Source: Bathymodiolus japonicus methanotrophic gill symbiont
GTDB lineage: Bacteria > Pseudomonadota > Gammaproteobacteria > Methylococcales > Methylomonadaceae
Reading direction: 5' to 3'
Length of the DNA: 64,000 nt
Assembly (NCBI RefSeq): GCF_019721995.1
Contig: NZ_BLYC01000001.1
Span: 372,001 to 436,000, forward strand
Made by a program: the position numbers and the translations under genes. The notes below the pieces were generated by a model that had not been told where the DNA came from, did not search any database, and worked only from the letters and a program-made list of their open reading frames with translations. Position 1 is the first letter of the stretch. Each line of letters opens with the position of its first letter. This document shows positions 1 to 64,000 of the stretch, in pieces.

Positions 1-85
1 TTTCCTATCGTCAACACATCCTATATCAAAATGCTTAACTTGATGGCAATGATGTTCTGCATGGGAATAATGGAAGTGAAATTAC

Positions 86-1999
86 TTACTCATCACCTGA
101 ACGGACATCAAATTCAATTTTCCAGCGATTATCATCCTGATTGGAAATCGCCTCTAATGCTAATGTACCGATTTCAGTGACGGAGACAGAAAGATGTACC
201 GGAATCACTTCACCTGCTTTACGGTTTTCTTCAGGTAAGGTGATTTCTATTTCATCCAATTCTTCCAGTTCATCATCAGACCAATAATCCAGACGTGTGC
301 CAACGATGTCTTCCCTGCGTGTTTTAGAGCCAAAAAAGCGGAAGCGCACAGGTTCACCTACAATCACGCCAAACTCATCATGAGGTAATTCAACTTCAGT
401 ACCCTCTTCCATCCCAAAAGGGGCGATACATAAGGCTTGAATCTCGGGAGGCATGCCAGGCACAGCAGGCATTGCACTTTCTACGCCAACATAATAAGCA
501 GCAGCAGTACCGCCTTTAATACGTACACCTTTACCTTTACGTACGTAGCCATAATAAGAGGCACCACGCGCTACCGCCAGATCCAGATCTAGCCCGGTTA
601 ATAAGCGCGCATCAGGTGCCTGTTCATTGCTTAACCATGAATTGATCACACCCATTAAGCGATCCGCAAAGCGTGTTGCTTTTAAAACACCACCATTAAA
701 CAGCACGGCAGTAGGGTGGATAAATGTAGCATTTTCCGGCAGACTAATATCATTTAATTCATCGACCGCATTCAGTTGACGTGTTAAAAAACTGGCCAGG
801 TGACGCGTGATGGCAGCATCCTGAGCATACGGCAATCCGGCTGTGAGCAAACCAGAACGAGCTCGTGTAACCGGCTGTTCACTGCTCATGACTTCGGGTA
901 GAAAGCCTTGCAATAATACCGTATTGACTTCTTCGCGGTTAAGCTCTGTGCGTAGCGTACCGCCTATTAAAGAAGAACCTCGATTCGGCACCACGATAGG
1001 TATATTATCCGCTTCATCATCACTGAGGATGGTTTCTTTAGCGGCACGACAGGCATGCGTTAAGGCTTGTATTTGCCAGCCTTCCAGACGTTTGCCACCA
1101 TCCTGTTCCAGCTTGGATTTGAGTGTGTAAGCCAAAGCCAGATCCATATTATCACCCCCTAATAACATGTGGTCACCCACAGCAATACGAGTTAGACCTA
1201 GCGTACCATCTTCTTCGGTGACAGCAATCAATGATAAATCGGTAGTTCCACCGCCGACATCAATCACTAAAATAATATCACCGACCTTGGCATGATTACG
1301 CCAATCGCCATCACTTTTCTCGATCCAGCTATATAATGCAGCTTGCGGCTCTTCCAGTAAAATTGCATTTTTTAAGCCAGCTTTTTGTGCCGCTTCAGAG
1401 GTTAATTCCCGGGCGGCGGGATCAAAAGAAGCAGGAACGGTTAGGGTAATTTCCTGATCTTGTATCGGCGCATCCGGGTGCTGCTTATTCCATGCGGCAC
1501 AAAGATGCTCTAAATAAGCGGAGCTAGCCTGAAAAGGTGAAACCCGTGCTACATCCTCTGGCGCTTCATTGGGTAAAATGGCTGATTTACAATCCACTCC
1601 CGCATGGCACAACCAGCTTTTTGCGCTGGAAACTAGGCGGATCGGTGTTTTTGTGCCTAAATTACGCGCAATTTCACCGACTAGATAATCAGGTTTTTCT
1701 ATCCAGGGCAGGGCGGTTTCACCTTCATTAATTTCAGCTTCATGTGCCTGATATAAAAAAGATGGCAATTGTGCTTTGTCTTCAATAACTCCAGGTGCAG
1801 TAAGCTGAGGGATTTGTAACACTTCTTGAAAAATTTCATCCGCGTCTGGGTCAGTAATATCAGCATAGGATAATACGCAGTGCGTCGTTCCTAGATCAAT
1901 ACCAATGGAATAATGTTTGCCATTGTCAGGCTGCTGTTCTGATTGGTGCTGCTCAGGCTCGTGTTGTTCGTGTTTATTATGATTGTCGAATTCACTCAT
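86..1999 (-). CDS. Hsp70-family (DnaK-like) protein
   Basis: Predicted 637-residue cytoplasmic ATPase of the Hsp70/actin fold. A Gln/His/Glu-rich N-terminal tail of about 30 residues precedes the phosphate-1 loop (IGIDLGTTHCVLSY). The phosphate-2 loop is VIDVGGGTTDLSL near residue 245, and LLEEPQAALYSW near 215 matches the Hsp70 connector region. The C-terminal third does not look like the canonical DnaK substrate-binding domain, so this is a divergent Hsp70 and not DnaK itself. Its start codon overlaps the stop of the upstream DUF2760 gene by four bases (ATGA), so the two are translationally coupled. The pairing of this Hsp70 type with DUF2760 proteins is known in proteobacteria, but the client and role are not established. 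Gene identity is firm at family level only. Confidence 0.9.
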   Translation of the reverse strand: MSEFDNHNKHEQHEPEQHQSEQQPDNGKHYSIGIDLGTTHCVLSYADITDPDADEIFQEVLQIPQLTAPGVIEDKAQLPSFLYQAHEAEINEGETALPWIEKPDYLVGEIARNLGTKTPIRLVSSAKSWLCHAGVDCKSAILPNEAPEDVARVSPFQASSAYLEHLCAAWNKQHPDAPIQDQEITLTVPASFDPAARELTSEAAQKAGLKNAILLEEPQAALYSWIEKSDGDWRNHAKVGDIILVIDVGGGTTDLSLIAVTEEDGTLGLTRIAVGDHMLLGGDNMDLALAYTLKSKLEQDGGKRLEGWQIQALTHACRAAKETILSDDEADNIPIVVPNRGSSLIGGTLRTELNREEVNTVLLQGFLPEVMSSEQPVTRARSGLLTAGLPYAQDAAITRHLASFLTRQLNAVDELNDISLPENATFIHPTAVLFNGGVLKATRFADRLMGVINSWLSNEQAPDARLLTGLDLDLAVARGASYYGYVRKGKGVRIKGGTAAAYYVGVESAMPAVPGMPPEIQALCIAPFGMEEGTEVELPHDEFGVIVGEPVRFRFFGSKTRREDIVGTRLDYWSDDELEELDEIEITLPEENRKAGEVIPVHLSVSVTEIGTLALEAISNQDDNRWKIEFDVRSGDE

Positions 2000-2697
2000 A
2001 GTTCGACCTCCGCAGCAGCGATAATATTGGCATTATGGCCTGCTGTTAGTTTTGGTAATTTGATATCCGTGACCTGCCAGCCTTTATGCACTAAAGTGCT
2101 GGTAAATGGAGCCTGGCCCACGACATTACCCGTCAAGCGTACTTCCGATGCATTAAAACCTTTGTTTAATGTGATTTTGCTACCTTCCTGTTCAGCGCGT
2201 ACTGTCGCCAGGCTGAAATGTTCTTTTATCACTTTATTACACCCAGAATGTACCACGCGCGCTGCAGCGCCCATATCAGCATCACTGTAGGCATTGACAT
2301 CTTCTTTGATAAAATCAATAAAGCGTGCTTCTTTTTGTAACAGGCTCAATAATTGTAAAGCGGCATCAGGGGTAGATTCTTTAAGAACAATAGGCTCTGG
2401 GGCAGGTAGTTGAACAATTTTTTCAACTTCGACGATTTTCTCTACTTCCACAATTTTCTCCACCACTTTGACTTCCGGTTCGAGCGTGGGGATTTTCGTA
2501 GAAATAGTTTGTTCCTTTTCTGCTGTTTGATTTGCTGTGACTTGTTTGCTACGACGTATTAAGCCTATTAACATGGCAAATAAAAGGATAATAACAGTTA
2601 GAGCTAGTGCGAAAACAGTTGCTAGCAGATAAACGTGTATCGCATCAAAAGTAGTCGGGAAGGCGTTTAAGTCTATTTTATATAAGCTGGTGTTCAT
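1996..2697 (-). CDS. DUF2760 domain membrane protein
   Basis: A 233-residue protein with one strongly hydrophobic segment at about residues 22-48, followed by basic residues (IRRSK), which suggests an N-terminal anchor with the rest in the cytoplasm. Residues about 70-100 carry a VEKIVEVEKIVEV tandem repeat, likely a short coiled coil or rigid linker. The C-terminal about 140 residues, with the motif ARVVHSGCNKVIKEHF, match the DUF2760 family as I know it. It is the middle gene of a leftward three-gene set and overlaps the Hsp70-like gene by four bases. That suggests a membrane-tethered partner of the Hsp70-like protein. This partnership is inference from gene order. Confidence 0.82.
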   Translation of the reverse strand: MNTSLYKIDLNAFPTTFDAIHVYLLATVFALALTVIILLFAMLIGLIRRSKQVTANQTAEKEQTISTKIPTLEPEVKVVEKIVEVEKIVEVEKIVQLPAPEPIVLKESTPDAALQLLSLLQKEARFIDFIKEDVNAYSDADMGAAARVVHSGCNKVIKEHFSLATVRAEQEGSKITLNKGFNASEVRLTGNVVGQAPFTSTLVHKGWQVTDIKLPKLTAGHNANIIAAAEVEL

Positions 2698-2781
2698 AAG
2701 TTTTTAAGGGTAAAAAATTCTATTAAATATTTACTGAAAGCAGCGAGTCAGTCCTGTTTGTAAGCGCTCGAAGTTATTGTC

Positions 2782-3237
2782 TTACTGGATTGCGCCTGCT
2801 TTACGCGCGGCTTCAGCAAACATTAATGATTGCAGGATCTTGCGTGTCATTTGTACGCGAGTCTTGCGTAGAAATCGATCCGCAATAACTTCAGGTACGC
2901 CATCGTCAGTAAAGGTCGTGCGGATTTTTGCTAAATCAGGCTCACATTGTTGGATGACTGCATCGGTTGCCACACGAGAGTCAATTTTTGTATAACCCTT
3001 TTTCTGAGCTTCTTTGTAGACACACTGAGAGTAAGCGTATTTTGCTTCCTGAACATTTTTTATAGTTGTATCTGAAAGGCTCGTGCCATTCCAGGTTTTA
3101 GCGCTGGCTTCGGGTGTCGATACGCTGGTTTGTTGTGGTTCACTGATGTTTACTGGTGGTGTAGTGTTATTAGTCTTATCATCAGAGCAGGCCTGTAAAA
3201 ATAAGCCACTGAAAATAAGGAATAAAATTTTTTTCAT
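2782..3237 (-). CDS. putative lipoprotein of unknown function
   Basis: A 151-residue protein beginning MKKILFLIFSGLFLQACSDDK, a lipoprotein signal peptide with lipobox LQAC and Cys17 as the likely lipidated residue. Asp residues at +2 and +3 would favour inner-membrane retention by the E. coli rule. A Thr/Pro/Ser-rich linker of about 30 residues follows, then a helical domain with two cysteines (YSQCVYKEAQKKG and IQQCEPDL). It lies 84 bases upstream of the DUF2760 gene on the same strand, so it is probably the first gene of that operon. I do not recognise the domain. Confidence 0.75.
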   Translation of the reverse strand: MKKILFLIFSGLFLQACSDDKTNNTTPPVNISEPQQTSVSTPEASAKTWNGTSLSDTTIKNVQEAKYAYSQCVYKEAQKKGYTKIDSRVATDAVIQQCEPDLAKIRTTFTDDGVPEVIADRFLRKTRVQMTRKILQSLMFAEAARKAGAIQ

Positions 3238-3442
3238 ATCAGGATTATAAGTAATGTGTAGTGAGCGCTAATTTTACGCGAATGCAGGGCAATGGACAAA
3301 TGCGGTTATGTGTATTAAATAAATTAGGAAAATAGGCTGTAAATTTCTGCTACAGCATAATTATGTATAGAAAACACTAGTGCAGCACTGATTTTTAAAA
3401 ATATTAATTCGCTTATGGTGTTTTTTTGATTGAACTTAGTAA

Positions 3443-4454
3443 CTGAAGTTTCTTAGAAATTCATCAAGGAACCATTCGCAATAAAACGGCTACCACCGAA
3501 TTTACAGGGGAGCTGCTGTATTTGGGGCAAACCCTTTCAAAATCCGGATCCAAAGCCGCTTCGTCAATGATGCGGCGGATATCTGAAAAGGCGAAACTGG
3601 CTCGCCCCTTCACTTTGTGCCGACGTTCCGGATTGGTTTTTAAACGATCCGCGTAAATCCACGTCAGCGTTGTTGCCATCATACAGAAGTTCAAATGGTT
3701 GGTCACTGCCTGCGCATTTCGACACTGACTTTTCTGACTCCCTATGTCTTGCTTGAGCTCTTTGAACCCGGATTCGATTTTCCATCGCGCACCATAATAC
3801 TCAATAATCTGTGTGACGGATAAACTTAGATCGGTCGTAAACAAAGCAATCCACTGTGTGCGACGAAACACCCAGACAACCTGAACGGGTCGTTTCAATG
3901 TTTTCAGCATGACAACGCGACTATAAGCCCTGACTTCACGCTGTTTTCCATAGAGATTCACGGTATACGATCGGGCCTTTTGTTGTACTGTTTTTGCCAT
4001 CGCTGAAAATCAGGGAAACGGAGCCTAAGCGAAGTGATGATTTTTAGTCCGCGATAGCCGTAAGGCCGTTATTTTGTCGGAGTCTGAGCGTTAGCGAAGG
4101 TGGAGACAAAATAAAAGGCCATCCGACACGGCGTCAAGTCATTTGGAGCCTATGTTCCGACCCCTTGTTGGGTCGGGACGAGGTGACGAGGACGAATCGG
4201 GGCCGCCGGAGGCATAAGTGGTCGCGTTAAGTTTTTGCTGCTTGCTTGGGCTGGGATGCCCAAAACAAGCTTTCGCAAAAATAGCGACTCCCCGAGTCTG
4301 TGGCTGCCCCCAGACGCTGCCCGTACTTTTTATTCCGCCCCCTCTGCTTGGGTTTTCTTTTTTCTGGACGATCGTACAGTACATTATTGCACCTTAACCT
4401 AGAGAGAATATTAAACCGGCTTCCGATAGCTTTGTAAACAGGCTTCCATAGGCC
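3443..4454 (-). mobile_element. IS-X fragment (C-terminal part of an IS4-superfamily transposase), interrupted by RE-C
   Basis: The right end of IS-X starts at 3443 with CTGAAGTTTCTTAGAAATT. The transposase reads leftward: residues after MAKTVQQKARSY lie at 4000-3464, and the preceding segment (GLWKPVYKAIGSRF to KYGQRLGAAT) at 4454-4297. An RE-C repeat separates them. The C-terminal part carries the IS4-type Y-R-E-K signature YGARWKIESGFKELK with the catalytic Glu. The N-terminal half, including the first catalytic Asp, is missing here but survives at 25425-26684. Comparison with the copy at 44655-45371, which lacks the RE-C, shows exact insertion between CAGAC and ATGGC of the coding strand. 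The upstream edge is fused to a truncated RE-A. Not functional. Confidence 0.85.
4001..4295 (+). mobile_element. RE-C repeat, copy 1 (inside IS-X)
   Basis: A 295-base repeat starting CGCTGAAAATCAGGG and ending GCGACTCCCCGA. It contains many stems: CTGAAAATCA at 4003-4012 with TGATTTTTAG at 4038-4047, TTATTTTGTC at 4069-4078 with GACAAAATAA at 4105-4114, CCGACCC at 4157-4163 with GGGTCGG at 4170-4176, and TTGGGC at 4246-4251 with GCCCAA at 4258-4263. The uninterrupted transposase copy near 44805-44815 shows the empty site, so both ends are defined and no target duplication exists. It has no convincing protein gene. Its first about 48 bases match the left end of RE-A. Confidence 0.85.
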
Positions 4455-4551
4455 CAGGCGCGCCATGCTACCTCACGAAATTCCGGGACTCCTGTCGCCA
4501 TAATTCGTTCACCTACGCAGCGGATGGGAGATGCCCTGAACGCCCTGCGTC
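4455..4551 (-). repeat. RE-A repeat remnant (right-end module only)
   Basis: Ninety-seven bases matching the right-end module of RE-A, starting CAGGCGCGCC at the junction with IS-X and running to GCCCTGCGTC, where RE-B begins. The remaining about 180 bases of RE-A are absent. The IS-X/RE-A junction (GGCC next to CAGGCGCGCC) is identical to the one at 44654/44655, so both derive from one insertion event. The sequence beyond the repeat differs at the two places (RE-B and merA here, integron integrase there), which points to later recombination. Confidence 0.8.
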
Positions 4552-5733
<1,182 letters not shown>

Positions 5734-5769
5734 TCGGAAGAGTAAGGATTAAATAAAATTCGAAACGGG

Positions 5770-5834
5770 TAGGATGTGCTGAGGCACGAAGCGCATCACA
5801 CACAATGGTGCGCTTCGTGCCTCAGCACATCCTA
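5770..5834. repeat. E-family palindromic repeat
   Basis: A 65-base near-perfect palindrome (arms TAGGATGTGCTGAGGCACG and its complement, small centre) downstream of merA. The same arm sequence recurs at 19084-19150, and half-copies occur at the window start (about 3-27), 6641-6665 and about 60390-60413. Several copies are followed by a conserved tail resembling AATATATAGTTTCG and ATTAATAAA. It could act as a transcription end, but its dispersal marks it as an intergenic repeat family. Confidence 0.75.
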
Positions 5835-5878
5835 TAGAATATATAGTTTCGAATCTTAATAAATCTTGAATTCCAAGA

Positions 5879-5906
5879 GGAGTACAAAAACCTGTTTTTG
5901 TACTCC
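5879..5906. other. perfect 13-bp inverted repeat with two-base loop
   Basis: GGAGTACAAAAAC followed by CT and its exact complement. It sits between merA and MITE-H. With only two bases between the arms it would form a cruciform or long DNA hairpin. A terminator is possible, but it lacks a clear trailing T-run. Confidence 0.55.
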
Positions 5907-5915
5907 GAACTGTTC

Positions 5916-6242
5916 TTAACCCATCTTCGTCACTTTCATCTTTCTAAGCCATTGATTCATCGGTTTAAGCGATTTTTTGTCGAAAAATTCTCTTTAAAAT
6001 CAATGGTGTTTTTTTTGAAAGTTTTGTAGTGCCATTTATATTATTTTTGTCGATAAATTCATTGACTTTTGTCAAAAAAATCATCATTATTTGAGTGTAA
6101 TTTACATGCGACAAAAATACTCTAAAAAATCCAACGTTTTATACAAAAACACAAAATCTGTAGTGCCAACTGGCTACTTTTTAAAATTTCAACCAATTGA
6201 TTTATAACAACTACATCATCAATAGTGACGAAGATGGGTTAA
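5916..6242. mobile_element. MITE-H, 327-bp miniature inverted-repeat element
   Basis: Bounded by perfect 19-base terminal inverted repeats, TTAACCCATCTTCGTCACT on the left and its complement ending at 6242. The interior is very AT-rich and has no convincing protein gene. TTAA forms the outermost bases at both ends, so a TA or TTAA target duplication is possible but cannot be separated from the ends. This is the only copy in the window. It separates merA from the MerD-like gene. Confidence 0.75.
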
Positions 6243-6279
6243 TAACTCGTTGGCTAGCCTATTTTAAAGGGAAAGTGAA

Positions 6280-6690
6280 ATGAACCAGAGGCTTAAAGAA
6301 AATAATTTATTCAGGCTTTCAAAAATGGCTGAAAAAACGGGTATTAGCGTACATTGCATTCGAACCTATGTGTATCAGGGCTTGATTCAGATTAGTGATA
6401 GAACGGTCGGCGGCTTGCTACTGTTTAATGAATCAGCAATAGAACGTTTAGGGCTTATTAAAATGGCCCGAGATGCAGGCGTACCCTTAGCGAAAATAAG
6501 CTGTTTATTGTCAGCCAGTGATAACGGAAATATTGAAGAAACCAATACCAGTATGTCTGAACTTAATCAGTATATAGAAGATACCCTAAGTAAAGTAAGT
6601 GTTTTTGAACAAAGCTTACTCACATTAATCTCGAAAGATGCGCTTCCTATCGTCAGCTCATCCTACAGAATATATAGTTTCGGGTATTAA
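6280..6690 (+). CDS. MerD-like / MerR-family regulator with altered C-terminus
   Basis: A 136-residue protein with an N-terminal MerR-type winged helix-turn-helix (LSKMAEKTGISVHCIRTYVYQGLI) and a helical segment after it. The relaxed HTH and a position downstream of merA resemble MerD, the secondary regulator of mercury-resistance operons, which normally follows merA. A good ribosome site (AAAGGGAAAG) precedes the ATG. The last about 16 residues (LPIVSSSYRIYSFGY) are encoded by a partial E-family repeat that runs into the gene from about 6641, so the natural C-terminus has been replaced. Whether it still works is unclear. Confidence 0.7.
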   Translation: MNQRLKENNLFRLSKMAEKTGISVHCIRTYVYQGLIQISDRTVGGLLLFNESAIERLGLIKMARDAGVPLAKISCLLSASDNGNIEETNTSMSELNQYIEDTLSKVSVFEQSLLTLISKDALPIVSSSYRIYSFGY

Positions 6691-6794
6691 TAAATTCTGG
6701 TTCCTAAGCAACATTCATTAATTTGATAGTCTTTCTTATATTGCTAGCGGCACTTCTTTTGATTTTATCAATTTTTTATAAACTGGATATTCAA

Positions 6795-7370
6795 ATGAAT
6801 AAAGTGACTTTTATACCGGTTCTTATGATTATTTCAGGCGCATTTTCGCTTTTGCAGGTCGCACATGCAGCAGATGAAGCCACTGTCTATCGCCGAACTA
6901 ACTTTAGTAATGAATTCAATATTAGTACACCAGAAGGGATTAATGCCAGAGGGTATGCGGAGGTTGAGTCCACGGGCTCAATACACAAAATAAAAATTCA
7001 CGCTGATGGCTTATTTCCCGATGAAACCTATGTGCTGCTCAACCACTGGATGGAACCAGTTCCTGAACGTGGGGTGCCTGATTCGGCTGGAGCACTTGTT
7101 GATCCATCCTGTAACGGGCATACTCAAACACTGATTGTGCAATCCGATACAAAGGGTATGATTGATATTGAAGTCACAGCCAATCAGCTGGCTCCCCATA
7201 TCTGGGTAGCCAATTTTGCCAAATTTATGGAAGTGACTAAAAATGGCACTCAAGCCCCAGCCAATGCAGATGCTTTTGTAGCAGACGGCTTGCTAATTCC
7301 ATATGCTGATATTGTTGAACGCGAAGCCAGCTTTGTTGATACAGGTCCTCTTACAGATTGTGGAATGTAG
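6795..7370 (+). CDS. secreted or periplasmic protein of unknown function
   Basis: Starting at ATG 6795 gives 191 residues with a signal peptide (MNKVTFIPVLMIISGAFSLL, cleavage likely after VAHA). The mature part is beta-rich, with conserved-looking HADGLFPDETYVLLNHWM, two cysteines (PSCNGH and TDCGM-end) and NQLAPHIWVANFAKFMEV. The open frame extends upstream to 6723, but that part encodes a second hydrophobic stretch and lacks a good start, so I prefer 6795. I do not recognise a family. It sits between the MerD-like gene and an IS630 relic. Confidence 0.6.
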   Translation: MNKVTFIPVLMIISGAFSLLQVAHAADEATVYRRTNFSNEFNISTPEGINARGYAEVESTGSIHKIKIHADGLFPDETYVLLNHWMEPVPERGVPDSAGALVDPSCNGHTQTLIVQSDTKGMIDIEVTANQLAPHIWVANFAKFMEVTKNGTQAPANADAFVADGLLIPYADIVEREASFVDTGPLTDCGM

Positions 7371-7406
7371 AGTATTCATTACGCAGAAATTACCAACATA
7401 AGTTAA

Positions 7407-8863
7407 TATAGATTCTCAGGTAAATAATTTCTATAGACTTTCAGAAAATTAATTTCCGAACAAACAAAAACGACAGAGGGGAAACTGGCTTATAATTTTC
7501 GTCCCAACACTAACGGAAACAGTCAAAAATGGTATCCCTCACTTTTTCAAAGTCAATTGTAGACCGACTAAAAAAAAATATGGCGACAGCTCTCAAGCTA
7601 AGTAATATTTGTTTATATCGATTAACTCAAGCTCTACTCTGGTTCAGTGAATGCATGGGAATCAAAGAAATAGCACGCCTAATGTGAGTCTGTGAAAAAA
7701 CCATTATAAATTGGCTGAAAACATTCATGCATAAAGGTGTCGGTTGGTTAATAGGGCAACACTATCAAGGACGTGGTCGGAAGTCAAAGTTAACTAAAGA
7801 CCAGAAAAATAAATTGGTTGAGTTGATAAAGAAAGGCCCAGAAGACAATGGATTTCATTGTGGAATATGGAATACTGCGATGATTGCCGAGCTTATTTGG
7901 TTAAAATTTGAAGTTCGTTATAACTTGAACTATTTATCAAGCCTAATGAAAAAACTGGGCTTCAGTTATCAAAAAGCTCGTTTTGTGACTGATCGCCAAG
8001 AAGAAGAAAAGTACGAGCTTGAAAGAAAAACGTGGCTGGAAGAAACATTGCCTGCCATTATGGAAAAGGCGGTAGAAGAAAAGAGTGTCGTTTTATTCGG
8101 TGATGAGGTGTCATTTGCTATGTGGGGTTCATTGGCACGAACCTGGGCTCCAATAGGAGAGCAACCCACAGTGAAAACATCAGGGATTCGAAAAGGGTTG
8201 AAAATGTTTGGTACGATCGAACTCGAAGGAGGGAGTTTTCAATACCGAGAATCATTGGCTTATGAGATAAAACCAAAGTCACTTAGACTTTTAAAAGAAG
8301 CTGGGCTGCCTCAAGAATTTTTAGCTATTCTTAAAAGCTTAAAAAATGAGAAATATCCAACACAGAAGCTTTTTATGGAAGCGATATATTCTATTGCCGA
8401 CAACGTCTTAATCGAGAGTTATAAGCCAATGATATTACAACACGCTGAAACATCTGGGCGTTTTAATGGTGAAAGCTATGTTGAGTTTTTAACACAATTG
8501 CTGGCTTATTATAAAGGCAAGATTATTCTAATTGAAGATGGTGCCCCGTATCATGGAAGCGGTGTTATTAAGGAATTTAAGTTAGCTAATGTAGATCGTT
8601 TGACAGTAGAACGTCTCCCTGCGTTCTCGCCGGATTTTAATCCGATTGAGAAATTATGGAAAAATACGAAACGCGATTCGACTCATATGAAGTATTTTAA
8701 AACTTTTGAAGATCTTCATGATTCAGTTGTGCAAACTTTTAACACTTATATGCATGATGCCAGTAAAGTGATTTGTGTTATGCAAAAATTGCGGGAAGAT
8801 TTCGTTGTTACCGCCTAAGTTTAAGCGCTCCAAATTTGGAAATTATTTATCTGAGAAACTATA
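7407..8863 (+). mobile_element. IS630-family element with a nonsense-disrupted transposase
   Basis: Imperfect terminal inverted repeats (left TAGATTCTCAGGTAAATAATTTC, right ends in the complement of TAGTTTCTCAGATAAATAATTTC) are flanked by TA, the usual IS630 target. The transposase frame starts at ATG 7529 (MVSLTFSKSIVDRLKKN) and runs to 8818 but carries an in-frame TGA at 7685-7687, inside the helix-turn-helix (IARLM-stop-VCEKTI). The downstream part is complete, with the three catalytic regions LFGDEVSF, LIEDGAPYH and SPDFNPIEKLWKNTK. A single base change would explain the stop. It is likely inactive unless the stop is read through. Confidence 0.85.
7529..8818 (+). pseudogene. IS630 transposase with in-frame TGA
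   Basis: About 429 codons encode a DDE transposase of the IS630/Tc1-mariner group, which cuts and pastes into TA dinucleotides. The N-terminal 52 codons form a helix-turn-helix start and are cut off by TGA at 7685. The catalytic Asp residues in GDEVSF and IEDGAPYH and the Glu in NPIEKLWK are all present after the stop. A possible restart at ATG 7727 would give 363 residues but lose much of the DNA-binding domain. Confidence 0.85.
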
Positions 8864-9007
8864 GCTAAGGGAGATGGAAACACACATCATCCAAAACTGT
8901 TGGGCTTTTTGTCTGTCTTCTGCGTTGTAGTAACAGTTAAGTAGCATTCTATGCGCCTGTTACTACGTCTTAAATACGAACAAAAATCCTGCCCAATATT
9001 GGACAAT

Positions 9008-9302
9008 CGCTGAAAATCAGGGAAACGGAGCCTAAGCGAAGTGAAGATTTTTAGTCCGCGATAGCCGTAGGGCCGTTGTTTTGTCGGAGTCTGAGCGTTA
9101 GCGAAGGTGGAGACAAAATAAAAGGCCATCCGACACGGCGTCAAGTCATTTGGAGCCTATGTTCCGACCCCTTGTTGGGTCGGGACGAGGTGACGAGGAC
9201 GAATCGGGGCCGCCGGAGGCATTAGTGGTCGCGTTAAGTTTTTGCCGCTTGCTTGGGCTGGGATGCCCAAAACAAGCTTTCGCAAAAATAGCGACTCCCC
9301 GC
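9008..9302 (+). mobile_element. RE-C repeat, copy 2
   Basis: Full-length RE-C (CGCTGAAAATCAGGG to GACTCCCCG, last base C in place of A). It stands between an IS630-side hairpin region and the unannotated segment before the gene at 9496. The 5' flank ends GACAAT, a pyrimidine, as at the other copies. No target duplication is visible. No empty site is available here. Bases 8864-9007 contain a GTAGTAACAG/CTGTTACTAC stem and no gene; bases 9303-9495 show nothing I can identify. Confidence 0.82.
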
Positions 9303-9495
9303 TATTTATTTCCAGCTCCCTAAGACTTAATTATACACTCAGGAAAGAAGGTTGAAATGTTGTTTTAGTGGGATGTTTACCGGTGGCCCAACCTTTCCAG
9401 GTGGTTGGTATTGTCTAGAAACGACATATTCTCCCCTTCCTTTAGATTAATAGGGCGCGGTTTGAGAATTTCAGCTTTAAGCAATTACTTTAGTC

Positions 9496-10110
9496 CTACT
9501 GATTATTGTCTTTGTCACCAAGCCAGTTATGGCGTATTTTTTTGAAATTTTTTCGCCAGCTTTCAAGGTCTCCATAGTCAACAAACATGTGTGTACGTTC
9601 ATGATTATGTATGCGATGTTGGGCATGTTTGATTGGGCACCAGTATTGTTCAGTACGCGCAATAACTTCCCGAGTATAGGCAATAAGCCCATTACCGTAA
9701 CCACAATACATGCAATTTAACGATTCGATAGCGTTTAGATAGGGTAGGCGGTGCCGGTCAATAATGATATGCTCTGATCGGTTCACCAGTGGAATGCCGT
9801 AAATACGAAAACAGATATGTTGATATATACTGATTGAAATATCTAGTAACAGCAGCGGTCCGAGTAAGCTGTAAATAACAGGGGATGATAATATATGCGC
9901 GATAGGCGCTTTGCGCAGATAATTCCAAAGTCCGGTTCTTTGGCGACGCTGCAAGCGGCGAACATTGCGCTCAAATACGACCTTGCCACGGCGTAAATTG
10001 TAGTGAAATTGTTTACGCCGGTCTTGTAAAAGTCGATCAATTTCAGCTTCTAACTCCTTCTGTGTTAAGCGCAGGCGCTCCAGAATTTCATCTAATTTAA
10101 GTTTAACCAT
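9496..10110 (-). CDS. conserved hypothetical protein with YCGYGNG and EQYWCPIKHA motifs
   Basis: About 204 residues from ATG 10110 (MVKLKLDEILERLRLTQKEL). The N-terminal about 60 residues are charged and helical, probably a coiled coil. A hydrophobic stretch at about residues 65-95 (ILSSPVIYSLLGPLLLLDISISIYQ) could be a membrane hairpin. The C-terminal half has a CMYCGYGNG motif and EQYWCPIKHA; the three cysteines suggest metal or cofactor binding. The open frame extends to 10185 only because MITE-D upstream supplies an in-frame ATG (MYFSYSIIGK). I have an impression of homologues in other gammaproteobacteria but no named function. Confidence 0.7.
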   Translation of the reverse strand: MVKLKLDEILERLRLTQKELEAEIDRLLQDRRKQFHYNLRRGKVVFERNVRRLQRRQRTGLWNYLRKAPIAHILSSPVIYSLLGPLLLLDISISIYQHICFRIYGIPLVNRSEHIIIDRHRLPYLNAIESLNCMYCGYGNGLIAYTREVIARTEQYWCPIKHAQHRIHNHERTHMFVDYGDLESWRKNFKKIRHNWLGDKDNNQ

Positions 10111-10149
10111 AGCTGGATCCGAAAAATCAATTGAGTGAATATTAAGTAG

Positions 10150-10353
10150 CTGAAGTTTCCCAATTATTGAGTAGCTGAAATACACAATGCTGGTGTATCG
10201 AGGTTTATTTTAGGTGGTTTTGCCATGTTTATAGCAAACCCCTACTTAATTTCCCTTAGGCAATAGCATTTGAAACGAATGAAAAGACTATTTTTTTCAT
10301 ATAGTTGTAGTATAGTTTCAATTTTACCATAAATAATTATTGGGAAACTTCAG
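10150..10353. mobile_element. MITE-D, copy 1
   Basis: A 204-base element with termini CTGAAGTTTCCCAATTATT and its complement. An 8-base target duplication TTAAGTAG flanks it (10142-10149 and 10354-10361). It has the same outermost CTGAAGTTTC as both ends of IS-X, so IS-X transposase is the likely mover. It lies just upstream of the start codon of the gene at 9496-10110. Confidence 0.88.
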
Positions 10354-10882
10354 TTAAGTAGTAACCCTGGATTACAAATAATAGTTCACAATTTAGCTAC
10401 GCCCCATGCCTATGTAAGAAAAGAAACGGGTAAACACAGCCTGAGAGAAATTGCCCGTATTATTGATCTGTAATAGACAGGTAACGCCACAATGTTAGGT
10501 ATTTTTTATTGTCATTAAACCATAAACAACGCTGTAGAGGTATATTACCATACCATGACTATGCTGGTTATTGCGGGTTAAGGTGGAGAATAGCATTAAT
10601 CTCGGCTTTGAGTGCATCTATCTAAGGTACGAAGTCGTCCCCAGAGCCCCGAAAGCTACGTATGGCTTTACCGGAGTCGATAGGCGACTGTAAACGAAAG
10701 GTGCTTGATTGCATCACTCAAGCGGGTGTTTCTGATTAAGCAAATAGGACTGCAACAATTATAATTTACGGCAAAGCTATAAATTTGATTAAATTCACAG
10801 CTAAAGGCTCTCATTTTTTTATAGATACAGTATAATGCGCAAATGAGTTTAGCTTTTAAGAATAGTGCTATGGAGAATATTA
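10354..10882. other. gene-poor stretch with a possible gene remnant
   Basis: Bases about 10365-10472 read as 36 codons ending in a stop (NPGLQIIVHNLATPHAYVRK to IARIIDL), which looks like the tail of a protein whose body is missing beyond MITE-D. I do not recognise it. The rest to 10820 has no convincing gene on either strand. A TATAAT at 10831-10836, about 50 bases before skp, could be the -10 box for the skp-fabZ-lpxA-rnhB-dnaE genes, though no good -35 is seen. The bamA gene commonly found before skp is absent. Confidence 0.4.
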
Positions 10883-11380
10883 ATGTTAAAGAAATTAGCT
10901 GTTTTAGTGGGATTGTTTGTATTAAGCCCGATGGTTCAGGCAGAAATAAGAATTGGTGTTGTGAATATACCCTTATTAATGGCAAATGCTCCACAGGCAG
11001 CTGAAGCTAAAAAACGCCTGGAAAAAGAATTCTCGCCTAAAGAAAAGCAATTAGTCGCGCAGCAAAAAAAGATTAAAAAACTGGAAGAAAGACTAGCCAG
11101 AGACGGTATGACTATGACCGAGACAAAAAAGCGGGACCTGGAGCGCGATATAATTTCTATACGTCGAGATGCGCAGCGTGCCCAGCAAGAATTCAAAGAA
11201 GATTTCAGCATTCGTCGTAATGAAGAGTTAGGTAAAATGCAAAATAGAATCATTGAAGCTGTTAAAGCACTAGCCGAGGAAGGTAATTATGACCTGCTTC
11301 TTACTGAAGGCGTTATCCATGCAAGTAGCAAGGTAGATGTAACAGATAAAGTACAAGAAAAGCTGTCTAAAATGCCATAG
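10883..11380 (+). CDS. skp: OmpH/Skp-like periplasmic chaperone
   Basis: A 165-residue protein from ATG 10883, preceded by TGGAGA. The signal peptide is MLKKLAVLVGLFVLSPMVQA, cleaved before EIRIGVVN. The family IGVVNIPLLMANAPQAAEAKKRLEKEF opening is followed by a long charged helical region (the tentacles of the Skp trimer) and a beta segment near the C-terminus. Skp binds unfolded outer-membrane proteins on their way to the BAM complex. It stands first in a rightward group with fabZ, lpxA, rnhB and dnaE, the usual envelope/lipid A neighbourhood, but without lpxD after it. Confidence 0.9.
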   Translation: MLKKLAVLVGLFVLSPMVQAEIRIGVVNIPLLMANAPQAAEAKKRLEKEFSPKEKQLVAQQKKIKKLEERLARDGMTMTETKKRDLERDIISIRRDAQRAQQEFKEDFSIRRNEELGKMQNRIIEAVKALAEEGNYDLLLTEGVIHASSKVDVTDKVQEKLSKMP

Positions 11381-11439
11381 AAGCATGCATTTTTAGCGCA
11401 AAGATACACACGGAAACATACTATAATCGGGTTTAAGTA

Positions 11440-11478
11440 TAGCTTTATCCCATGTTACACAAACATGGGATAAAGCTA
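11440..11478. terminator. 17-bp perfect hairpin between skp and fabZ
   Basis: TAGCTTTATCCCATGTT, a five-base loop and its exact complement. No T-run follows, so it may be a processing or pausing signal or a repeat and not a classical terminator. It lies where lpxD would normally be. Confidence 0.5.
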
Positions 11479-11542
11479 GAGTACATGATAGCCATTAATA
11501 TATGTTTATAGTCATTTTAGTTAAGTTAAAAAGGTTGTTAAA

Positions 11543-11998
11543 TTGGAAACAGTACTTGGTATAAAAGAGATCCAGGAATTTTTACCTCATCGGTATCCAT
11601 TCTTGTTAATTGATAAAGTTGTAGAATGTGAGCCAGGAGTCAGATTATTAGGGGTTAAGAATGTCACCTTTAATGAGCCTTTTTTTCAGGGACATTTCCC
11701 GCATATGTCAATTTTCCCAGGTGTTCTGATTCTTGAGGCGCTAGCACAGGCAACGGGTCTGCTCGCATCAGAAACGTCACCGGATGAACTGGGGCATGGC
11801 ATGACTTATTTTCTAACCAGTATTGATAAAGCTAAATTCAAGCGTCCAGTAGTCCCGGGAGACCAGATGATGCTGGAAGCAGTGTTTGAAAAGAGCAAGC
11901 GCAATATCTGGTCATTTAATTGTACTGCTACTGTTGATGGTGAATTTGTTGCCAGTGCAATTATTCGCTGTGCAGCCGTTGGAAAAAAGATTGATTGA
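11543..11998 (+). CDS. fabZ: (3R)-hydroxyacyl-ACP dehydratase FabZ
   Basis: A 151-residue cytoplasmic hot-dog enzyme that removes water from beta-hydroxyacyl-ACP in fatty acid synthesis. The family signature is [13 protein letters not shown], followed by [20 protein letters not shown], which holds the catalytic His and Glu. It starts at TTG 11543 with AAGG about ten bases upstream. Its last codons overlap the start of lpxA, so the two are probably translationally coupled. Length is normal for the family. Confidence 0.95.
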
Positions 11999-12761
11999 TT
12001 CCAAAGCAATTGTTGATATAAAGGCAGAAATTGCAGATGATGTCCAGATAGGGCCTTTTTCTGTCATAGGTGCTGATGTCACTATTGATTCAGGGACTGT
12101 TATCGGTCCTCATGTTGTTATCAAAGGACCGGTACAGATTGGTAAGGACAACCATATCTATCAATTTACTTCGATAGCGGAAGACCCCCAGGATAAAAAG
12201 TATGCCGATGAAAAAACCAGCTTAACCATTGGTGATAGAAATGTTATTCGAGAATTTGCAACACTGCATAGAGGAACACTGCAAGATCATGCGGAAACAA
12301 GGATTGGCAATGACAATCTATTTATGGCTTATACCCATGTCGCGCATGACTGTGTGATAGGGAATAATGTAATTATGGCAAATGGCGCATCGCTGGCTGG
12401 ACATGTCCATCTCTGTGATAACGCCATCCTGGGTGGTTTCACCCTGGTACATCAATTTACCCAAATTGGTACCTTTAGCTTTTCGGCGATGGGCAGTGTC
12501 ATTACCCAGGATGTACCTCCTTATGTGATGGTCGGTGGTCGTCCAACAAGGCCGCATGGTATAAACTCGGTAGGCATGGAGCGCTCGGGTAGTAGCCCTG
12601 AAGCAACTCGGTTAATACGCAAAGCCTATAAAATCCTGTATAAAAATAATCTCCGTCTGGAAGATGCTATTGAAGACATGGAAGACCTGGCCGGTGAGTG
12701 TGATGAGATTTCCAATATGGTTAGTTTTTTGCGCAATGTGACCCGTGGTATTTTGCGCTGA
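11991..12761 (+). CDS. lpxA: UDP-N-acetylglucosamine acyltransferase LpxA
   Basis: The first enzyme of lipid A synthesis, transferring a hydroxyacyl chain from ACP to UDP-GlcNAc. Starting at TTG 11991 gives 256 residues ([23 protein letters not shown]), close to the usual about 260. The left-handed beta-helix hexapeptide repeats run through about residue 190, with [14 protein letters not shown] and [13 protein letters not shown] containing the catalytic His, and the helical C-terminal domain follows. The start lies inside the end of fabZ (eight-base overlap); an open frame further upstream is fabZ read in another frame. The lpxB gene that often follows is missing. Confidence 0.95.
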
Positions 12762-12771
12762 GTAGCAGGCT

Positions 12772-13344
12772 TTGAACAGCAGTCATAAGGTCATTGCCGG
12801 AGTCGATGAAGTAGGCCGGGGCTGTATAGTAGGTTCGGTTATTGCCGCCGCAGTTATTTTAGATCCGGCACACTCAATTGATGGATTGTCCGATTCAAAA
12901 AAACTATCTGCAAGTAGGCGAAATACCCTATCGGATATCATCAAACAGCAATCTATCGCCTGGGTGATAGGTCGAGCTGAAGCTAGCGAGATCGATCAGA
13001 TTAATATCCTGCAAGCATCACTACTTGCGATGCAACGTGCAGTCAGCTCATTATCCGTGCGACCCGACTGGCTAAAAGTGGACGGTAATCAATACCCTGA
13101 TACTGCGTGCCCGGGTGAAACTATTATTCAGGGTGATTTATTAGTTGCTGAAATATCTGCGGCATCAATTATTGCCAAAGTGTATCGAGATCAGGAAATG
13201 ATACTGTTAGATGCGTTGTATCCTGGTTATGAATTTTCCAGGCATAAAGGCTATCCAACCAAATTACATAAAGAAAAATTAGCCAGACTTGGGGCTTGCG
13301 AGCAACACCGACGATCTTTCGCACCGGTAAGCAAAATGCAATAG
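12772..13344 (+). CDS. rnhB: ribonuclease HII
   Basis: A 190-residue nuclease that cuts RNA in RNA/DNA hybrids and removes single ribonucleotides. The N-terminal [24 protein letters not shown] carries the catalytic Asp-Glu pair. [14 protein letters not shown] and [19 protein letters not shown] are further family motifs. It starts at TTG 12772, ten bases after lpxA stops, with AGCAGG just upstream. The order lpxA-rnhB-dnaE matches the E. coli arrangement apart from the missing lpxB. Confidence 0.95.
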
Positions 13345-13426
13345 TCCAAAGTTTGCTATAGCCGCTCTCTATATCTTGTACAGTAAATAATTTAGTCTCA
13401 CCTCACCCATATCTGATTTGCGTGTT

Positions 13427-16400
13427 ATGCAACCTGAATTTATTCATTTACGCTTACATTCTGAATATTCTCTAGTTGATGGTATTGTTAAAATCAAGCC
13501 GCTGATTAATGAATTAGCGGAACTTTGCATGCCAGCGGTTGCCATAACAGACCATTCCAATCTATTTGCCCTGGTTAAATTTTATCGCGCAGCACTGGCT
13601 AAAGGTATTAAGCCTATCGCTGGTGCGGATGTGAATATTTTCAATTCGGATGCGGCATCCCAGCCTTTTCGCCTGACATTACTCGCTAAAAATAATGTTG
13701 GTTATGTGACGCTGACGGAGCTAATCTCCAGGGCCTATCAGGAAGGGCAGCATCTAGGCATCCCCATGCTACAACGTGAGTGGCTAGAGCAGAACCATCA
13801 GGGTCTAATCGTTTTGTCGGGAGCTATGGAAGGTGATATAGGCCAGGCTTTGCTGGCCGATGACATCCAGCAAGCTAAAGAACTGGCGCAGTTCTGGAGT
13901 CAGCTCTTTCCCCAGAGCTTTTATCTCGAATTACAGCGTATCGGCAAGAAGCAGGAAGAAAATTACCTTGCCAGCGCAGTTGCCTTAGCAACAGAGCTTG
14001 ATTTACCCGTTGTAGCTACCAATAATGTACGCTTTTTAAAAACTGAAAATTTTGCTGCGCATGAGGTGCGTGTGTGCATTAATCAGGGGCGTGTGATAGA
14101 TGATAGCCGCCGCCCTAAAGATTATACCGCTCAGCAGTACTTGCGCAGCACAACTGAGATGCAGACATTATTCGCCGATATTCCTGAGGCATTAGCCAAT
14201 AGTGTAGAAATAGCCAGGCGCTGTAATATTCAGTTAACCCTGGAGGAAAACTACCTGCCGGATTTTCCTGTGCCAGAAGGTATGTCACTGGATGAGTTTT
14301 TTATTGCAGAATCAAAAAAAGGTCTGGATGCCCGCTTAGAAAAATATCCGGCTATAGGTTCGGATACTGCAGATGAAAACCGCAAGGCTTATGATCAGCG
14401 CTTAAAAATGGAACTGGATATCATCGTACAGATGGGTTTTCCAGGCTATTTTATGATTGTCGCCGATTTTATTCAATGGGCAAAAGATAATGCAATTCCG
14501 GTAGGCCCAGGTCGTGGATCGGGTGCCGGGTCGCTAGTTGCCTATGTACTTAATATTACTGACCTGGATCCGATTGAGTTTGATTTACTGTTTGAGCGCT
14601 TTCTAAATCCGGAGCGGGTTTCGATGCCGGATTTCGACGTTGATTTCTGTATGGACAGGCGTGATGAAGTGATTGACTATGTTGCCGGTCATTACGGACG
14701 GGATAAAGTTTCACAAATTATCACCTATGGTTCGATGGCTGCCAAAGCGGTTATTCGCGATGTCGGGCGAGTATTGGGCCATCCTTACGGCTTTGTCGAT
14801 AGATTGTCCAAGCTGGTGCCATTTGAAATTGGCATAACACTTAGCAAAGCCTTGCAAGATGTTGCAGAGTTTAAAGAATTATATGATACCGATGACGATG
14901 TAAAAAGCCTGATGGACATGGCGCTTTCCCTTGAAGGTACGGCTAGAAATGCTGGGAAACATGCAGGGGGGGTGGTTATCGCACCCACTAAACTTACCGA
15001 TTTCTCGCCCCTTTATTGTGAGCAGGGAGGCGGCAACCTAGTTACTCAATTCGATAAAGATGATGTAGAAGCAGTTGGCCTGGTCAAATTTGATTTTCTG
15101 GGTTTGCGCACCTTAACGATTATCGATTGGGCATTACAAACGATCAATAAGAAACTTGCGGAATCCAGTCAACCACTAGTCGACATTACACAGATTCCAC
15201 GCGATGATGCTGCATCATACGAGTTATTAAAAAATGCTGAAACCACGGCGGTGTTTCAGCTTGAGTCGCGGGGTATGAAAGAGCTGATTAAAAAGCTTAA
15301 ACCCGATTGCTTTGACGATATTATTGCGCTGGTTGCCTTATTTCGCCCAGGGCCATTGGAGTCTGGCATGGTAGATGACTATATCAATGTAAAGCATGGT
15401 GCAAAAGCGGAATATGCTCATCCTATCTTGATACCGGTGCTAGAGCCTACGAATGGCGTTATTTTATACCAAGAGCAGGTTATGCAGATCGCCCGTGAAA
15501 TGGGGGGGTATACCCTGGGTGGAGCGGATTTGTTGCGTCGTGCCATGGGTAAGAAAAAAGTTGAGGAAATGGCGCAACAGCGGGCTATTTTTACCGAGGG
15601 TGCCATAGCTAATGGTCTCGATGAGAAAATCGCAACCTATGTGTTCGATTTAATGGAGAAATTTGCCGGCTATGGTTTTAATAAATCACATTCGGCTGCA
15701 TACGCTCTCGTTGCGTATCAGACTGCCTGGTTAAAAGCCCATTATCCTGCCGCATTTATGGCGGCAGTATTGTCCTCAGATATGGATAATACCGATAAGG
15801 TTGTTATTCTGATTGCGGAATGTCAGGATATGAATTTAATGGTATGTCCTCCAAATATCAATGTCTCTAATTACCAGTTTACCGTGAATGATGCCGGAGA
15901 AATTGTCTATGGCATTGGCGCAATTAAAGGTGTCGGTGAAGCAGCAATAGAAGACTTGCTGCGTGAAAGAAAAGCTAATGGTTCGTTTACTGGTTTATAT
16001 GATTTATGTAAGCGCGTGGACTTACGTAAAGTAAACCGCCGTGTTTTTGAGGCGCTGATACGCGGGGGTGCTTTTGATACGTTTAATGATAATCGTGCCA
16101 GTCATATGGCGGAGTTGCCTACAGCAATTAAAGTGGCCGAACGTCATGTGAAAATGGCAGCAGTAGGGCAAAATGACTTATTTGGCCTGGCAGTGAATGC
16201 AGAAAGCCAGGATGATGAAGTTAGAGATTATGCCGATAATGTAGCTGTATGGCCAGAAAAAGAGCGCCTGGCGTTTGAAAAATTAGCCCTGGGTTTGTTT
16301 TTAACTGGACATCCGATAGATCAATACTGGCCCGAGTTACAAAATATTGTGCATGGCAGTATCGCCAAAACTATGGCAACTATTGAAAATAGCCGAGGTA

Positions 16401-16924
16401 AAATAGATGTGTGCCTAGCGGGATTATTAATTGGCATTCGCACTCGTTTAAACAGAAAAGGGCGCAATATGGGGTTTGCCACGCTAGATGATAAAAGTGC
16501 GCGTGTCGATGTGGCTATCTATAGTGAAACGTTTGAATTATATCAAGACCTGTTATCTACAGATGAAGTGCTGGTAGTTGAAGGCTCGGCACGTATTGAT
16601 GGTTATTCCGGCATGCTCAGTGTAACAGCTGAAAAATTGTATAGTATGGAGCAGGCGAGAGAAAAATTTGCACGTTGCTTAATGCTGGATTGGGACAGCA
16701 ATGCAGTGGTCGAAAATGCCCCTGATTTTATCCGTAGCCTGCAGGAAACTCTACAGCCTTTTACCGATGGCCAGTGTATGTTAGTGATCAATTATCACTC
16801 GGCAACGGCTAAAACAAGTGTGCAACTAGGTGATCAGTGGCGGATACACCCTACGGATGAGTTAATCACACGCTTACAGCGTATCCTCAACCGGGATACT
16901 GCTGTCCGAATCAAATATCGATAA
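13427..16924 (+). CDS. dnaE: DNA polymerase III alpha subunit
   Basis: The replicative polymerase catalytic subunit, 1165 residues from ATG 13427 (MQPEFIHLRLHSEYSLVDG). It has the N-terminal PHP domain, the polymerase core with PDFDVDFCMDRRDEVIDY (catalytic aspartates) and GPGRGSGAGSLVAYVL, the beta-clamp/helix-hairpin region and a C-terminal OB fold (VCLAGLLIGIRTRLNRKGRNMGFATL). Length and order match proteobacterial DnaE1. An earlier TTG at 13418 is in frame but adds only three residues. It is intact and presumably essential. A stretch of about 110 bases without features separates it from the broken sigma-factor gene. Confidence 0.97.
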   Translation: MQPEFIHLRLHSEYSLVDGIVKIKPLINELAELCMPAVAITDHSNLFALVKFYRAALAKGIKPIAGADVNIFNSDAASQPFRLTLLAKNNVGYVTLTELISRAYQEGQHLGIPMLQREWLEQNHQGLIVLSGAMEGDIGQALLADDIQQAKELAQFWSQLFPQSFYLELQRIGKKQEENYLASAVALATELDLPVVATNNVRFLKTENFAAHEVRVCINQGRVIDDSRRPKDYTAQQYLRSTTEMQTLFADIPEALANSVEIARRCNIQLTLEENYLPDFPVPEGMSLDEFFIAESKKGLDARLEKYPAIGSDTADENRKAYDQRLKMELDIIVQMGFPGYFMIVADFIQWAKDNAIPVGPGRGSGAGSLVAYVLNITDLDPIEFDLLFERFLNPERVSMPDFDVDFCMDRRDEVIDYVAGHYGRDKVSQIITYGSMAAKAVIRDVGRVLGHPYGFVDRLSKLVPFEIGITLSKALQDVAEFKELYDTDDDVKSLMDMALSLEGTARNAGKHAGGVVIAPTKLTDFSPLYCEQGGGNLVTQFDKDDVEAVGLVKFDFLGLRTLTIIDWALQTINKKLAESSQPLVDITQIPRDDAASYELLKNAETTAVFQLESRGMKELIKKLKPDCFDDIIALVALFRPGPLESGMVDDYINVKHGAKAEYAHPILIPVLEPTNGVILYQEQVMQIAREMGGYTLGGADLLRRAMGKKKVEEMAQQRAIFTEGAIANGLDEKIATYVFDLMEKFAGYGFNKSHSAAYALVAYQTAWLKAHYPAAFMAAVLSSDMDNTDKVVILIAECQDMNLMVCPPNINVSNYQFTVNDAGEIVYGIGAIKGVGEAAIEDLLRERKANGSFTGLYDLCKRVDLRKVNRRVFEALIRGGAFDTFNDNRASHMAELPTAIKVAERHVKMAAVGQNDLFGLAVNAESQDDEVRDYADNVAVWPEKERLAFEKLALGLFLTGHPIDQYWPELQNIVHGSIAKTMATIENSRGKIDVCLAGLLIGIRTRLNRKGRNMGFATLDDKSARVDVAIYSETFELYQDLLSTDEVLVVEGSARIDGYSGMLSVTAEKLYSMEQAREKFARCLMLDWDSNAVVENAPDFIRSLQETLQPFTDGQCMLVINYHSATAKTSVQLGDQWRIHPTDELITRLQRILNRDTAVRIKYR

Positions 16925-17033
16925 GCACTATTATTGTTGGACGAGAGATAAGTTTGCAGGGCTATGACGAATATTATTAAATAATTGTGTAACAAATTTG
17001 TAACGGCGTGCGTATTAGGATTTTAAACGAAAA

Positions 17034-17566
17034 ATGGAGCAACACACAGGCGCGCCATGCTACCTCACGAAATTCTGGGACTCCTGTCGCCATAATTCGT
17101 TCACCTACGCAGCGGATGGGAGATGCCCTGAACGCCCTGCGTCCGCAACGACTACGCACAAAAGCCGCTTCGTCATTACTACCTCACTGGCTGGACGGCT
17201 ATTCGGAATGCAATTCTTGCTCCTCTCGCGTGCTGCTAGCACACGTCGAATCAGCGAATTGCCCTCAGGTAACGACGAACAACGCTGGTCGCAATTGATG
17301 AGCCGTGCTCAGCAAGGTGATGAGCATTGCTATGAAAAATTGCTTGTAGAACTGGGTGATGTGACGGCCGCTTTTTTATATACCCGGTTTGGTCCTATCG
17401 ATATGCTTGAGGACTGTGTGCGGGAGTGCCTGATTGCAATACATGCTGCGCGGCATACCTATGACACAAAACGGCTATTTCGCCCGTGGTTTTTTGCCAT
17501 AGTACGCAACCGAACGATAGATATATTACGTAGTCAAAAATCCTATAAGGCAGCATTTTGCTGTTT
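17034..17566 (+). pseudogene. ECF-type sigma factor, interrupted by RE-A and truncated after region 2
   Basis: ATG 17034 opens MEQHT; after removal of the repeat at 17047-17265 the frame continues GNDEQRWSQLMSRAQQGDEH and on through sigma region 2 (ARHTYDTKRLFRPWFFAIVRNRTIDILR). The gene then breaks at about 17566, where an IS-Y fragment begins, so region 4 (binding to the -35 element) is lost. The 219-base repeat is a multiple of three and has no stop in this frame, so an uninterrupted frame crosses it, adding 73 repeat-encoded residues. The loss of region 4 makes function unlikely. The target regulon is unknown. Confidence 0.82.
17047..17265 (-). mobile_element. RE-A repeat, shortened copy (left end missing)
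   Basis: Starts CAGGCGCGCC at 17047 and ends GAATTGCCCT at 17265. The 61 bases that form the left end of other RE-A copies are absent. Removing exactly this segment restores a continuous sigma-factor frame (CACA joined to CAGG), so the short form appears to be a clean insertion in its own right, or a later exact-looking deletion. A CA dinucleotide at the junction makes the edges uncertain by two bases. Confidence 0.8.
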
Positions 17567-18480
17567 TTTTCAGTATGGCAGGCATGATCAATAAAATGTC
17601 CATCCGCCGCTGTCAGCCCCGGACGGGCTGATAGTCTCCAGAAGGCGCAGGGAAATTTGCCAATCCGAAGTGCGCGATAGCGCGCGAGGGAGGCTAAAAT
17701 TTTATCCCGAATAGCCGTAGAGCCATTTGTGGTAGCCATGACTGAGCTGCTTTGTGCTCAGTCTGTGGCGGACGCAGGGCGGCTGGAGCATCTCCTATTC
17801 GCTGCGTAGGTGAACGAATTACGGCGACAGGAGTCCCGGAATTTCGTGAGGTAGCATGGCGCGCCTGTGCTTCTATGGTGTATTCGTCAAGTTCTGGGAA
17901 TGCTTTAAGATAATCAATGCCTTGCGATAGCAGTGTTTCAGCGTGAAGATGATAGCTCTGCTGTTCAAATGCCTCAAGCATACTTGTTCGTCTATGCGAC
18001 TTCAGTGATTTAAAATACGTTGAGTGGGGAAGCAGCTGGCCATAAATCTGTTCATTGGTTTGGAGGAAATGGCGACCACTATCGACTACACTGATACAGC
18101 GTAATAACCCAAGGAGAATAAAGTCGATATCCTTCAACTCTGGGCATGAGCGAGCCCACAAAGGATGACGCTCTGCTAACAGGGCACGTTCCATACTTTC
18201 ATTGCAGTGTTGGTGAATATGTTCAGAGAGTGGTAGGTCTTTAAGCATGGGTGATATCCGTTTATGAGGTGATTAAAACGGAAATTCTTAGAAAAATTCT
18301 TCGGCAAATGCAAGCTTTATTTGAAATTATTTGTTGTTTTTTTACGGTGCCTACAGAGTGTCTATTTGCTGTGATAAGTGATTAAAATCAAAAAGATGGA
18401 AATATTCGAGTGGTGCTACATTCAGGTAGGTTATAGGCTGCTTTGTTTAGGTACTTCTTCTTTCAATGGGAACACTGATG
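17567..18480 (-). mobile_element. IS-Y fragment (5' part), carrying RE-B
   Basis: The left terminus of IS-Y (reads CATCAGTGTTCCC on the minus strand) is at 18480, and the transposase starts at ATG 18248 (MLKDLPLSEHIHQHCN). The frame continues to 17868, is interrupted by RE-B, and resumes to about 17567, where it is fused to the sigma-factor relic. The remaining two thirds of the IS are missing. Comparison with intact IS-Y shows RE-B lies exactly between CCGC and TGCTTC of the element. Non-functional. Confidence 0.88.
17608..17867 (+). mobile_element. RE-B repeat, copy 2 (inside IS-Y)
   Basis: Full 260-base RE-B. The empty site is available in the IS-Y copies (for example around 28820 on the same strand): sequence continues directly from CATCCGC to TGCTTCTATGG. 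There is therefore no duplication or loss of target bases. The left flank ends in C, a pyrimidine. Confidence 0.9.
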
Positions 18481-19077
18481 ATAAAAGTAGGAGACTATAT
18501 CACGGGTGATGAAATTAAACGGCCGATGTGAATTGCGGCGGATAGTGAAGGGAATCTCTGGTTTGCAGATGCAGGATTACCAAACCCGCCATGTCCCGCC
18601 ATACTCAATGAGGATAATGTGATTGGCTCTGATGGTTCAAGCAATACCCTCGCTGCGGTAACACTGATTCGTCATCTTGGGGAAATGCGTGAGGTGACGA
18701 CCTTCGGTAAAACTGTCGATATACCACGAGATGTTTTGCGATGGCCTTGGGGTATTGCCGTCGATGGGAATGATAATATCTGGGTTGCTAATTTTGCAGG
18801 CAAGAGAATTATGCACTTATGCGGTGTAAAAGAGGAGAACTGCCTGCCGGGCTTCCATACAGGTGAACCTTTTTCGGGTTATACTAGCGATGCCTTAAAG
18901 CGCGTTACAGGCATTCAAATTGATACTTCTGGTAATGTCTGGGTAGTCAATAACTATAAAGAAATTGGCTTGTTTCCTCCTGGTCAAGAAAACCCGGGTG
19001 GGCATGAAATTGTTGTGTTTATCGGGCTCGCTGCGCCAGTTAAAACACCATTACTAGGAACAGTCCAGCAGCCTTAA
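18481..19077 (+). pseudogene. NHL/beta-propeller (Vgb-like) protein fragment
   Basis: The first codons after the IS-Y end read IKVGDYITGDEIKRPM, then a TGA, then IAADSEGNLWFADAGLP in the same frame, on to PWGIAVDGNDNIWVANFAGKRIMHLCG and a stop at 19077. The repeated D-x-x-G-N-x-W-(V/F)-A pattern is that of NHL or streptogramin-lyase-type propellers. The N-terminus was removed by IS-Y and the TGA stands where such repeats usually have Trp or another residue before I-A-x-D, so this is a double-damaged relic. An ATG-initiated frame from 18619 remains but would encode only a partial propeller. Confidence 0.75.
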
Positions 19078-19083
19078 TATTCT

Positions 19084-19150
19084 GTAGGGTGTGCTGAGGA
19101 ATGAAGCACACCATTGTGTGTAATGCGCTTCATTCCTCAGCAACATCCTA
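19084..19150. repeat. E-family palindromic repeat (possible terminator)
   Basis: Arms GTAGGGTGTGCTGAGGAATG and near-complement, around a GTGTGTAATG centre. It lies between the convergent NHL relic and the large oxidoreductase gene and could stop transcription from both sides. Same family as 5770-5834. Confidence 0.65.
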
Positions 19151-19237
19151 AAGAGTTGAGATTTTTTTTACCCCTTAATCCTAAGAAATGGGGCGCATAA
19201 GGTCACTCTTTCGAGCAGCCTTGCGCCCCCTTATTGA

Positions 19238-22200
19238 TTAAACCAGCACCCGCTCAATACCCCCTTTTGAAGCCTGCTTGATGTAGTCTTGCATCCAGTC
19301 GTCTCCGAGTATGTTTTTAGCGATTTCTACCACGATATAATCTGCATCCAGTTGTTCATCGCCATCATCGAAACGCTGCAAGCCTTGCATGCACGATGGA
19401 CATGAGGTTAGCATTTTAATCGGGCCATCATTGCCATTAGCTCGCAGTTTGGCCTTGTCATTTTCTAATTCTTCGGCTTTTCTGTAACGCACTCCGGTAG
19501 ATACATCTGGGCGTCCAACGGCCAAGGTGCCTGACTCACCGCAACAGCGATCAGATTTATGTACGTCTGTGACCATTAAGGCGTTAACTGTTTTCATCGG
19601 GTCTTGTTGTTTCAATGGCGTATGACAAGGGTCATGGTACATATACTGAGTGCCATTGACACCTTCCAGTTTGACATCTTTTTCCACTAGATATTCATGA
19701 ATATCGAGCATACGGCAGCCCGGAAATATTTTGTCAAACTCATAATCTTCCAGTTGATCCAGACAGGTTCCGCAACTAACGACAACGGTCTTGATATCCA
19801 GATAGTTCAACGTATTTGCAACACGATGAAACAGAATACGATTATCTGTGGTGATTTGATCTGCCTTCTCGAAATCGCCTCCGGCTCGCTGAGGAAAACC
19901 ACAACATAAATATCCAGGAGGCAATACGGTTTGCACGCCTATTTCATATAGCATTGCCTGGGTTGCTAAGCCAACTTGTGAAAACAAGCGTTCAGAGCCA
20001 CAGCCCGGAAAATAAAATACCGCTTCGGAATTAGTGCGGGTTTTTTGCGGGTCGCGGATAATAGGAACTATATCATTACTCTCAATTCCTAGCAGTGCCC
20101 TGGCGGTTTTATTAGGCAACTTACCCGGCATCTTACGGTTAGTAAAATGCACCACATATTCCTGCATCTTGGGCTTGCCAATTGATGCAGGTGGTTGTTT
20201 AAGCTGTGCTTTACCCCAAGGGCGGATAAAGAAATTGCCTATTCGCTGTGCCTTGTATGACCATTCGATCAATACTTTGCGCATCATTTTAACGCTGTTG
20301 GGGTGGCCGGTAGATAAAAAGGCAATGGCCATGGTTTTTACTGGGTTAAAGCTTTGCTTGCCCATTTTACGTAATAGGTTACGCATATTCATCGACACGT
20401 CGCCGAAATCAATATCTACTGGGCAGGGGCTTTCACATTTATGACAGACGGTGCAATGGTCGGCCACATCTTCAAACTCTTCCCAATGACTAATGGCAAT
20501 GCCTCTACGTGTTTGCTCTTCGTATAGAAAGGCTTCAATCAGCAGGGACGTTGCCAGAATTTTATTACGCGGCGAATATAATAAATTCGCCCGGGGGACA
20601 TGGGTAGAGCATACTGGTTTACATTTACCACAGCGCAGGCAGTCTTTAATAGAGTCCGAGATAGCACCGATCTCACTTTGTTGCATAATCAGTGATTCAT
20701 AGCCCATTAAGCTAAACGAGGTGGTATAGGCTGCGTGTAAATCGGCACCTGGCATAAGCTTGCCTTTATTAAAGCGTCCTTCTGGATCTACTTCTTGTTT
20801 GTAACGATGAAAACTAGCTAATTCCTCTGTGCTCAGGAATTCGTATTTAGTGATACCTATACCATGCTCACCTGAGATAACGCCGCCAAGAGCGCGCGCC
20901 AGCACCATAATGCGTGCAACCGCTTCATTGGCTTCATGCAGCATTTGATAATGATCGGAATTGACCGGCAAATTGGTATGTACATTCCCATCACCTGCAT
21001 GCATATGTAAGGCAATAAATACGCGTCCACGCAAGATATCCTTATGCGTCATTTCTAGGCGCTCGATAATTAGCTTGAAATTATCACCTTCAAATATCTC
21101 TTTTAACTCTTGTAATAATTCCAGCTTCCATGAAACGCGTATGGAATGATCCTGCAAGCGATGAAATAAGGTGGGTGATTCTGCACGGTTAGTGAACTCA
21201 CTCGCCTTAATGTCTAGTTGTGCAAAAATTGGTTCAGCATCGGGCAAGGCTAAATCAAGATTATCGTAGAGCCACTGCCAGCGCGTTCGTACCTGTTCGA
21301 TAGTATTGAGTGCCTGTTCGCGCCGATCACCTATTAGTTCGTCCTTATTGGCCTCATCTTCATAGTGGCGTAAGGGTAGTTCACCTTGCAGAAATTCTGC
21401 TAAAGCAGTACACAGGCGTATTTTGTTGCGCAAAGATAGTTCAATATTGATGCGCTCGATACCATCACAATAATCCCCCATACGTGGTAGTGGAATAACC
21501 ACGTCTTCATTAATTTTAAATGCATTGGTGTGTTTGGCAATCGCAGCAGTACGCGAGCGATCCAGCCAGAAAGTCTTACGTGCTTCAGGGCTGACTGCGA
21601 CAAAGCCTTCAGCGCCACGGGCATTACATAGGCGCACAACTTCGGATACAGCCGAGGCAACCTGATTTTCATCATCGCCAATAACATCGCCTATCAAAAT
21701 CATTTTCGGACGGCCCAGGTGTTTGGCTTTGCTGGCATAGCCAACTGCTTTGACGTAACGGTCATCCAGGTGCTCAAGTCCGGCTAGCATCACCCGCAAT
21801 TCGCCTGTTTTAGGTAAGGCCATAAGATAGTCGCGAATTTCGACTATTGCAGGCACCGCTTCTCTGACCTGGCCATAGAATTCAAGACAGAAGGTGCGGG
21901 TATGTGCTGGCATTTTATGCAAGATCCAGCGCGCCGAGGTAATAATGCCGTCACAGCCTTCTTTCTGAATGCCGGGTAATCCACCTAAAAATTTATCGGT
22001 AACATCCTTGCCTAATTCACCTTTACGGAATTGTGTTCCGGGAATAAGTAGCGATTCTTCAGCAAGTAATTTTTTACCGCTGGCATCGAAGCGCTTAAGT
22101 GCAAAGCTGACTTGATCCTGGTCATGAATCTTGCCCAGATTGTGCTGTTGACGCTCAACTTCCAGCCAGTTACCATCCGGCGTTACCATGCGCCAGGAAA

Positions 22201-23149
22201 CCAGGTTGTCTAGCGCTGTTCCCCATAACACCGCCTTTTTTCCACCCGCATTCATCGCTACATTTCCGCCTATGCAGGATGCGTCAGCTGAGGTTGGGTC
22301 ACAGGCAAATACCAACCCTGCATTTTCGGCAACATCCATCACCCGACGAGTAACGAGACCTGCTCCGGTATAAACTGTAGCATAAGTTTTCTCAACTCCC
22401 GGCAGACTACTGGCGTGATCTACCTGGCCAATTTCCATCAGTTTTTCAGTATTAATCACGGCTGAATAAGGCGTTAAAGGCACTGCGCCACCGGTATAAC
22501 CCGTGCCACCTCCACGCGGAATAATAGTCAGGCCGAGCTTGATACAATCTCTGACTAACTTGCCAACTTCTTTTTCGCTACGTGGATACAGCACCACAAA
22601 CGGATATTCCACCCGCCAGTCAGTTGCATCGGTGACATGTGAAACGCGTGCAAAGCCATCAAAGCAAATATTGTCTTTACGCGTATGTTTAGATAATAAC
22701 GCCAGCGCTTTGCGGCGCATTTTTTCAGTGTCTTTGAAGTGGGCTGCAAAGGTATCGACGGCCTTATGTGTTGCTTTAATGAGCTGCGCCACACGTTTAG
22801 CCCGGTCAGCGCCTTCTGTCTCATATTCTGTGCGTCGCTTTTCCATCTGTAACAATCGATGGCGTAATGCTTCTAGCAGAGAATTACGTCGCTTGCGGTT
22901 GTCGAGTAGATCATCCTCAAGATAGGGGTTACGCTGTACTGCCCAGATATCCCCCAATACTTCGAATAGCATTTGCGAAGAGCGGCCGGTGACGCGCTCA
23001 TCGCGTAGTGAATTCAGAACCTGCCAGTTATCTTCGCCGAGTAGGCGGATGACTATTTCACGGTCGGAAAAAGACGTGTAGTTATAAGGGATTTCGCGTA
23101 ACCGTACGGGTGACGCTTCAGTTGGTGATAGGGGGGATTGTGTATCCAC
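19238..23149 (-). CDS. fused FAD-linked oxidase / Fe-S oxidoreductase with DUF3683 N-terminus
   Basis: A 1303-residue flavo-iron-sulfur protein. The N-terminal about 130 residues ([22 protein letters not shown]) match the DUF3683 type. A PCMH-type FAD domain follows ([17 protein letters not shown], near 210-225) with the linked GlcD-like C-terminal oxidase domain. Near residue 840 are two 4Fe-4S motifs ([11 protein letters not shown] and [15 protein letters not shown]), then two CCG domains ([11 protein letters not shown] and [12 protein letters not shown]) like those of GlcF or heterodisulfide reductase. The architecture fits a membrane-associated 2-hydroxyacid (D-lactate- or glycolate-type) dehydrogenase; the substrate is not determined by sequence. 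It is intact amid heavy damage on both sides, so it is probably under selection. Confidence 0.9.
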
Positions 23150-23534
23150 AGATATGTTTATTTATGTTAAGGCAAGATAAAAAATTTTTGTTATTTTAGC
23201 ATTTTCCAGGGCTTGTACAGCAGCTATTTTACTTTTACAGACAGAGATTTTTTTGGTGTTGATTTAATGAAAAATGCATCTTTATCCCTAATACAAAATA
23301 GCTGCTGCACTAATCGTAAACATCATTGAACACTCGAAGTGTCGCGGGGTGCGATGTTTGATAGACAGCTTATTTACAGTAGTATTGTTAGGGTTTTATA
23401 GTGAGTGTCTGTCGTTATGTGATTTTCTGTTATTGCTAATTTACTGTGGCAGAATAAAAAATATATAAAGGGCAAACAGAGTAATATGGAAGTGCCGCTA
23501 ATTAAATCTTGAATCGAGTAATAAGGTCATAGCC
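23150..23534. other. 385-base intergenic region between divergent genes
   Basis: Lies between the leftward oxidoreductase and the rightward acyl-CoA ligase relic, so it should hold both promoters. It is AT-rich. An inverted pair GCAGCTATTTT (about 23219) and AAAATAGCTGC (about 23286) is present. No open frame or RNA gene is convincing. Confidence 0.4.
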
Positions 23535-23682
23535 ATGATTATTATAAGCCCCTCTCCTACAGTTGAAATCCCCGACCTTTCCTGGCCAGAATATTTTTTT
23601 AAGCGTATTGAGCCTTACCATAAGAAGATTGCATTAATTGATGGCGATAGTGGCAGACAGATTAACTATGATGAACTAAAGA
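23535..23682 (+). pseudogene. acyl-CoA ligase, piece 1 of 3 (N-terminus)
   Basis: ATG 23535 begins MIIISPSPTVEIPDLSWPEY, then a typical 4-coumarate-CoA-ligase-like start (KIALIDGDSGRQINYDELK). Coding stops making sense at 23683, where RE-A begins. The frame joins directly to piece 2 at 26685 once the IS-X duplication CTAAAGA is counted once (YDELK followed by KNIHSVARLLQRKG). The family activates carboxylic acids as acyl-AMP and then acyl-CoA. With pieces 2 and 3 it is a broken gene whose substrate cannot be told. Confidence 0.85.
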
Positions 23683-23878
23683 CAGGCGCGCCCTGCGTCC
23701 GCAACGACTACGCACAAAAGCCGCTTCGTCATTACTACCTCACTGGTTGGACGGCTATTCGGAATGCAATTCTTGCTCCTCTCGCGTGCTGCTAGCACAC
23801 GTCGAATCAGCGAATTGCCCTGTCGCCTATCAGGGACTAAAAATCACCACTTCGCTAAGCTCCGTTTCCATGATTTTC

Positions 23879-25412
23879 CATCAGTGTTCCCATTGAAAGA
23901 AGAAGTACCTAAACAAAGCAGCCTATAACCTACCTGAAGGTAGCACCACTCGAATATTTCCATCTTTTTGATTTTAATCACTTATAACAGCAAATAGACA
24001 CTCTGTAGGCACCGTAAAAAAACAACAAATAATTTCAAATAAAGCTTGCAATTGCCGAAAAAATTTTTCTAAAAATTTCCGTTTTAATCACCTCATAAAC
24101 GGATATCACCCATGCTTAAAGACCTACCACTCTCTGAACATATTCACCAACACTGCAATGAAAGTATGGAACGTGCCCTGTTAGCAGAGCGTCATCCTTT
24201 GTGGGCTCGTTCATGCCCAGAGTTGAAGGATATCGACTTTATTCGCCTTGGGTTATTACGCTGTATCAGTGTAGTCGATAGTGGTCGCCATTTCCTCCAA
24301 ACCAATGAACAGATTTATGGCCAGCTGCTTCCCCACTCAACGTATTTTAAATCACTGAAGTCGCATAGACGAACAAGTATGCTTGAGGCATTTGAACAGC
24401 AGAGCTACCATCTTCACTCTGAAACACTGCTATCGCAAGGCATTGATTATCTTAAAGCATTCCCAGAACTTGACGAATACACCATAGAAGCAGCGGATGG
24501 ACATTTTATTGATCATGCCTGCCATACTGAAAAAAACAGCAAGGGGAAAGTTTATGCGGCCGGGGGGATTTACGCGTTGAATCTCAGAAGTGGGTTGCTC
24601 AGATTTCTTTGTCTGGTGACAAACGGAACTCAGAGGCATCAAGAAATACCTGTGTTACGAGATCATATTGAAAAGCAAAACAAGGGAAATAACAGCTCTC
24701 AGAAACATCTCTATGTCTACGATAAAGCCGTCACCGACTTTGTCTGGTGGGATCGGCAGAAACGACATGCTAATTACATGATTTCAATGCTAAAAGAAAA
24801 TTCAATTGCGACTCTGGTTGAGTCTATCCCTTTTGACTCCCGCCATGAGATCAATACAGGGGTTGAAGCATACAGTGTGTACGAAAACAAGGGCATCAAA
24901 TTTAACGTGGTGGATTACCGTGATCCAGAAACCGGAAAACTTCACCGGTTTGTGACAACCTTGCCAATGACTATTAACCCTGGAACCATTGCCATGCTGT
25001 ATTTCAAGCGATGGACGATTGAAAAGACATTCAATAACACTAAAAGTAATTTCAAGGAAACTAAAGCTTGGTCTTCCAATACCCGCTCACTTGAAAATCA
25101 AATGCGCCTGACTGCAATGAGCTATAATTTAATGCGCGTATTTGAAGAGATTTCAAAAACACAACAGCCAGAATTGATTCATCCATCGGATAAAAAATAT
25201 AGCGAGGCTCTGGAGATAAGGCAGCAACAGGCTCAAAAACGAGATCGTTTTGTGAATCCATTATTTTTCCAGGCAAGAATATCTCGTATCAGCTCGTATA
25301 CCATTCGGGCAGTTCAAAACGCAATAATAACAGGAATGTCTTTACAGTGCTTTATGAGCTCTCTTGTGGCGAGGTTAGTTTCACGGCCTCAATTGATAGG
25401 GGAACACTGATG
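23879..25412 (+). mobile_element. IS-Y, complete 1534-bp copy (IS4-type)
   Basis: Terminal inverted repeats CATCAGTGTTCCC are flanked by an 8-base target duplication TGATTTTC (23871-23878, 25413-25420). It encodes a full-length transposase. It is almost identical to the copy at 45549-47082, which points to recent activity. It sits inside RE-A. Confidence 0.95.
24112..25410 (+). CDS. IS-Y transposase (IS4 family)
   Basis: A 432-residue DDE transposase. Likely catalytic Asp residues are in AADGHFIDHA (about residue 128) and YVYDKAVTDFVWW (about 205), and the catalytic Glu is in the IS4-type Y-R-E-K region YFKRWTIEKTFNNTKSNFKE (about 300-320). ATG 24112 sits just after the left terminus and a 230-base AT-rich leader. 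The reading frame is intact and ends two bases before the right end of the element, so the right terminal repeat encodes the C-terminus (RPQLIGEH). Confidence 0.93.
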   Translation: MLKDLPLSEHIHQHCNESMERALLAERHPLWARSCPELKDIDFIRLGLLRCISVVDSGRHFLQTNEQIYGQLLPHSTYFKSLKSHRRTSMLEAFEQQSYHLHSETLLSQGIDYLKAFPELDEYTIEAADGHFIDHACHTEKNSKGKVYAAGGIYALNLRSGLLRFLCLVTNGTQRHQEIPVLRDHIEKQNKGNNSSQKHLYVYDKAVTDFVWWDRQKRHANYMISMLKENSIATLVESIPFDSRHEINTGVEAYSVYENKGIKFNVVDYRDPETGKLHRFVTTLPMTINPGTIAMLYFKRWTIEKTFNNTKSNFKETKAWSSNTRSLENQMRLTAMSYNLMRVFEEISKTQQPELIHPSDKKYSEALEIRQQQAQKRDRFVNPLFFQARISRISSYTIRAVQNAIITGMSLQCFMSSLVARLVSRPQLIGEH

Positions 25413-25424
25413 TGATTTTCAGCG

Positions 25425-26684
25425 GTGGCTGCCCCCAGACGCTGCCCGTACTTTTTATTCCGCCCCCTCTGCTTGGGTTTTCTTTTTTCTGGACGATCGT
25501 ACAGTACATTATTGCACCTTAACCTAGAGAGAATATTAAACCGGCTTCCGATAGCTTTGTAAACAGGCTTCCATAGGCCATTGTTGCCAAACCAGCTATC
25601 AGTGACTGTCAATATCGGAGCGGTGGAAAAATGTTCTGCAATTGCAATCAGCATTTGAGCCGCCTGAGCCATCTTGGTCTGGAAAGGAACGACATCACCT
25701 CTTATCGTGGCGGTTTCTTTTTTTGCCTGAATTGTTTTTAAGGGCAGATAAAATCGGAAATCTAAAAATAAGCACGCCCAGCGACCTTTGACCTGTTTCA
25801 GCAACCCTACCGATACAATATTTTGTGCCCATGGATATTTGCTTTGATTCGGCCGCGTGGTCAAAAATGGCTTCACAGCCGAAGATATTTTTGCCTACTT
25901 TAGTGATAATGGAGTCATCCAGTGCAACCAATATGCGCCCATCTGTTTCAGGAGACGGAATCAGCTCCCAGATAGTTTTCCACAGCCCAGCCCACGGCAA
26001 AGTTGAAGAAGCCATGAAAGTGTAAAAGCGCTTATTCTTGATCTCAAACCCAAACAACGTATCAAGGCAACGCCAAAGATTAGAGGTCATTGATGACGTA
26101 AAAGGAACGATAATGGACAGGATCGTGTAAACGAACAGAGAGGCTCGTTCGCGGCCTAAAGTGGTTTTGGAAAAATGATCTTGAAGCGGGAGTAAAATAT
26201 CGCGTAAAATGAACATGAATGAGGTCGTTTTATTTGTATAATCAATGTGTTATAAACTTTCGCTGTCAGCCCCGGACGGGCTGATAGTCTCCAGAAGGCG
26301 CAGGGAAATTTGCCAATCCGAAGTGCGCGATAGCGCGCGAGGGAGGCTAAAATTTTATCCCGAATAGCCGTAGAGCCATTTGTGGTAGCCATGACTGAGC
26401 TGCTTTGTGCTCAGTCTGTGGCGGACGCAGGGCGGCTGGAGCATCTCCTATTCGCTGCGTAGGTGAACGAATTACGGCGACAGGAGTCCCGGAATTTAGT
26501 GAGGTAGCATGGCGCGCCTGCATTATACAGTAAAACTAGGCCTCATTCACGATTAACCTGTTGTTTTTAAAAAGAATTCAAGGCTTTTAGTCAACGGAAT
26601 GCCATTAATATTAGTAATATCTAATATTTTAGAAAAATAAGCATTAGCTGATATTCTTATGCTTTAAAAACTAGGAAACTTCAG
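25425..26684 (-). mobile_element. IS-X fragment (N-terminal half of transposase), carrying RE-B
   Basis: The left terminus of IS-X (CTGAAGTTTCCTAGTTTTT on the minus strand) is at 26684, flanked by CTAAAGA (26685-26691), the same seven bases that end ligase piece 1; this is the IS-X target duplication. The transposase starts at 26216 (MFILRDILLPLQDHFSK) and contains first-Asp region VALDDSIITKVGKNIFG. A frameshift follows at about 25845 (ESKQ / YPWAQNIVSVGLLK), then the second-Asp region LTVTDSWFGN and GLWKPVYKAIGSRF to KYGQRLGAA. The C-terminal half is replaced by RE-A. Together with the 3443 and 44655 copies it allows the whole IS-X protein to be reconstructed. Confidence 0.85.
26261..26520 (+). 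mobile_element. RE-B repeat, copy 3 (in the IS-X leader)
   Basis: Full 260-base RE-B between ATAAACTTT and CATTATACAG of the IS-X region upstream of its transposase start. No target duplication is seen. No uninterrupted copy of this IS-X region is in the window, so the empty site cannot be checked here. The left flank ends in T. Confidence 0.85.
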
Positions 26685-27607
26685 CTAAAGAAAAATATCC
26701 ATTCCGTAGCCAGATTATTACAGCGGAAAGGCTATAAAAAGGGGGATATATTTGCGATTTATGCGCCAAATATAATCGAATATATTTATGTTTTCCAGTC
26801 GGTTATGTTGATTAGCGGTGTTATTACCACAGCCAATCCGCTCTATGCTTCAGGTGAGCTAGAGCATCAGTTGAAGCATTCTAAAGCACATTGTTTATTT
26901 ACCACGGCTGATTTGTTAGACAAGGTCAATCCTATTCTGCAGGCAACATCAGTAGATGAAGTTTGTGTGTTTAATAGTGGCGATGCAGCTAACTCATTTG
27001 AGCTTTTATTGCAGGATGATAATGATACTGAATTGCAGCCAGTTAGCATTGATGCGCGCACGGATATCGCTATATTGCCTTACTCCAGTGGTACCACAGG
27101 CTTACCAAAGGGGGGTATGCTAAGCCACAGTAATTTGGTTGCACATAATATTCAGATTGAGACACAGCAAGATGCTTCGTGTCCTGATACAGAAGACAGT
27201 ATTATTGCGGTGCTACCTTTTTTTCATATTTACGGTATAACTGTGATAATGAACCTGGGCTTATGTAATGGGTCCTCGCTAATCATTGTCAATGGTTTTA
27301 AGCCGGAACAATTCCTCGGCTTAATTCAACAACACCGGATAAACACAGCTTATCTGGTACCACCGATTATTCTTTTTCTGGCCAATCATCCGCTAGTCAG
27401 TAACTTCGATATGAGTTCATTGCAATATATAATGTCCGGAGCAGCACCTATAGGCGATGCACAACTGCAAGCAGCCAGTAAGCGTATCAAATGTACTGTA
27501 CATCAAGGCTATGGTTTAACCGAAACCAGCCCTGTGGCTCTTAAAGAACCTGACTTATTAACAAGCACTAAACCGGGAACCGTCGGGGTGTTAATGCCTA
27601 ATACCGA
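26685..27607 (+). pseudogene. acyl-CoA ligase, piece 2 of 3 (central AMP-binding domain)
   Basis: Reads KNIHSVARLLQRKGYKKGDIFAIY from 26691 and continues through the AMP-binding P-loop motif LPYSSGTTGLPKGGMLSHSN, a central YIMSGAAPIGDAQL, and the A5 motif VHQGYGLTETSPV. It ends at VGVLMPNTD, where IS-Y begins at 27608. All features of the large domain of class I adenylate-forming enzymes are present. The segment that should follow (the hinge and DGWLHTGD region) is absent, so about 150-200 codons were lost with the IS-Y event. Confidence 0.9.
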
Positions 27608-29436
27608 CATCAGTGTTCCCCTATCAATTGATGCCGTGAGACTAACCTCGCCACAAGAGAGCTCATAAAGCACTGTAAAGACATTCCTGTTATTATTGCG
27701 TTTTGAACTGCCCGAATGGTATACGAGCTGATACGAGATATTCTTGCCTGGAAAAATAATGGATTCACAAAACGATCTCGTTTTTGAGCCTGTTGCTGCC
27801 TTATCTCCAGAGCCTCGCTATATTTTTTATCCGATGGATGAATCAATTCTGGCTGTTGTGTTTTTGAAATCTCTTCCGCTGAAAATCAGGGAAACGTAGC
27901 CTAAGCGAAGTGAAGATTTTTAGTCCGCGATAGCCGTAGGGCCGTTGTTTTGTCGGAGTCTGAGCGTTAGCGAAGGTGGAGACAAAATAAAAGGCCATCC
28001 GACACGGCGTCAAGTCATTTGGAGCCTATGTTCCGACCCCTTGTTGGGTCGGGACGAGGTGACGAGGACGAATCGGGGCCGCCGGAGGCATAAGTGGTCG
28101 CGTTAAGTTTTTGCTGCTTGCTTGGGCTGGGATGCCCAAAACAAGCTTTCGCAAAAATAGCGACTCCCCGAAAACACGCGCATTAAATTATAGCTCATTG
28201 CAGTCAGGCGCATTTGATTTTCAAGTGAGCGGGTATTGGAAGACCAAGCTTTAGTTTCCTTGAAATTACTTTTAGTGTTATTGAATGTCTTTTCAATCGT
28301 CCATCGCTTGAAATACAGCATGGCAATGGTTCCAGGGTTAATAGTCATTGGCAAGGTTGTCACAAACCGGTGAAGTTTTCCGGTTTCTGGATCACGGTAA
28401 TCCACCACGTTAAATTTGATGCCCTTGTTTTCGTACACACTGTATGCTTCAACCCCTGTATTGATCTCATGGCGGGAGTCAAAAGGGATAGACTCAACCA
28501 GAGTCGCAATTGAATTTTCTTTTAGCATTGAAATCATGTAATTAGCATGTCGTTTCTGCCGATCCCACCAGACAAAGTCGGTGACGGCTTTATCGTAGAC
28601 ATAGAGATGTTTCTGAGAGCTGTTATTTCCCTTGTTTTGCTTTTCAATATGATCTCGTAACACAGGTATTTCTTGATGCCTCTGAGTTCCGTTTGTCACC
28701 AGACAAAGAAATCTGAGCAACCCACTTCTGAGATTCAACGCGTAAATCCCCCCGGCCGCATAAACTTTCCCCTTGCTGTTTTTTTCAGTATGGCAGGTAT
28801 GATCAATAAAATGTCCATCCGCTGCTTCTATGGTGTATTCGTCAAGTTCCGGTAATGCTTTAAGATAATCAATGCCTTGCGATAGCAGTGTTTCAGAGTG
28901 AAGATGATAGCTCTGCTGTTCAAATGCCTCAAGCATACTTGTTCGTCTATGCGACTTCAGTGATTTAAAATACGTTGAGTGGGGAAGCAGCTGGCCATAA
29001 ATCTGTTCATTGGTTTGGAGGAAATGGCGACCACTATCGACTACACTGATACAGCGTAATAACCCAAGGCGAATAAAGTCGATATCCTTCAACTCTGGGC
29101 ATGAACGAGCCCACAAAGGATGACGCTCTGCTAACAGGGCACGTTCCATACTTTCATTGCAGTGTTGGTGAATATGTTCAGAGAGTGGTAGGTCTTTAAG
29201 CATGGGTGATATCCGTTTATGAGGTGATTAAAACGGAAATTTTTAGAAAAATTTTTTCGGCAATTGCAAGCTTTATTTGAAATTATTTGTTGTTTTTTTA
29301 CGGTGCCTACAGAGTGTCTATTTGCTGTTATAAGTGATTAAAATCAAAAAGATGGAAATATTCGAGTGGTGCTACCTTCAGGTAGGTTATAGGCTGCTTT
29401 GTTTAGGTACTTCTTCTTTCAATGGGAACACTGATG
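27608..29436 (-). mobile_element. IS-Y copy interrupted by RE-C
   Basis: Both termini are present (27608 and 29436). Length minus the 295-base RE-C is 1534, the same as the intact element. The transposase starts at 29203 (MLKDLPLSEHIHQHCN) and is cut at MRVF by RE-C, resuming at about 27846 (QPELIHPSDKK region). The flanks are not matching 8-mers (ATACCGA before, ATCAAAG after) and the ligase sequence on the two sides is not contiguous. This is therefore a recombinant or deletion product and not a simple insertion. Confidence 0.9.
27877..28171 (+). mobile_element. RE-C repeat, copy 3 (inside IS-Y)
   Basis: A 295-base RE-C. Intact IS-Y copies read CTCTTC joined to AAACACGCG (minus strand of the transposase; the copy near 51485 has the same base variant), so the ends CGCTG and CCCCGA are fixed to the base and no target bases are duplicated. 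The left flank ends TTC. Confidence 0.9.
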
Positions 29437-29593
29437 ATCAAAGCAGCAGATATCTGCTGCTGAGATTATCGCCTGGACTGAAGATAAACTTGCCTCTTAT
29501 AAGCAAATAAAAGCAATTGAATTTATCGATCAGATTCCTAAATCGCCTTCGGGTAAAATTTTAAGGCGGGTTTTGCGCGATCGCGAGGGTTAA
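29437..29593 (+). pseudogene. acyl-CoA ligase, piece 3 of 3 (C-terminus)
   Basis: Directly after the IS-Y end an open frame reads ISAAEIIAWTEDKLASYKQI then IEFIDQIPKSPSGKILRRVL and RDREG-stop. This is the C-terminal domain of acyl-CoA ligases, including the catalytic Lys in the PKSPSGKILRR motif (A10). It is too short for the track of long open frames but unmistakable. It completes the evidence for a single ligase gene spread over 6 kb. Confidence 0.9.
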
Positions 29594-29602
29594 TATTCAC
29601 TT

Positions 29603-29662
29603 GTAGAGCGTGGCTTTAGCCCACAGGCATCGCTGACTAAGCAGGCTAAATTCACGCTCTAC
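29603..29662. repeat. F-family palindromic repeat
   Basis: GTAGAGCGTGGCTTTAGCC with a degenerate complement ending GCTCTAC. Related copies lie at 38233-38292 (near perfect) and 60975-61035. It lies between the ligase end and the DUF454 gene and may serve as a transcription end. Confidence 0.7.
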
Positions 29663-29959
29663 GGATTCTGGTAAGCCACATAAACTGAAATAAAATCATG
29701 CGCAAACGTATCAAAAAATACATATTAACTTTATTGGGTTTACTATGCGTAGATCTGGGGGTTATGGGTGCAGTGCTACCTGTGCTACCAACGACGCCGT
29801 TTTTGCTGCTCGCGCTAGCCTGTTTTGCCAATAGCTCGCCGCGTTTTCATCACAAATTACTAAATAATCGCTGGTTTGGTGCTGCTCTACAGCAATGGGA
29901 AGCAAAGCGCAGTATTACGCGTACTACCAAGATTCAGGCGCGCCATGCTACCTCACGAA

Positions 29960-30219
29960 CGCTGTCAGCCCCGGACGGGCTGATAGTCTCCAGAAGGCGC
30001 AGGGAAATTTGCCAATCCGAAGTGCGCGATAGCGCGCGAGGGAGGCTAAAATTTTATCCCGAATAGCCGTAGAGCCATTTGTGGTAGCCATGACTGAGCT
30101 GCTTTGTGCTCAGTCTGTGGCGGACGCAGGGCGGCTGGAGCATCTCCTATTCGCTGCGTAGGTGAACGAATTACGGCGACAGGAGTCCCGGAATTTCGTG
30201 AGGTAGCATGGCGCGCCTG
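29960..30219 (+). mobile_element. RE-B repeat, copy 4 (nested in RE-A)
   Basis: Full 260-base RE-B. Its left junction is CTCACGAA and its right junction TCGGAATGC of RE-A, positions that are about 165 bases apart in a whole RE-A. The insertion therefore came with, or was followed by, a deletion of the neighbouring RE-A sequence. Confidence 0.88.
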
Positions 30220-30311
30220 TCGGAATGCAATTCTTGCTCCTCTCGCGTGCTTCTAGCACACGTCGAATCAGCGAATTGCCCTGTCGCCTATCAGGGACTA
30301 AAAATCACCAC

Positions 30312-30546
30312 CGCTGTCAGCCCCGGACGGGCTGATAGTCTCCAGAAGGCGCAGGGAAATTTGCCAATCCGAAGTGCGCGATAGCGCGCGAGGTAGGCTG
30401 AAATTTTATCCCGAATAGCCGTAGAGCCATTTGTGCTCAGTCTGTGGCGGACGCAGGGCGGCTGGAGCATCTCCTATTCGCTGCGTAGGTGAACGAATTA
30501 CGGCGACAGGAGTCCCGGAATTTCGTGAGGTAGCATGGCGCGCCTG
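30312..30546 (+). mobile_element. RE-B repeat, copy 5 (nested in RE-A, 25-bp internal deletion)
   Basis: A 235-base RE-B lacking one arm of the GACTGAGC hairpin (25 bases). Whole RE-A copies (for example 59829-59836) show the empty site ATCACCAC joined to TTCGCTAAG, so both ends are exact and no target is duplicated. Confidence 0.9.
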
Positions 30547-30731
30547 TTCGCTAAGCTCCGTTTCCATGATTTTCAGCGAAGGCAATGCTGATGATTGTTG
30601 TTACCTTTGCTGTTTCTATCGGCGTGTTGCATGGGAGATTTTCATTGCAACTTGGCTTATTAACACTGGGAAGCATCCTGCTGGTTTTTATCTGGCGACT
30701 TAAAGAGGCTAGGGCGATTGCAGTTCCTGTT

Positions 30732-30885
30732 ACTCGATGTTCAAGTTTTTTAACTGATTGATTTTATTGATAATTTTACTGACAAAGAAAGCATCAACAT
30801 CATTGTAAATCAATCACTTATGAAACAAAGCCGGAAAAATTTACTTTTCTTAGCCCAGTTATAGCTGAAAACTTGAACATCGAGT
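30732..30885. mobile_element. MITE-G, copy 1
   Basis: A 154-base element with termini ACTCGATGTTCAAGTTTT and complement, flanked by a 3-base duplication GTT. An almost identical copy is at 34596-34749. It has no coding capacity. It cuts off the end of the DUF454 gene. Bases 30886-30966 to the end of bioA hold nothing recognisable. Confidence 0.88.
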
Positions 30886-30966
30886 GTTAATGACTAATAT
30901 GCGCATTAGTTTTATATCAACAAGAAAGTCTCACCATGAAGGGCTCGAGTTTTTTGAACAGCATTC

Positions 30967-32256
30967 CTAATGCTCTATTTCTGCAACAACTGTACATACA
31001 GCATCAATCAGACTGCTAAGCTCTGCATCGGAGATAATAAACGGCGGCATAAGGTAAATCAGCTTGTTAAACGGTCGAACCCAGACCCCGGCATCTACAA
31101 ATTTAGGCTGCAAGGTCTTTAAATCTACAGGCTGATACAACTCAATCACTCCTATGGCACCGATTACACGCACATCTTTAACGTGCGAGTACTGTTGGCA
31201 AACCTGCAGACCAGAGCTTAACTTCTGTTCTATATTGCCTACTGTTGCCTGCCAGGGAGAGTTCAGTAATAATTTTAAGCTAGCCAATGCGGTTGCGCAG
31301 GCAAGCGGGTTAGCCATAAAAGTTGGGCCATGCATAAATAAGCCGGGCTCACCGTTACGAATGGTATCAGCAATATTCTGGCTTGCTAATGTAGCTGCCA
31401 GGGTCATATAACCCCCAGTTAAGGCTTTGCCCAGACATAGTATATCCGGAGTAATATTTGCATGCTCACAGGCAAATAGCTTGCCCGTGCGTCCAAAACC
31501 GGTGGCAATTTCATCCAGAATCAATAGAACATTATATTTTGTACATAATGTACGTACTTGTTTTAAGTATTCCGGCGAATAAAAGCGCATACCACCCGCT
31601 CCCTGAACAATGGGCTCCAGAATAATGGCAGCAATTTGAGCGTGGTGATGTTTGAGTTGATGCTCTAGTGGTGCAGTATCTTTTGTTGTACATGGCTCAG
31701 CAAAAGTACAGTCGGGTGCGTCAGCAAAAAATTGCTTGATAAGGCTATTGCTAAATAAGCTATGCATACCATTATCGGGGTCGCTAACTGACATGGCGGC
31801 AAAGGTATCACCATGATATCCGTGACGGATAGTAAGAAATTTATTTTTGTCAGCCTGCTTTTTGCTGTACCAGTATTGAACAGCCATTTTCATGGCAACG
31901 TCTACTGCAACCGAGCCAGAATCAGCAAAGAAAACAGCTTGTAACGGCTCAGGGGTGATTTCAACCAGTTGCATTGCTAAATCAACCGCAGGCTGGTGGG
32001 TTAAGCCTCCGAACATGATATGCGCCATATCATCTAGTTGAGCGTTAATTGCCTGATTTAAAACTGGGTGATTATAGCCGTGTATAGCGCTCCACCATGA
32101 CGACATGCCATCGATTAACACACGCCCATCTGTGAGCGTAATATACACACCTTGCGCTGACTGTACCGGGTAAATCGGTGTGTCGGCCTGTATGGCACTG
32201 TATGGGTGCCATACATGATAATAATCTTGCTTTAAGAGGGTGTTTTCTAATGGCAC
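30967..32256 (-). CDS. bioA: adenosylmethionine-8-amino-7-oxononanoate aminotransferase
   Basis: A 429-residue PLP enzyme of biotin synthesis that converts KAPA to DAPA using S-adenosylmethionine as amino donor. The N-terminus YYHVWHPYSAIQAD matches BioA (HxWHPY type). Substrate and cofactor motifs include DGMSSWWSAIHGYNHPVLN, FFADSGSVAVDVAMKMA and LILDEIATGFGRTGKLFACEH. The Schiff-base Lys is in CLGKALTGGYMTLA. No other bio gene is in the window. It is transcribed away from dksA in the same leftward direction, 120 bases after the dksA stop. Confidence 0.93.
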   Translation of the reverse strand: MPLENTLLKQDYYHVWHPYSAIQADTPIYPVQSAQGVYITLTDGRVLIDGMSSWWSAIHGYNHPVLNQAINAQLDDMAHIMFGGLTHQPAVDLAMQLVEITPEPLQAVFFADSGSVAVDVAMKMAVQYWYSKKQADKNKFLTIRHGYHGDTFAAMSVSDPDNGMHSLFSNSLIKQFFADAPDCTFAEPCTTKDTAPLEHQLKHHHAQIAAIILEPIVQGAGGMRFYSPEYLKQVRTLCTKYNVLLILDEIATGFGRTGKLFACEHANITPDILCLGKALTGGYMTLAATLASQNIADTIRNGEPGLFMHGPTFMANPLACATALASLKLLLNSPWQATVGNIEQKLSSGLQVCQQYSHVKDVRVIGAIGVIELYQPVDLKTLQPKFVDAGVWVRPFNKLIYLMPPFIISDAELSSLIDAVCTVVAEIEH

Positions 32257-32379
32257 GATATGCAGATATCTACGTGTAACCTAGCAAGAGTGATCGGGTA
32301 ACAACCGCTTTGTGGTCGAATTTAGTGGGTTGCGCTATGCAATAATGCTAGTTGCTATGCTCTGTTCATCGTAAATGAT

Positions 32380-32814
32380 TTAGCTCATTTGTTTTTCGCG
32401 GATTTCATCCAGGGTTTTACAATCGATACACTGGTCTGCTGTCGGACGCGCTTCTAAGCGGCGTACGCCGATTTCTATACCACAGGAATCACAGTAGCCA
32501 TATTCATCTGCATCAATCATGGTAAGCGCATCATTGATCTTTTTCAGTAATTTCCTTTCCCGGTCGCGCGTTCTTAATTCCAGGCTGAATTCTGACTCTT
32601 GTGAAGCGCGGTCATTTGGGTCAGGATAGTTTGCGGCATCGTCACGCATATGGTCTACGGTTCGATCTACTTCGCGCATTAATTCATTTTTCCAGTTAGT
32701 TAAAACTGCTCTAAAATGTTCTTTTTGCGCTTCATTCATATATTCTTCGCCTTTACTTTCTTCATATGGCGTAAAATTGAAAGGCGTACTTTCAGCTATT
32801 GTGCTGTTAGTCAT
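32380..32814 (-). CDS. dksA: RNA polymerase-binding transcription factor DksA
   Basis: A 144-residue protein that binds the RNA polymerase secondary channel and works with ppGpp. It has the N-terminal coiled coil with the acidic tip DDAANYPDPNDRASQESEFSLELRTRDRE and a four-cysteine zinc finger (CDSCG and CIDC). The length is close to E. coli DksA (151). It is divergent from the aminotransferase gene to its right, with 112 bases between the starts. Confidence 0.95.
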   Translation of the reverse strand: MTNSTIAESTPFNFTPYEESKGEEYMNEAQKEHFRAVLTNWKNELMREVDRTVDHMRDDAANYPDPNDRASQESEFSLELRTRDRERKLLKKINDALTMIDADEYGYCDSCGIEIGVRRLEARPTADQCIDCKTLDEIREKQMS

Positions 32815-32926
32815 CCACTAACTCCAGAATTATTTTAAAAACTGCGCATTTATATCAGGATAATAGGAATTAAGCAAGAAAAATTGCTATTATTTATCGG
32901 AAATATTTTCATTGCAAGAGGGGTAT

Positions 32927-34096
32927 ATGCAGGTAGCAAGCAGGATGAAGGCGATTACGCCGTTTTATGTCATGGAGTTATTAGCTAGAGCAAAACAGCT
33001 AGAAGCACAGGGGCGTGATATTGTGCATATGGAAGTCGGTGAGCCAGATTTTGCAACGCCGCAGCCAATTATTGATGCCGGGGTCGCTTATATCAAATCC
33101 GGGCATGTAAAATACACACCGGCTGCAGGGCTTCCTGGATTAAGACAGAAAATTGCTGATTATTATTGGCAGCGATACAAAATTTCTGTGCCGGTACAGC
33201 GTGTTTTTATCACTCCAGGTGCTTCAGGCGCTTTTCTGCTAGCTCTGGGTGTTAGCTTAAATTCGGGCGATGAGGTTTTGTTAGCCGACCCGTGTTATCC
33301 CTGTAACCAGAACTTTATCCATTTGTTTGATGCAAAGGTTAAACATGTGCCTGTATACGCAGATACGGCGTATCAGCTATCTGAAGAATTACTAAAGCAG
33401 CATTGGCAATCACAGACTAAAGCGACGCTTATTGCCTCACCATCGAATCCGACCGGTACGATTATTCAAGCGACGGAATTAGAAAATTGCATTGATTTTG
33501 TCATTGCCCGGCAAGGCGTATTTTTTTCTGATGAAATCTATCATGGACTGGAATATGAACCAGGTGTTAGCAGTGCCTTGGAATTTAGTGAACAGGTCTT
33601 TGTGATTAACAGTTTTTCCAAGTATTTTGGTATGACCGGCTGGCGGGCAGGGTGGTTGATTGTGCCAGAGGACTATATTCAGGCAACAGAAAAATTGGCG
33701 CAAAATATCTTTATTTCCACTTCCAGCCATTCTCAGTATGCTGCTTTAGCCGCATTTGATCAGCAAACACTGGATGAACTGGAGCTGAGGCGGCAGGAGT
33801 TTGCCTTGAAAAGAGATTATCTGTATAGCAAATTATTGAGTCTGGGCTTTAAAATCCCGGTAAAGCCTGCAGGTGCATTTTATATATATGCAGATTGTGG
33901 TATGTTTACGGATAATAGCCAGCAATTTGCCGAGCAGTTATTAGAGATAATAGGCCTTGCCGTCACGCCAGGTAAAGATTTTGGTTATAATGAGAGCGCA
34001 AAATATCTGCGCTTTGCTTATACAGGCTCGATGGAGAAGATCACTGAAGGTATGCGGCGACTTGAGCACTTTATCACACATAAACAAACAATATAA
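32927..34096 (+). CDS. class I/II PLP-dependent aminotransferase
   Basis: A 389-residue fold-type I aminotransferase from ATG 32927, with AGAGGGG six bases upstream. Motifs include VGEPDFATPQPI, KYTPAAGLPGLRQKIADYY, SPSNPTGTI, FFSDEIYHGLEYE and the PLP-Lys region INSFSKYFGMTGWRAGW. This is the aspartate/aromatic/alanine aminotransferase subfamily; the amino donor and acceptor cannot be assigned. An earlier TTG at 32912 adds five residues and is less likely. A rhodanese gene follows after two bases, so the two form an operon. Confidence 0.88.
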   Translation: MQVASRMKAITPFYVMELLARAKQLEAQGRDIVHMEVGEPDFATPQPIIDAGVAYIKSGHVKYTPAAGLPGLRQKIADYYWQRYKISVPVQRVFITPGASGAFLLALGVSLNSGDEVLLADPCYPCNQNFIHLFDAKVKHVPVYADTAYQLSEELLKQHWQSQTKATLIASPSNPTGTIIQATELENCIDFVIARQGVFFSDEIYHGLEYEPGVSSALEFSEQVFVINSFSKYFGMTGWRAGWLIVPEDYIQATEKLAQNIFISTSSHSQYAALAAFDQQTLDELELRRQEFALKRDYLYSKLLSLGFKIPVKPAGAFYIYADCGMFTDNSQQFAEQLLEIIGLAVTPGKDFGYNESAKYLRFAYTGSMEKITEGMRRLEHFITHKQTI

Positions 34097-34098
34097 TA

Positions 34099-34425
34099 AT
34101 GGCGATCACCCAGGTTTCCCCACAGAGTTTACAGCAGCAATTACAGGAAAATCCGCAGGCTTATTTTTTACTTGATGTACGTGAGCCATTTGAATATCAA
34201 ATAGCGAATCTTGACAATAGCGTGCTTATCCCGATGAATCAGATTCCTGAGCATCTGGTTGAACTGAACAAAGAGCAGAAAATTGTAGTGATCTGCCATC
34301 ATGGTATGCGTAGCGAGAATGTCGCTTATTATCTTGATCAGCAGGGGTTTGGTCAGGTTTTTGATTTAACGGGTGGTATTGATGCCTGGGCGCGGAAGTG
34401 TGATTCAGGGATGGCTTTGTATTAA
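34099..34425 (+). CDS. single-domain rhodanese-like protein
   Basis: A 108-residue cytoplasmic protein with rhodanese motifs LLDVREPFEYQIANL and VICHHGMRSENVAYYL; the Cys in CHHGMRS is the sulfur-carrying residue. GGIDAWARK is the usual C-terminal signature. It likely accepts sulfur from thiosulfate or a persulfide. Its ATG follows the aminotransferase stop by two bases. MITE-D inserted right at its stop codon: the 7-base duplication TATTAAA includes the TAA, so the product keeps its normal end. Confidence 0.88.
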   Translation: MAITQVSPQSLQQQLQENPQAYFLLDVREPFEYQIANLDNSVLIPMNQIPEHLVELNKEQKIVVICHHGMRSENVAYYLDQQGFGQVFDLTGGIDAWARKCDSGMALY

Positions 34426-34541
34426 ACTGAAGTTTCCCAATTATTGAGTAGCTGAAATACACAATGCTGGTGTATCGAGGTTTATTTTAGGTGGTTTTGC
34501 CATGTTTATAGCAAACCCCTACTTAATTCCCCTTAGGCAAT

Positions 34542-34978
34542 CGCTGAAAATCATGGAAACGGAGCTTAGCGAAGTGTTGATTTTTAGTCCCTGATACTCG
34601 ATGTTCAAGTTTTTTAACTGATTGATTTTATTGATAATTTTACTGACAAAGAAAGCATCAACATCATTGTAAATCAATCACTTATAAAACAAAGCCGGAA
34701 AAATTTACTTTTCTTAGCCCAGTTATAGCTGAAAACTTGAACATCGAGTGATAGGCGACAGGGCAATTCGCTGATTCGACGTGTGCTAGCAGCACGCGAG
34801 AGGAGCAAGAATTGCATTCCGAATAGCCGTCCAGCCAGTGAGGTAGTAATGGCGAAGCGGCTTTTGTGCGTAGTCGTTGCGGACGCAGGGCGTTCAGGGC
34901 ATCTCCCATCCGCTGCGTAGGTGAACGAATTATGGCGACAGGAGTCCCGGAATTTCGTGAGGTAGCATGGCGCGCCTG
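34542..34978 (+). mobile_element. RE-A repeat, copy in MITE-D, split by MITE-G
   Basis: CGCTGAAAATCATGG at 34542 to GGCGCGCCTG at 34978. Subtracting MITE-G (154) and its 3-base duplication gives 280, the standard RE-A length. The empty site in other MITE-D copies reads GGCAAT joined to AGCATTTG, so this is the cleanest proof in the window that RE-A inserts without target duplication. Confidence 0.95.
34596..34749. mobile_element. MITE-G, copy 2 (inside RE-A)
   Basis: 154 bases with the same termini as 30732-30885. It is flanked by GAT on both sides; whole RE-A copies have a single GAT, confirming a 3-base target duplication. Confidence 0.92.
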
Positions 34979-35118
34979 AGCATTTGAAACGAATGAGAAG
35001 ACTATTTTTTTCATATAGTTGTAGCATAGTTTCAATTTTACCATAAATAATTATTGGGAAACTTCAGTATTAAATATAAGCTAGTGATAAACCCTCAATC
35101 GGTGCAGATGTTATTTTT

Positions 35119-35411
35119 GGGGAGTCGCTATTTTTGCGAAAGCTTGTTTTGGGCATCCCAGCCCAAGCAAGCAGCAAAAACTTAACGCGACCACTTATGC
35201 CTCCGGCGGCCCCGATTCGTCCTCGTCACCTCGTCCCGACCCAACAAGGGGTCGGAACATAGGCTCCAAATGACTTGACGCCGTGTCGGATGGCCTTTTA
35301 TTTTGTCTCCACCTTCGCTAACGCTCAGACTCCGACAAAATAACGGCCCTACGGCTATCGCGGACTAAAAATCATCACTTCGCTTAGGCTACGTTTCCCT
35401 GATTTTCAGCG
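35119..35411 (-). mobile_element. RE-C repeat, copy 4
   Basis: Reverse-oriented RE-C, left end at 35411 (CGCTGAAAATCAGGG on the minus strand) and right end at 35119 (ACTCCCC). It lies in the 450-base interval between MITE-D and proA. The flank before the left end is ACACCTC, a pyrimidine. The rest of the interval (35075-35118, 35412-35522) shows no gene. Confidence 0.85.
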
Positions 35412-35522
35412 GAGGTGTAATCCAGCTACCAGCTATGCTCAATACAGAATATAATACCTAGCATAAACCGTTAAATGTATTGTCTATACAAGCAAGCAAA
35501 CAGAACAAAACACTAGTTAAAC

Positions 35523-36779
35523 ATGAATATTAAAGATTATATGATCAACCTAGGGCAGCAAGCCAAAGCTGCAGGTAGAGAACTTAGCCGCGCTGATTCA
35601 GGGAAGAAAAATGCAGCATTACTGGCAATTGCAGAACAGTTAGCTGATGCGACAGATTATCTGACGAAAGAAAATGCAAAAGATTTAGCTGCAGGTAAGG
35701 AAAAATGGCTGGATGCAGCTTTGTTAGATAGGCTGGAATTAACCCCGGATAGAATTCAGGCAATGATTGATGGTTTGCATCAAATTGCGGCTTTACCTGA
35801 CCCTGTCGGCGCAATAAGCGATATGAGCTATCGTCCCAGTGGCATCCAGGTTGGACAGATGCGAGTGCCACTAGGGGTCATCGGGATTATTTATGAGTCT
35901 CGCCCTAATGTCACCATAGATGCTGCGGCTTTATGTTTGAAATCAGGCAACGCCTGTATCTTACGTGGCGGATCTGAATCAATTCACTCGAATAAAGCAA
36001 TTGCTATATGTATAGCAAAAGGATTGGCTGCAGTTGGCTTGCCTGTTACGGCTGTGCAGGTGGTGGAAACGACTGATCGTGAGGCAGTAGGAGAGTTAAT
36101 CACTCTGTCTAGTTACGTTGATGTGATTGTGCCTCGTGGCGGGAAAAAACTGATTGCACGTATTTCCAAAGAAGCAACTATCCCGGTTATTAAACATTTA
36201 GATGGCATCTGCCATGTTTACATTGATGCCCAGGCTGATTATACAAAAGCGATCAATATTGCCGTGAATGCAAAAACACATCGTTATGGCGTGTGTAATG
36301 CAATGGAAACCTTGCTGATTGCCGAATCGATTGCGCTGCAGGTGCTGCCTGAATTAGCCAAACAATATAAAGCTGCCGGGGTGGAATTGCGCGGCTGTTT
36401 AAAAACCTGTTCTATCGTTGCAGATTGTATTCGGGCAACTGATGCAGATTGGGCAACTGAGTATTTAGCACCAGTATTATCAATTAAAATTGTGGCTGAT
36501 ATTGATGCCGCAATGGCGCATATTAATGAATTTAGCTCGGGGCATACCGAGGCAATTATTACTGAAAATTACACTTTGGCGCGCCGGTTTTTGCGCGAAG
36601 TGGATTCTAGCTCGGTGATGGTAAATGCATCAACTCGCTTTGCTGATGGCTTTGAATATGGCCTGGGTGCAGAAATAGGCATCAGCACTGATAAGCTCCA
36701 TGCGCGTGGACCAGTTGGCTTAAATGGCTTAACCAGCCTGAAATATGTAGTGCTAGGGGATGGGCGTATACGCGAGTAA
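35523..36779 (+). CDS. proA: gamma-glutamyl phosphate reductase
   Basis: A 418-residue enzyme of proline synthesis that reduces gamma-glutamyl phosphate to glutamate semialdehyde with [36 protein letters not shown] and [13 protein letters not shown] are family motifs, and [13 protein letters not shown] holds the catalytic Cys. Full length. Its stop is followed immediately by the nadD ATG (no spacer), so proA-nadD-rsfS form an operon. The proB kinase gene is not in the window. Confidence 0.96.
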
Positions 36780-37400
36780 ATGATTGGTATTTATGGTGGT
36801 ACATTTAACCCGGTACATTACGGACATTTACGTACAGCGTTGGAAGTACATGAGTTTTTTGACTTGCATGAGTTGCGCCTAGTCCCTTGTGCTCAGCCAG
36901 CACACCGTGCCGAACCAGAGGTCAGTGCGGCAGATCGGTTGCAGATGCTGCAACTGGCAATTAGAGCTTATCCGCAATTTTACTGTGATACGCGCGAACT
37001 GGAACGTGCGGGGCCTTCATATATGGTTGATACGCTGGCGTCAATTCGTGCTGAGGTTACAGCCATACCGTTAATCTTATTTATAGGCACAGATGCCTTT
37101 AATGGCTTGACGGCCTGGCATCGCTGGCAGGATTTGTTTGATTATGCGCATGTCGTGGTGATGACCCGGCCAGGTTTTAGTCCTGACATGCTGATAGATT
37201 TTTACACAGACAGGCAAGTTGATGATAGACATTCGTTAAAATCCTGTGCGGGTGGTAAAATCTATTTCCAGCAAGTGACGCAGCTAGAAATTTCGGCATC
37301 GTTTATACGCGAAAATTTCGCCAGGCAAAAAAACAACAGTTTTTTATTACCTGAATGCGTCATCGAATATATACAGGCTAAGCGATTATATTGCGCCTGA
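36780..37400 (+). CDS. nadD: nicotinate-nucleotide adenylyltransferase
   Basis: A 206-residue enzyme that makes deamido-NAD from nicotinate mononucleotide and ATP. The nucleotidyltransferase start is IGIYGGTFNPVHYGHLRTALEV, with the (H/T)xGH motif as HYGH, and the ISxxxIR motif is ISASFIRENF near residue 178. The ATG abuts the proA stop. The following gene rsfS starts 43 bases later; the proA-nadD-rsfS order is common in proteobacteria. Confidence 0.95.
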   Translation: MIGIYGGTFNPVHYGHLRTALEVHEFFDLHELRLVPCAQPAHRAEPEVSAADRLQMLQLAIRAYPQFYCDTRELERAGPSYMVDTLASIRAEVTAIPLILFIGTDAFNGLTAWHRWQDLFDYAHVVVMTRPGFSPDMLIDFYTDRQVDDRHSLKSCAGGKIYFQQVTQLEISASFIRENFARQKNNSFLLPECVIEYIQAKRLYCA

Positions 37401-37443
37401 ACAAACAGATTTACACTGAATAGGTCTAAACAAAGGAAAATGA

Positions 37444-37803
37444 ATGCAAGCAGATGAATTACTAGCAATTGTTACGCAAGAGCTAGAGGAGCGAAAAGCA
37501 GAAAATATCATCACGATTGATGTGATAGGTAAGACCAGTTTTACTGATTATATGGTGATAGCGAGCGGAACTTCAGACCGGCATATTAAAGCCTTATGCA
37601 ATTATGTTACGCAAGCATTAAAAGAGCAAGGTATTGCTCCGCGCGGCATAGAAGGTGCGCAAGGTTCTGAATGGATGTTGATGGATCTAGGAGATGTTAT
37701 TTTACATGTGATGACTGCACAAACTCGCGAGTTTTATCAGCTAGAAAAACTCTGGAGTGTGGAGAATCAGCAGGATGACGAGGTTCTAAGCTATGATGAA
37801 TAA
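37444..37803 (+). CDS. rsfS: ribosomal silencing factor RsfS
   Basis: A 119-residue Iojap/RsfS protein that binds uL14 on the large ribosomal subunit and blocks subunit joining in starvation. Motifs are DVIGKTSFTDYMVIASGTSDRHIKAL and GAQGSEWMLMDLGDVILHVM. AGGAAAATGA precedes the ATG. Its end overlaps the start of the DUF3617 relic. Confidence 0.94.
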   Translation: MQADELLAIVTQELEERKAENIITIDVIGKTSFTDYMVIASGTSDRHIKALCNYVTQALKEQGIAPRGIEGAQGSEWMLMDLGDVILHVMTAQTREFYQLEKLWSVENQQDDEVLSYDE

Positions 37804-38213
37804 ATATATAGGCATACTGTTGCTGTGCTTACATTATAGTGAGTGCTTATGCAGCAATACCTGATATAAAGGAAGGTTTGTGGGAAGTCACTTCGCAAGC
37901 GCATATCCCCGCAATGCCGATGCAGATACCTGCAATGACGACAGAGCAATGCTTTACCAAAGAAAGCATGAATCCAGAAAATATATTACAGCAGAACAAT
38001 TGCCGGATGAAGCATATGGATATGCAAAATAAGCAGGTGAGCTGGAGCATGAGTTGTGAGCAGGACGGCATGACGATGCAAGGTTCAGGTAATATTCAGT
38101 ACCAGAAAACCAAATTTTCCGGGACATTTGATATGGTCATGTCGGGTGCGCCTGAAGGTACAATGAGTATGCAGACCAAAATAACCGGGCGATATATAGG
38201 CGATTGTCCTTAG
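37796..38213 (+). pseudogene. DUF3617 periplasmic protein with a frameshift in the signal peptide
   Basis: ATG 37796, inside the end of rsfS, begins a signal peptide MNKYIGILLLCLHY. A different frame from about 37839 continues SAYAAIPDIKEGLWEVTSQA, typical of the DUF3617 start after signal cleavage. A one-base shift near 37838 (in TTATAGTGAGTG) is needed to join them, giving LLLCLHYSVSAYA then AIPDIKEG. The rest has two cysteines (TEQCFTKE, NNCRMKH) and the terminal IGDCP typical of the family. As it stands only a GTG-started cytoplasmic form could be made. Sequencing error is a real alternative. Confidence 0.7.
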
Positions 38214-38232
38214 GCTTCTTGTATAGTACACG

Positions 38233-38292
38233 TGTAGGGCGCGGCTTTAGCCCGCCATCTGTGAATAAAAGCGGGCTAAAGCCGCGCCCTAC
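38233..38292. terminator. F-family palindrome downstream of rsfS / upstream of dapA
   Basis: A nearly perfect 60-base inverted repeat, arms GTAGGGCGCGGCTTTAGCCCGC, followed by AATTTTTTAAATTTTT. The T-run makes it a plausible Rho-independent terminator for proA-nadD-rsfS. The same sequence type occurs at 29603 and 60975, so it is also a dispersed repeat. Confidence 0.7.
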
Positions 38293-38320
38293 AATTTTTT
38301 AAATTTTTCGAGAGTTGTTT

Positions 38321-39196
38321 ATGATTTTAGGTAGTATCGTAGCGTTAGTCACCCCAATGTATGATAACGGCGATGTGGATAAGGAGAGCCTAAAAAAGTT
38401 AGTAGAATTTCATATAGAGCAAGGTAGTGATGCGCTTGTTGCCATGGGAACCACTGGTGAATCGGCTACGTTAAGCGAACATGAGCATATGGATGTGGTG
38501 AAAGCCATCGTTGAGTATGTTGCAGGCCGGATTCCTGTGATTGCCGGGACAGGGGCGAATTCTACCACTGAAGCAATTGCTTTAACTAAAGCGGCAAAAC
38601 AAGTAGGCGCAGATGCCTGTTTATTAGTCACCCCGTATTACAACAAACCGACTCAGGAAGGTTTATACCTGCATTATAAAGCGATAGCAGAAGCGGTTGA
38701 TATACCCCAGATTTTATATAATGTTCCAGGGCGCACTGCCTGTGATATGTTGCCGGAAACTATTGGCCGGTTGGCAAAGATTGAGCGTATAGTTGGCGTT
38801 AAAGAAGCGACGGGTGATTTGACCCGCGTATCTGTGATACGTGAACTATGTGGGGATGATTTTGCATTGTATACAGGTGATGATGCGACTAGCTGTGAAT
38901 TTTGCCTTTTAGGTGGTAATGGCACTATTACCGTTTCCGGAAATGTGGCTCCCCGACTGGTACATGAGATGATTACTGCAGCGATAAATGGTGATCGTGA
39001 AACCGCAACCAGTATTGATGCCAACCTGAGAGGGTTGCATACGCAATTATTTATTCAATCTAATCCTATACCAGTTAAATGGGCTGTGACTGAAATGGGC
39101 TTGATGGCTAAGGGAATACGCCTGCCTCTAACTTGGTTAACTGAAGATTGCTTTGATCCGGTGCGTTCTGCTATGCACCAAGCGCAAGTTATTTAA
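38321..39196 (+). CDS. dapA: 4-hydroxy-tetrahydrodipicolinate synthase
   Basis: A 291-residue TIM-barrel aldolase of lysine/diaminopimelate synthesis that joins pyruvate and aspartate semialdehyde. Motifs are [40 protein letters not shown] with the catalytic Tyr, and [11 protein letters not shown] with the Schiff-base Lys. The start ATG 38321 has GAGAG upstream; a TTG two codons earlier is in frame. The lipoprotein bamC follows, as in E. coli. Confidence 0.96.
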
Positions 39197-39216
39197 TCTC
39201 TGCATAAAAATCACGC

Positions 39217-39792
39217 ATGAAACCGATCAGACTTATTATTATATTTTCTTTTGCTTGCCTGGCAGCCTGCAGTCAGTTTTTTCCGGATAAAGAAAAGGAC
39301 TATGTTAATAGTCGTGAAATTCTTCCACTGCAAATTCCGCCGGGAATGGAGGCTGAAAAACTGGCTGCTGAAACAGAAGAAGTCATTGTTCCGCTTACGC
39401 TAAGTAAATCAATACAGTATATAGACCAGGGTGAAAATAATACTTATGTGCGTATTAATTCACCGTTTGCTCACGTCTGGCGTCTGGTAGGTAAGGCATT
39501 AACCCAGCGGGTAATAGAAATCACCGACAAAAATCGCTCGATGGGAATCTACTATGTGCAGTATGACCCTGATGTACAAGCAGTGAGGGATGGTTCGTTC
39601 TGGGATGAATTTGTATTTTTCTTTGGCAATGATGCAAATCAGGAAATTCCTTACCAGCTGTTCTTAACAGAGTCTGAATTAGGCACGGATATTTTTGTTC
39701 GTGATCAATTAGGCAATAAGCTGTCACAAGGTGATGGAATCAAACTGCTTAATTTAATATTTGAGACCATTCAAGAGGATTTTGAAGGGTAG
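39217..39792 (+). CDS. bamC: BamC-like outer-membrane assembly lipoprotein
   Basis: A 191-residue lipoprotein: signal MKPIRLIIIFSFACLAACSQ with lipobox LAAC. After a proline-rich unfolded start (REILPLQIPPGM, matching the BamC segment that contacts BamD) comes one helix-grip domain (YVRINSPFAHVWRLVGKALTQRVIEITDKNRSMGIYYVQY). E. coli BamC has two such domains and 344 residues, so this is a short single-domain form. The dapA-bamC order supports the assignment. Confidence 0.85.
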   Translation: MKPIRLIIIFSFACLAACSQFFPDKEKDYVNSREILPLQIPPGMEAEKLAAETEEVIVPLTLSKSIQYIDQGENNTYVRINSPFAHVWRLVGKALTQRVIEITDKNRSMGIYYVQYDPDVQAVRDGSFWDEFVFFFGNDANQEIPYQLFLTESELGTDIFVRDQLGNKLSQGDGIKLLNLIFETIQEDFEG

Positions 39793-39958
39793 CTCTAATT
39801 GCTTGTCCCAGCCTAGTCCATGTTGTGATACGCCGCTTTCCTGTATGGATTATTTGTTTGAATATTAAGATACATTATCAACACATCATGCCGGTTTACG
39901 TTATCGCGCTATGCTTGATAAGCTAACCCAGCCTACAACATTACTTACCTCCCACGCT

Positions 39959-42900
39959 ATGCTTATAATTCCCGGTAGTTCCGCATTATCAACATTTAGA
40001 GTTCAAAAACTATTAGCTGATTTACAAGCGATAGAGCCTGCTATTAATTATATTTCAGCAGCCTATGTTCATTTTGTAGATGTCGACAATGCACTGAGCG
40101 CAGAAGATGACAAGATTTTGCGTAAAATACTGGATTACGGTTCAGCAGCAGAATGCCTAGAGCAGAAAGGGAATATAACTTACTGGGTGATTCCTCGCCC
40201 CGGAACGATTTCCCCCTGGTCTAGTAAAGCGACTGAAATTGCTCAGCGTTGTGGGCTAAATATAGCGCGCCTGGAACGTGGCATAGAATTTACCCTGAAT
40301 AGTACCTCCAGTATCGATAAGGATAAAATTCAGGCTATCCATGCCCTATTACATGATCGAATGGTGCAAACGGTTGCTGAGACAATTGAACAACTGGATT
40401 TATTTGCCCATCATCAACCTAAAGCTCTAAGCACGGTAGCAATTATTCAACAAGGACGTGATGCTCTGGCTCAGGCAAATAGTGAATTAGGTCTGGCACT
40501 GTCGGCGGATGAAATTGATTATTTAGTCGACAGCTTCAAGGAATTGGGGCGTGACCCTAGTGATGTAGAATTAATGATGTTTGCTCAGGCTAACTCGGAG
40601 CATTGTCGACATAAGATCTTTAATGCCAGTTGGACTATCGATGGGGTAGATCAGGCGAAATCATTATTTAGCATGATTCGTAATACTGCAGAGAAAAATC
40701 CGGACGGAATTTTATCCGCTTATAGCGATAACGCCTCTGTTGCAGAAGGCTCAACGGCTGATGTTTTTATACGCAATCCGCACACAGGTGAATATGCTTA
40801 TACAACAGAAGCAGCACATTTATTAATGAAGGTGGAAACCCATAATCACCCCACCGCCATTTCACCTTACCCCGGCGCTGCCACAGGCTCAGGGGGTGAA
40901 ATTCGTGATGAAGGAGCGACAGGTCGAGGGTCGGCGACCAAAGCTGGACTAACCGGTTTTACCGTTTCACATTTAAAAATCCCCGGCTTCGAACAACCCT
41001 GGGAAAATGATTTTGGCAAACCAGAGCGTATTGCATCTGCTCTGGATATTATGCTGGAAGGGCCGATTGGTGGTGCGGCATTTAATAATGAATTTGGCCG
41101 GCCTAATATTGCTGGCTACTTTCGCAGCTTTGAGCAAGTTGTTGAAGGTAGTAGCGGAGGACAATTACGCGGATATCATAAGCCGATTATGATTGCCGGT
41201 GGTATGGGAAATATTCGCCCTATGCTAGTTGATAAACATAAAATCCCCGCTAGCTCGCTGATTATTATTTTAGGTGGTCCCGCCATGTTGATTGGATTGG
41301 GCGGTAGCGCTGCTTCCTCACAAGCCTCAGGCGAAAGTGCCGCCGAACTGGATTTTGCTTCGGTACAGCGAGAAAACCCTGAAATGGAGCGCCGTTGTCA
41401 GGAGGTCATTAATCACTGTAATGCCTTAGGCGATGACACCCCTATTGTTTCAATTCACGATATAGGCGCGGGTGGGTTATCCAATGCTGTGCCTGAAATT
41501 ATTCATGACTGTGAACAAGGCGGTCGCTTTGAGTTACGCAAGGTGAATAATGATGATACAGGTATGTCGCCGATGCAAATCTGGTGTAATGAAGCGCAGG
41601 AGCGCTATGTCGTTGCAATAAAACCTGAAGCACTGGAGCTGTTCGAGTCTTTTTGTGCACGAGAACATTGCCTTTATGCAGTCATCGGTGTTGCAACCGA
41701 TGAAGAGCATTTAACCCTGACAGATGAATTATTCGGTGATAAGCCAGTTGATTTGCCTATGTCGGTACTGTTTGGCAAATCACCCAAATTACATAGAGAT
41801 GTGACACATCTTGAAACAGAACATAAGGCACTGGATTTTTCAGGCATAGACATCAAGCAAGCGGTAAAGCGGGTACTAAGTTTTCCAGCCGTAGCTGATA
41901 AGAGTTTTTTAATTCATATTGGTGACCGTTCAGTTACGGGTCTGGTGGCTAGAGATCAAATGGTAGGTCCCTGGCAAGTTCCGGTTGCTGATGTTGCGGT
42001 AACCGCCTCGGGCTTTCATGCCATCACTGGTGAAGCCATGGCGATGGGGGAACGTACTCCTCTAGCTGTGGTAAATGCACCTGCTTCAGGGCGAATGGCC
42101 ATTGCAGAGTCGCTGACTAATTTAGCCGCTGCGCAAATCGAATCACTGAAACATATCAAAATTTCCGCCAACTGGATGGCAGCGGCAGGTACTCCTGGAG
42201 AAGATGCTGCACTATTTGATACGGTAAAAACGGTAGGTATGGAAGTGTGCCCCGAATTAGGCATAGCCATTCCGGTCGGTAAAGACTCCTTGTCGATGAA
42301 AACGGTATGGAAGGAAGATGGCCGCGAAACCACCATGACCTCTCCGCTGTCCCTCATTATTACCGCTTTCGCACCGGTGACTGATATTACCCGAACATTG
42401 ACCCCGGAATTAAAGAATACTGACAGCGTACTAATTCTGCTGGATTTAGGACAAGGGAAAAATCGCTTAGGTGGCTCAGTACTAGCGCAAGTAACCGGGC
42501 AAATGGGCTGTGAAGTTCCAGACCTGGATGATACTGGGTTATTAAAAGCATTTTTTAATACTATCCAGAGCTTAAATGCGGACGATAAACTACTAGCCTA
42601 TCATGATCGTTCTGATGGTGGTCTAATCGCAACTATTGCAGAGATGATTTTTGCAGGGCGCAAGGGTGCGGAGCTTGAATTAGATCGCTTAGGCGAAGAT
42701 GCCCTGGCGACCTTGTTTAATGAAGAGCTAGGCGCGGTCATTCAGATCCGGCAAGATGAATGCGATGCGGTGTTAGATATTTTTGATGCCGCTGGTTTAG
42801 CAGATTGTACCCACCTTATCGGCTGGGTTACTGAAGAAACTCAGCAGCTTAATGTGAGTTATAAGGGGGAGGTGATCTATTCGGCAAGCCGTGCTGAATT

Positions 42901-43825
42901 ACAGCGAAGCTGGTCAGGAGTCAGTTATCGTATGCAGGCATTACGCGATAATCCAGACTGCGCCAAACAACAATATGACAGAATTAGCGATGATAAAGAC
43001 CCTGGCTTAACAGCGCAGTTAAGTTTTGATAGCAATACAGATATCACCGCACCTTATGCTGCAGTGCGTCCGCGCGTTGCTATTTTAAGAGAGCAAGGGG
43101 TGAATGGTCATATCGAAATGGCAGCTGCTTTTGATAAAGCTGGCTTTACCAGTATCGATGTACATATGACCGATATTATCACTGGAAGAGTGAACTTAAA
43201 AGACTTTGTTGGGTTGGCCGCCTGTGGTGGGTTTTCCTATGGTGATGTCTTAGGTGCAGGTGGTGGCTGGGCGAAATCAATACTGTTTAATGGGCGTGCT
43301 AGAAATGAATTTGCAGCATTTTTTCAGCGTAGTGATACCTTTGGCTTAGGTGTGTGTAATGGTTGCCAAATGCTCTCTGGCTTAAAAGAGCTGATTCCTG
43401 GCGCAGAGGATTGGCCGCAGTTTAAGCGCAATTATTCAGAGCAATTTGAAGCACGCGTGGCAATGGTCAAAGTGCAGGATTCGCCGTCGATCTTACTTAA
43501 AGATATGGCTGGTTCCAGCATGCCGGTAGTGATTGCACATGGGGAAGGGCGAGCCGAATTTTCTGTCGATGATCAAGACCATGCATTAATTGCGCTAAAC
43601 TATGTGGATAATTATGGTGTAAATACTGAAGACTTCCCGATGAATCCAAATGGTTCTCCTGATGGTATTACGGGCTTAACAACAACAGATGGCCGTTTTA
43701 CTATTATGATGCCGCATCCAGAGCGTTGCTTTAGAACTTTGCAAAATTCATGGCAGCCTGCCGAGTGGGGCGAAGATGGAGCTTGGCTACGCATGTTTAG
43801 AAATGCGCGGGTGTGGGTTGGGTGA
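39959..43825 (+). CDS. purL: phosphoribosylformylglycinamidine synthase
   Basis: A purine synthesis enzyme of the large single-chain type, about 1288 residues from ATG 39959 ([20 protein letters not shown], like other PurL starts); an in-frame ATG at 39911 adds 16 residues. It has an N-terminal PurS-like domain, the FGAM synthase core with [24 protein letters not shown] and two AIRS-type halves, and a C-terminal glutaminase with nucleophile [12 protein letters not shown] and catalytic HGEGRAEF and [10 protein letters not shown]. Intact and standing alone; the flanks show no operon partner. Confidence 0.96.
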
Positions 43826-43875
43826 TAGTATGATTTCTTGAGAGTTTATTGCTAATCAAGCTCAAAGTGAAAAAT

Positions 43876-44042
43876 ATGAATACTGAATATACAGCAGTTA
43901 TTAAAAATGAAGAGGGATGGTGGATAATAATCTGGATAGAAGAGATTTCAGACGTGTGGGCCAAGAGAAAACGCGAGAAAACCTTATTGAAACACTTAAA
44001 ATAACATTGCAAGAAGCAAGCGTTAAAAAACAGAGTCGCTAA
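43876..44042 (+). pseudogene. HicB-like antitoxin relic with frameshift
   Basis: ATG 43876 reads MNTEYTAVIKNEEGWWIIIWIEE then loses sense. A neighbouring frame continues with RENLIETLKITLQEASVKKQSR and a stop at 44042. Joined, these match the small HicB fold (YTAVI...EEGWW...W(I/C)EE.PG...T.EE...NL.EAL...L.E). No HicA toxin gene is next to it. The frameshift makes it non-functional. It lies between purL and the integrase relic. Assignment is by pattern and moderately sure. Confidence 0.55.
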
Positions 44043-44044
44043 TT

Positions 44045-44374
44045 TTATAAGCCAAGATCATCTAGAGGGCTTGTTACGCCTTGACCACCCTGATTAAGCA
44101 CATGCGTATAAATCATCGTGGTTTCCAAATCATTATGTCCCAACAATGCCTGAATAGTGCGAATATCCGTACCGCGTTGCAATAAATGCGTGGCAAAGCT
44201 GTGTCGAAAAGTGTGCGCACTCACTTTTTTTGCGATGCCTAATTTTTTCACAGCTACTTTAATGGCTTTATTAATCAGCGATTGACCAATATGATGGCGG
44301 CGTATTGTACCTTCTGAGCGAGGATCAATGGACCTATTTCTGGCAGGAAACGCATATTGCCATCCCCATTCCTT
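44045..44374 (-). pseudogene. integron-type integrase, C-terminal fragment
   Basis: About 110 residues of a tyrosine recombinase on the minus strand, entering from the RE-A junction at 44374: [20 protein letters not shown], then [20 protein letters not shown], then [44 protein letters not shown]. The HxxR (HTFRHSF), H/W and Tyr (TTMIYTH) catalytic residues are present. The [18 protein letters not shown] segment and the [12 protein letters not shown] tail are characteristic of integron integrases (IntI) and not of XerC/D. The N-terminal two thirds are lost at RE-A. No attC-like cassette array is visible nearby. Confidence 0.85.
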
Positions 44375-44654
44375 CGCTGAAAATCATGGAAACGTAGCTT
44401 AGCGAAGTGGTGATTTTTAGTCCCTGATAGGCGACAGGGCAATTTGCTGATTCGACGTGTGCTAGCAGCACGCGAGAGGAGCAAGAATTGCATTCCGAAT
44501 AGCCGTCCAGCCAGTGAGGTAGTAATGACGAAGCGGCTTTTGTGCGTAGTCGTTGCGGACGCAGGGCGTTCAGGGCATCTCCCATCCGCTGCGTAGATGA
44601 ACGAATTATGGCGACAGGAGTCCCGGAATTTCGTGAGGTAGCATGGCGCGCCTG
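44375..44654 (+). mobile_element. RE-A repeat, full copy between integrase and IS-X relics
   Basis: A 280-base RE-A. The left flank is integrase coding sequence (ATTCCTT) and the right flank is IS-X coding sequence (GGCCTATGG), so this copy joins two unrelated genes. The right junction is the same as at 4454/4455. Confidence 0.9.
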
Positions 44655-45371
44655 GGCCTATGGAAGCCTGTTTACAAAGCTATCGGAAGCCGGTTTAATA
44701 TTCTCTCTAGGTTAAGGTGCAATAATGTACTGTACGATCGTCCAGAAAAAAGAAAACCCAAGCAGAGGGGGCGGAATAAAAAGTACGGGCAGCGCCTGAG
44801 GTCAGCCACAGACATGGCAAAAACAGTACAACAAAAAGCCCGATCGTATACCGTGAATCTCTATGGAAAACAGCGTGAAGTCAGGGCTTATAGTCGCGTT
44901 GTCATGCTGAAAACATTGAAACGACCCGTTCAGGTTGTCTGGGTGTTTCGTCGCACACAGTGGATTGCTTTGTTTACGACCGATCTAAGTTTATCCGTCA
45001 CACAGATTATTGAGTATTATGGTGCGCGATGGAAAATCGAATCCGGGTTCAAAGAGCTCAAGCAAGACATAGGGAGCCATAAAAGTCAGTGTCGAAATGC
45101 GCAGGCAGTGACCAACCATTTGAACTTCTGTATGATGGCAACAACGCTGACGTGGATTTACGCGGATCGTTTAAAAACCGATCCGGAACGTCGGCACAAA
45201 GTGAAGGGGCGAGCCAGTTTCGCCTTTTCAGATATCCGCCGCATCATTGCCGAAGCGGCTTTGGATCCGGATTTTGAAAGGGTTTGCCCCAAATACAGCA
45301 GCTCCCCTGTAAATTCGGTGGTAGCCGTTTTATTGCGAATGGTTCCTTGATGAATTTCTAAGAAACTTCAG
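44655..45371 (+). mobile_element. IS-X fragment (C-terminal part, no RE-C)
   Basis: Transposase sequence GLWKPVYKAIGSRFNILSRL to KYGQRLRSATDMAKTVQQKARSY runs uninterrupted to 45350 and includes the YGARWKIESGFKELK catalytic-Glu region. The right terminus is at 45371 (complement of CTGAAGTTTCTTAG). This copy supplies the empty site that defines RE-C copy 1. The apparent start at 44643 is inside RE-A. The N-terminal half is missing, so it is inactive. Confidence 0.88.
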
Positions 45372-45548
45372 TACCTTCATATCTCCGAGCCAAAAGGTTC
45401 GCAGTGCGAGCTTTTTAAGTGATGATTAAATTCAAGAAATACGCTCATGATTTGCGCTGGCACCTGCCATGGCATAGATTTGACCATCGATAAGCTCATG
45501 TTTAACATCACGAGTTAGCTCATCTTGTAAGTAATCTTCAACACTAAT

Positions 45549-47082
45549 CATCAGTGTTCCCATTGAAAGAAGAAGTACCTAAACAAAGCAGCCTATAACC
45601 TACCTGAAGGTAGCACCACTCGAATATTTCCATCTTTTTGATTTTAATCACTTATAACAGCAAATAGACACTCTGTAGGCACCGTAAAAAAACAACAAAT
45701 AATTTCAAATAAAGCTTGCAATTGCCGAAAAAATTTTTCTAAAAATTTCCGTTTTAATCACCTCATAAACGGATATCACCCATGCTTAAAGACCTACCAC
45801 TCTCTGAACATATTCACCAACACTGCAATGAAAGTATGGAACGTGCCCTGTTAGCAGAGCGTCATCCTTTGTGGGCTCGTTCATGCCCAGAGTTGAAGGA
45901 TATCGACTTTATTCGCCTTGGGTTATTACGCTGTATCAGTGTAGTCGATAGTGGTCGCCATTTCCTCCAAACCAATGAACAGATTTATGGCCAGCTGCTT
46001 CCCCACTCAACGTATTTTAAATCACTGAAGTCGCATAGACGAACAAGTATGCTTGAGGCATTTGAACAGCAGAGCTACCATCTTCACTCTGAAACACTGC
46101 TATCGCAAGGCATTGATTATCTTAAAGCATTCCCAGAACTTGACGAATACACCATAGAAGCAGCGGATGGACATTTTATTGATCATGCCTGCCATACTGA
46201 AAAAAACAGCAAGGGGAAAGTTTATGCGGCCGGGGGGATTTACGCGTTGAATCTCAGAAGTGGGTTGCTCAGATTTCTTTGTCTGGTGACAAACGGAACT
46301 CAGAGGCATCAAGAAATACCTGTGTTACGAGATCATATTGAAAAGCAAAACAAGGGAAATAACAGCTCTCAGAAACATCTCTATGTCTACGATAAAGCCG
46401 TCACCGACTTTGTCTGGTGGGATCGGCAGAAACGACATGCTAATTACATGATTTCAATGCTAAAAGAAAATTCAATTGCGACTCTGGTTGAGTCTATCCC
46501 TTTTGACTCCCGCCATGAGATCAATACAGGGGTTGAAGCATACAGTGTGTACGAAAACAAGGGCATCAAATTTAACGTGGTGGATTACCGTGATCCAGAA
46601 ACCGGAAAACTTCACCGGTTTGTGACAACCTTGCCAATGACTATTAACCCTGGAACCATTGCCATGCTGTATTTCAAGCGATGGACGATTGAAAAGACAT
46701 TCAATAACACTAAAAGTAATTTCAAGGAAACTAAAGCTTGGTCTTCCAATACCCGCTCACTTGAAAATCAAATGCGCCTGACTGCAATGAGCTATAATTT
46801 AATGCGCGTATTTGAAGAGATTTCAAAAACACAACAGCCAGAATTGATTCATCCATCGGATAAAAAATATAGCGAGGCTCTGGAGATTAGGCAGCAACAG
46901 GCCCAAAAACGAGATCGTTTTGTGAATCCATTATTTTTCCAGGCAAGAATATCTCGTATCAGCTCGTATACCATTCGGGCAGTTCAAAACGCAATAATAA
47001 CAGGAATGTCTTTACAGTGCTTTATGAGCTCTCTTGTGGCGAGGTTAGTTTCACGGCCTCAATTGATAGGGGAACACTGATG
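45549..47082 (+). mobile_element. IS-Y, complete copy in the Uma2 relic
   Basis: 1534 bases, termini CATCAGTGTTCCC and its complement, flanked by the 8-base duplication ACACTAAT (45541-45548 and 47083-47090). The nucleotide sequence is nearly identical to the copy at 23879-25412 across its whole length, indicating recent transposition. Confidence 0.96.
45782..47080 (+). CDS. IS-Y transposase (IS4 family), intact
   Basis: 432 residues, identical in translation to the protein at 24112-25410 as far as I can read. The DDE residues are in AADGHFIDHA, VYDKAVTDFV and FKRWTIEKTF. Likely the active source enzyme for IS-Y copies in this genome. Confidence 0.93.
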   Translation: MLKDLPLSEHIHQHCNESMERALLAERHPLWARSCPELKDIDFIRLGLLRCISVVDSGRHFLQTNEQIYGQLLPHSTYFKSLKSHRRTSMLEAFEQQSYHLHSETLLSQGIDYLKAFPELDEYTIEAADGHFIDHACHTEKNSKGKVYAAGGIYALNLRSGLLRFLCLVTNGTQRHQEIPVLRDHIEKQNKGNNSSQKHLYVYDKAVTDFVWWDRQKRHANYMISMLKENSIATLVESIPFDSRHEINTGVEAYSVYENKGIKFNVVDYRDPETGKLHRFVTTLPMTINPGTIAMLYFKRWTIEKTFNNTKSNFKETKAWSSNTRSLENQMRLTAMSYNLMRVFEEISKTQQPELIHPSDKKYSEALEIRQQQAQKRDRFVNPLFFQARISRISSYTIRAVQNAIITGMSLQCFMSSLVARLVSRPQLIGEH

Positions 47083-47292
47083 ACACTAATAGGTATATTT
47101 TGTATTGCTGATGGCATGGTGTACCCCAGAATTTAAGCTTGTACATAGGTCGGAATCGTGTGGCGTTTTCCGGCAGGTATGCATAAAATAAAAAGCATCT
47201 CCAGTGTTGATAGTGTAACCGATATTGTTTGTGGAAGAATGTTAATCAATTTATGTGTGGTGCTTTTGTGGAAAACGCTGCGCTATTCCACC

Positions 47293-48606
47293 CTACAAAT
47301 GGTGCACCAGAACCTTGGCATTACGCATATGATTATAGCTCTTCTGTAATGCTGCAGGCAGGGCTGAGAAGTCACTATCCTGGAAATTACGTTCTTTAAA
47401 CCAGTGCATGGTTTGAGTGGATAGCGCAAATAACTTATTTAATGACTGCTGTTTTGCTTTACTGTACAACTGCTCCAGTAATTGATTGCCACGCGCTGCT
47501 TTTTGGTACTCAGGGTGTACTGCAAGGCAGGCGATTAAACCAGCCTGTTGCTGCCCGATTTTATGCAAAGCTGTACAGCCGATAATCAGACCATCCCGGT
47601 CTATGACTATATAATCTTTAATATTAATTTCCAGGTGTTCTACCGAGCGTGCAATCAGGTAACCTTGTTGTATTAACGGCGTGATTAATTCGAGAATACC
47701 TGGAATATCGCTGATTCTAGCCGGGCGTATTATCTCAAATTCAGTCGAACTAATCAGCGTACCAATACCATCGCGACTAAACAACTCGATTAGTAAAGCG
47801 CCATCAACCTTCCTATTTAATATATGTACCCGATTAACCCCTGCCTGGCAGCCATAAATCGCTGATTTTAATGCACACTGGGCGCTGGCTGCAAGCTGTG
47901 TTTCATGCTCAATCAAGTGCCGGGTTTCAGCACTGGTCATTTGTGCAATAAGTTGACCGGTTTGTGTTGATATACAGCTTTGCTCGGTCATCAGTATCAG
48001 CTTTTCCGCTTGCAGGGCAACGGCAATTTCCGTGGCAAGTTGTTCGGCTGATAAATTGAACAGTTCCCCGCTGGGGGTATAGCCAATAGGTGAGACTAGC
48101 ACTACATGCCCCAGGTCTAGCTGTTGATGTATTGCTGCGCTATCAATACGACGAACCTTGCCGGTATGTTGATAATCAATACCTTCCAGCACACCTAACG
48201 GTTGCGCAGTGACAAAATTTCCTGAGATAACCCGGACTCTGGCGCCAGACATCGGTGAATTGGCAAGGCCTAAAGAGAGTAGCGATTCGATTTCTACCCG
48301 AACCAGCCCGGCTGATTCTTTAACGCATTGCAGCGCGCTATTATTGGTGATGCGTAATTGTTGATGAAATTGCGATTGTTTGTTTTGTGCCTTTAGTCGC
48401 TGGTCTATTTGCGGACGAATACCATGCACTAACACCAGGCGTATGCCTAGGCTATTTAGTAAGGCAAAGTCATGGATAAGATTGTGTAAATTTTCATCCA
48501 GCATCGCTTCGCCACCAAAGTATATGACAAAGGTGCGATTACGATGGGCATGGATATACGGAGAGGACTCCCGAAACCAGTTAACAAAAGCGTCTGTGTT
48601 ATGCAT
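47293..48606 (-). CDS. argA: amino-acid N-acetyltransferase (N-acetylglutamate synthase)
   Basis: A 437-residue enzyme for the first step of arginine synthesis, acetyl-CoA plus glutamate to N-acetylglutamate. The N-terminal amino-acid kinase-like domain (YFGGEAMLDENLHNLIHDFALLNSLGIRLVLVHG) serves arginine feedback; the C-terminal GNAT domain has IACLAVHPEYQKAARGNQLL, the acetyl-CoA loop. Length matches classical ArgA (443 in E. coli). Its end lies next to a palindromic motif (GTGGAAAACGCTGCGC, about 47270-47300). argF and argD lie 8-10 kb to the right. Confidence 0.95.
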   Translation of the reverse strand: MHNTDAFVNWFRESSPYIHAHRNRTFVIYFGGEAMLDENLHNLIHDFALLNSLGIRLVLVHGIRPQIDQRLKAQNKQSQFHQQLRITNNSALQCVKESAGLVRVEIESLLSLGLANSPMSGARVRVISGNFVTAQPLGVLEGIDYQHTGKVRRIDSAAIHQQLDLGHVVLVSPIGYTPSGELFNLSAEQLATEIAVALQAEKLILMTEQSCISTQTGQLIAQMTSAETRHLIEHETQLAASAQCALKSAIYGCQAGVNRVHILNRKVDGALLIELFSRDGIGTLISSTEFEIIRPARISDIPGILELITPLIQQGYLIARSVEHLEINIKDYIVIDRDGLIIGCTALHKIGQQQAGLIACLAVHPEYQKAARGNQLLEQLYSKAKQQSLNKLFALSTQTMHWFKERNFQDSDFSALPAALQKSYNHMRNAKVLVHHL

Positions 48607-48858
48607 TTAGAGCACTAAAAAACCAATGTAGCTTGGGTTAGTTTTTTTTGCAAAGAAAAAAACGTAATCCGACAAGCGACTAGGGAGATGGGAGTACATA
48701 TTTATCCAGATTTTTTTTGCCAGCAATCAAAAGACGGGGCAATAGCTTTAGCTATTACATTCCTGAAAATAGCTAAAGCTATTTCACTCCTGTAGTCTGT
48801 GCCATCATTAGTAGTAGCCATTTTGGATGAATATATTTCCCCTACTTCTCTTAGTTAT
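48607..48858. other. intergenic region with an AATAGCTTTAGCTATT palindrome
   Basis: Between the argA start and MITE-D. Bases about 48740-48785 carry AATAGCTTTAGCTATT, itself palindromic, and a second copy AATAGCTAAAGCTATT. This probably includes the argA promoter. No gene is seen. Confidence 0.4.
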
Positions 48859-49061
48859 CTGAAGTTTCCCAATTATTGAGTAGCTGAAATACACAATGCT
48901 GGTGTATCGAGGTTTATTTTAGGTGGTTTTGCCATGTTTATAGCAAACCCCTACTTAATTCCCCTTAGGCAATAGCATTTGAAACGAATGAAAAGACTAT
49001 TTTTTCATATAGTTGTAGCATAGTTTCAATTTTACCATAAATAATTATTGGGAAACTTCAG
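48859..49061. mobile_element. MITE-D, copy 3
   Basis: 203 bases with CTGAAGTTTCCC termini, in unit 1 of the duplication. TTAGTTAT precedes it; the matching TTAGTTAT lies beyond IS30 and a second MITE-D end (51808-51815 and 53810-53817), so the D-IS30-D-end block as a whole is flanked by one 8-base duplication. Confidence 0.88.
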
Positions 49062-49239
49062 ATTATAGAATATAGGCCAGTAAGTGTAGTACAGTACTGA
49101 GTTGGAAAAATGAATAAACCTGAATTCGTATAATAAGTGCATAACCCTCTGCAAGTATTGGCTAGACTAACACCTGTTGAATTAAGACAAGACATAGGTG
49201 TAAAGTAAACAGCTACCAAACAACTTACAGAGGCTACAA

Positions 49240-50262
49240 ATGAGCTATACACACCTATGTCCTGAAGAAAGATATTATATAGAAATTGAATTAAAAAAGG
49301 GAACTTCACAGAATAAAATAGCAGAAGCCTTAGAACGAAGCCAAAGCAATATTTCACGCGAGATTAAACGCAATACAGGTCAAAGAGGCTACAGGCATAA
49401 ACAAGCAGAAGATTTTGCCCAAGAACGACACAAAAACAAGCCTAAAGAGGTTAAATTAACGGATGAAATAAAAGGCATTGTTAATGTTCGCATTGAGGAT
49501 GACTGGAGTCCTGAGCAGATTGCAGGGCGGTTAAAACAAGAAGGTATAATTAGTCTTCATCATGAAACAATCTACCAGCATATTCTGGCGGACAAAAAGG
49601 CAGGGGGTGAACTATACAAGCACCTTCGGCATCAGAACAAAACCTATCGCAAGCGGTATGGGTCAGCCCATAATAGGACAGGAATCCCTAATAGAGTCGA
49701 TATAGATGAGCGTCCTGAAGAGGTCAACAACCGTAAGCGTATAGGTGGTTGGGAGGCAGATACAATCATTGGGAAAAATCACAAAGGGGCGATTGTAACG
49801 TTGGATGAGCGAGTCTCTAAATTACGGTTGGCCTTCCCTTTAGCGGGGAAAAAGGCTCAATATGTATTAGACGCAACTATTTTAATGCTTGATCCTATAA
49901 AAAGCTTTGTTAAAACAATTACTTTTGATAACGGGAAAGAGTTTACCCTGCATGAAAAAATAGCAGAAGCACTAGGCTGTGATACGTATTTTGCGACTCC
50001 CTACAGCTCTTGGGAAAGAGGGCAAAATGAGAACGCTAATGGCTTATTAAGACAGTATTTCCCTAAAGTAATGGAGTTGATTGATGTTACGATAAAAGAG
50101 GTTTTTATAGCCGTTGATAAGCTAAATAGTCGCCCTAAAAAGTGTCTCAATTACAAAACACCTTATGAGGTATTTGAAGAGCTGACTGGGATAGATATGA
50201 AAAATTTATTGGGTTATGTACTTATGACATCAGTGTTTCCCATTGAAAGAAGAAGTACCTAA
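49240..50262 (+). CDS. IS30 transposase, C-terminus extended by IS-Y
   Basis: A 340-residue version of the IS30 transposase. It has an N-terminal helix-turn-helix (CPEERYYIEIELKKGTSQNKIAEALERSQSNISREIKRN) and a DDE catalytic core (GGWEADTIIG, ITFDNGKEF, SWERGQNENANGLLRQYFPK). The last native residues VLMT are followed by 14 residues read from the IS-Y end (SVFPIERRST). Since the core is untouched it may still be active in trans. Confidence 0.9.
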   Translation: MSYTHLCPEERYYIEIELKKGTSQNKIAEALERSQSNISREIKRNTGQRGYRHKQAEDFAQERHKNKPKEVKLTDEIKGIVNVRIEDDWSPEQIAGRLKQEGIISLHHETIYQHILADKKAGGELYKHLRHQNKTYRKRYGSAHNRTGIPNRVDIDERPEEVNNRKRIGGWEADTIIGKNHKGAIVTLDERVSKLRLAFPLAGKKAQYVLDATILMLDPIKSFVKTITFDNGKEFTLHEKIAEALGCDTYFATPYSSWERGQNENANGLLRQYFPKVMELIDVTIKEVFIAVDKLNSRPKKCLNYKTPYEVFEELTGIDMKNLLGYVLMTSVFPIERRST

Positions 50263-51761
50263 ACAAAGCAGCCTATAACCTACCTGAAGGTAGCACCACT
50301 CGAATATTTCCATCTTTTTGATTTTAATCACTTATAACAGCAAATAGACACTCTGTAGGCACCGTAAAAAAACAACAAATAATTTCAAATAAAGCTTGCA
50401 ATTGCCGAAAAAATTTTTCTAAAAATTTCCGTTTTAATCACCTCATAAACGGATATCACCCATGCTTAAAGACCTACCACTCTCTGAACATATTCACCAA
50501 CACTGCAATGAAAGTATGGAACGTCCCTGTTAGCAGAGCGTCATCCTTTGTGGGCTCGTTCATGCCCAGAGTTGAAGGATATCGACTTTATTCGCCTTGG
50601 GTTATTACGCTGTATCAGTGTAGTCGATAGTGGTCGCCATTTCCTCCAAACCAATGAACAGATTTATGGCCAGCTGCTTCCCCACTCAACGTATTTTAAA
50701 TCACTGAAGTCGCATAGACGAACAAGTATGCTTGAGGCATTTGAACAGCAGAGCTATCATCTTCACGCTGAAACACTGCTGTCGCAAGGCATTGATTATC
50801 TTAAAGCATTCCCGGAACTTGACGAATACACCATAGAAGCAGCGGATGGACATTTTATTGATCATGCCTGCCATACTGAAAAAAACAGCAAGGGGAAAGT
50901 TTATGCGGCTGGGGGGATTTACGCGTTGAATCTCAGAAGTGGGTTGCTCAGATTTCTTTGTCTGGTGACAAACGGAACTCAGAGGCATCAAGAAATACCT
51001 GTGTTACGAGATCATATTGAAAAGCAAAACAAGGGAAATAACAGCTCTCAGAAACATCTCTATGTCTACGATAAAGCCGTCACCGACTTTGTCTGGTGGG
51101 ATCGGCAGAAACGACATGCTAATTACATGATTTCAATGCTAAAAGAAAATTCAATTGCGACTCTGGTTGAGTCTATCCCTTTTGACTCCCGCCATGAGAT
51201 CAATACAGGGGTTGAAGCATACAGTGTGTACGAAAACAAGGGCATCAAATTTAACGTGGTGGATTACCGTGATCCAGAAACCGGAAAACTTCACCGGTTT
51301 GTGACAACCTTGCCAATGACTATTAACCCTGGAACCATTGCCATGCTGTATTTCAAGCGATGGACGATTGAAAAGACATTCAATAACACTAAAAGTAATT
51401 TCAAGGAAACTAAAGCTTGGTCTTCCAATACCCGCTCACTTGAAAATCAAATGCGCCTGACTGCAATGAGCTATAATTTAATGCGCGTGTTTGAAGAGAG
51501 TTCAAAAACACAACAGCCAGAATTGATTCATCCATCGGATAAAAAATATAGCGAGGCTCTGGAGATAAGGCAGCAACAGGCTCAAAAACGAGATCGTTTT
51601 GTGAATCCATTATTTTTCCAGGCAAGAATATCTCGTATCAGCTCGTATACCATTCGGGCAGTTCAAAACGCAATAATAACAGGAATGTCTTTACAGTGCT
51701 TTATGAGCTCTCTTGTGGCGAGGTTAGTTTCACGGCATCAATTGATAGGGGAACACTGATG
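50228..51761 (+). mobile_element. IS-Y copy inside IS30, transposase frameshifted
   Basis: 1534 bases, 8-base duplication ACTTATGA (50220-50227, 51762-51769). The left terminus has an extra T (CAGTGTTTCCC). A base is missing at about 50524 (GAACGTCCCTG versus GAACGTGCCCTG), which shifts the frame after codon 21. The open frame therefore restarts only at 50548 (403 residues, MWARSCPELKDIDF), so this copy is probably defective. It also has several substitutions relative to the other copies. Confidence 0.92.
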
Positions 51762-51807
51762 ACTTATGACTTGAATTCAGGCATAAATAATTATTGGGAA
51801 ACTTCAG

Positions 51808-52353
51808 TTAGTTATCAGTCACAGCACCTAATGATGCTGAACTTACTAATTTAGCGTATTTCGCTAAAACGCCTCGTGTATATTTAGGTGCAGGTTGCTG
51901 CCATTTTTTCAGACGATCAGCAACTTCAGCATCTTCCAGATGTAAAGTAAGATTTTTACTTTCTGCATCAATGGTGATTTTGTCGCCATTTTCAATAATA
52001 GCTAAAGGGCCTCCCACATAGGCTTCCGGGGTGATATGCCCTACGACAAAGCCATGTGTGCCACCAGAAAAACGGCCGTCGGTGATCAGTGCAACATCTT
52101 TGCCCAGACCTTTACCCATAATGGCAGAAGTAGGCGAGAGCATCTCACGCATACCAGGCCCACCTTTGGGGCCTTCATAGCGAATAACAATCACATCACC
52201 TTGTACAATATCACCGTTCAGAATACCTTGCAGTGCCTGCTCTTCCGCATTATAAACTTTAGCAGTGCCGGTAAAATGCAGGCCTTCCTTGCCGGTGATT
52301 TTTGCAACTGAACCTTCGGTAGCCAGGTTGCCATGTAGGATCACTAAATGGCT
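51808..52353 (-). pseudogene. duplicated 3' end of ilvD
   Basis: Encodes the last about 178 residues of dihydroxy-acid dehydratase (from [20 protein letters not shown] to the stop), identical to the end of the complete gene at 53811. It has no start of its own; its upstream edge is a 37-base IS30 scrap. A by-product of the tandem duplication. Confidence 0.93.
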
Positions 52354-52402
52354 GACTGGGATAGATATGAAAAATTTATTGGGTTATACTTCTCTTAGTT
52401 AT

Positions 52403-52605
52403 CTGAAGTTTCCCAATTATTGAGTAGCTGAAATACACAATGCTGGTGTATCGAGGTTTATTTTAGGTGGTTTTGCCATGTTTATAGCAAACCCCTACTT
52501 AATTCCCCTTAGGCAATAGCATTTGAAACGAATGAAAAGACTATTTTTTCATATAGTTGTAGCATAGTTTCAATTTTACCATAAATAATTATTGGGAAAC
52601 TTCAG
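52403..52605. mobile_element. MITE-D, copy 4
   Basis: 203 bases, identical to copy 3, in unit 2 of the duplication. Confidence 0.9.
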
Positions 52606-52662
52606 ATTATAGAATATAGGCCAGTAAGTGTAGTACAGTACTGAGTTGGAAAAATGAATAAA

Positions 52663-53784
52663 CCTGAATTCGTATAATAAGTGCATAACCCTCTGCAAGT
52701 ATTGGCTAGACTAACACCTGTTGAATTAAGACAAGACATAGGTGTAAAGTAAACAGCTACCAAACAACTTTACAGAGGCTACAAATGAGCTATACACACC
52801 TATGTCCTGAAGAAAGATATTATATAGAAATTGAATTAAAAAAGGGAACTTCACAGAATAAAATAGCAGAAGCCTTAGAACGAAGCCAAAGCAATATTTC
52901 ACGCGAGATTAAACGCAATACAGGTCAAAGAGGCTACAGGCATAAACAAGCAGAAGATTTTGCCCAAGAACGACACAAAAACAAGCCTAAAGAGGTTAAA
53001 TTAACGGATGAAATAAAAGGCATTGTTAATGTTCGCATTGAGGATGACTGGAGTCCTGAGCAGATTGCAGGGCGGTTAAAACAAGAAGGTATAATTAGTC
53101 TTCATCATGAAACAATCTACCAGCATATTCTGGCGGACAAAAAGGCAGGGGGTGAACTATACAAGCACCTTCGGCATCAGAACAAAACCTATCGCAAGCG
53201 GTATGGGTCAGCCCATAATAGGACAGGAATCCCTAATAGAGTCGATATAGATGAGCGTCCTGAAGAGGTCAACAACCGTAAGCGTATAGGTGGTTGGGAG
53301 GCAGATACAATCATTGGGAAAAATCACAAAGGGGCGATTGTAACGTTGGATGAGCGAGTCTCTAAATTACGGTTGGCCTTCCCTTTAGCGGGGAAAAAGG
53401 CTCAATATGTATTAGACGCAACTATTTTAATGCTTGATCCTATAAAAAGCTTTGTTAAAACAATTACTTTTGATAACGGGAAAGAGTTTACCCTGCATGA
53501 AAAAATAGCAGAAGCACTAGGCTGTGATACGTATTTTGCGACTCCCTACAGCTCTTGGGAAAGAGGGCAAAATGAGAACGCTAATGGCTTATTAAGACAG
53601 TATTTCCCTAAAGTAATGGAGTTGATTGATGTTACGATAAAAGAGGTTTTTATAGCCGTTGATAAGCTAAATAGTCGCCCTAAAAAGTGTCTCAATTACA
53701 AAACACCTTATGAGGTATTTGAAGAGCTGACTGGGATAGATATGAAAAATTTATTGGGTTATGTACTTATGACTTGAATTCAGG
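52663..53784 (+). mobile_element. IS30-family element, copy 2, complete
   Basis: 1122 bases with CCTGAATTC terminal repeats. No clear flanking duplication is visible (AATAAA left, CATAAA right); IS30 elements normally make 2-3 base duplications. Contains an intact transposase. Confidence 0.88.
52785..53777 (+). CDS. IS30 transposase, intact
   Basis: 330 residues. Helix-turn-helix (NKIAEALERSQSNISREI) at about 24-42, catalytic motifs WEADTIIG (first Asp), TFDNGKEF (second Asp) and RGQNENANGLLRQYFPK (Glu). ATG follows TTACAGAGGC, a reasonable ribosome site. The stop is in the right terminal repeat region. Likely functional. Confidence 0.94.
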   Translation: MSYTHLCPEERYYIEIELKKGTSQNKIAEALERSQSNISREIKRNTGQRGYRHKQAEDFAQERHKNKPKEVKLTDEIKGIVNVRIEDDWSPEQIAGRLKQEGIISLHHETIYQHILADKKAGGELYKHLRHQNKTYRKRYGSAHNRTGIPNRVDIDERPEEVNNRKRIGGWEADTIIGKNHKGAIVTLDERVSKLRLAFPLAGKKAQYVLDATILMLDPIKSFVKTITFDNGKEFTLHEKIAEALGCDTYFATPYSSWERGQNENANGLLRQYFPKVMELIDVTIKEVFIAVDKLNSRPKKCLNYKTPYEVFEELTGIDMKNLLGYVLMT

Positions 53785-53810
53785 CATAAATAATTATTGG
53801 GAAACTTCAG

Positions 53811-55496
53811 TTAGTTATCAGTCACAGCACCTAATGATGCTGAACTTACTAATTTAGCGTATTTCGCTAAAACGCCTCGTGTATATTTAGGTGCAGGTTG
53901 CTGCCATTTTTTCAGACGATCAGCAACTTCAGCATCTTCCAGATGTAAAGTAAGATTTTTACTTTCTGCATCAATGGTGATTTTGTCGCCATTTTCAATA
54001 ATAGCTAAAGGGCCTCCCACATAGGCTTCCGGGGTGATATGCCCTACGACAAAGCCATGTGTGCCACCAGAAAAACGGCCGTCGGTGATCAGTGCAACAT
54101 CTTTGCCCAGACCTTTACCCATAATGGCAGAAGTAGGCGAGAGCATCTCACGCATACCAGGCCCACCTTTGGGGCCTTCATAGCGAATAACAATCACATC
54201 ACCTTGTACAATATCACCGTTCAGAATACCTTGCAGTGCCTGCTCTTCCGCATTATAAACTTTAGCAGTGCCGGTAAAATGCAGGCCTTCCTTGCCGGTG
54301 ATTTTTGCAACTGAACCTTCGGTAGCCAGGTTGCCATGTAGGATCACTAAATGGCTATCTTTTTTAATCGGCTTATCTAAAGGCAAAATCATATCCTGAT
54401 CGATAGGATAAGGTGCTACATTAGCTAGATTTTCAGCCAGAGTCTGGCCTGTAACTGTAAGGCATTCGCCATGTAATAAGCCACGATCGAGCAAGATTTT
54501 CATCAACGGTTGAATACCACCAATTTCAATGAGTTCTGCCATTTGATAGCGACCGCTGGGTTTCAAGTCTGCAACCATAGGTACATGAGCACCTATGCGG
54601 GTGAAATCACTTAGCTGGATATCGACGTTAGCAGCATTGGCCATCGCCAGTATATGTAACACGGCATTTGTTGACCCACCGAGTGCAATAATCACGGTAA
54701 TCGCATTTTCAAATGCTTTTTTATCCATAATGTCGCTAGGTTTAATATCTTTTTTAAGCAGTTCCAAGGCTGCGGCACCTGCGCGTTCGCAATCGATACG
54801 TTTTTCATCCGAGATAGCGGCTTGCGCTGAACTTCCGGGTAAGCTCATACCCAGTGCCTCAATGGCTGATGCCATAGTGTTGGCTGTGTACATCCCGCCA
54901 CAAGAACCCGCACCAGGAATCGCTTTTTCTTCAATAGCAGCTAGTTCAGCATCATCAATCTGGTTATTTGCTCGTGCCCCCACCGCTTCAAATACTGAAA
55001 CTACATCCAGTTTTTTTTCTTTGTGACAGCCAGGTAAAATTGTCCCACCATAAACAAAGATAGCAGGGCGGTTTAGGCGTGAAATAGCAATCATACAGCC
55101 CGGCATGTTTTTATCACAACCGCCGATAGCAACAATGCCATCAAAACCCTGGCAGCCAGTGACTGTTTCAATGGAGTCAGCAATGACTTCACGCGAAACC
55201 AGTGAGTACTTCATGCCCTCGGTACCCATGGAGATACCATCGGAAATTGTAATGGTATTAAAAATAATCGCTTTACCATTCGCATCATTAACACCGCGTG
55301 CGGTATCATCTGCCAGCTTGTTGATATGCATATTACACGGTGTGACCATGCTCCATGTTGAAGCTATGCCTATTTGCGGTTTGGTGAAATCTTCATTACT
55401 AAAACCTACAGCATGCAACATGGCGCGACTAGGCGCGCGTTCCATGCCGTCGACTACTTTGGATGAAAAGGTGCGGGTGTTGTTATCATTTGCCAT
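53811..55496 (-). CDS. ilvD: dihydroxy-acid dehydratase
   Basis: The Fe-S enzyme of valine/isoleucine synthesis that dehydrates 2,3-dihydroxy acids. Starting at ATG 55496 ([20 protein letters not shown]) gives 561 residues, normal for the family; the open frame reaches 55559 without a better start. Cluster ligands are in [11 protein letters not shown] and [13 protein letters not shown]; the C-terminal [19 protein letters not shown] carries the catalytic Ser region. MITE-D/IS30 inserted exactly at the stop codon (duplication ATAACTAA on the coding strand), leaving the protein end unchanged. Confidence 0.96.
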
Positions 55497-55604
55497 CTGA
55501 ATTGAGCCGTCTGCTTGATGAGTTAATAAAATAGTGTCATGCCAGTGCTGGTAATACAATGATTGCGTTAGCCGTGTGACTGGATAATAAGGGGGCTATA
55601 ACCT

Positions 55605-56276
55605 TTAAAACGTATCCCAGTTACCATGTGATTTACGTTGCCAGCTAATTTTAGGGATTAGCAGGCCAAAAAAGATACCTAGAAATGACAGGATACCCCC
55701 ATATAAAAACCAGTCCTGGCTAGTGCTGTCTTCCAATGCCTGTTTTTCTCTTTTGAGTTGCTGCAATTCGCGCTCAACATTAACGACACGCTCTTGTAAT
55801 TCATTGCGCTGACGCTTTAGCTGTATGGCATTGGATGCGGTCTGGCGTAAGTCATTCAAATCGGTGCTGAGTTGATCGCGCTCTTTGATCAGCTCGCTAT
55901 TGTTGGAAGCCGTGCTATTATTATTTTGCTGTAGCTCTGCTAGAGTTGCTTTCATTTGCTGGTTTTCTGCCTGTAGCAATTTCAGTTGCTGATTGGCTTT
56001 GTTTAAGTACCAGCGACTAATTGGCTGGTCTTGAATGAAGCGTGTATGTAGGTAACCGACAACTCCGGCACTGGTTTTAACTTTACTGTAGCCAGTCGCT
56101 TTATTTTGTTCCAGCAGGGTAAGCTTAGTGCCACTGGGAAGCATTTGGATGATTTTATGACTATTGCTTTCACCGCTACGTAAAGTGAATTTCATACTGT
56201 CAGTCACATAGACAGTCTTTGCAAAAGCGCTATTACAACTTAGCACTGACAACATAAGATAAAAAAAATATTTCAC
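55605..56276 (-). CDS. SH3-domain, coiled-coil membrane protein (YgiM/TIGR04211-like)
   Basis: A 223-residue protein with a signal peptide (MKYFFYLMLSVLSCNSAFA), a bacterial SH3 domain (VTDSMKFTLRSGESNSHKII to VGYLHTRFIQDQP), a long coiled coil at about residues 90-180 (LKLLQAENQQMKATLAELQQ and on) and one C-terminal transmembrane helix (WFLYGGILSFLGIFFGLLI). This is the YgiM architecture: periplasmic SH3 and coiled coil held by a C-terminal anchor. Role unknown. Between ilvD and argF, same strand. Confidence 0.85.
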   Translation of the reverse strand: MKYFFYLMLSVLSCNSAFAKTVYVTDSMKFTLRSGESNSHKIIQMLPSGTKLTLLEQNKATGYSKVKTSAGVVGYLHTRFIQDQPISRWYLNKANQQLKLLQAENQQMKATLAELQQNNNSTASNNSELIKERDQLSTDLNDLRQTASNAIQLKRQRNELQERVVNVERELQQLKREKQALEDSTSQDWFLYGGILSFLGIFFGLLIPKISWQRKSHGNWDTF

Positions 56277-56344
56277 AAATAGTTCCTGGAATTAAATACG
56301 GCAATTATACTCTGTCTTTGCAAAGCACTGGTTAGTTTACGAAC

Positions 56345-57247
56345 TTATGTACACATAAGCAATTCTAATAGCGCTTTTTGCGCATGCAGGCGGTTTTCAG
56401 CTTCATCGTAAATAACACTCTGTTGTCCATCGATAACTTCTGCAGCAACTTCTTCGCCACGATGCGCAGGTAAGCAATGCATAAATAAGGCATTTGCATT
56501 CGCGTTGTCCATAACTTCCTGAGTCACCTGATAATCTTTAAAAGCTTGCTCACGCAATTGCTGTTCATGTTCCTGCCCCATACTTGCCCAGACATCGGTG
56601 GCAATTAAATCAGCACCGTTAGCGGCTTGCTTTGCTGAACTAAAGAGTTGTACGCGACTGCCTGCAGAATTCACTATATCTGCATCAGGCAAGTAACCAT
56701 TCGGGCTGGCAATCTGTAAATTAAAATCCAGTTGGATCGCTGCATTAATATAGGAATGGCACATATTATTACCATCACCAATCCAGGTCACTGTCTTGCC
56801 CTGTATGTCACCGCGATGTTCAAAGTAAGTCTGCATATCAGCGAGTAGCTGACAGGGGTGTAATAAATCCGTCAGGCCGTTAATGACCGGAACACTGGAA
56901 TATTTTGCAAATTCAGTGACTGTTGCATGATCATTGGTGCGCAACATAATCGCATCAACCATGCTGGAAATGACCTTGGCGCTGTCTTTGATGGGCTCGC
57001 CGCGACCTAGCTGAGTATCTCGTGGAGATAAAAAGATCGCGCTACCACCAAAATTAGTCATACCTGCTTCGAATGAAATGCGTGTACGCGTGGATGATTT
57101 TTCAAATATCATTCCCAGCACTTGGCCTTTTAAGGGCTGAAAGTCAGGGTGACGCGTATTTTTTAGTTCGATGGCACGCTGAATTAAGGTGCGAATCTCA
57201 GCGCTAGTCAGATCAAGCAAGCTGATAAAGTGTCTGGGACTGTTCAT
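56345..57247 (-). CDS. argF: ornithine carbamoyltransferase
   Basis: A 300-residue enzyme that joins ornithine and carbamoyl phosphate to give citrulline. Carbamoyl-phosphate loop [26 protein letters not shown], and the ornithine-binding [13 protein letters not shown] are all present. Ten bases after the argD stop, so argD-argF are one leftward operon. Confidence 0.96.
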
Positions 57248-57257
57248 TGGTTTGTTA

Positions 57258-58430
57258 TTATTTTGTATAGCTATTAATCAGACCGGATAAAGTCTCGATC
57301 AGTAAAGCAATCTGTGCATCGTTAATGATTAGCGGCGGCAGTAAACGTATGCTGCTTGCACCAGTTACATTAATTAGCAAGCCGGCATCCAGGGCTAAGC
57401 CGACTAATTCAGTACAAGGCATATCTAGTTCTATACCGATCATCATGCCTTTATTGCGGATGTTTTTAATATGCGTATTATTTTTTAGTTGTGTGCTAAA
57501 TGCCTGGTGAATTGCATTGCCTTTAGTCTCTGCTTGCTGACAAAGTTGTTCGGCTTCAATCGTCTCCAGCACAGCCAGTGCAGCACTACAGGCTAAAGGA
57601 TTACCGCCATAGGTTGAGCCATGCTTGCCTGCGGTTAATAACTTGCTAGCTTTGCCTTTTGCCATACAGGCGCCTATAGGTACGCCGTTACCTAGTGCTT
57701 TAGCTAAAGTACAGACATCGGGAATAATATGATTATGCTGAAAAGCAAACCAGGCACCTGTTCTGGCAATCCCAGTCTGTACTTCATCCAGCATCATTAT
57801 TAAATCGTGGCTGTCACATAAGTCACGAATCTTATTCAGATAATCCGATGCGGGAATATTAACGCCGCCTTCACCTTGTATGGGTTCAACTAGAATGGCA
57901 ACGATATTATTATGCTCAGCCAGCGCTGATTTAAGCGCAGGAATATCGTTATAGGCAACATGGATAAAGCCATCAAGCAATGGGGCAAAGCCGTCCTGTA
58001 CTTTCGGGTTACCTGTCGCAGACAAGGTGGCCATGGTACGCCCATGAAAACTTTGCTGCATTACAATAATTGCCGGGTTAGCAATATTTGTCTGATGTCC
58101 ATACAAGCGCGCTATTTTTATTGCCGCTTCATTTGCTTCAGCGCCAGAATTACCGAAGAAGACATTATCCATACCACTGAGTTGACAGAGCTTAGTTGCT
58201 AGTTGTTCCTGTAGAGGGATATTGTATAGATTGGAAGTATGCAGCAGTTGCTGGCTTTGTGTGCTGATCGCTGTATGTATCGCAGGATGGGCGTGACCTA
58301 AACTACAGACTGCGATGCCTGAAAGAGCATCTAAATAGCGTTTATCGTGCTTATCCCAGAGCCATGCGCCTTCACCCCGGGTGAAAGTGACATCAAGCCG
58401 CCCGTAAGTGGGCATAATATGACTGGTCAT
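57258..58430 (-). CDS. argD: acetylornithine aminotransferase
   Basis: A 390-residue class III PLP aminotransferase of arginine synthesis (may also serve lysine synthesis). [26 protein letters not shown] start, [35 protein letters not shown] and the Schiff-base Lys in [20 protein letters not shown] ends 40 bases upstream of the ATG, so its promoter region may be altered. Confidence 0.96.
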
Positions 58431-58469
58431 AATGGTCTTGTCTTTAAAACTAGCAAAAAGAATCTAAAA

Positions 58470-58673
58470 CTGAAGTTTCCCAATAATTATTTATGGTAAA
58501 ATTGAAACTATGCTACAACTATATGAAAAAGATAGTCTTTTCATTCGTTTCAAATGCTATTGCCTAAGGGGAATTAAGTAGGGGTTTGCTATAAACATGG
58601 CAAAACCACCTAAAATAAACCTCGATACACCAGCATTGTGTATTTCAGCTACTCAATAATTGGGAAACTTCAG
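58470..58673. mobile_element. MITE-D, copy 5, upstream of argD
   Basis: 204 bases, flanked by TCTAAAA on both sides (7-base duplication). It lies between the argD start and the grxD promoter region. Confidence 0.92.
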
Positions 58674-58821
58674 TCTAAAACTCCTGCTAGTATTTTGCAA
58701 AAAGGGCTGATTATAGTTTTGTTAATTTTAATGAGCAAGCGATAATTGTTTGATAGTGATACTTTTGTTGTGTGATAAATCCTGATAAAATCACTAGGTT
58801 TTTATTTTTTGAGTAAATATT

Positions 58822-59145
58822 ATGGATGCAGTAGAGAGAATTAAAGATCAATTAGGCAGTCATTCTGTTGTTTTATACATGAAAGGCTCACCTGATTTTC
58901 CTCAGTGTGGCTTTTCAGGGCAGGTGATTCAGGCGATGCAGGCTTGTCGTGCAAAATTTATGTATATCAATATTTTTGAAGATCAGGAAGTCCGTGAGGC
59001 TTTAAAAGAATATTCGCAATGGCCAACTTATCCGCAGCTTTATATTAATGGCGAGTTAATAGGCGGCTGTGATATTGTAATGGATTTATATAATAAAGGT
59101 GAATTACAGCAAAAGCTTGCTGCTGTGGACTGCGTTGCAGAATAA
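58822..59145 (+). CDS. grxD: monothiol glutaredoxin (Grx4 type)
   Basis: A 107-residue protein with the CGFS active site (SPDFPQCGFSGQVIQAMQ) and WPTYPQLYINGELIGGCDIV. This family binds a labile 2Fe-2S cluster with glutathione and helps Fe-S delivery. Full length. Followed by a good terminator. Confidence 0.96.
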   Translation: MDAVERIKDQLGSHSVVLYMKGSPDFPQCGFSGQVIQAMQACRAKFMYINIFEDQEVREALKEYSQWPTYPQLYINGELIGGCDIVMDLYNKGELQQKLAAVDCVAE

Positions 59146-59210
59146 TTGCAACGATAGCGCCTTTTGCACAACGGTTTATGTAAAACTTGTATAAACCTTG
59201 ATCAAATACA

Positions 59211-59247
59211 AAACTCCGTGCGCTGATGGCCTCGCGGAGTTTTTGTG
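59211..59247 (+). terminator. Rho-independent terminator after grxD
   Basis: Stem ACTCCG...CGGAGT with a loop that includes GCGCTGATGGCC, preceded by A-run and followed by TTTTTGTG. Position about 65 bases after the grxD stop fits. Confidence 0.8.
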
Positions 59248-59311
59248 CTTAAATCTGGAAACCGGGAACAACTGACTATTCAGCTTAAAAACAATCGCCA
59301 TATTCAATAAT

Positions 59312-59515
59312 CTGAAGTTTCCCAATAATTATTTATGGTAAAATTGAAACTATGCTACAACTATATGAAAAAAATAGTCTTTTCATTCGTTTCAAATGCT
59401 ATTGCCTAAGGGGAATTAAGTAGGGGTTTGCTATAAACATGGCAAAACCACCTAAAATAAACCTCGATACACCAGCATTGTGTATTTCAGCTACTCAATA
59501 ATTGGGAAACTTCAG
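59312..59515. mobile_element. MITE-D, copy 6
   Basis: 204 bases. Flanks on the minus strand are ATTATGAA before and ATTATTGAA after, an imperfect duplication. It falls at what would be the stop codon (TAT TGA) of the membrane-protein gene on the minus strand. Confidence 0.88.
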
Positions 59516-60232
59516 TTCATAATATACCGCGATGGTAAAAAATCGTGCCACACTTGCCCATACCCGGCTGGCATGAATAGAACCAGGCGCGCCATGCTAC
59601 CTCACGAAATTCCGGGACTCCTGTCGCCATAATTCGTTCACCTACGCAGCGGATGGGAGATGCCCTGAACGCCCTGCGTCCGCAACGACTACGCACAAAA
59701 GCCGCTTCGTCATTACTACCTCACTGGCTGGACGGCTATTCGGAATGCAATTCTTGCTCCTCTCGCGTGCTGCTAGCACACGTCGAATCAGCGAATTGCC
59801 CTGTCGCCTATCAGGGACTAAAAATCACCACTTCGCTAAGCTCCGTTTCCATGATTTTCAGCGAGCGCCACACTGAAATTGTCCACCAGAATAAGGGTAA
59901 AGCCAGAATAACCAGTATGGTTAGCCAGCTTGCAATGGTGTAGGTGCCGCTATCAACACGATAATCCGCATAATACAAAGCAGCATTAAGCATAATAAAA
60001 AAGGGAAAAATACCGCCGCTAAAGGCAATTTTCCTAGCCAGGCAGATTGTAAATACATATAGATATTGGCTCGCCTGGTTTCTGCAGTACTCATCGGCGC
60101 AGGTTCATTAGCCCTGTGTGTCAGCGTCAACATATAAATAGTGTAGGCAGTTATCAATAAGATCACGCCAGTTTCTATAGGACTGATAAAGGATGTAAAG
60201 GCGAAAAAAGCCGTTAAGGAATTAATAAACAT
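59516..60232 (-). pseudogene. membrane protein of unknown function, split by RE-A and frameshifted
   Basis: Starts MFINSLTAFFAFTSFISPIE at 60232 with hydrophobic segments (ETGVILLITAYTIYMLTL and LPLAAVFFPFLL). At a run of six Ts near 60000 the frame must shift to continue IMLNAALYYADYRVDSGTYT, then ASWLTILVILALPLFWWTIS with WRC at 59864. After exact removal of RE-A (59584-59863) it reads SIHASRVWASVARFFTIAVYY and probably ended there, where MITE-D now sits. The protein has about four membrane segments and no family I know. The T-run shift may be a sequencing error; the RE-A insertion is real. Confidence 0.7.
59584..59863 (-). mobile_element. RE-A repeat, full copy in the membrane-protein gene
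   Basis: 280 bases, CAGGCGCGCC at 59584 to TTTTCAGCG at 59863. Left-end flank on the minus strand GTGTGGCGCT, right-end flank GTTCTATTC. Joined, these restore the reading frame TGG CGC TGT TCT ATT. This is the only clean genic copy whose left end comes first in the direction of the host gene. Confidence 0.92.
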
Positions 60233-60550
60233 GATTGCTTTCTGTATAGGTTTTTATGATGGATATTTAGTACAGCTTGCTGCAATGCATTGATAATATG
60301 ACTGCCTTGACTTCTAATAGTTGCATTGTACAAGTCTGATCGGGATTACTTACTTTAGGATTGAGGCTTAAATAGACCCCTAAGCCTGTAGGGTGCGCTA
60401 AGGCACGAAGCGCACTTTAAAAATATATAGTTTTGGATATTAATAAATCCTGGTTCTTTTTGCTTTATTATTAGCGTTAGATACGGTTGCTGTACTAGTC
60501 TTATCTAATGTATGCTAATCTAGCTTTTTTTCAATCAGAAGGTTAGTTTA
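60233..60550. other. intergenic region with a half E-family repeat
   Basis: About 318 bases between the divergent membrane-protein relic and the OsmC gene. Bases about 60389-60455 carry one arm of the E palindrome (GTAGGGTGCGCTAAGGCACG) and its conserved AT-rich tail. A TATGCTAAT near 60511 could be a -10 box for the OsmC gene. No gene seen. Confidence 0.45.
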
Positions 60551-60967
60551 ATGGACGTGCGTATTAAATGGGTAGAGGGCATGATGTTTCTGGGGGAATC
60601 AGAAAGTGGTCATGCTGTTGTGCTGGATGGGCCGCCTGAAATAGGCGGAAAGAATATGGGCATCCGTCCCATGGAAATGCTGCTGATAGGCATGGGTAGT
60701 TGTACGTCTATCGATGTGATGCAAATTCTGCAAAAAGGCAGACAGAATATTACTGATTGTGTCGCCGAAATTTCAGCCGAACGGGTGGACACCATCCCTA
60801 AGGTGTTTAGTAAAATTCATGTGCATTTTGTGATCACAGGTAAAGACTTAAAAGAAGCGGTGGTTGCACGTGCCATAAAACTTTCAGCCGAGAAATACTG
60901 CTCAGCATCCATTATGCTGGAAAAAGCAGTTGAAATTAGCCATGATTTTGAAGTCATAGAAGCTTAA
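60551..60967 (+). CDS. OsmC-family protein (YhfA-like)
   Basis: A 138-residue OsmC/Ohr-fold protein: MLLIGMGSCTSIDVMQILQKGRQ contains the first conserved Cys and EKYCSASIMLEKAVEI the second. The spacing fits the YhfA subgroup of the OsmC superfamily, whose members may reduce peroxides through the Cys pair; the exact role of this subgroup is unclear. AGAAGG ten bases before the ATG. Confidence 0.88.
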   Translation: MDVRIKWVEGMMFLGESESGHAVVLDGPPEIGGKNMGIRPMEMLLIGMGSCTSIDVMQILQKGRQNITDCVAEISAERVDTIPKVFSKIHVHFVITGKDLKEAVVARAIKLSAEKYCSASIMLEKAVEISHDFEVIEA

Positions 60968-60974
60968 ATAAATT

Positions 60975-61035
60975 GTAGGGCGTGGCTTTAGCACGCCTTA
61001 TAAATGCCAACTTGGCGAACTAAGGCCAATCCTAC
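60975..61035. repeat. F-family repeat, degenerate copy
   Basis: GTAGGGCGTGGCTTTAGCACG followed by a weak complementary arm ending CCAATCCTAC. Between the OsmC and tautomerase genes. Confidence 0.55.
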
Positions 61036-61049
61036 ACGAAGGAGCTATT

Positions 61050-61397
61050 ATGCCATTAATAAAACTCAGAACTAATGTTAGTGTCACAGACGAAAAAAAA
61101 CCGGAATTACTCAGCGAATTATCACAATTACTCGCAAGTGAAACAGGCAAGCCCGAACGTTATGTGATGGTGGAAATTGCAGAGGACAGGAACATGCTCT
61201 TTGGAGGTAGCTCTGACCCCTTAGCCTACGTAGAATGTAAGAGTATAGGGCTCTCTATGATTCAGGCTAAATCTCTGTCAAAGTCAATTAGTCAGGTGTT
61301 AGACTCTCGGATGCAGATTAATGCAGACCGCGTTTATATAGAATTCAGTAATTGCCCAGCAGAATTTTGGGGCTGGAATGGCTCTACTTTTGGTTAG
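61050..61397 (+). CDS. MIF-like tautomerase family protein
   Basis: A 115-residue protein of the macrophage-migration-inhibitory-factor/phenylpyruvate tautomerase group: the initiator Met is followed by Pro (MPLIKLRTN), the catalytic base of the superfamily, and PERYVMVEIAEDRNMLFGGSSDPLAYVECKSIG and NADRVYIEFSNCPAEFWGWNGSTFG are family motifs. Strong ribosome site GAAGGAG. Physiological substrate unknown. Confidence 0.88.
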   Translation: MPLIKLRTNVSVTDEKKPELLSELSQLLASETGKPERYVMVEIAEDRNMLFGGSSDPLAYVECKSIGLSMIQAKSLSKSISQVLDSRMQINADRVYIEFSNCPAEFWGWNGSTFG

Positions 61398-61463
61398 GGG
61401 CTGGCCTATCCAGTGTGAATTTACTATATGTCATTACTCCCTTTTTACTATTTCTAATGACCA

Positions 61464-62186
61464 ATGAAAAAACTATTGAATAAAAGTTTTATCACCAATT
61501 TTCTTGCGGCAATGCTCATTGTCGCAGGATACTATACACCTGTTTATAGCGAGCTGATTAAAGCCATCGGTTTTTTTGCCTTATCCGGTGCATTGACTAA
61601 CTGGATAGCGATTCATATGCTATTTGAAAAAGTGCCTTTATTATATGGCTCAGGCATTATTCCTAATCGCTTTGAGGAATTTAAAGACTCCATTAAAGAG
61701 TTGATGATGCAGCAGTTTTTTACGCTGGAAAATATCGAGCAATTTATTGAAACTGAAGAGCAGGAAGGCGAGGAAATATTGAATCTTGAACCGTTGCTGG
61801 CAGTGGTTGATTATGACCGAATTTTTGAGGGCTTAATCGCGTCGATAATGGAATCATCGTTTGGAGCCATGCTACAGATGATGGGTGGGGAAGAAGCACT
61901 GATTCCGTTAAAAGAGCCGTTTACCGAAAAAATGCGCGTAACTCTAACCGAGATGGTTGAATCAGACCGATTTAAGTCTGCACTAAAACAAGGCTTAAAT
62001 GCGCATCATATAGGCGAAGATATTATAGGCAAAATTGAAACTGTGATTGATAAGCGACTAGCTGAATTAACCCCTCAGATAGTTAAAGAAATGGTACAGG
62101 AAATTATCCGCGAGCATTTAGGCTGGTTAGTGGTCTGGGGCGGTTTTTTTGGCGGTTTAATGGGGGCTGCTTTTTTCTTCATTTGA
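61464..62186 (+). CDS. DUF445 family membrane protein
   Basis: 240 residues with an N-terminal membrane region (FITNFLAAMLIVAGYYTPVY, FFALSGALTNWIAIHMLF), a cytoplasmic helical region with acidic stretches (IEQFIETEEQEGEEILNLEP), and a C-terminal hydrophobic hairpin (HLGWLVVWGGFFGGLMGAAFFFI). GALTNWIAIHMLFE matches the DUF445/YheB-type start. Function unknown. Confidence 0.82.
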   Translation: MKKLLNKSFITNFLAAMLIVAGYYTPVYSELIKAIGFFALSGALTNWIAIHMLFEKVPLLYGSGIIPNRFEEFKDSIKELMMQQFFTLENIEQFIETEEQEGEEILNLEPLLAVVDYDRIFEGLIASIMESSFGAMLQMMGGEEALIPLKEPFTEKMRVTLTEMVESDRFKSALKQGLNAHHIGEDIIGKIETVIDKRLAELTPQIVKEMVQEIIREHLGWLVVWGGFFGGLMGAAFFFI

Positions 62187-62412
62187 TAGGTTGAGAGCCA
62201 TCCATGGCCCGGTATCAATCTAAGTGTGAGAAGGCGTTTATTCAAACTCCCCCCATGGCACGTTTGATAAATCACAGGGAATCTGTGAGGTATAGAGTAC
62301 GCCATTCGCTTTGACCCGTGGTCCGCGATAATTGCATCGATGCGAAATCTTAACTGAGATTGTCGAACAAAATTGAGACTGAGCCGCTTGCAATGAACTA
62401 AATCCACTCATT

Positions 62413-62672
62413 CGCTGTCAGCCCCGGACGGGCTGATAGTCTCCAGAAGGCGCAGGGAAATTTGCCAATCCGAAGTGCGCGATAGCGCGCGAGGGAGGCC
62501 AAAATTTTATCCCGAATAGCCGTAGAGCCATTTGTGGTAGCCATGACTGAGCTGCTTTGTGCTCAGTCTGTGGCGGACGCAGGGCGGCTGGAGCATCTCC
62601 TATTCGCTGCGTAGGTGAACGAATTACGGCGACAGGAGTCCCGGAATTTCGTGAGGTAGCATGGCGCGCCTG
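62413..62672 (+). mobile_element. RE-B repeat, copy 6 (end of PKD/Calx-beta gene)
   Basis: Full 260-base RE-B. Joining the flanks (CTCATT and TTCCATATACC) restores WYMENEWI-stop. No target duplication. The reading frame of the gene stays open right through RE-B. The 210 bases between DUF445 and this point hold no gene I recognise. Confidence 0.9.
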
Positions 62673-63142
62673 TTCCATATACCAGACAACATAATCTTGA
62701 GCCTCAACTTTGGGTTCTCTAATAATCACATTTGCTGAGCCGCCAGATGCTCCTACTGTATAGCCGGTATTTTCGATGAGCGTTAGAGTGACTGTTTCAC
62801 TACCTTCAACTTCAGTATCAGAAATGGGTGTTACTGTGCCAACTTTTGTACTCTGACCAGCAGCAAAAGTAGCAGAACTACCTAATGATTTATAGTCAAC
62901 GCCAGACGTTGCAGAGCCGCTTATTGCAAAATTAACCGTAAGCGCTACACTTAAATCTCCAGTACGAGTCAGGGTGAATTTACCTGTATCTCCGTCTTCA
63001 CTGGCTTTTGCATCTGTGGCAGCCACGCTTATTTCAGGTAATGTCTGAACTGCATCAACACTTTGTAAAGTTTCAACCGTATCTGATATTCCGTTTTTGT
63101 CAGTGACAGTAAAACTGATAATATATATATCTTTCTGACTAT

Positions 63143-63422
63143 CGCTGAAAATCATGGAAACGGAGCTTAGCGAAGTGGTGATTTTTAGTCCCTGAAAGGC
63201 GACAGGGCAATTCGCTGATTCGACGTGTGCTAGCAGCACGCGAGAGGAGCAAGAATTGCATTCCGAATAGTCGTCCAGCCAGTGAGGTAGTAATGACGAA
63301 GCGGCTTTTGTGCGTAGTCGTTGCGGACGCAGGGCGTTCAGGGCATCTCCCATCCGCTGCGTAGGTGAACGAATTATGGCGACAGGAGTCCCGGAATTTC
63401 GTGAAGTAGCATGGCGCGCCTG
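63143..63422 (+). mobile_element. RE-A repeat, full copy in PKD/Calx-beta gene
   Basis: A 280-base reference copy. Predicted stems: CTGAAAATCA 63145-63154 with TGATTTTTAG 63179-63188; GCAATTC 63207-63213 with GAATTGC 63253-63259; CGTGTGC 63224-63230 with GCACGCG 63236-63242. Flanks TGACTAT and ACGTGTGTG join in frame (THTYSQKD). Confidence 0.93.
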
Positions 63423-63891
63423 ACGTGTGTGTAGCCTTAAAATTATGAGAATCGCTGTTATCATTCGTGCTGCTTTTACCATCACCCCAGTCTATGCTTA
63501 CACTATAGGGTGTTTGCCCACCTGAAACCTGAAATCTCCAGGTTTCTGCTTCTGCAACTTTAAGAGTAGCAGGGGGCTCTTCGGTAAATTCTGCATTAAG
63601 CACATCTATTGCACTCTTAACTAATACTGTAGCCGACTTAGAGTGGAAATGCGTATCAAAAGGGGGTTCAGTTCCTGAGACTGTAAGCTTTATTGTATAC
63701 TCTAAAGTGTAGTTGTGTTTTTTTAAGGGTATTGCAATATAATCTCCCGAATTTCTCTACTAGTAATGCACTATAACTAGAGAGACAGTAATTTTATATT
63801 CAGCAATAGTGGCTGAAGGGAACATTGGCCAAAAGGCATATTGTTCTGAGTCTTATCATTTCCTTATTATCTATACGCTTATTATTGCGAT

Positions 63892-64000
63892 CGCTGAAAA
63901 TCCTGGAAACGGAGCTTTAGCGAAGTGAAGATTTTTAGTCCGCGATAGCCGTAGGGCCGTTATTTTGTCGGAGTCTGAGCGTTAGCGAAGGTGGAGACAA
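63892..64000 (+). mobile_element. RE-C repeat, copy 5, cut by the window edge
   Basis: First 109 bases of RE-C, from CGCTGAAAATCCTGG to GGTGGAGACAA. The flank before it ends TTGCGAT. The rest lies outside the window. Confidence 0.85.

Follow-up and report, generated by a model that had tools for sequence, protein, structure and literature searches.

The insertion sequences IS608 and ISDra2 transpose in single-stranded form and target the lagging-strand template; they recognize hairpins and cut related sites at both ends (PMC6006769). Members of the IS200/IS605 family have a guide tetranucleotide on the 5′ side of the hairpin foot, and their left end is bordered by a complete tetranucleotide (PMC6006769). 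The palindrome-associated transposable elements (PATEs) of Haloquadratum are non-autonomous derivatives of IS200/IS605 (PMC3119063), and REPs are repeats of 21 to 65 nt that carry a 5′ GTAG or GTGG foot and are cut between C and T (PMC6006769, PMC8266576). Class 3 Y1 proteins are associated with hairpins that have a CnGA foot (PMC6006769), and IStrons combine a group I intron with an insertion sequence (PMC4227781). Here, we compare with these systems a set of repeats found in a 64,000-nt window of the genome of the Bathymodiolus japonicus methanotrophic gill symbiont, the window being the whole stretch of DNA that was analyzed. A limited search of the open-access literature returned no earlier description of the elements.

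The repeats RE-A, RE-B, and RE-C belong as separate branches to a single mobile-element superfamily, each 260 to 300 nt long, and their ends were set by aligning 324 distinct copies. A complete RE-B (260 nt, CGCTG...GCGCGCCTG) lies at 62413 to 62672 and a complete RE-A (280 nt, CGCTG...GCGCGCCTG) at 63143 to 63422, both on the plus strand and delimited by 99 and 100 aligned copies, respectively, together with empty-site comparisons. A complete RE-C (295 nt, CGCTG...TCCCCGA) occupies 4001 to 4295 of the plus strand, as delimited by 125 aligned copies, and a second RE-C copy, 94.6% identical to it by BLAST, is cut by the window end (63892 to 64000, plus strand). Further copies include an RE-B nested in a reversed A/B element (4552 to 4811), another RE-B (17608 to 17867), and an RE-A (44375 to 44654), all on the plus strand, as well as a minus-strand RE-A that was used in the alignments (59584 to 59863). 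Between 62418 and 63603, RE-A and RE-B interrupt minus-strand reading frames whose product looks Calx-beta-like or like a surface protein, a label that comes from reading the translation, and both elements are antisense to those frames. The window also holds many insertion sequences and further short repeat families of 168 nt and about 206 nt (30722 to 30889 and 34586 to 34753; 58467 to 58674 and 59309 to 59516; 10150 to 10355).

About 1,400 near-identical element copies make up roughly 8% of the symbiont genome. In 836 kb sampled from that genome, 226 full copies were counted (85 C, 79 A, and 62 B), which scales to about 1,350 in 4.97 Mb, and all element matches together covered 8.3% of the sample. 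The RE-C right end, counted independently and alone, occurred 526 times, in agreement with the scaled total. Identity among copies of one type was mostly 97 to 100%, and therefore the copies appear to have spread recently. The RE-C right end was present in 93 of 311 Methylococcales genomes. Named carriers include mussel methanotroph symbionts, Methylobacter, Methylovulum, Crenothrix, Methylomonas, and Methylotuvimicrobium, and the cultivated Methylotuvimicrobium buryatense 5G and Methylobacter tundripaludum SV96 are among them. A few records with this right end are labeled as other bacteria and may be contamination. One plasmid record matched, that of Methyloprofundus sp. INp10, and none of the phage records searched did; with this as the nearest named plasmid, Methyloprofundus is the probable genus of the symbiont. 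The RE-C right end also occurred in six viral-contig stretches (L379 to L384), and one contig with several of them could be a mislabeled bacterial contig.

The element types are mosaic, with left ends, bodies, and right ends shuffled between families such that A and C have a left end in common and A and B a right end. At L097/L102:874-1471, a B-type copy directly adjoins a C-type body. Palindromic copies made of two facing left ends are rare (L141:568-750, L128:3494-3539, and L133:5077-5103), and a single copy in the sample, the 100-nt RE-A/B at L121:7260-7359, has its middle deleted between two GGCGACAGG repeats. In other genomes, remnants of about 30 to 50 nt that consist of the RE-C right end only stand downstream of host reading frames (L316, L322, L344, and L363) and may be either truncated copies or ends reused as terminators. 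We conclude that the family consists of gene-free, non-autonomous mobile elements, spread order-wide in Methylococcales, that share a conserved fold and insert by a rule that fixes one target base.

The fold was already suspected in the initial annotation, which read the differences between RE-A and RE-B as paired changes that preserve stems. The stems are present. The central hairpin pairs CGTGTGC (63224 to 63230) with GCACGCG (63236 to 63242) in RE-A and GTGCGC (62475 to 62480) with GCGCGC (62485 to 62490) in RE-B. It is enclosed by GCAATTC (63207 to 63213) and GAATTGC (63253 to 63259) in RE-A, such that the whole feature spans 63207 to 63259, and by GGG-AAATTT (62455 to 62463) and AAATTT (62502 to 62507) plus CCC (62511 to 62513) in RE-B, where it spans 62455 to 62513. 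The left-end stems of A, B, and C also agree with their first description; the left-end hairpin is formed by CTGTCAGCC/GGCTGATAG in RE-B (62415 to 62439, a nine-pair stem) and by CTGAAAATC/GATTTTTAG in RE-A (63145 to 63188). In the overall plan, the left hairpin begins 2 nt inside the left end; P1, a helix of long range, closes a branched domain with helices P2 to P5; and a right-end hairpin follows and leads into (G)CCNN. In RE-B, the P1 arms are CTCCAG (62441 to 62446) and CTGGAG (62588 to 62593), and in RE-A, they are CCCTGA (63190 to 63195) and TCAGGG (63338 to 63343), all features being on the plus strand. When folded as single-strand RNA, RE-B and RE-C did better than their shuffles (z of −4.55 and −4.21, respectively), and the RE-A copy of the window did no better than its own (z of −0.48). 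The evidence for folding of RE-A is comparative, not thermodynamic.

Comparison of copies indicated that pairing is kept while sequence changes. The left stem kept 111 of 117 base pairs over 13 distinct arm pairs across relatives, and P1, which reaches across about 150 nt, kept 134 of 154 over 22 distinct arm pairs; for neither helix did any of 10,000 shuffles equal the observation. Arms as different as CUCCAG/CUGGAG (B), CCCUGA/UCAGGG (A), and CCCCGAU/AUCGGGG (a relative of C) form P1. Two alignments were then scored, A2 with 25 A/B-type sequences and A4 with 26 C-type sequences from several genera. Both sides had changed in 20 of 61 base pairs in A2, where 95.4% of cells were paired, and in 27 of 76 base pairs in A4, where 94.4% were paired. 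In both alignments, none of 500 shuffles equaled the observed number of paired cells, both-side-changed pairs, or both-side-changed cells or the covariation score; 36 of 500 shuffles for A2 and 7 of 500 for A4 did equal the number of further pair types. Sliding the partner by 1 to 3 columns lowered pairing to 27 to 53%. Because shuffles ignore relatedness, a tree-aware null was added in which the observed substitutions were placed randomly along a FastTree tree, in our own implementation and not R-scape itself. Under that null, 4 of 61 structure pairs in A2 and 8 of 76 in A4 had an E of <0.05, and the significant C-type pairs sit in P1, P2, the central hairpin, P5, and the right-end hairpin. 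Covariation beyond phylogeny was found in several helices.

The pair that scored highest bears directly on the stem around the central hairpin. A C-G/U-A exchange in the enclosing stem (pair 26-72 of A2; 17 CG and 8 UA among the 25 A/B-type sequences) was the top covarying pair of all 27,966 and had an E of 0.0002 within the structure under the tree-aware null. When all column pairs of the 25 to 26 sequences were tested, none fell below an E of 0.05, because the subfamilies are in linkage; significance is limited to the structure-restricted test and depends on a structure whose prediction came from these very alignments. Helix wobbles were unequal, with 351 G.T cells versus 58 A.C cells (six to one), and the listed strand is therefore the one selected to fold, be it as RNA or as single-stranded DNA. 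Nor do A and B stand as the only comparison, a circumstance under which the initial annotation would have given up its reading: their relatives within the genus are 69 to 100% identical, and C-type copies reach other genera. We conclude that the paired changes exceed chance and that covariation across species and genera strongly supports selection for one strand, as RNA or single-stranded DNA, to fold. The mobility, the insertion rule, and the strand bias of the elements, which lay beyond the reach of the initial annotation, change the probable purpose of the fold.

Insertion was exact. The joined flanks of elements inside other repeats were compared with uninterrupted copies of those repeats, and about 160 copies had matching paralogous empty sites, mostly clean, which indicated insertion between two adjacent bases without loss or duplication. 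Only one base of the left flank is fixed, a C at position −4 in 319 of 324 copies; C is avoided at −5 and G at −1, and the right flank is nearly free of base preference. This C-N-N-N target reads CATT to the left of RE-B (62409 to 62412) and CTAT to the left of RE-A (63139 to 63142), both on the plus strand. The rule extends to 28 of 29 A/B-type relatives and to 25 of 26 C-type copies across genera whose left end is correctly set, L299 being the exception and L291 being left out of the count for its mis-set left end. Moreover, the elements end in a similar motif. RE-A and RE-B end in CCTG (63419 to 63422 and 62669 to 62672, respectively, plus strand), and their relatives mostly end in CC followed by TG, TA, AG, or AA. 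RE-C ends in CCCC and two further bases (GA in 77, AA in 20, GC in 14, and GT in 6 of 125 copies, the remainder of the element being nearly identical), a variation that is partly linked to subfamilies. In these element ends, a C thus sits four bases before the right cut, with the same C-N-N-N spacing as in the target.

Orientation was biased as well. The listed strand lay on the G-rich strand in 170 full copies and on the opposite strand in 56 (binomial p of 1.5e-14 for the 226 copies, which are not fully independent of one another), and orientation followed GC skew across 20-kb pieces with a Spearman rho of 0.47; some contigs (L142 and L149) run against the trend. Taking GC skew as a sign of the leading strand, we conclude that the folded strand is preferentially in the lagging-strand template. 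Only 71 of 180 tested copies lay inside open frames versus 73% of random positions, and copies in genes are therefore depleted.

Exact insertion, the C-N-N-N motif at both places, and orientation by GC skew together suggest single-strand DNA transposition into the lagging-strand template, and we think that the elements probably move as folded single-stranded DNA, like an IS200/IS605 derivative. In such a scheme, a Y1-type HUH tyrosine nuclease acting in trans, either IS200/IS605-like or TnpA-REP-like, would bind the terminal hairpins and cleave after C-N-N-N at both element ends and in the target, and the folded circle would be joined into the single-stranded lagging template. The internal fold would be maintained by a requirement in cis: it would either draw the two ends close to each other or act as an RNA.

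The Y1 loci examined in the symbiont genome and its relatives included no Y1 gene between ends of the element type. No autonomous element emerged from left ends without the body, ends around Y1 genes, or the left-end pattern in sparse genomes, nor from the RE-C right-end pattern in 311 genomes and named genomes. IS200 copies in the symbiont genome were broken, and IS200 genes near elements were rejected as cognate movers, since they turned out to have inserted into elements or next to them, and matches near the Y1 loci were insertions into IS200 or adjacent to it. One intact Y1 gene was present in the symbiont genome (L098:1204-1878, minus strand), a 225-aa frame that is TnpA-REP-like by size and motifs; its flanks are AAAGGGGACG and CGTCCCCTTT repeats, which are unrelated to the element ends, and are without an LE-like hairpin. 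The enzyme that moves the elements may since have been lost or may be of an unrecognized class.

With no cognate Y1 gene in the genome or its relatives, the mover could be another single-strand recombinase acting on folded DNA, such as an integron-type tyrosine recombinase or an enzyme of a novel class. Folded single-strand substrates and a lagging-strand bias are also features of attC-type recombination. The integron core, however, is GTT or GWT, and the C-N-N-N rule, repeated at the right end, fits two-site HUH cleavage better, so we regard this alternative as unlikely. Spread through RNA, with a structured transcript entering the lagging-strand template by reverse transcription or reverse splicing in a SINE-like or ribozyme-like manner, would readily explain the large internal fold and the G.U tolerated in its RNA-like strand, and endonuclease-less group II introns likewise have exact ends, no target duplication, and a lagging-strand bias. 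The initial annotation had pointed to group II introns. That lead came to nothing: at the gathering threshold, Rfam intron domains were unmatched, as was every other Rfam model, and the RVT_1 matches tested were defense types (DRT3a, UG17, and retron VI) with no intron-type reverse transcriptase among them. These defense genes lie at L211, L213, and L214 and comprise UG17, DRT3a, which has a neighboring second frame, and a gene resembling retron type VI. Moreover, truncated copies were balanced (18 5′ truncated and 20 3′ truncated), whereas target-primed reverse transcription would favor 5′ truncation, and the flanks vary too much for an intron to target them by base pairing. Spread through RNA is on this evidence quite unlikely, and we give little credence to its boldest form, a self-propagating structured RNA that inserts next to C-N-N-N in the lagging-strand template as a bacterial SINE counterpart unrelated to known introns.

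The stems conserved well away from the ends could instead belong to an RNA that functions as a guide or in regulation, either omega-RNA-like or host serving, to which mobility is secondary. The HEARO model, the other lead of the initial annotation, had no match here: Rfam returned nothing at the gathering threshold for the whole window and only two chance-level matches, with an E above 4, for RE-A and RE-B. In two relatives, the same model did pick up true HEARO RNAs next to IscB genes (L245:1214-1444 and L246:1207-1445), and the search method therefore works. IscB (PF14239) and TnpB (PF07282) were absent from the element-rich genome, and some 1,400 near-identical copies, more than a third of those tested inside open frames, look selfish; a primary guide or regulatory role is improbable. 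Finally, self-splicing of the elements from transcripts, as in IStrons, would make sense of exact insertion, since removal would restore the target. In-frame copies were antisense in 48 cases and sense in 23, the opposite of the expectation for splicing, and RE-A and RE-B are themselves antisense to the frames that they interrupt, which makes self-splicing highly improbable.

If movement as folded single-stranded DNA is right, methane-oxidizing bacteria harbor an order-wide family that combines the insertion habits of a single-strand transposon with a large internal fold under selection. The family would provide a very large natural data set on recognition of a folded strand and a one-base target, and it raises the testable question of what a transposon without genes needs its middle for.

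Compared with described systems, the elements resemble the HEARO or IscB omega-RNA (RF02033) as possible structured RNAs of about 200 to 300 nt in mobile DNA, and that assignment was rejected with the model unmatched and IscB absent from element-rich genomes. Like IStrons, they may have a structured RNA within a mobile element; they differ in having no group I or group II intron match and in an orientation in genes that speaks against splicing. Like REPs and REPINs with their TnpA-REP (RAYT), they are hairpin-bearing repeats present in hundreds of copies and probably moved in trans by Y1 (PMC6006769, PMC8266576), but they are 260 to 300 nt long, lack a GTAG foot, and are cut after C-N-N-N. REP/REPIN identity was rejected, as the element sequences have neither the 5′ GT[AG]G foot nor the 21- to 65-nt hairpin unit. 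The class 3 Y1 proteins and their hairpins with a CnGA foot may hint at a link to the elements. Like PATEs, the elements are too short for a transposase, have palindromes near their ends, make no target duplication, and occur as dispersed near-identical copies (PMC3119063); they differ in lacking a related Y1 element among the loci examined, in the terminal position of the left hairpin, in fixing only one target base, and in having a large covarying fold that extends through the interior. With IS200/IS605, they share insertion without target duplication or loss (about 160 empty sites) and an orientation bias toward the lagging-strand template (170:56). They are not filed as members of that family because its defining features were tested and are lacking and the cognate transposase was not found: in place of a fixed tetra- or pentanucleotide left target, they fix C at −4 only; in place of a subterminal hairpin with a guide tetranucleotide, their left hairpin starts 2 nt inside the element; and a large conserved fold runs through the whole element.
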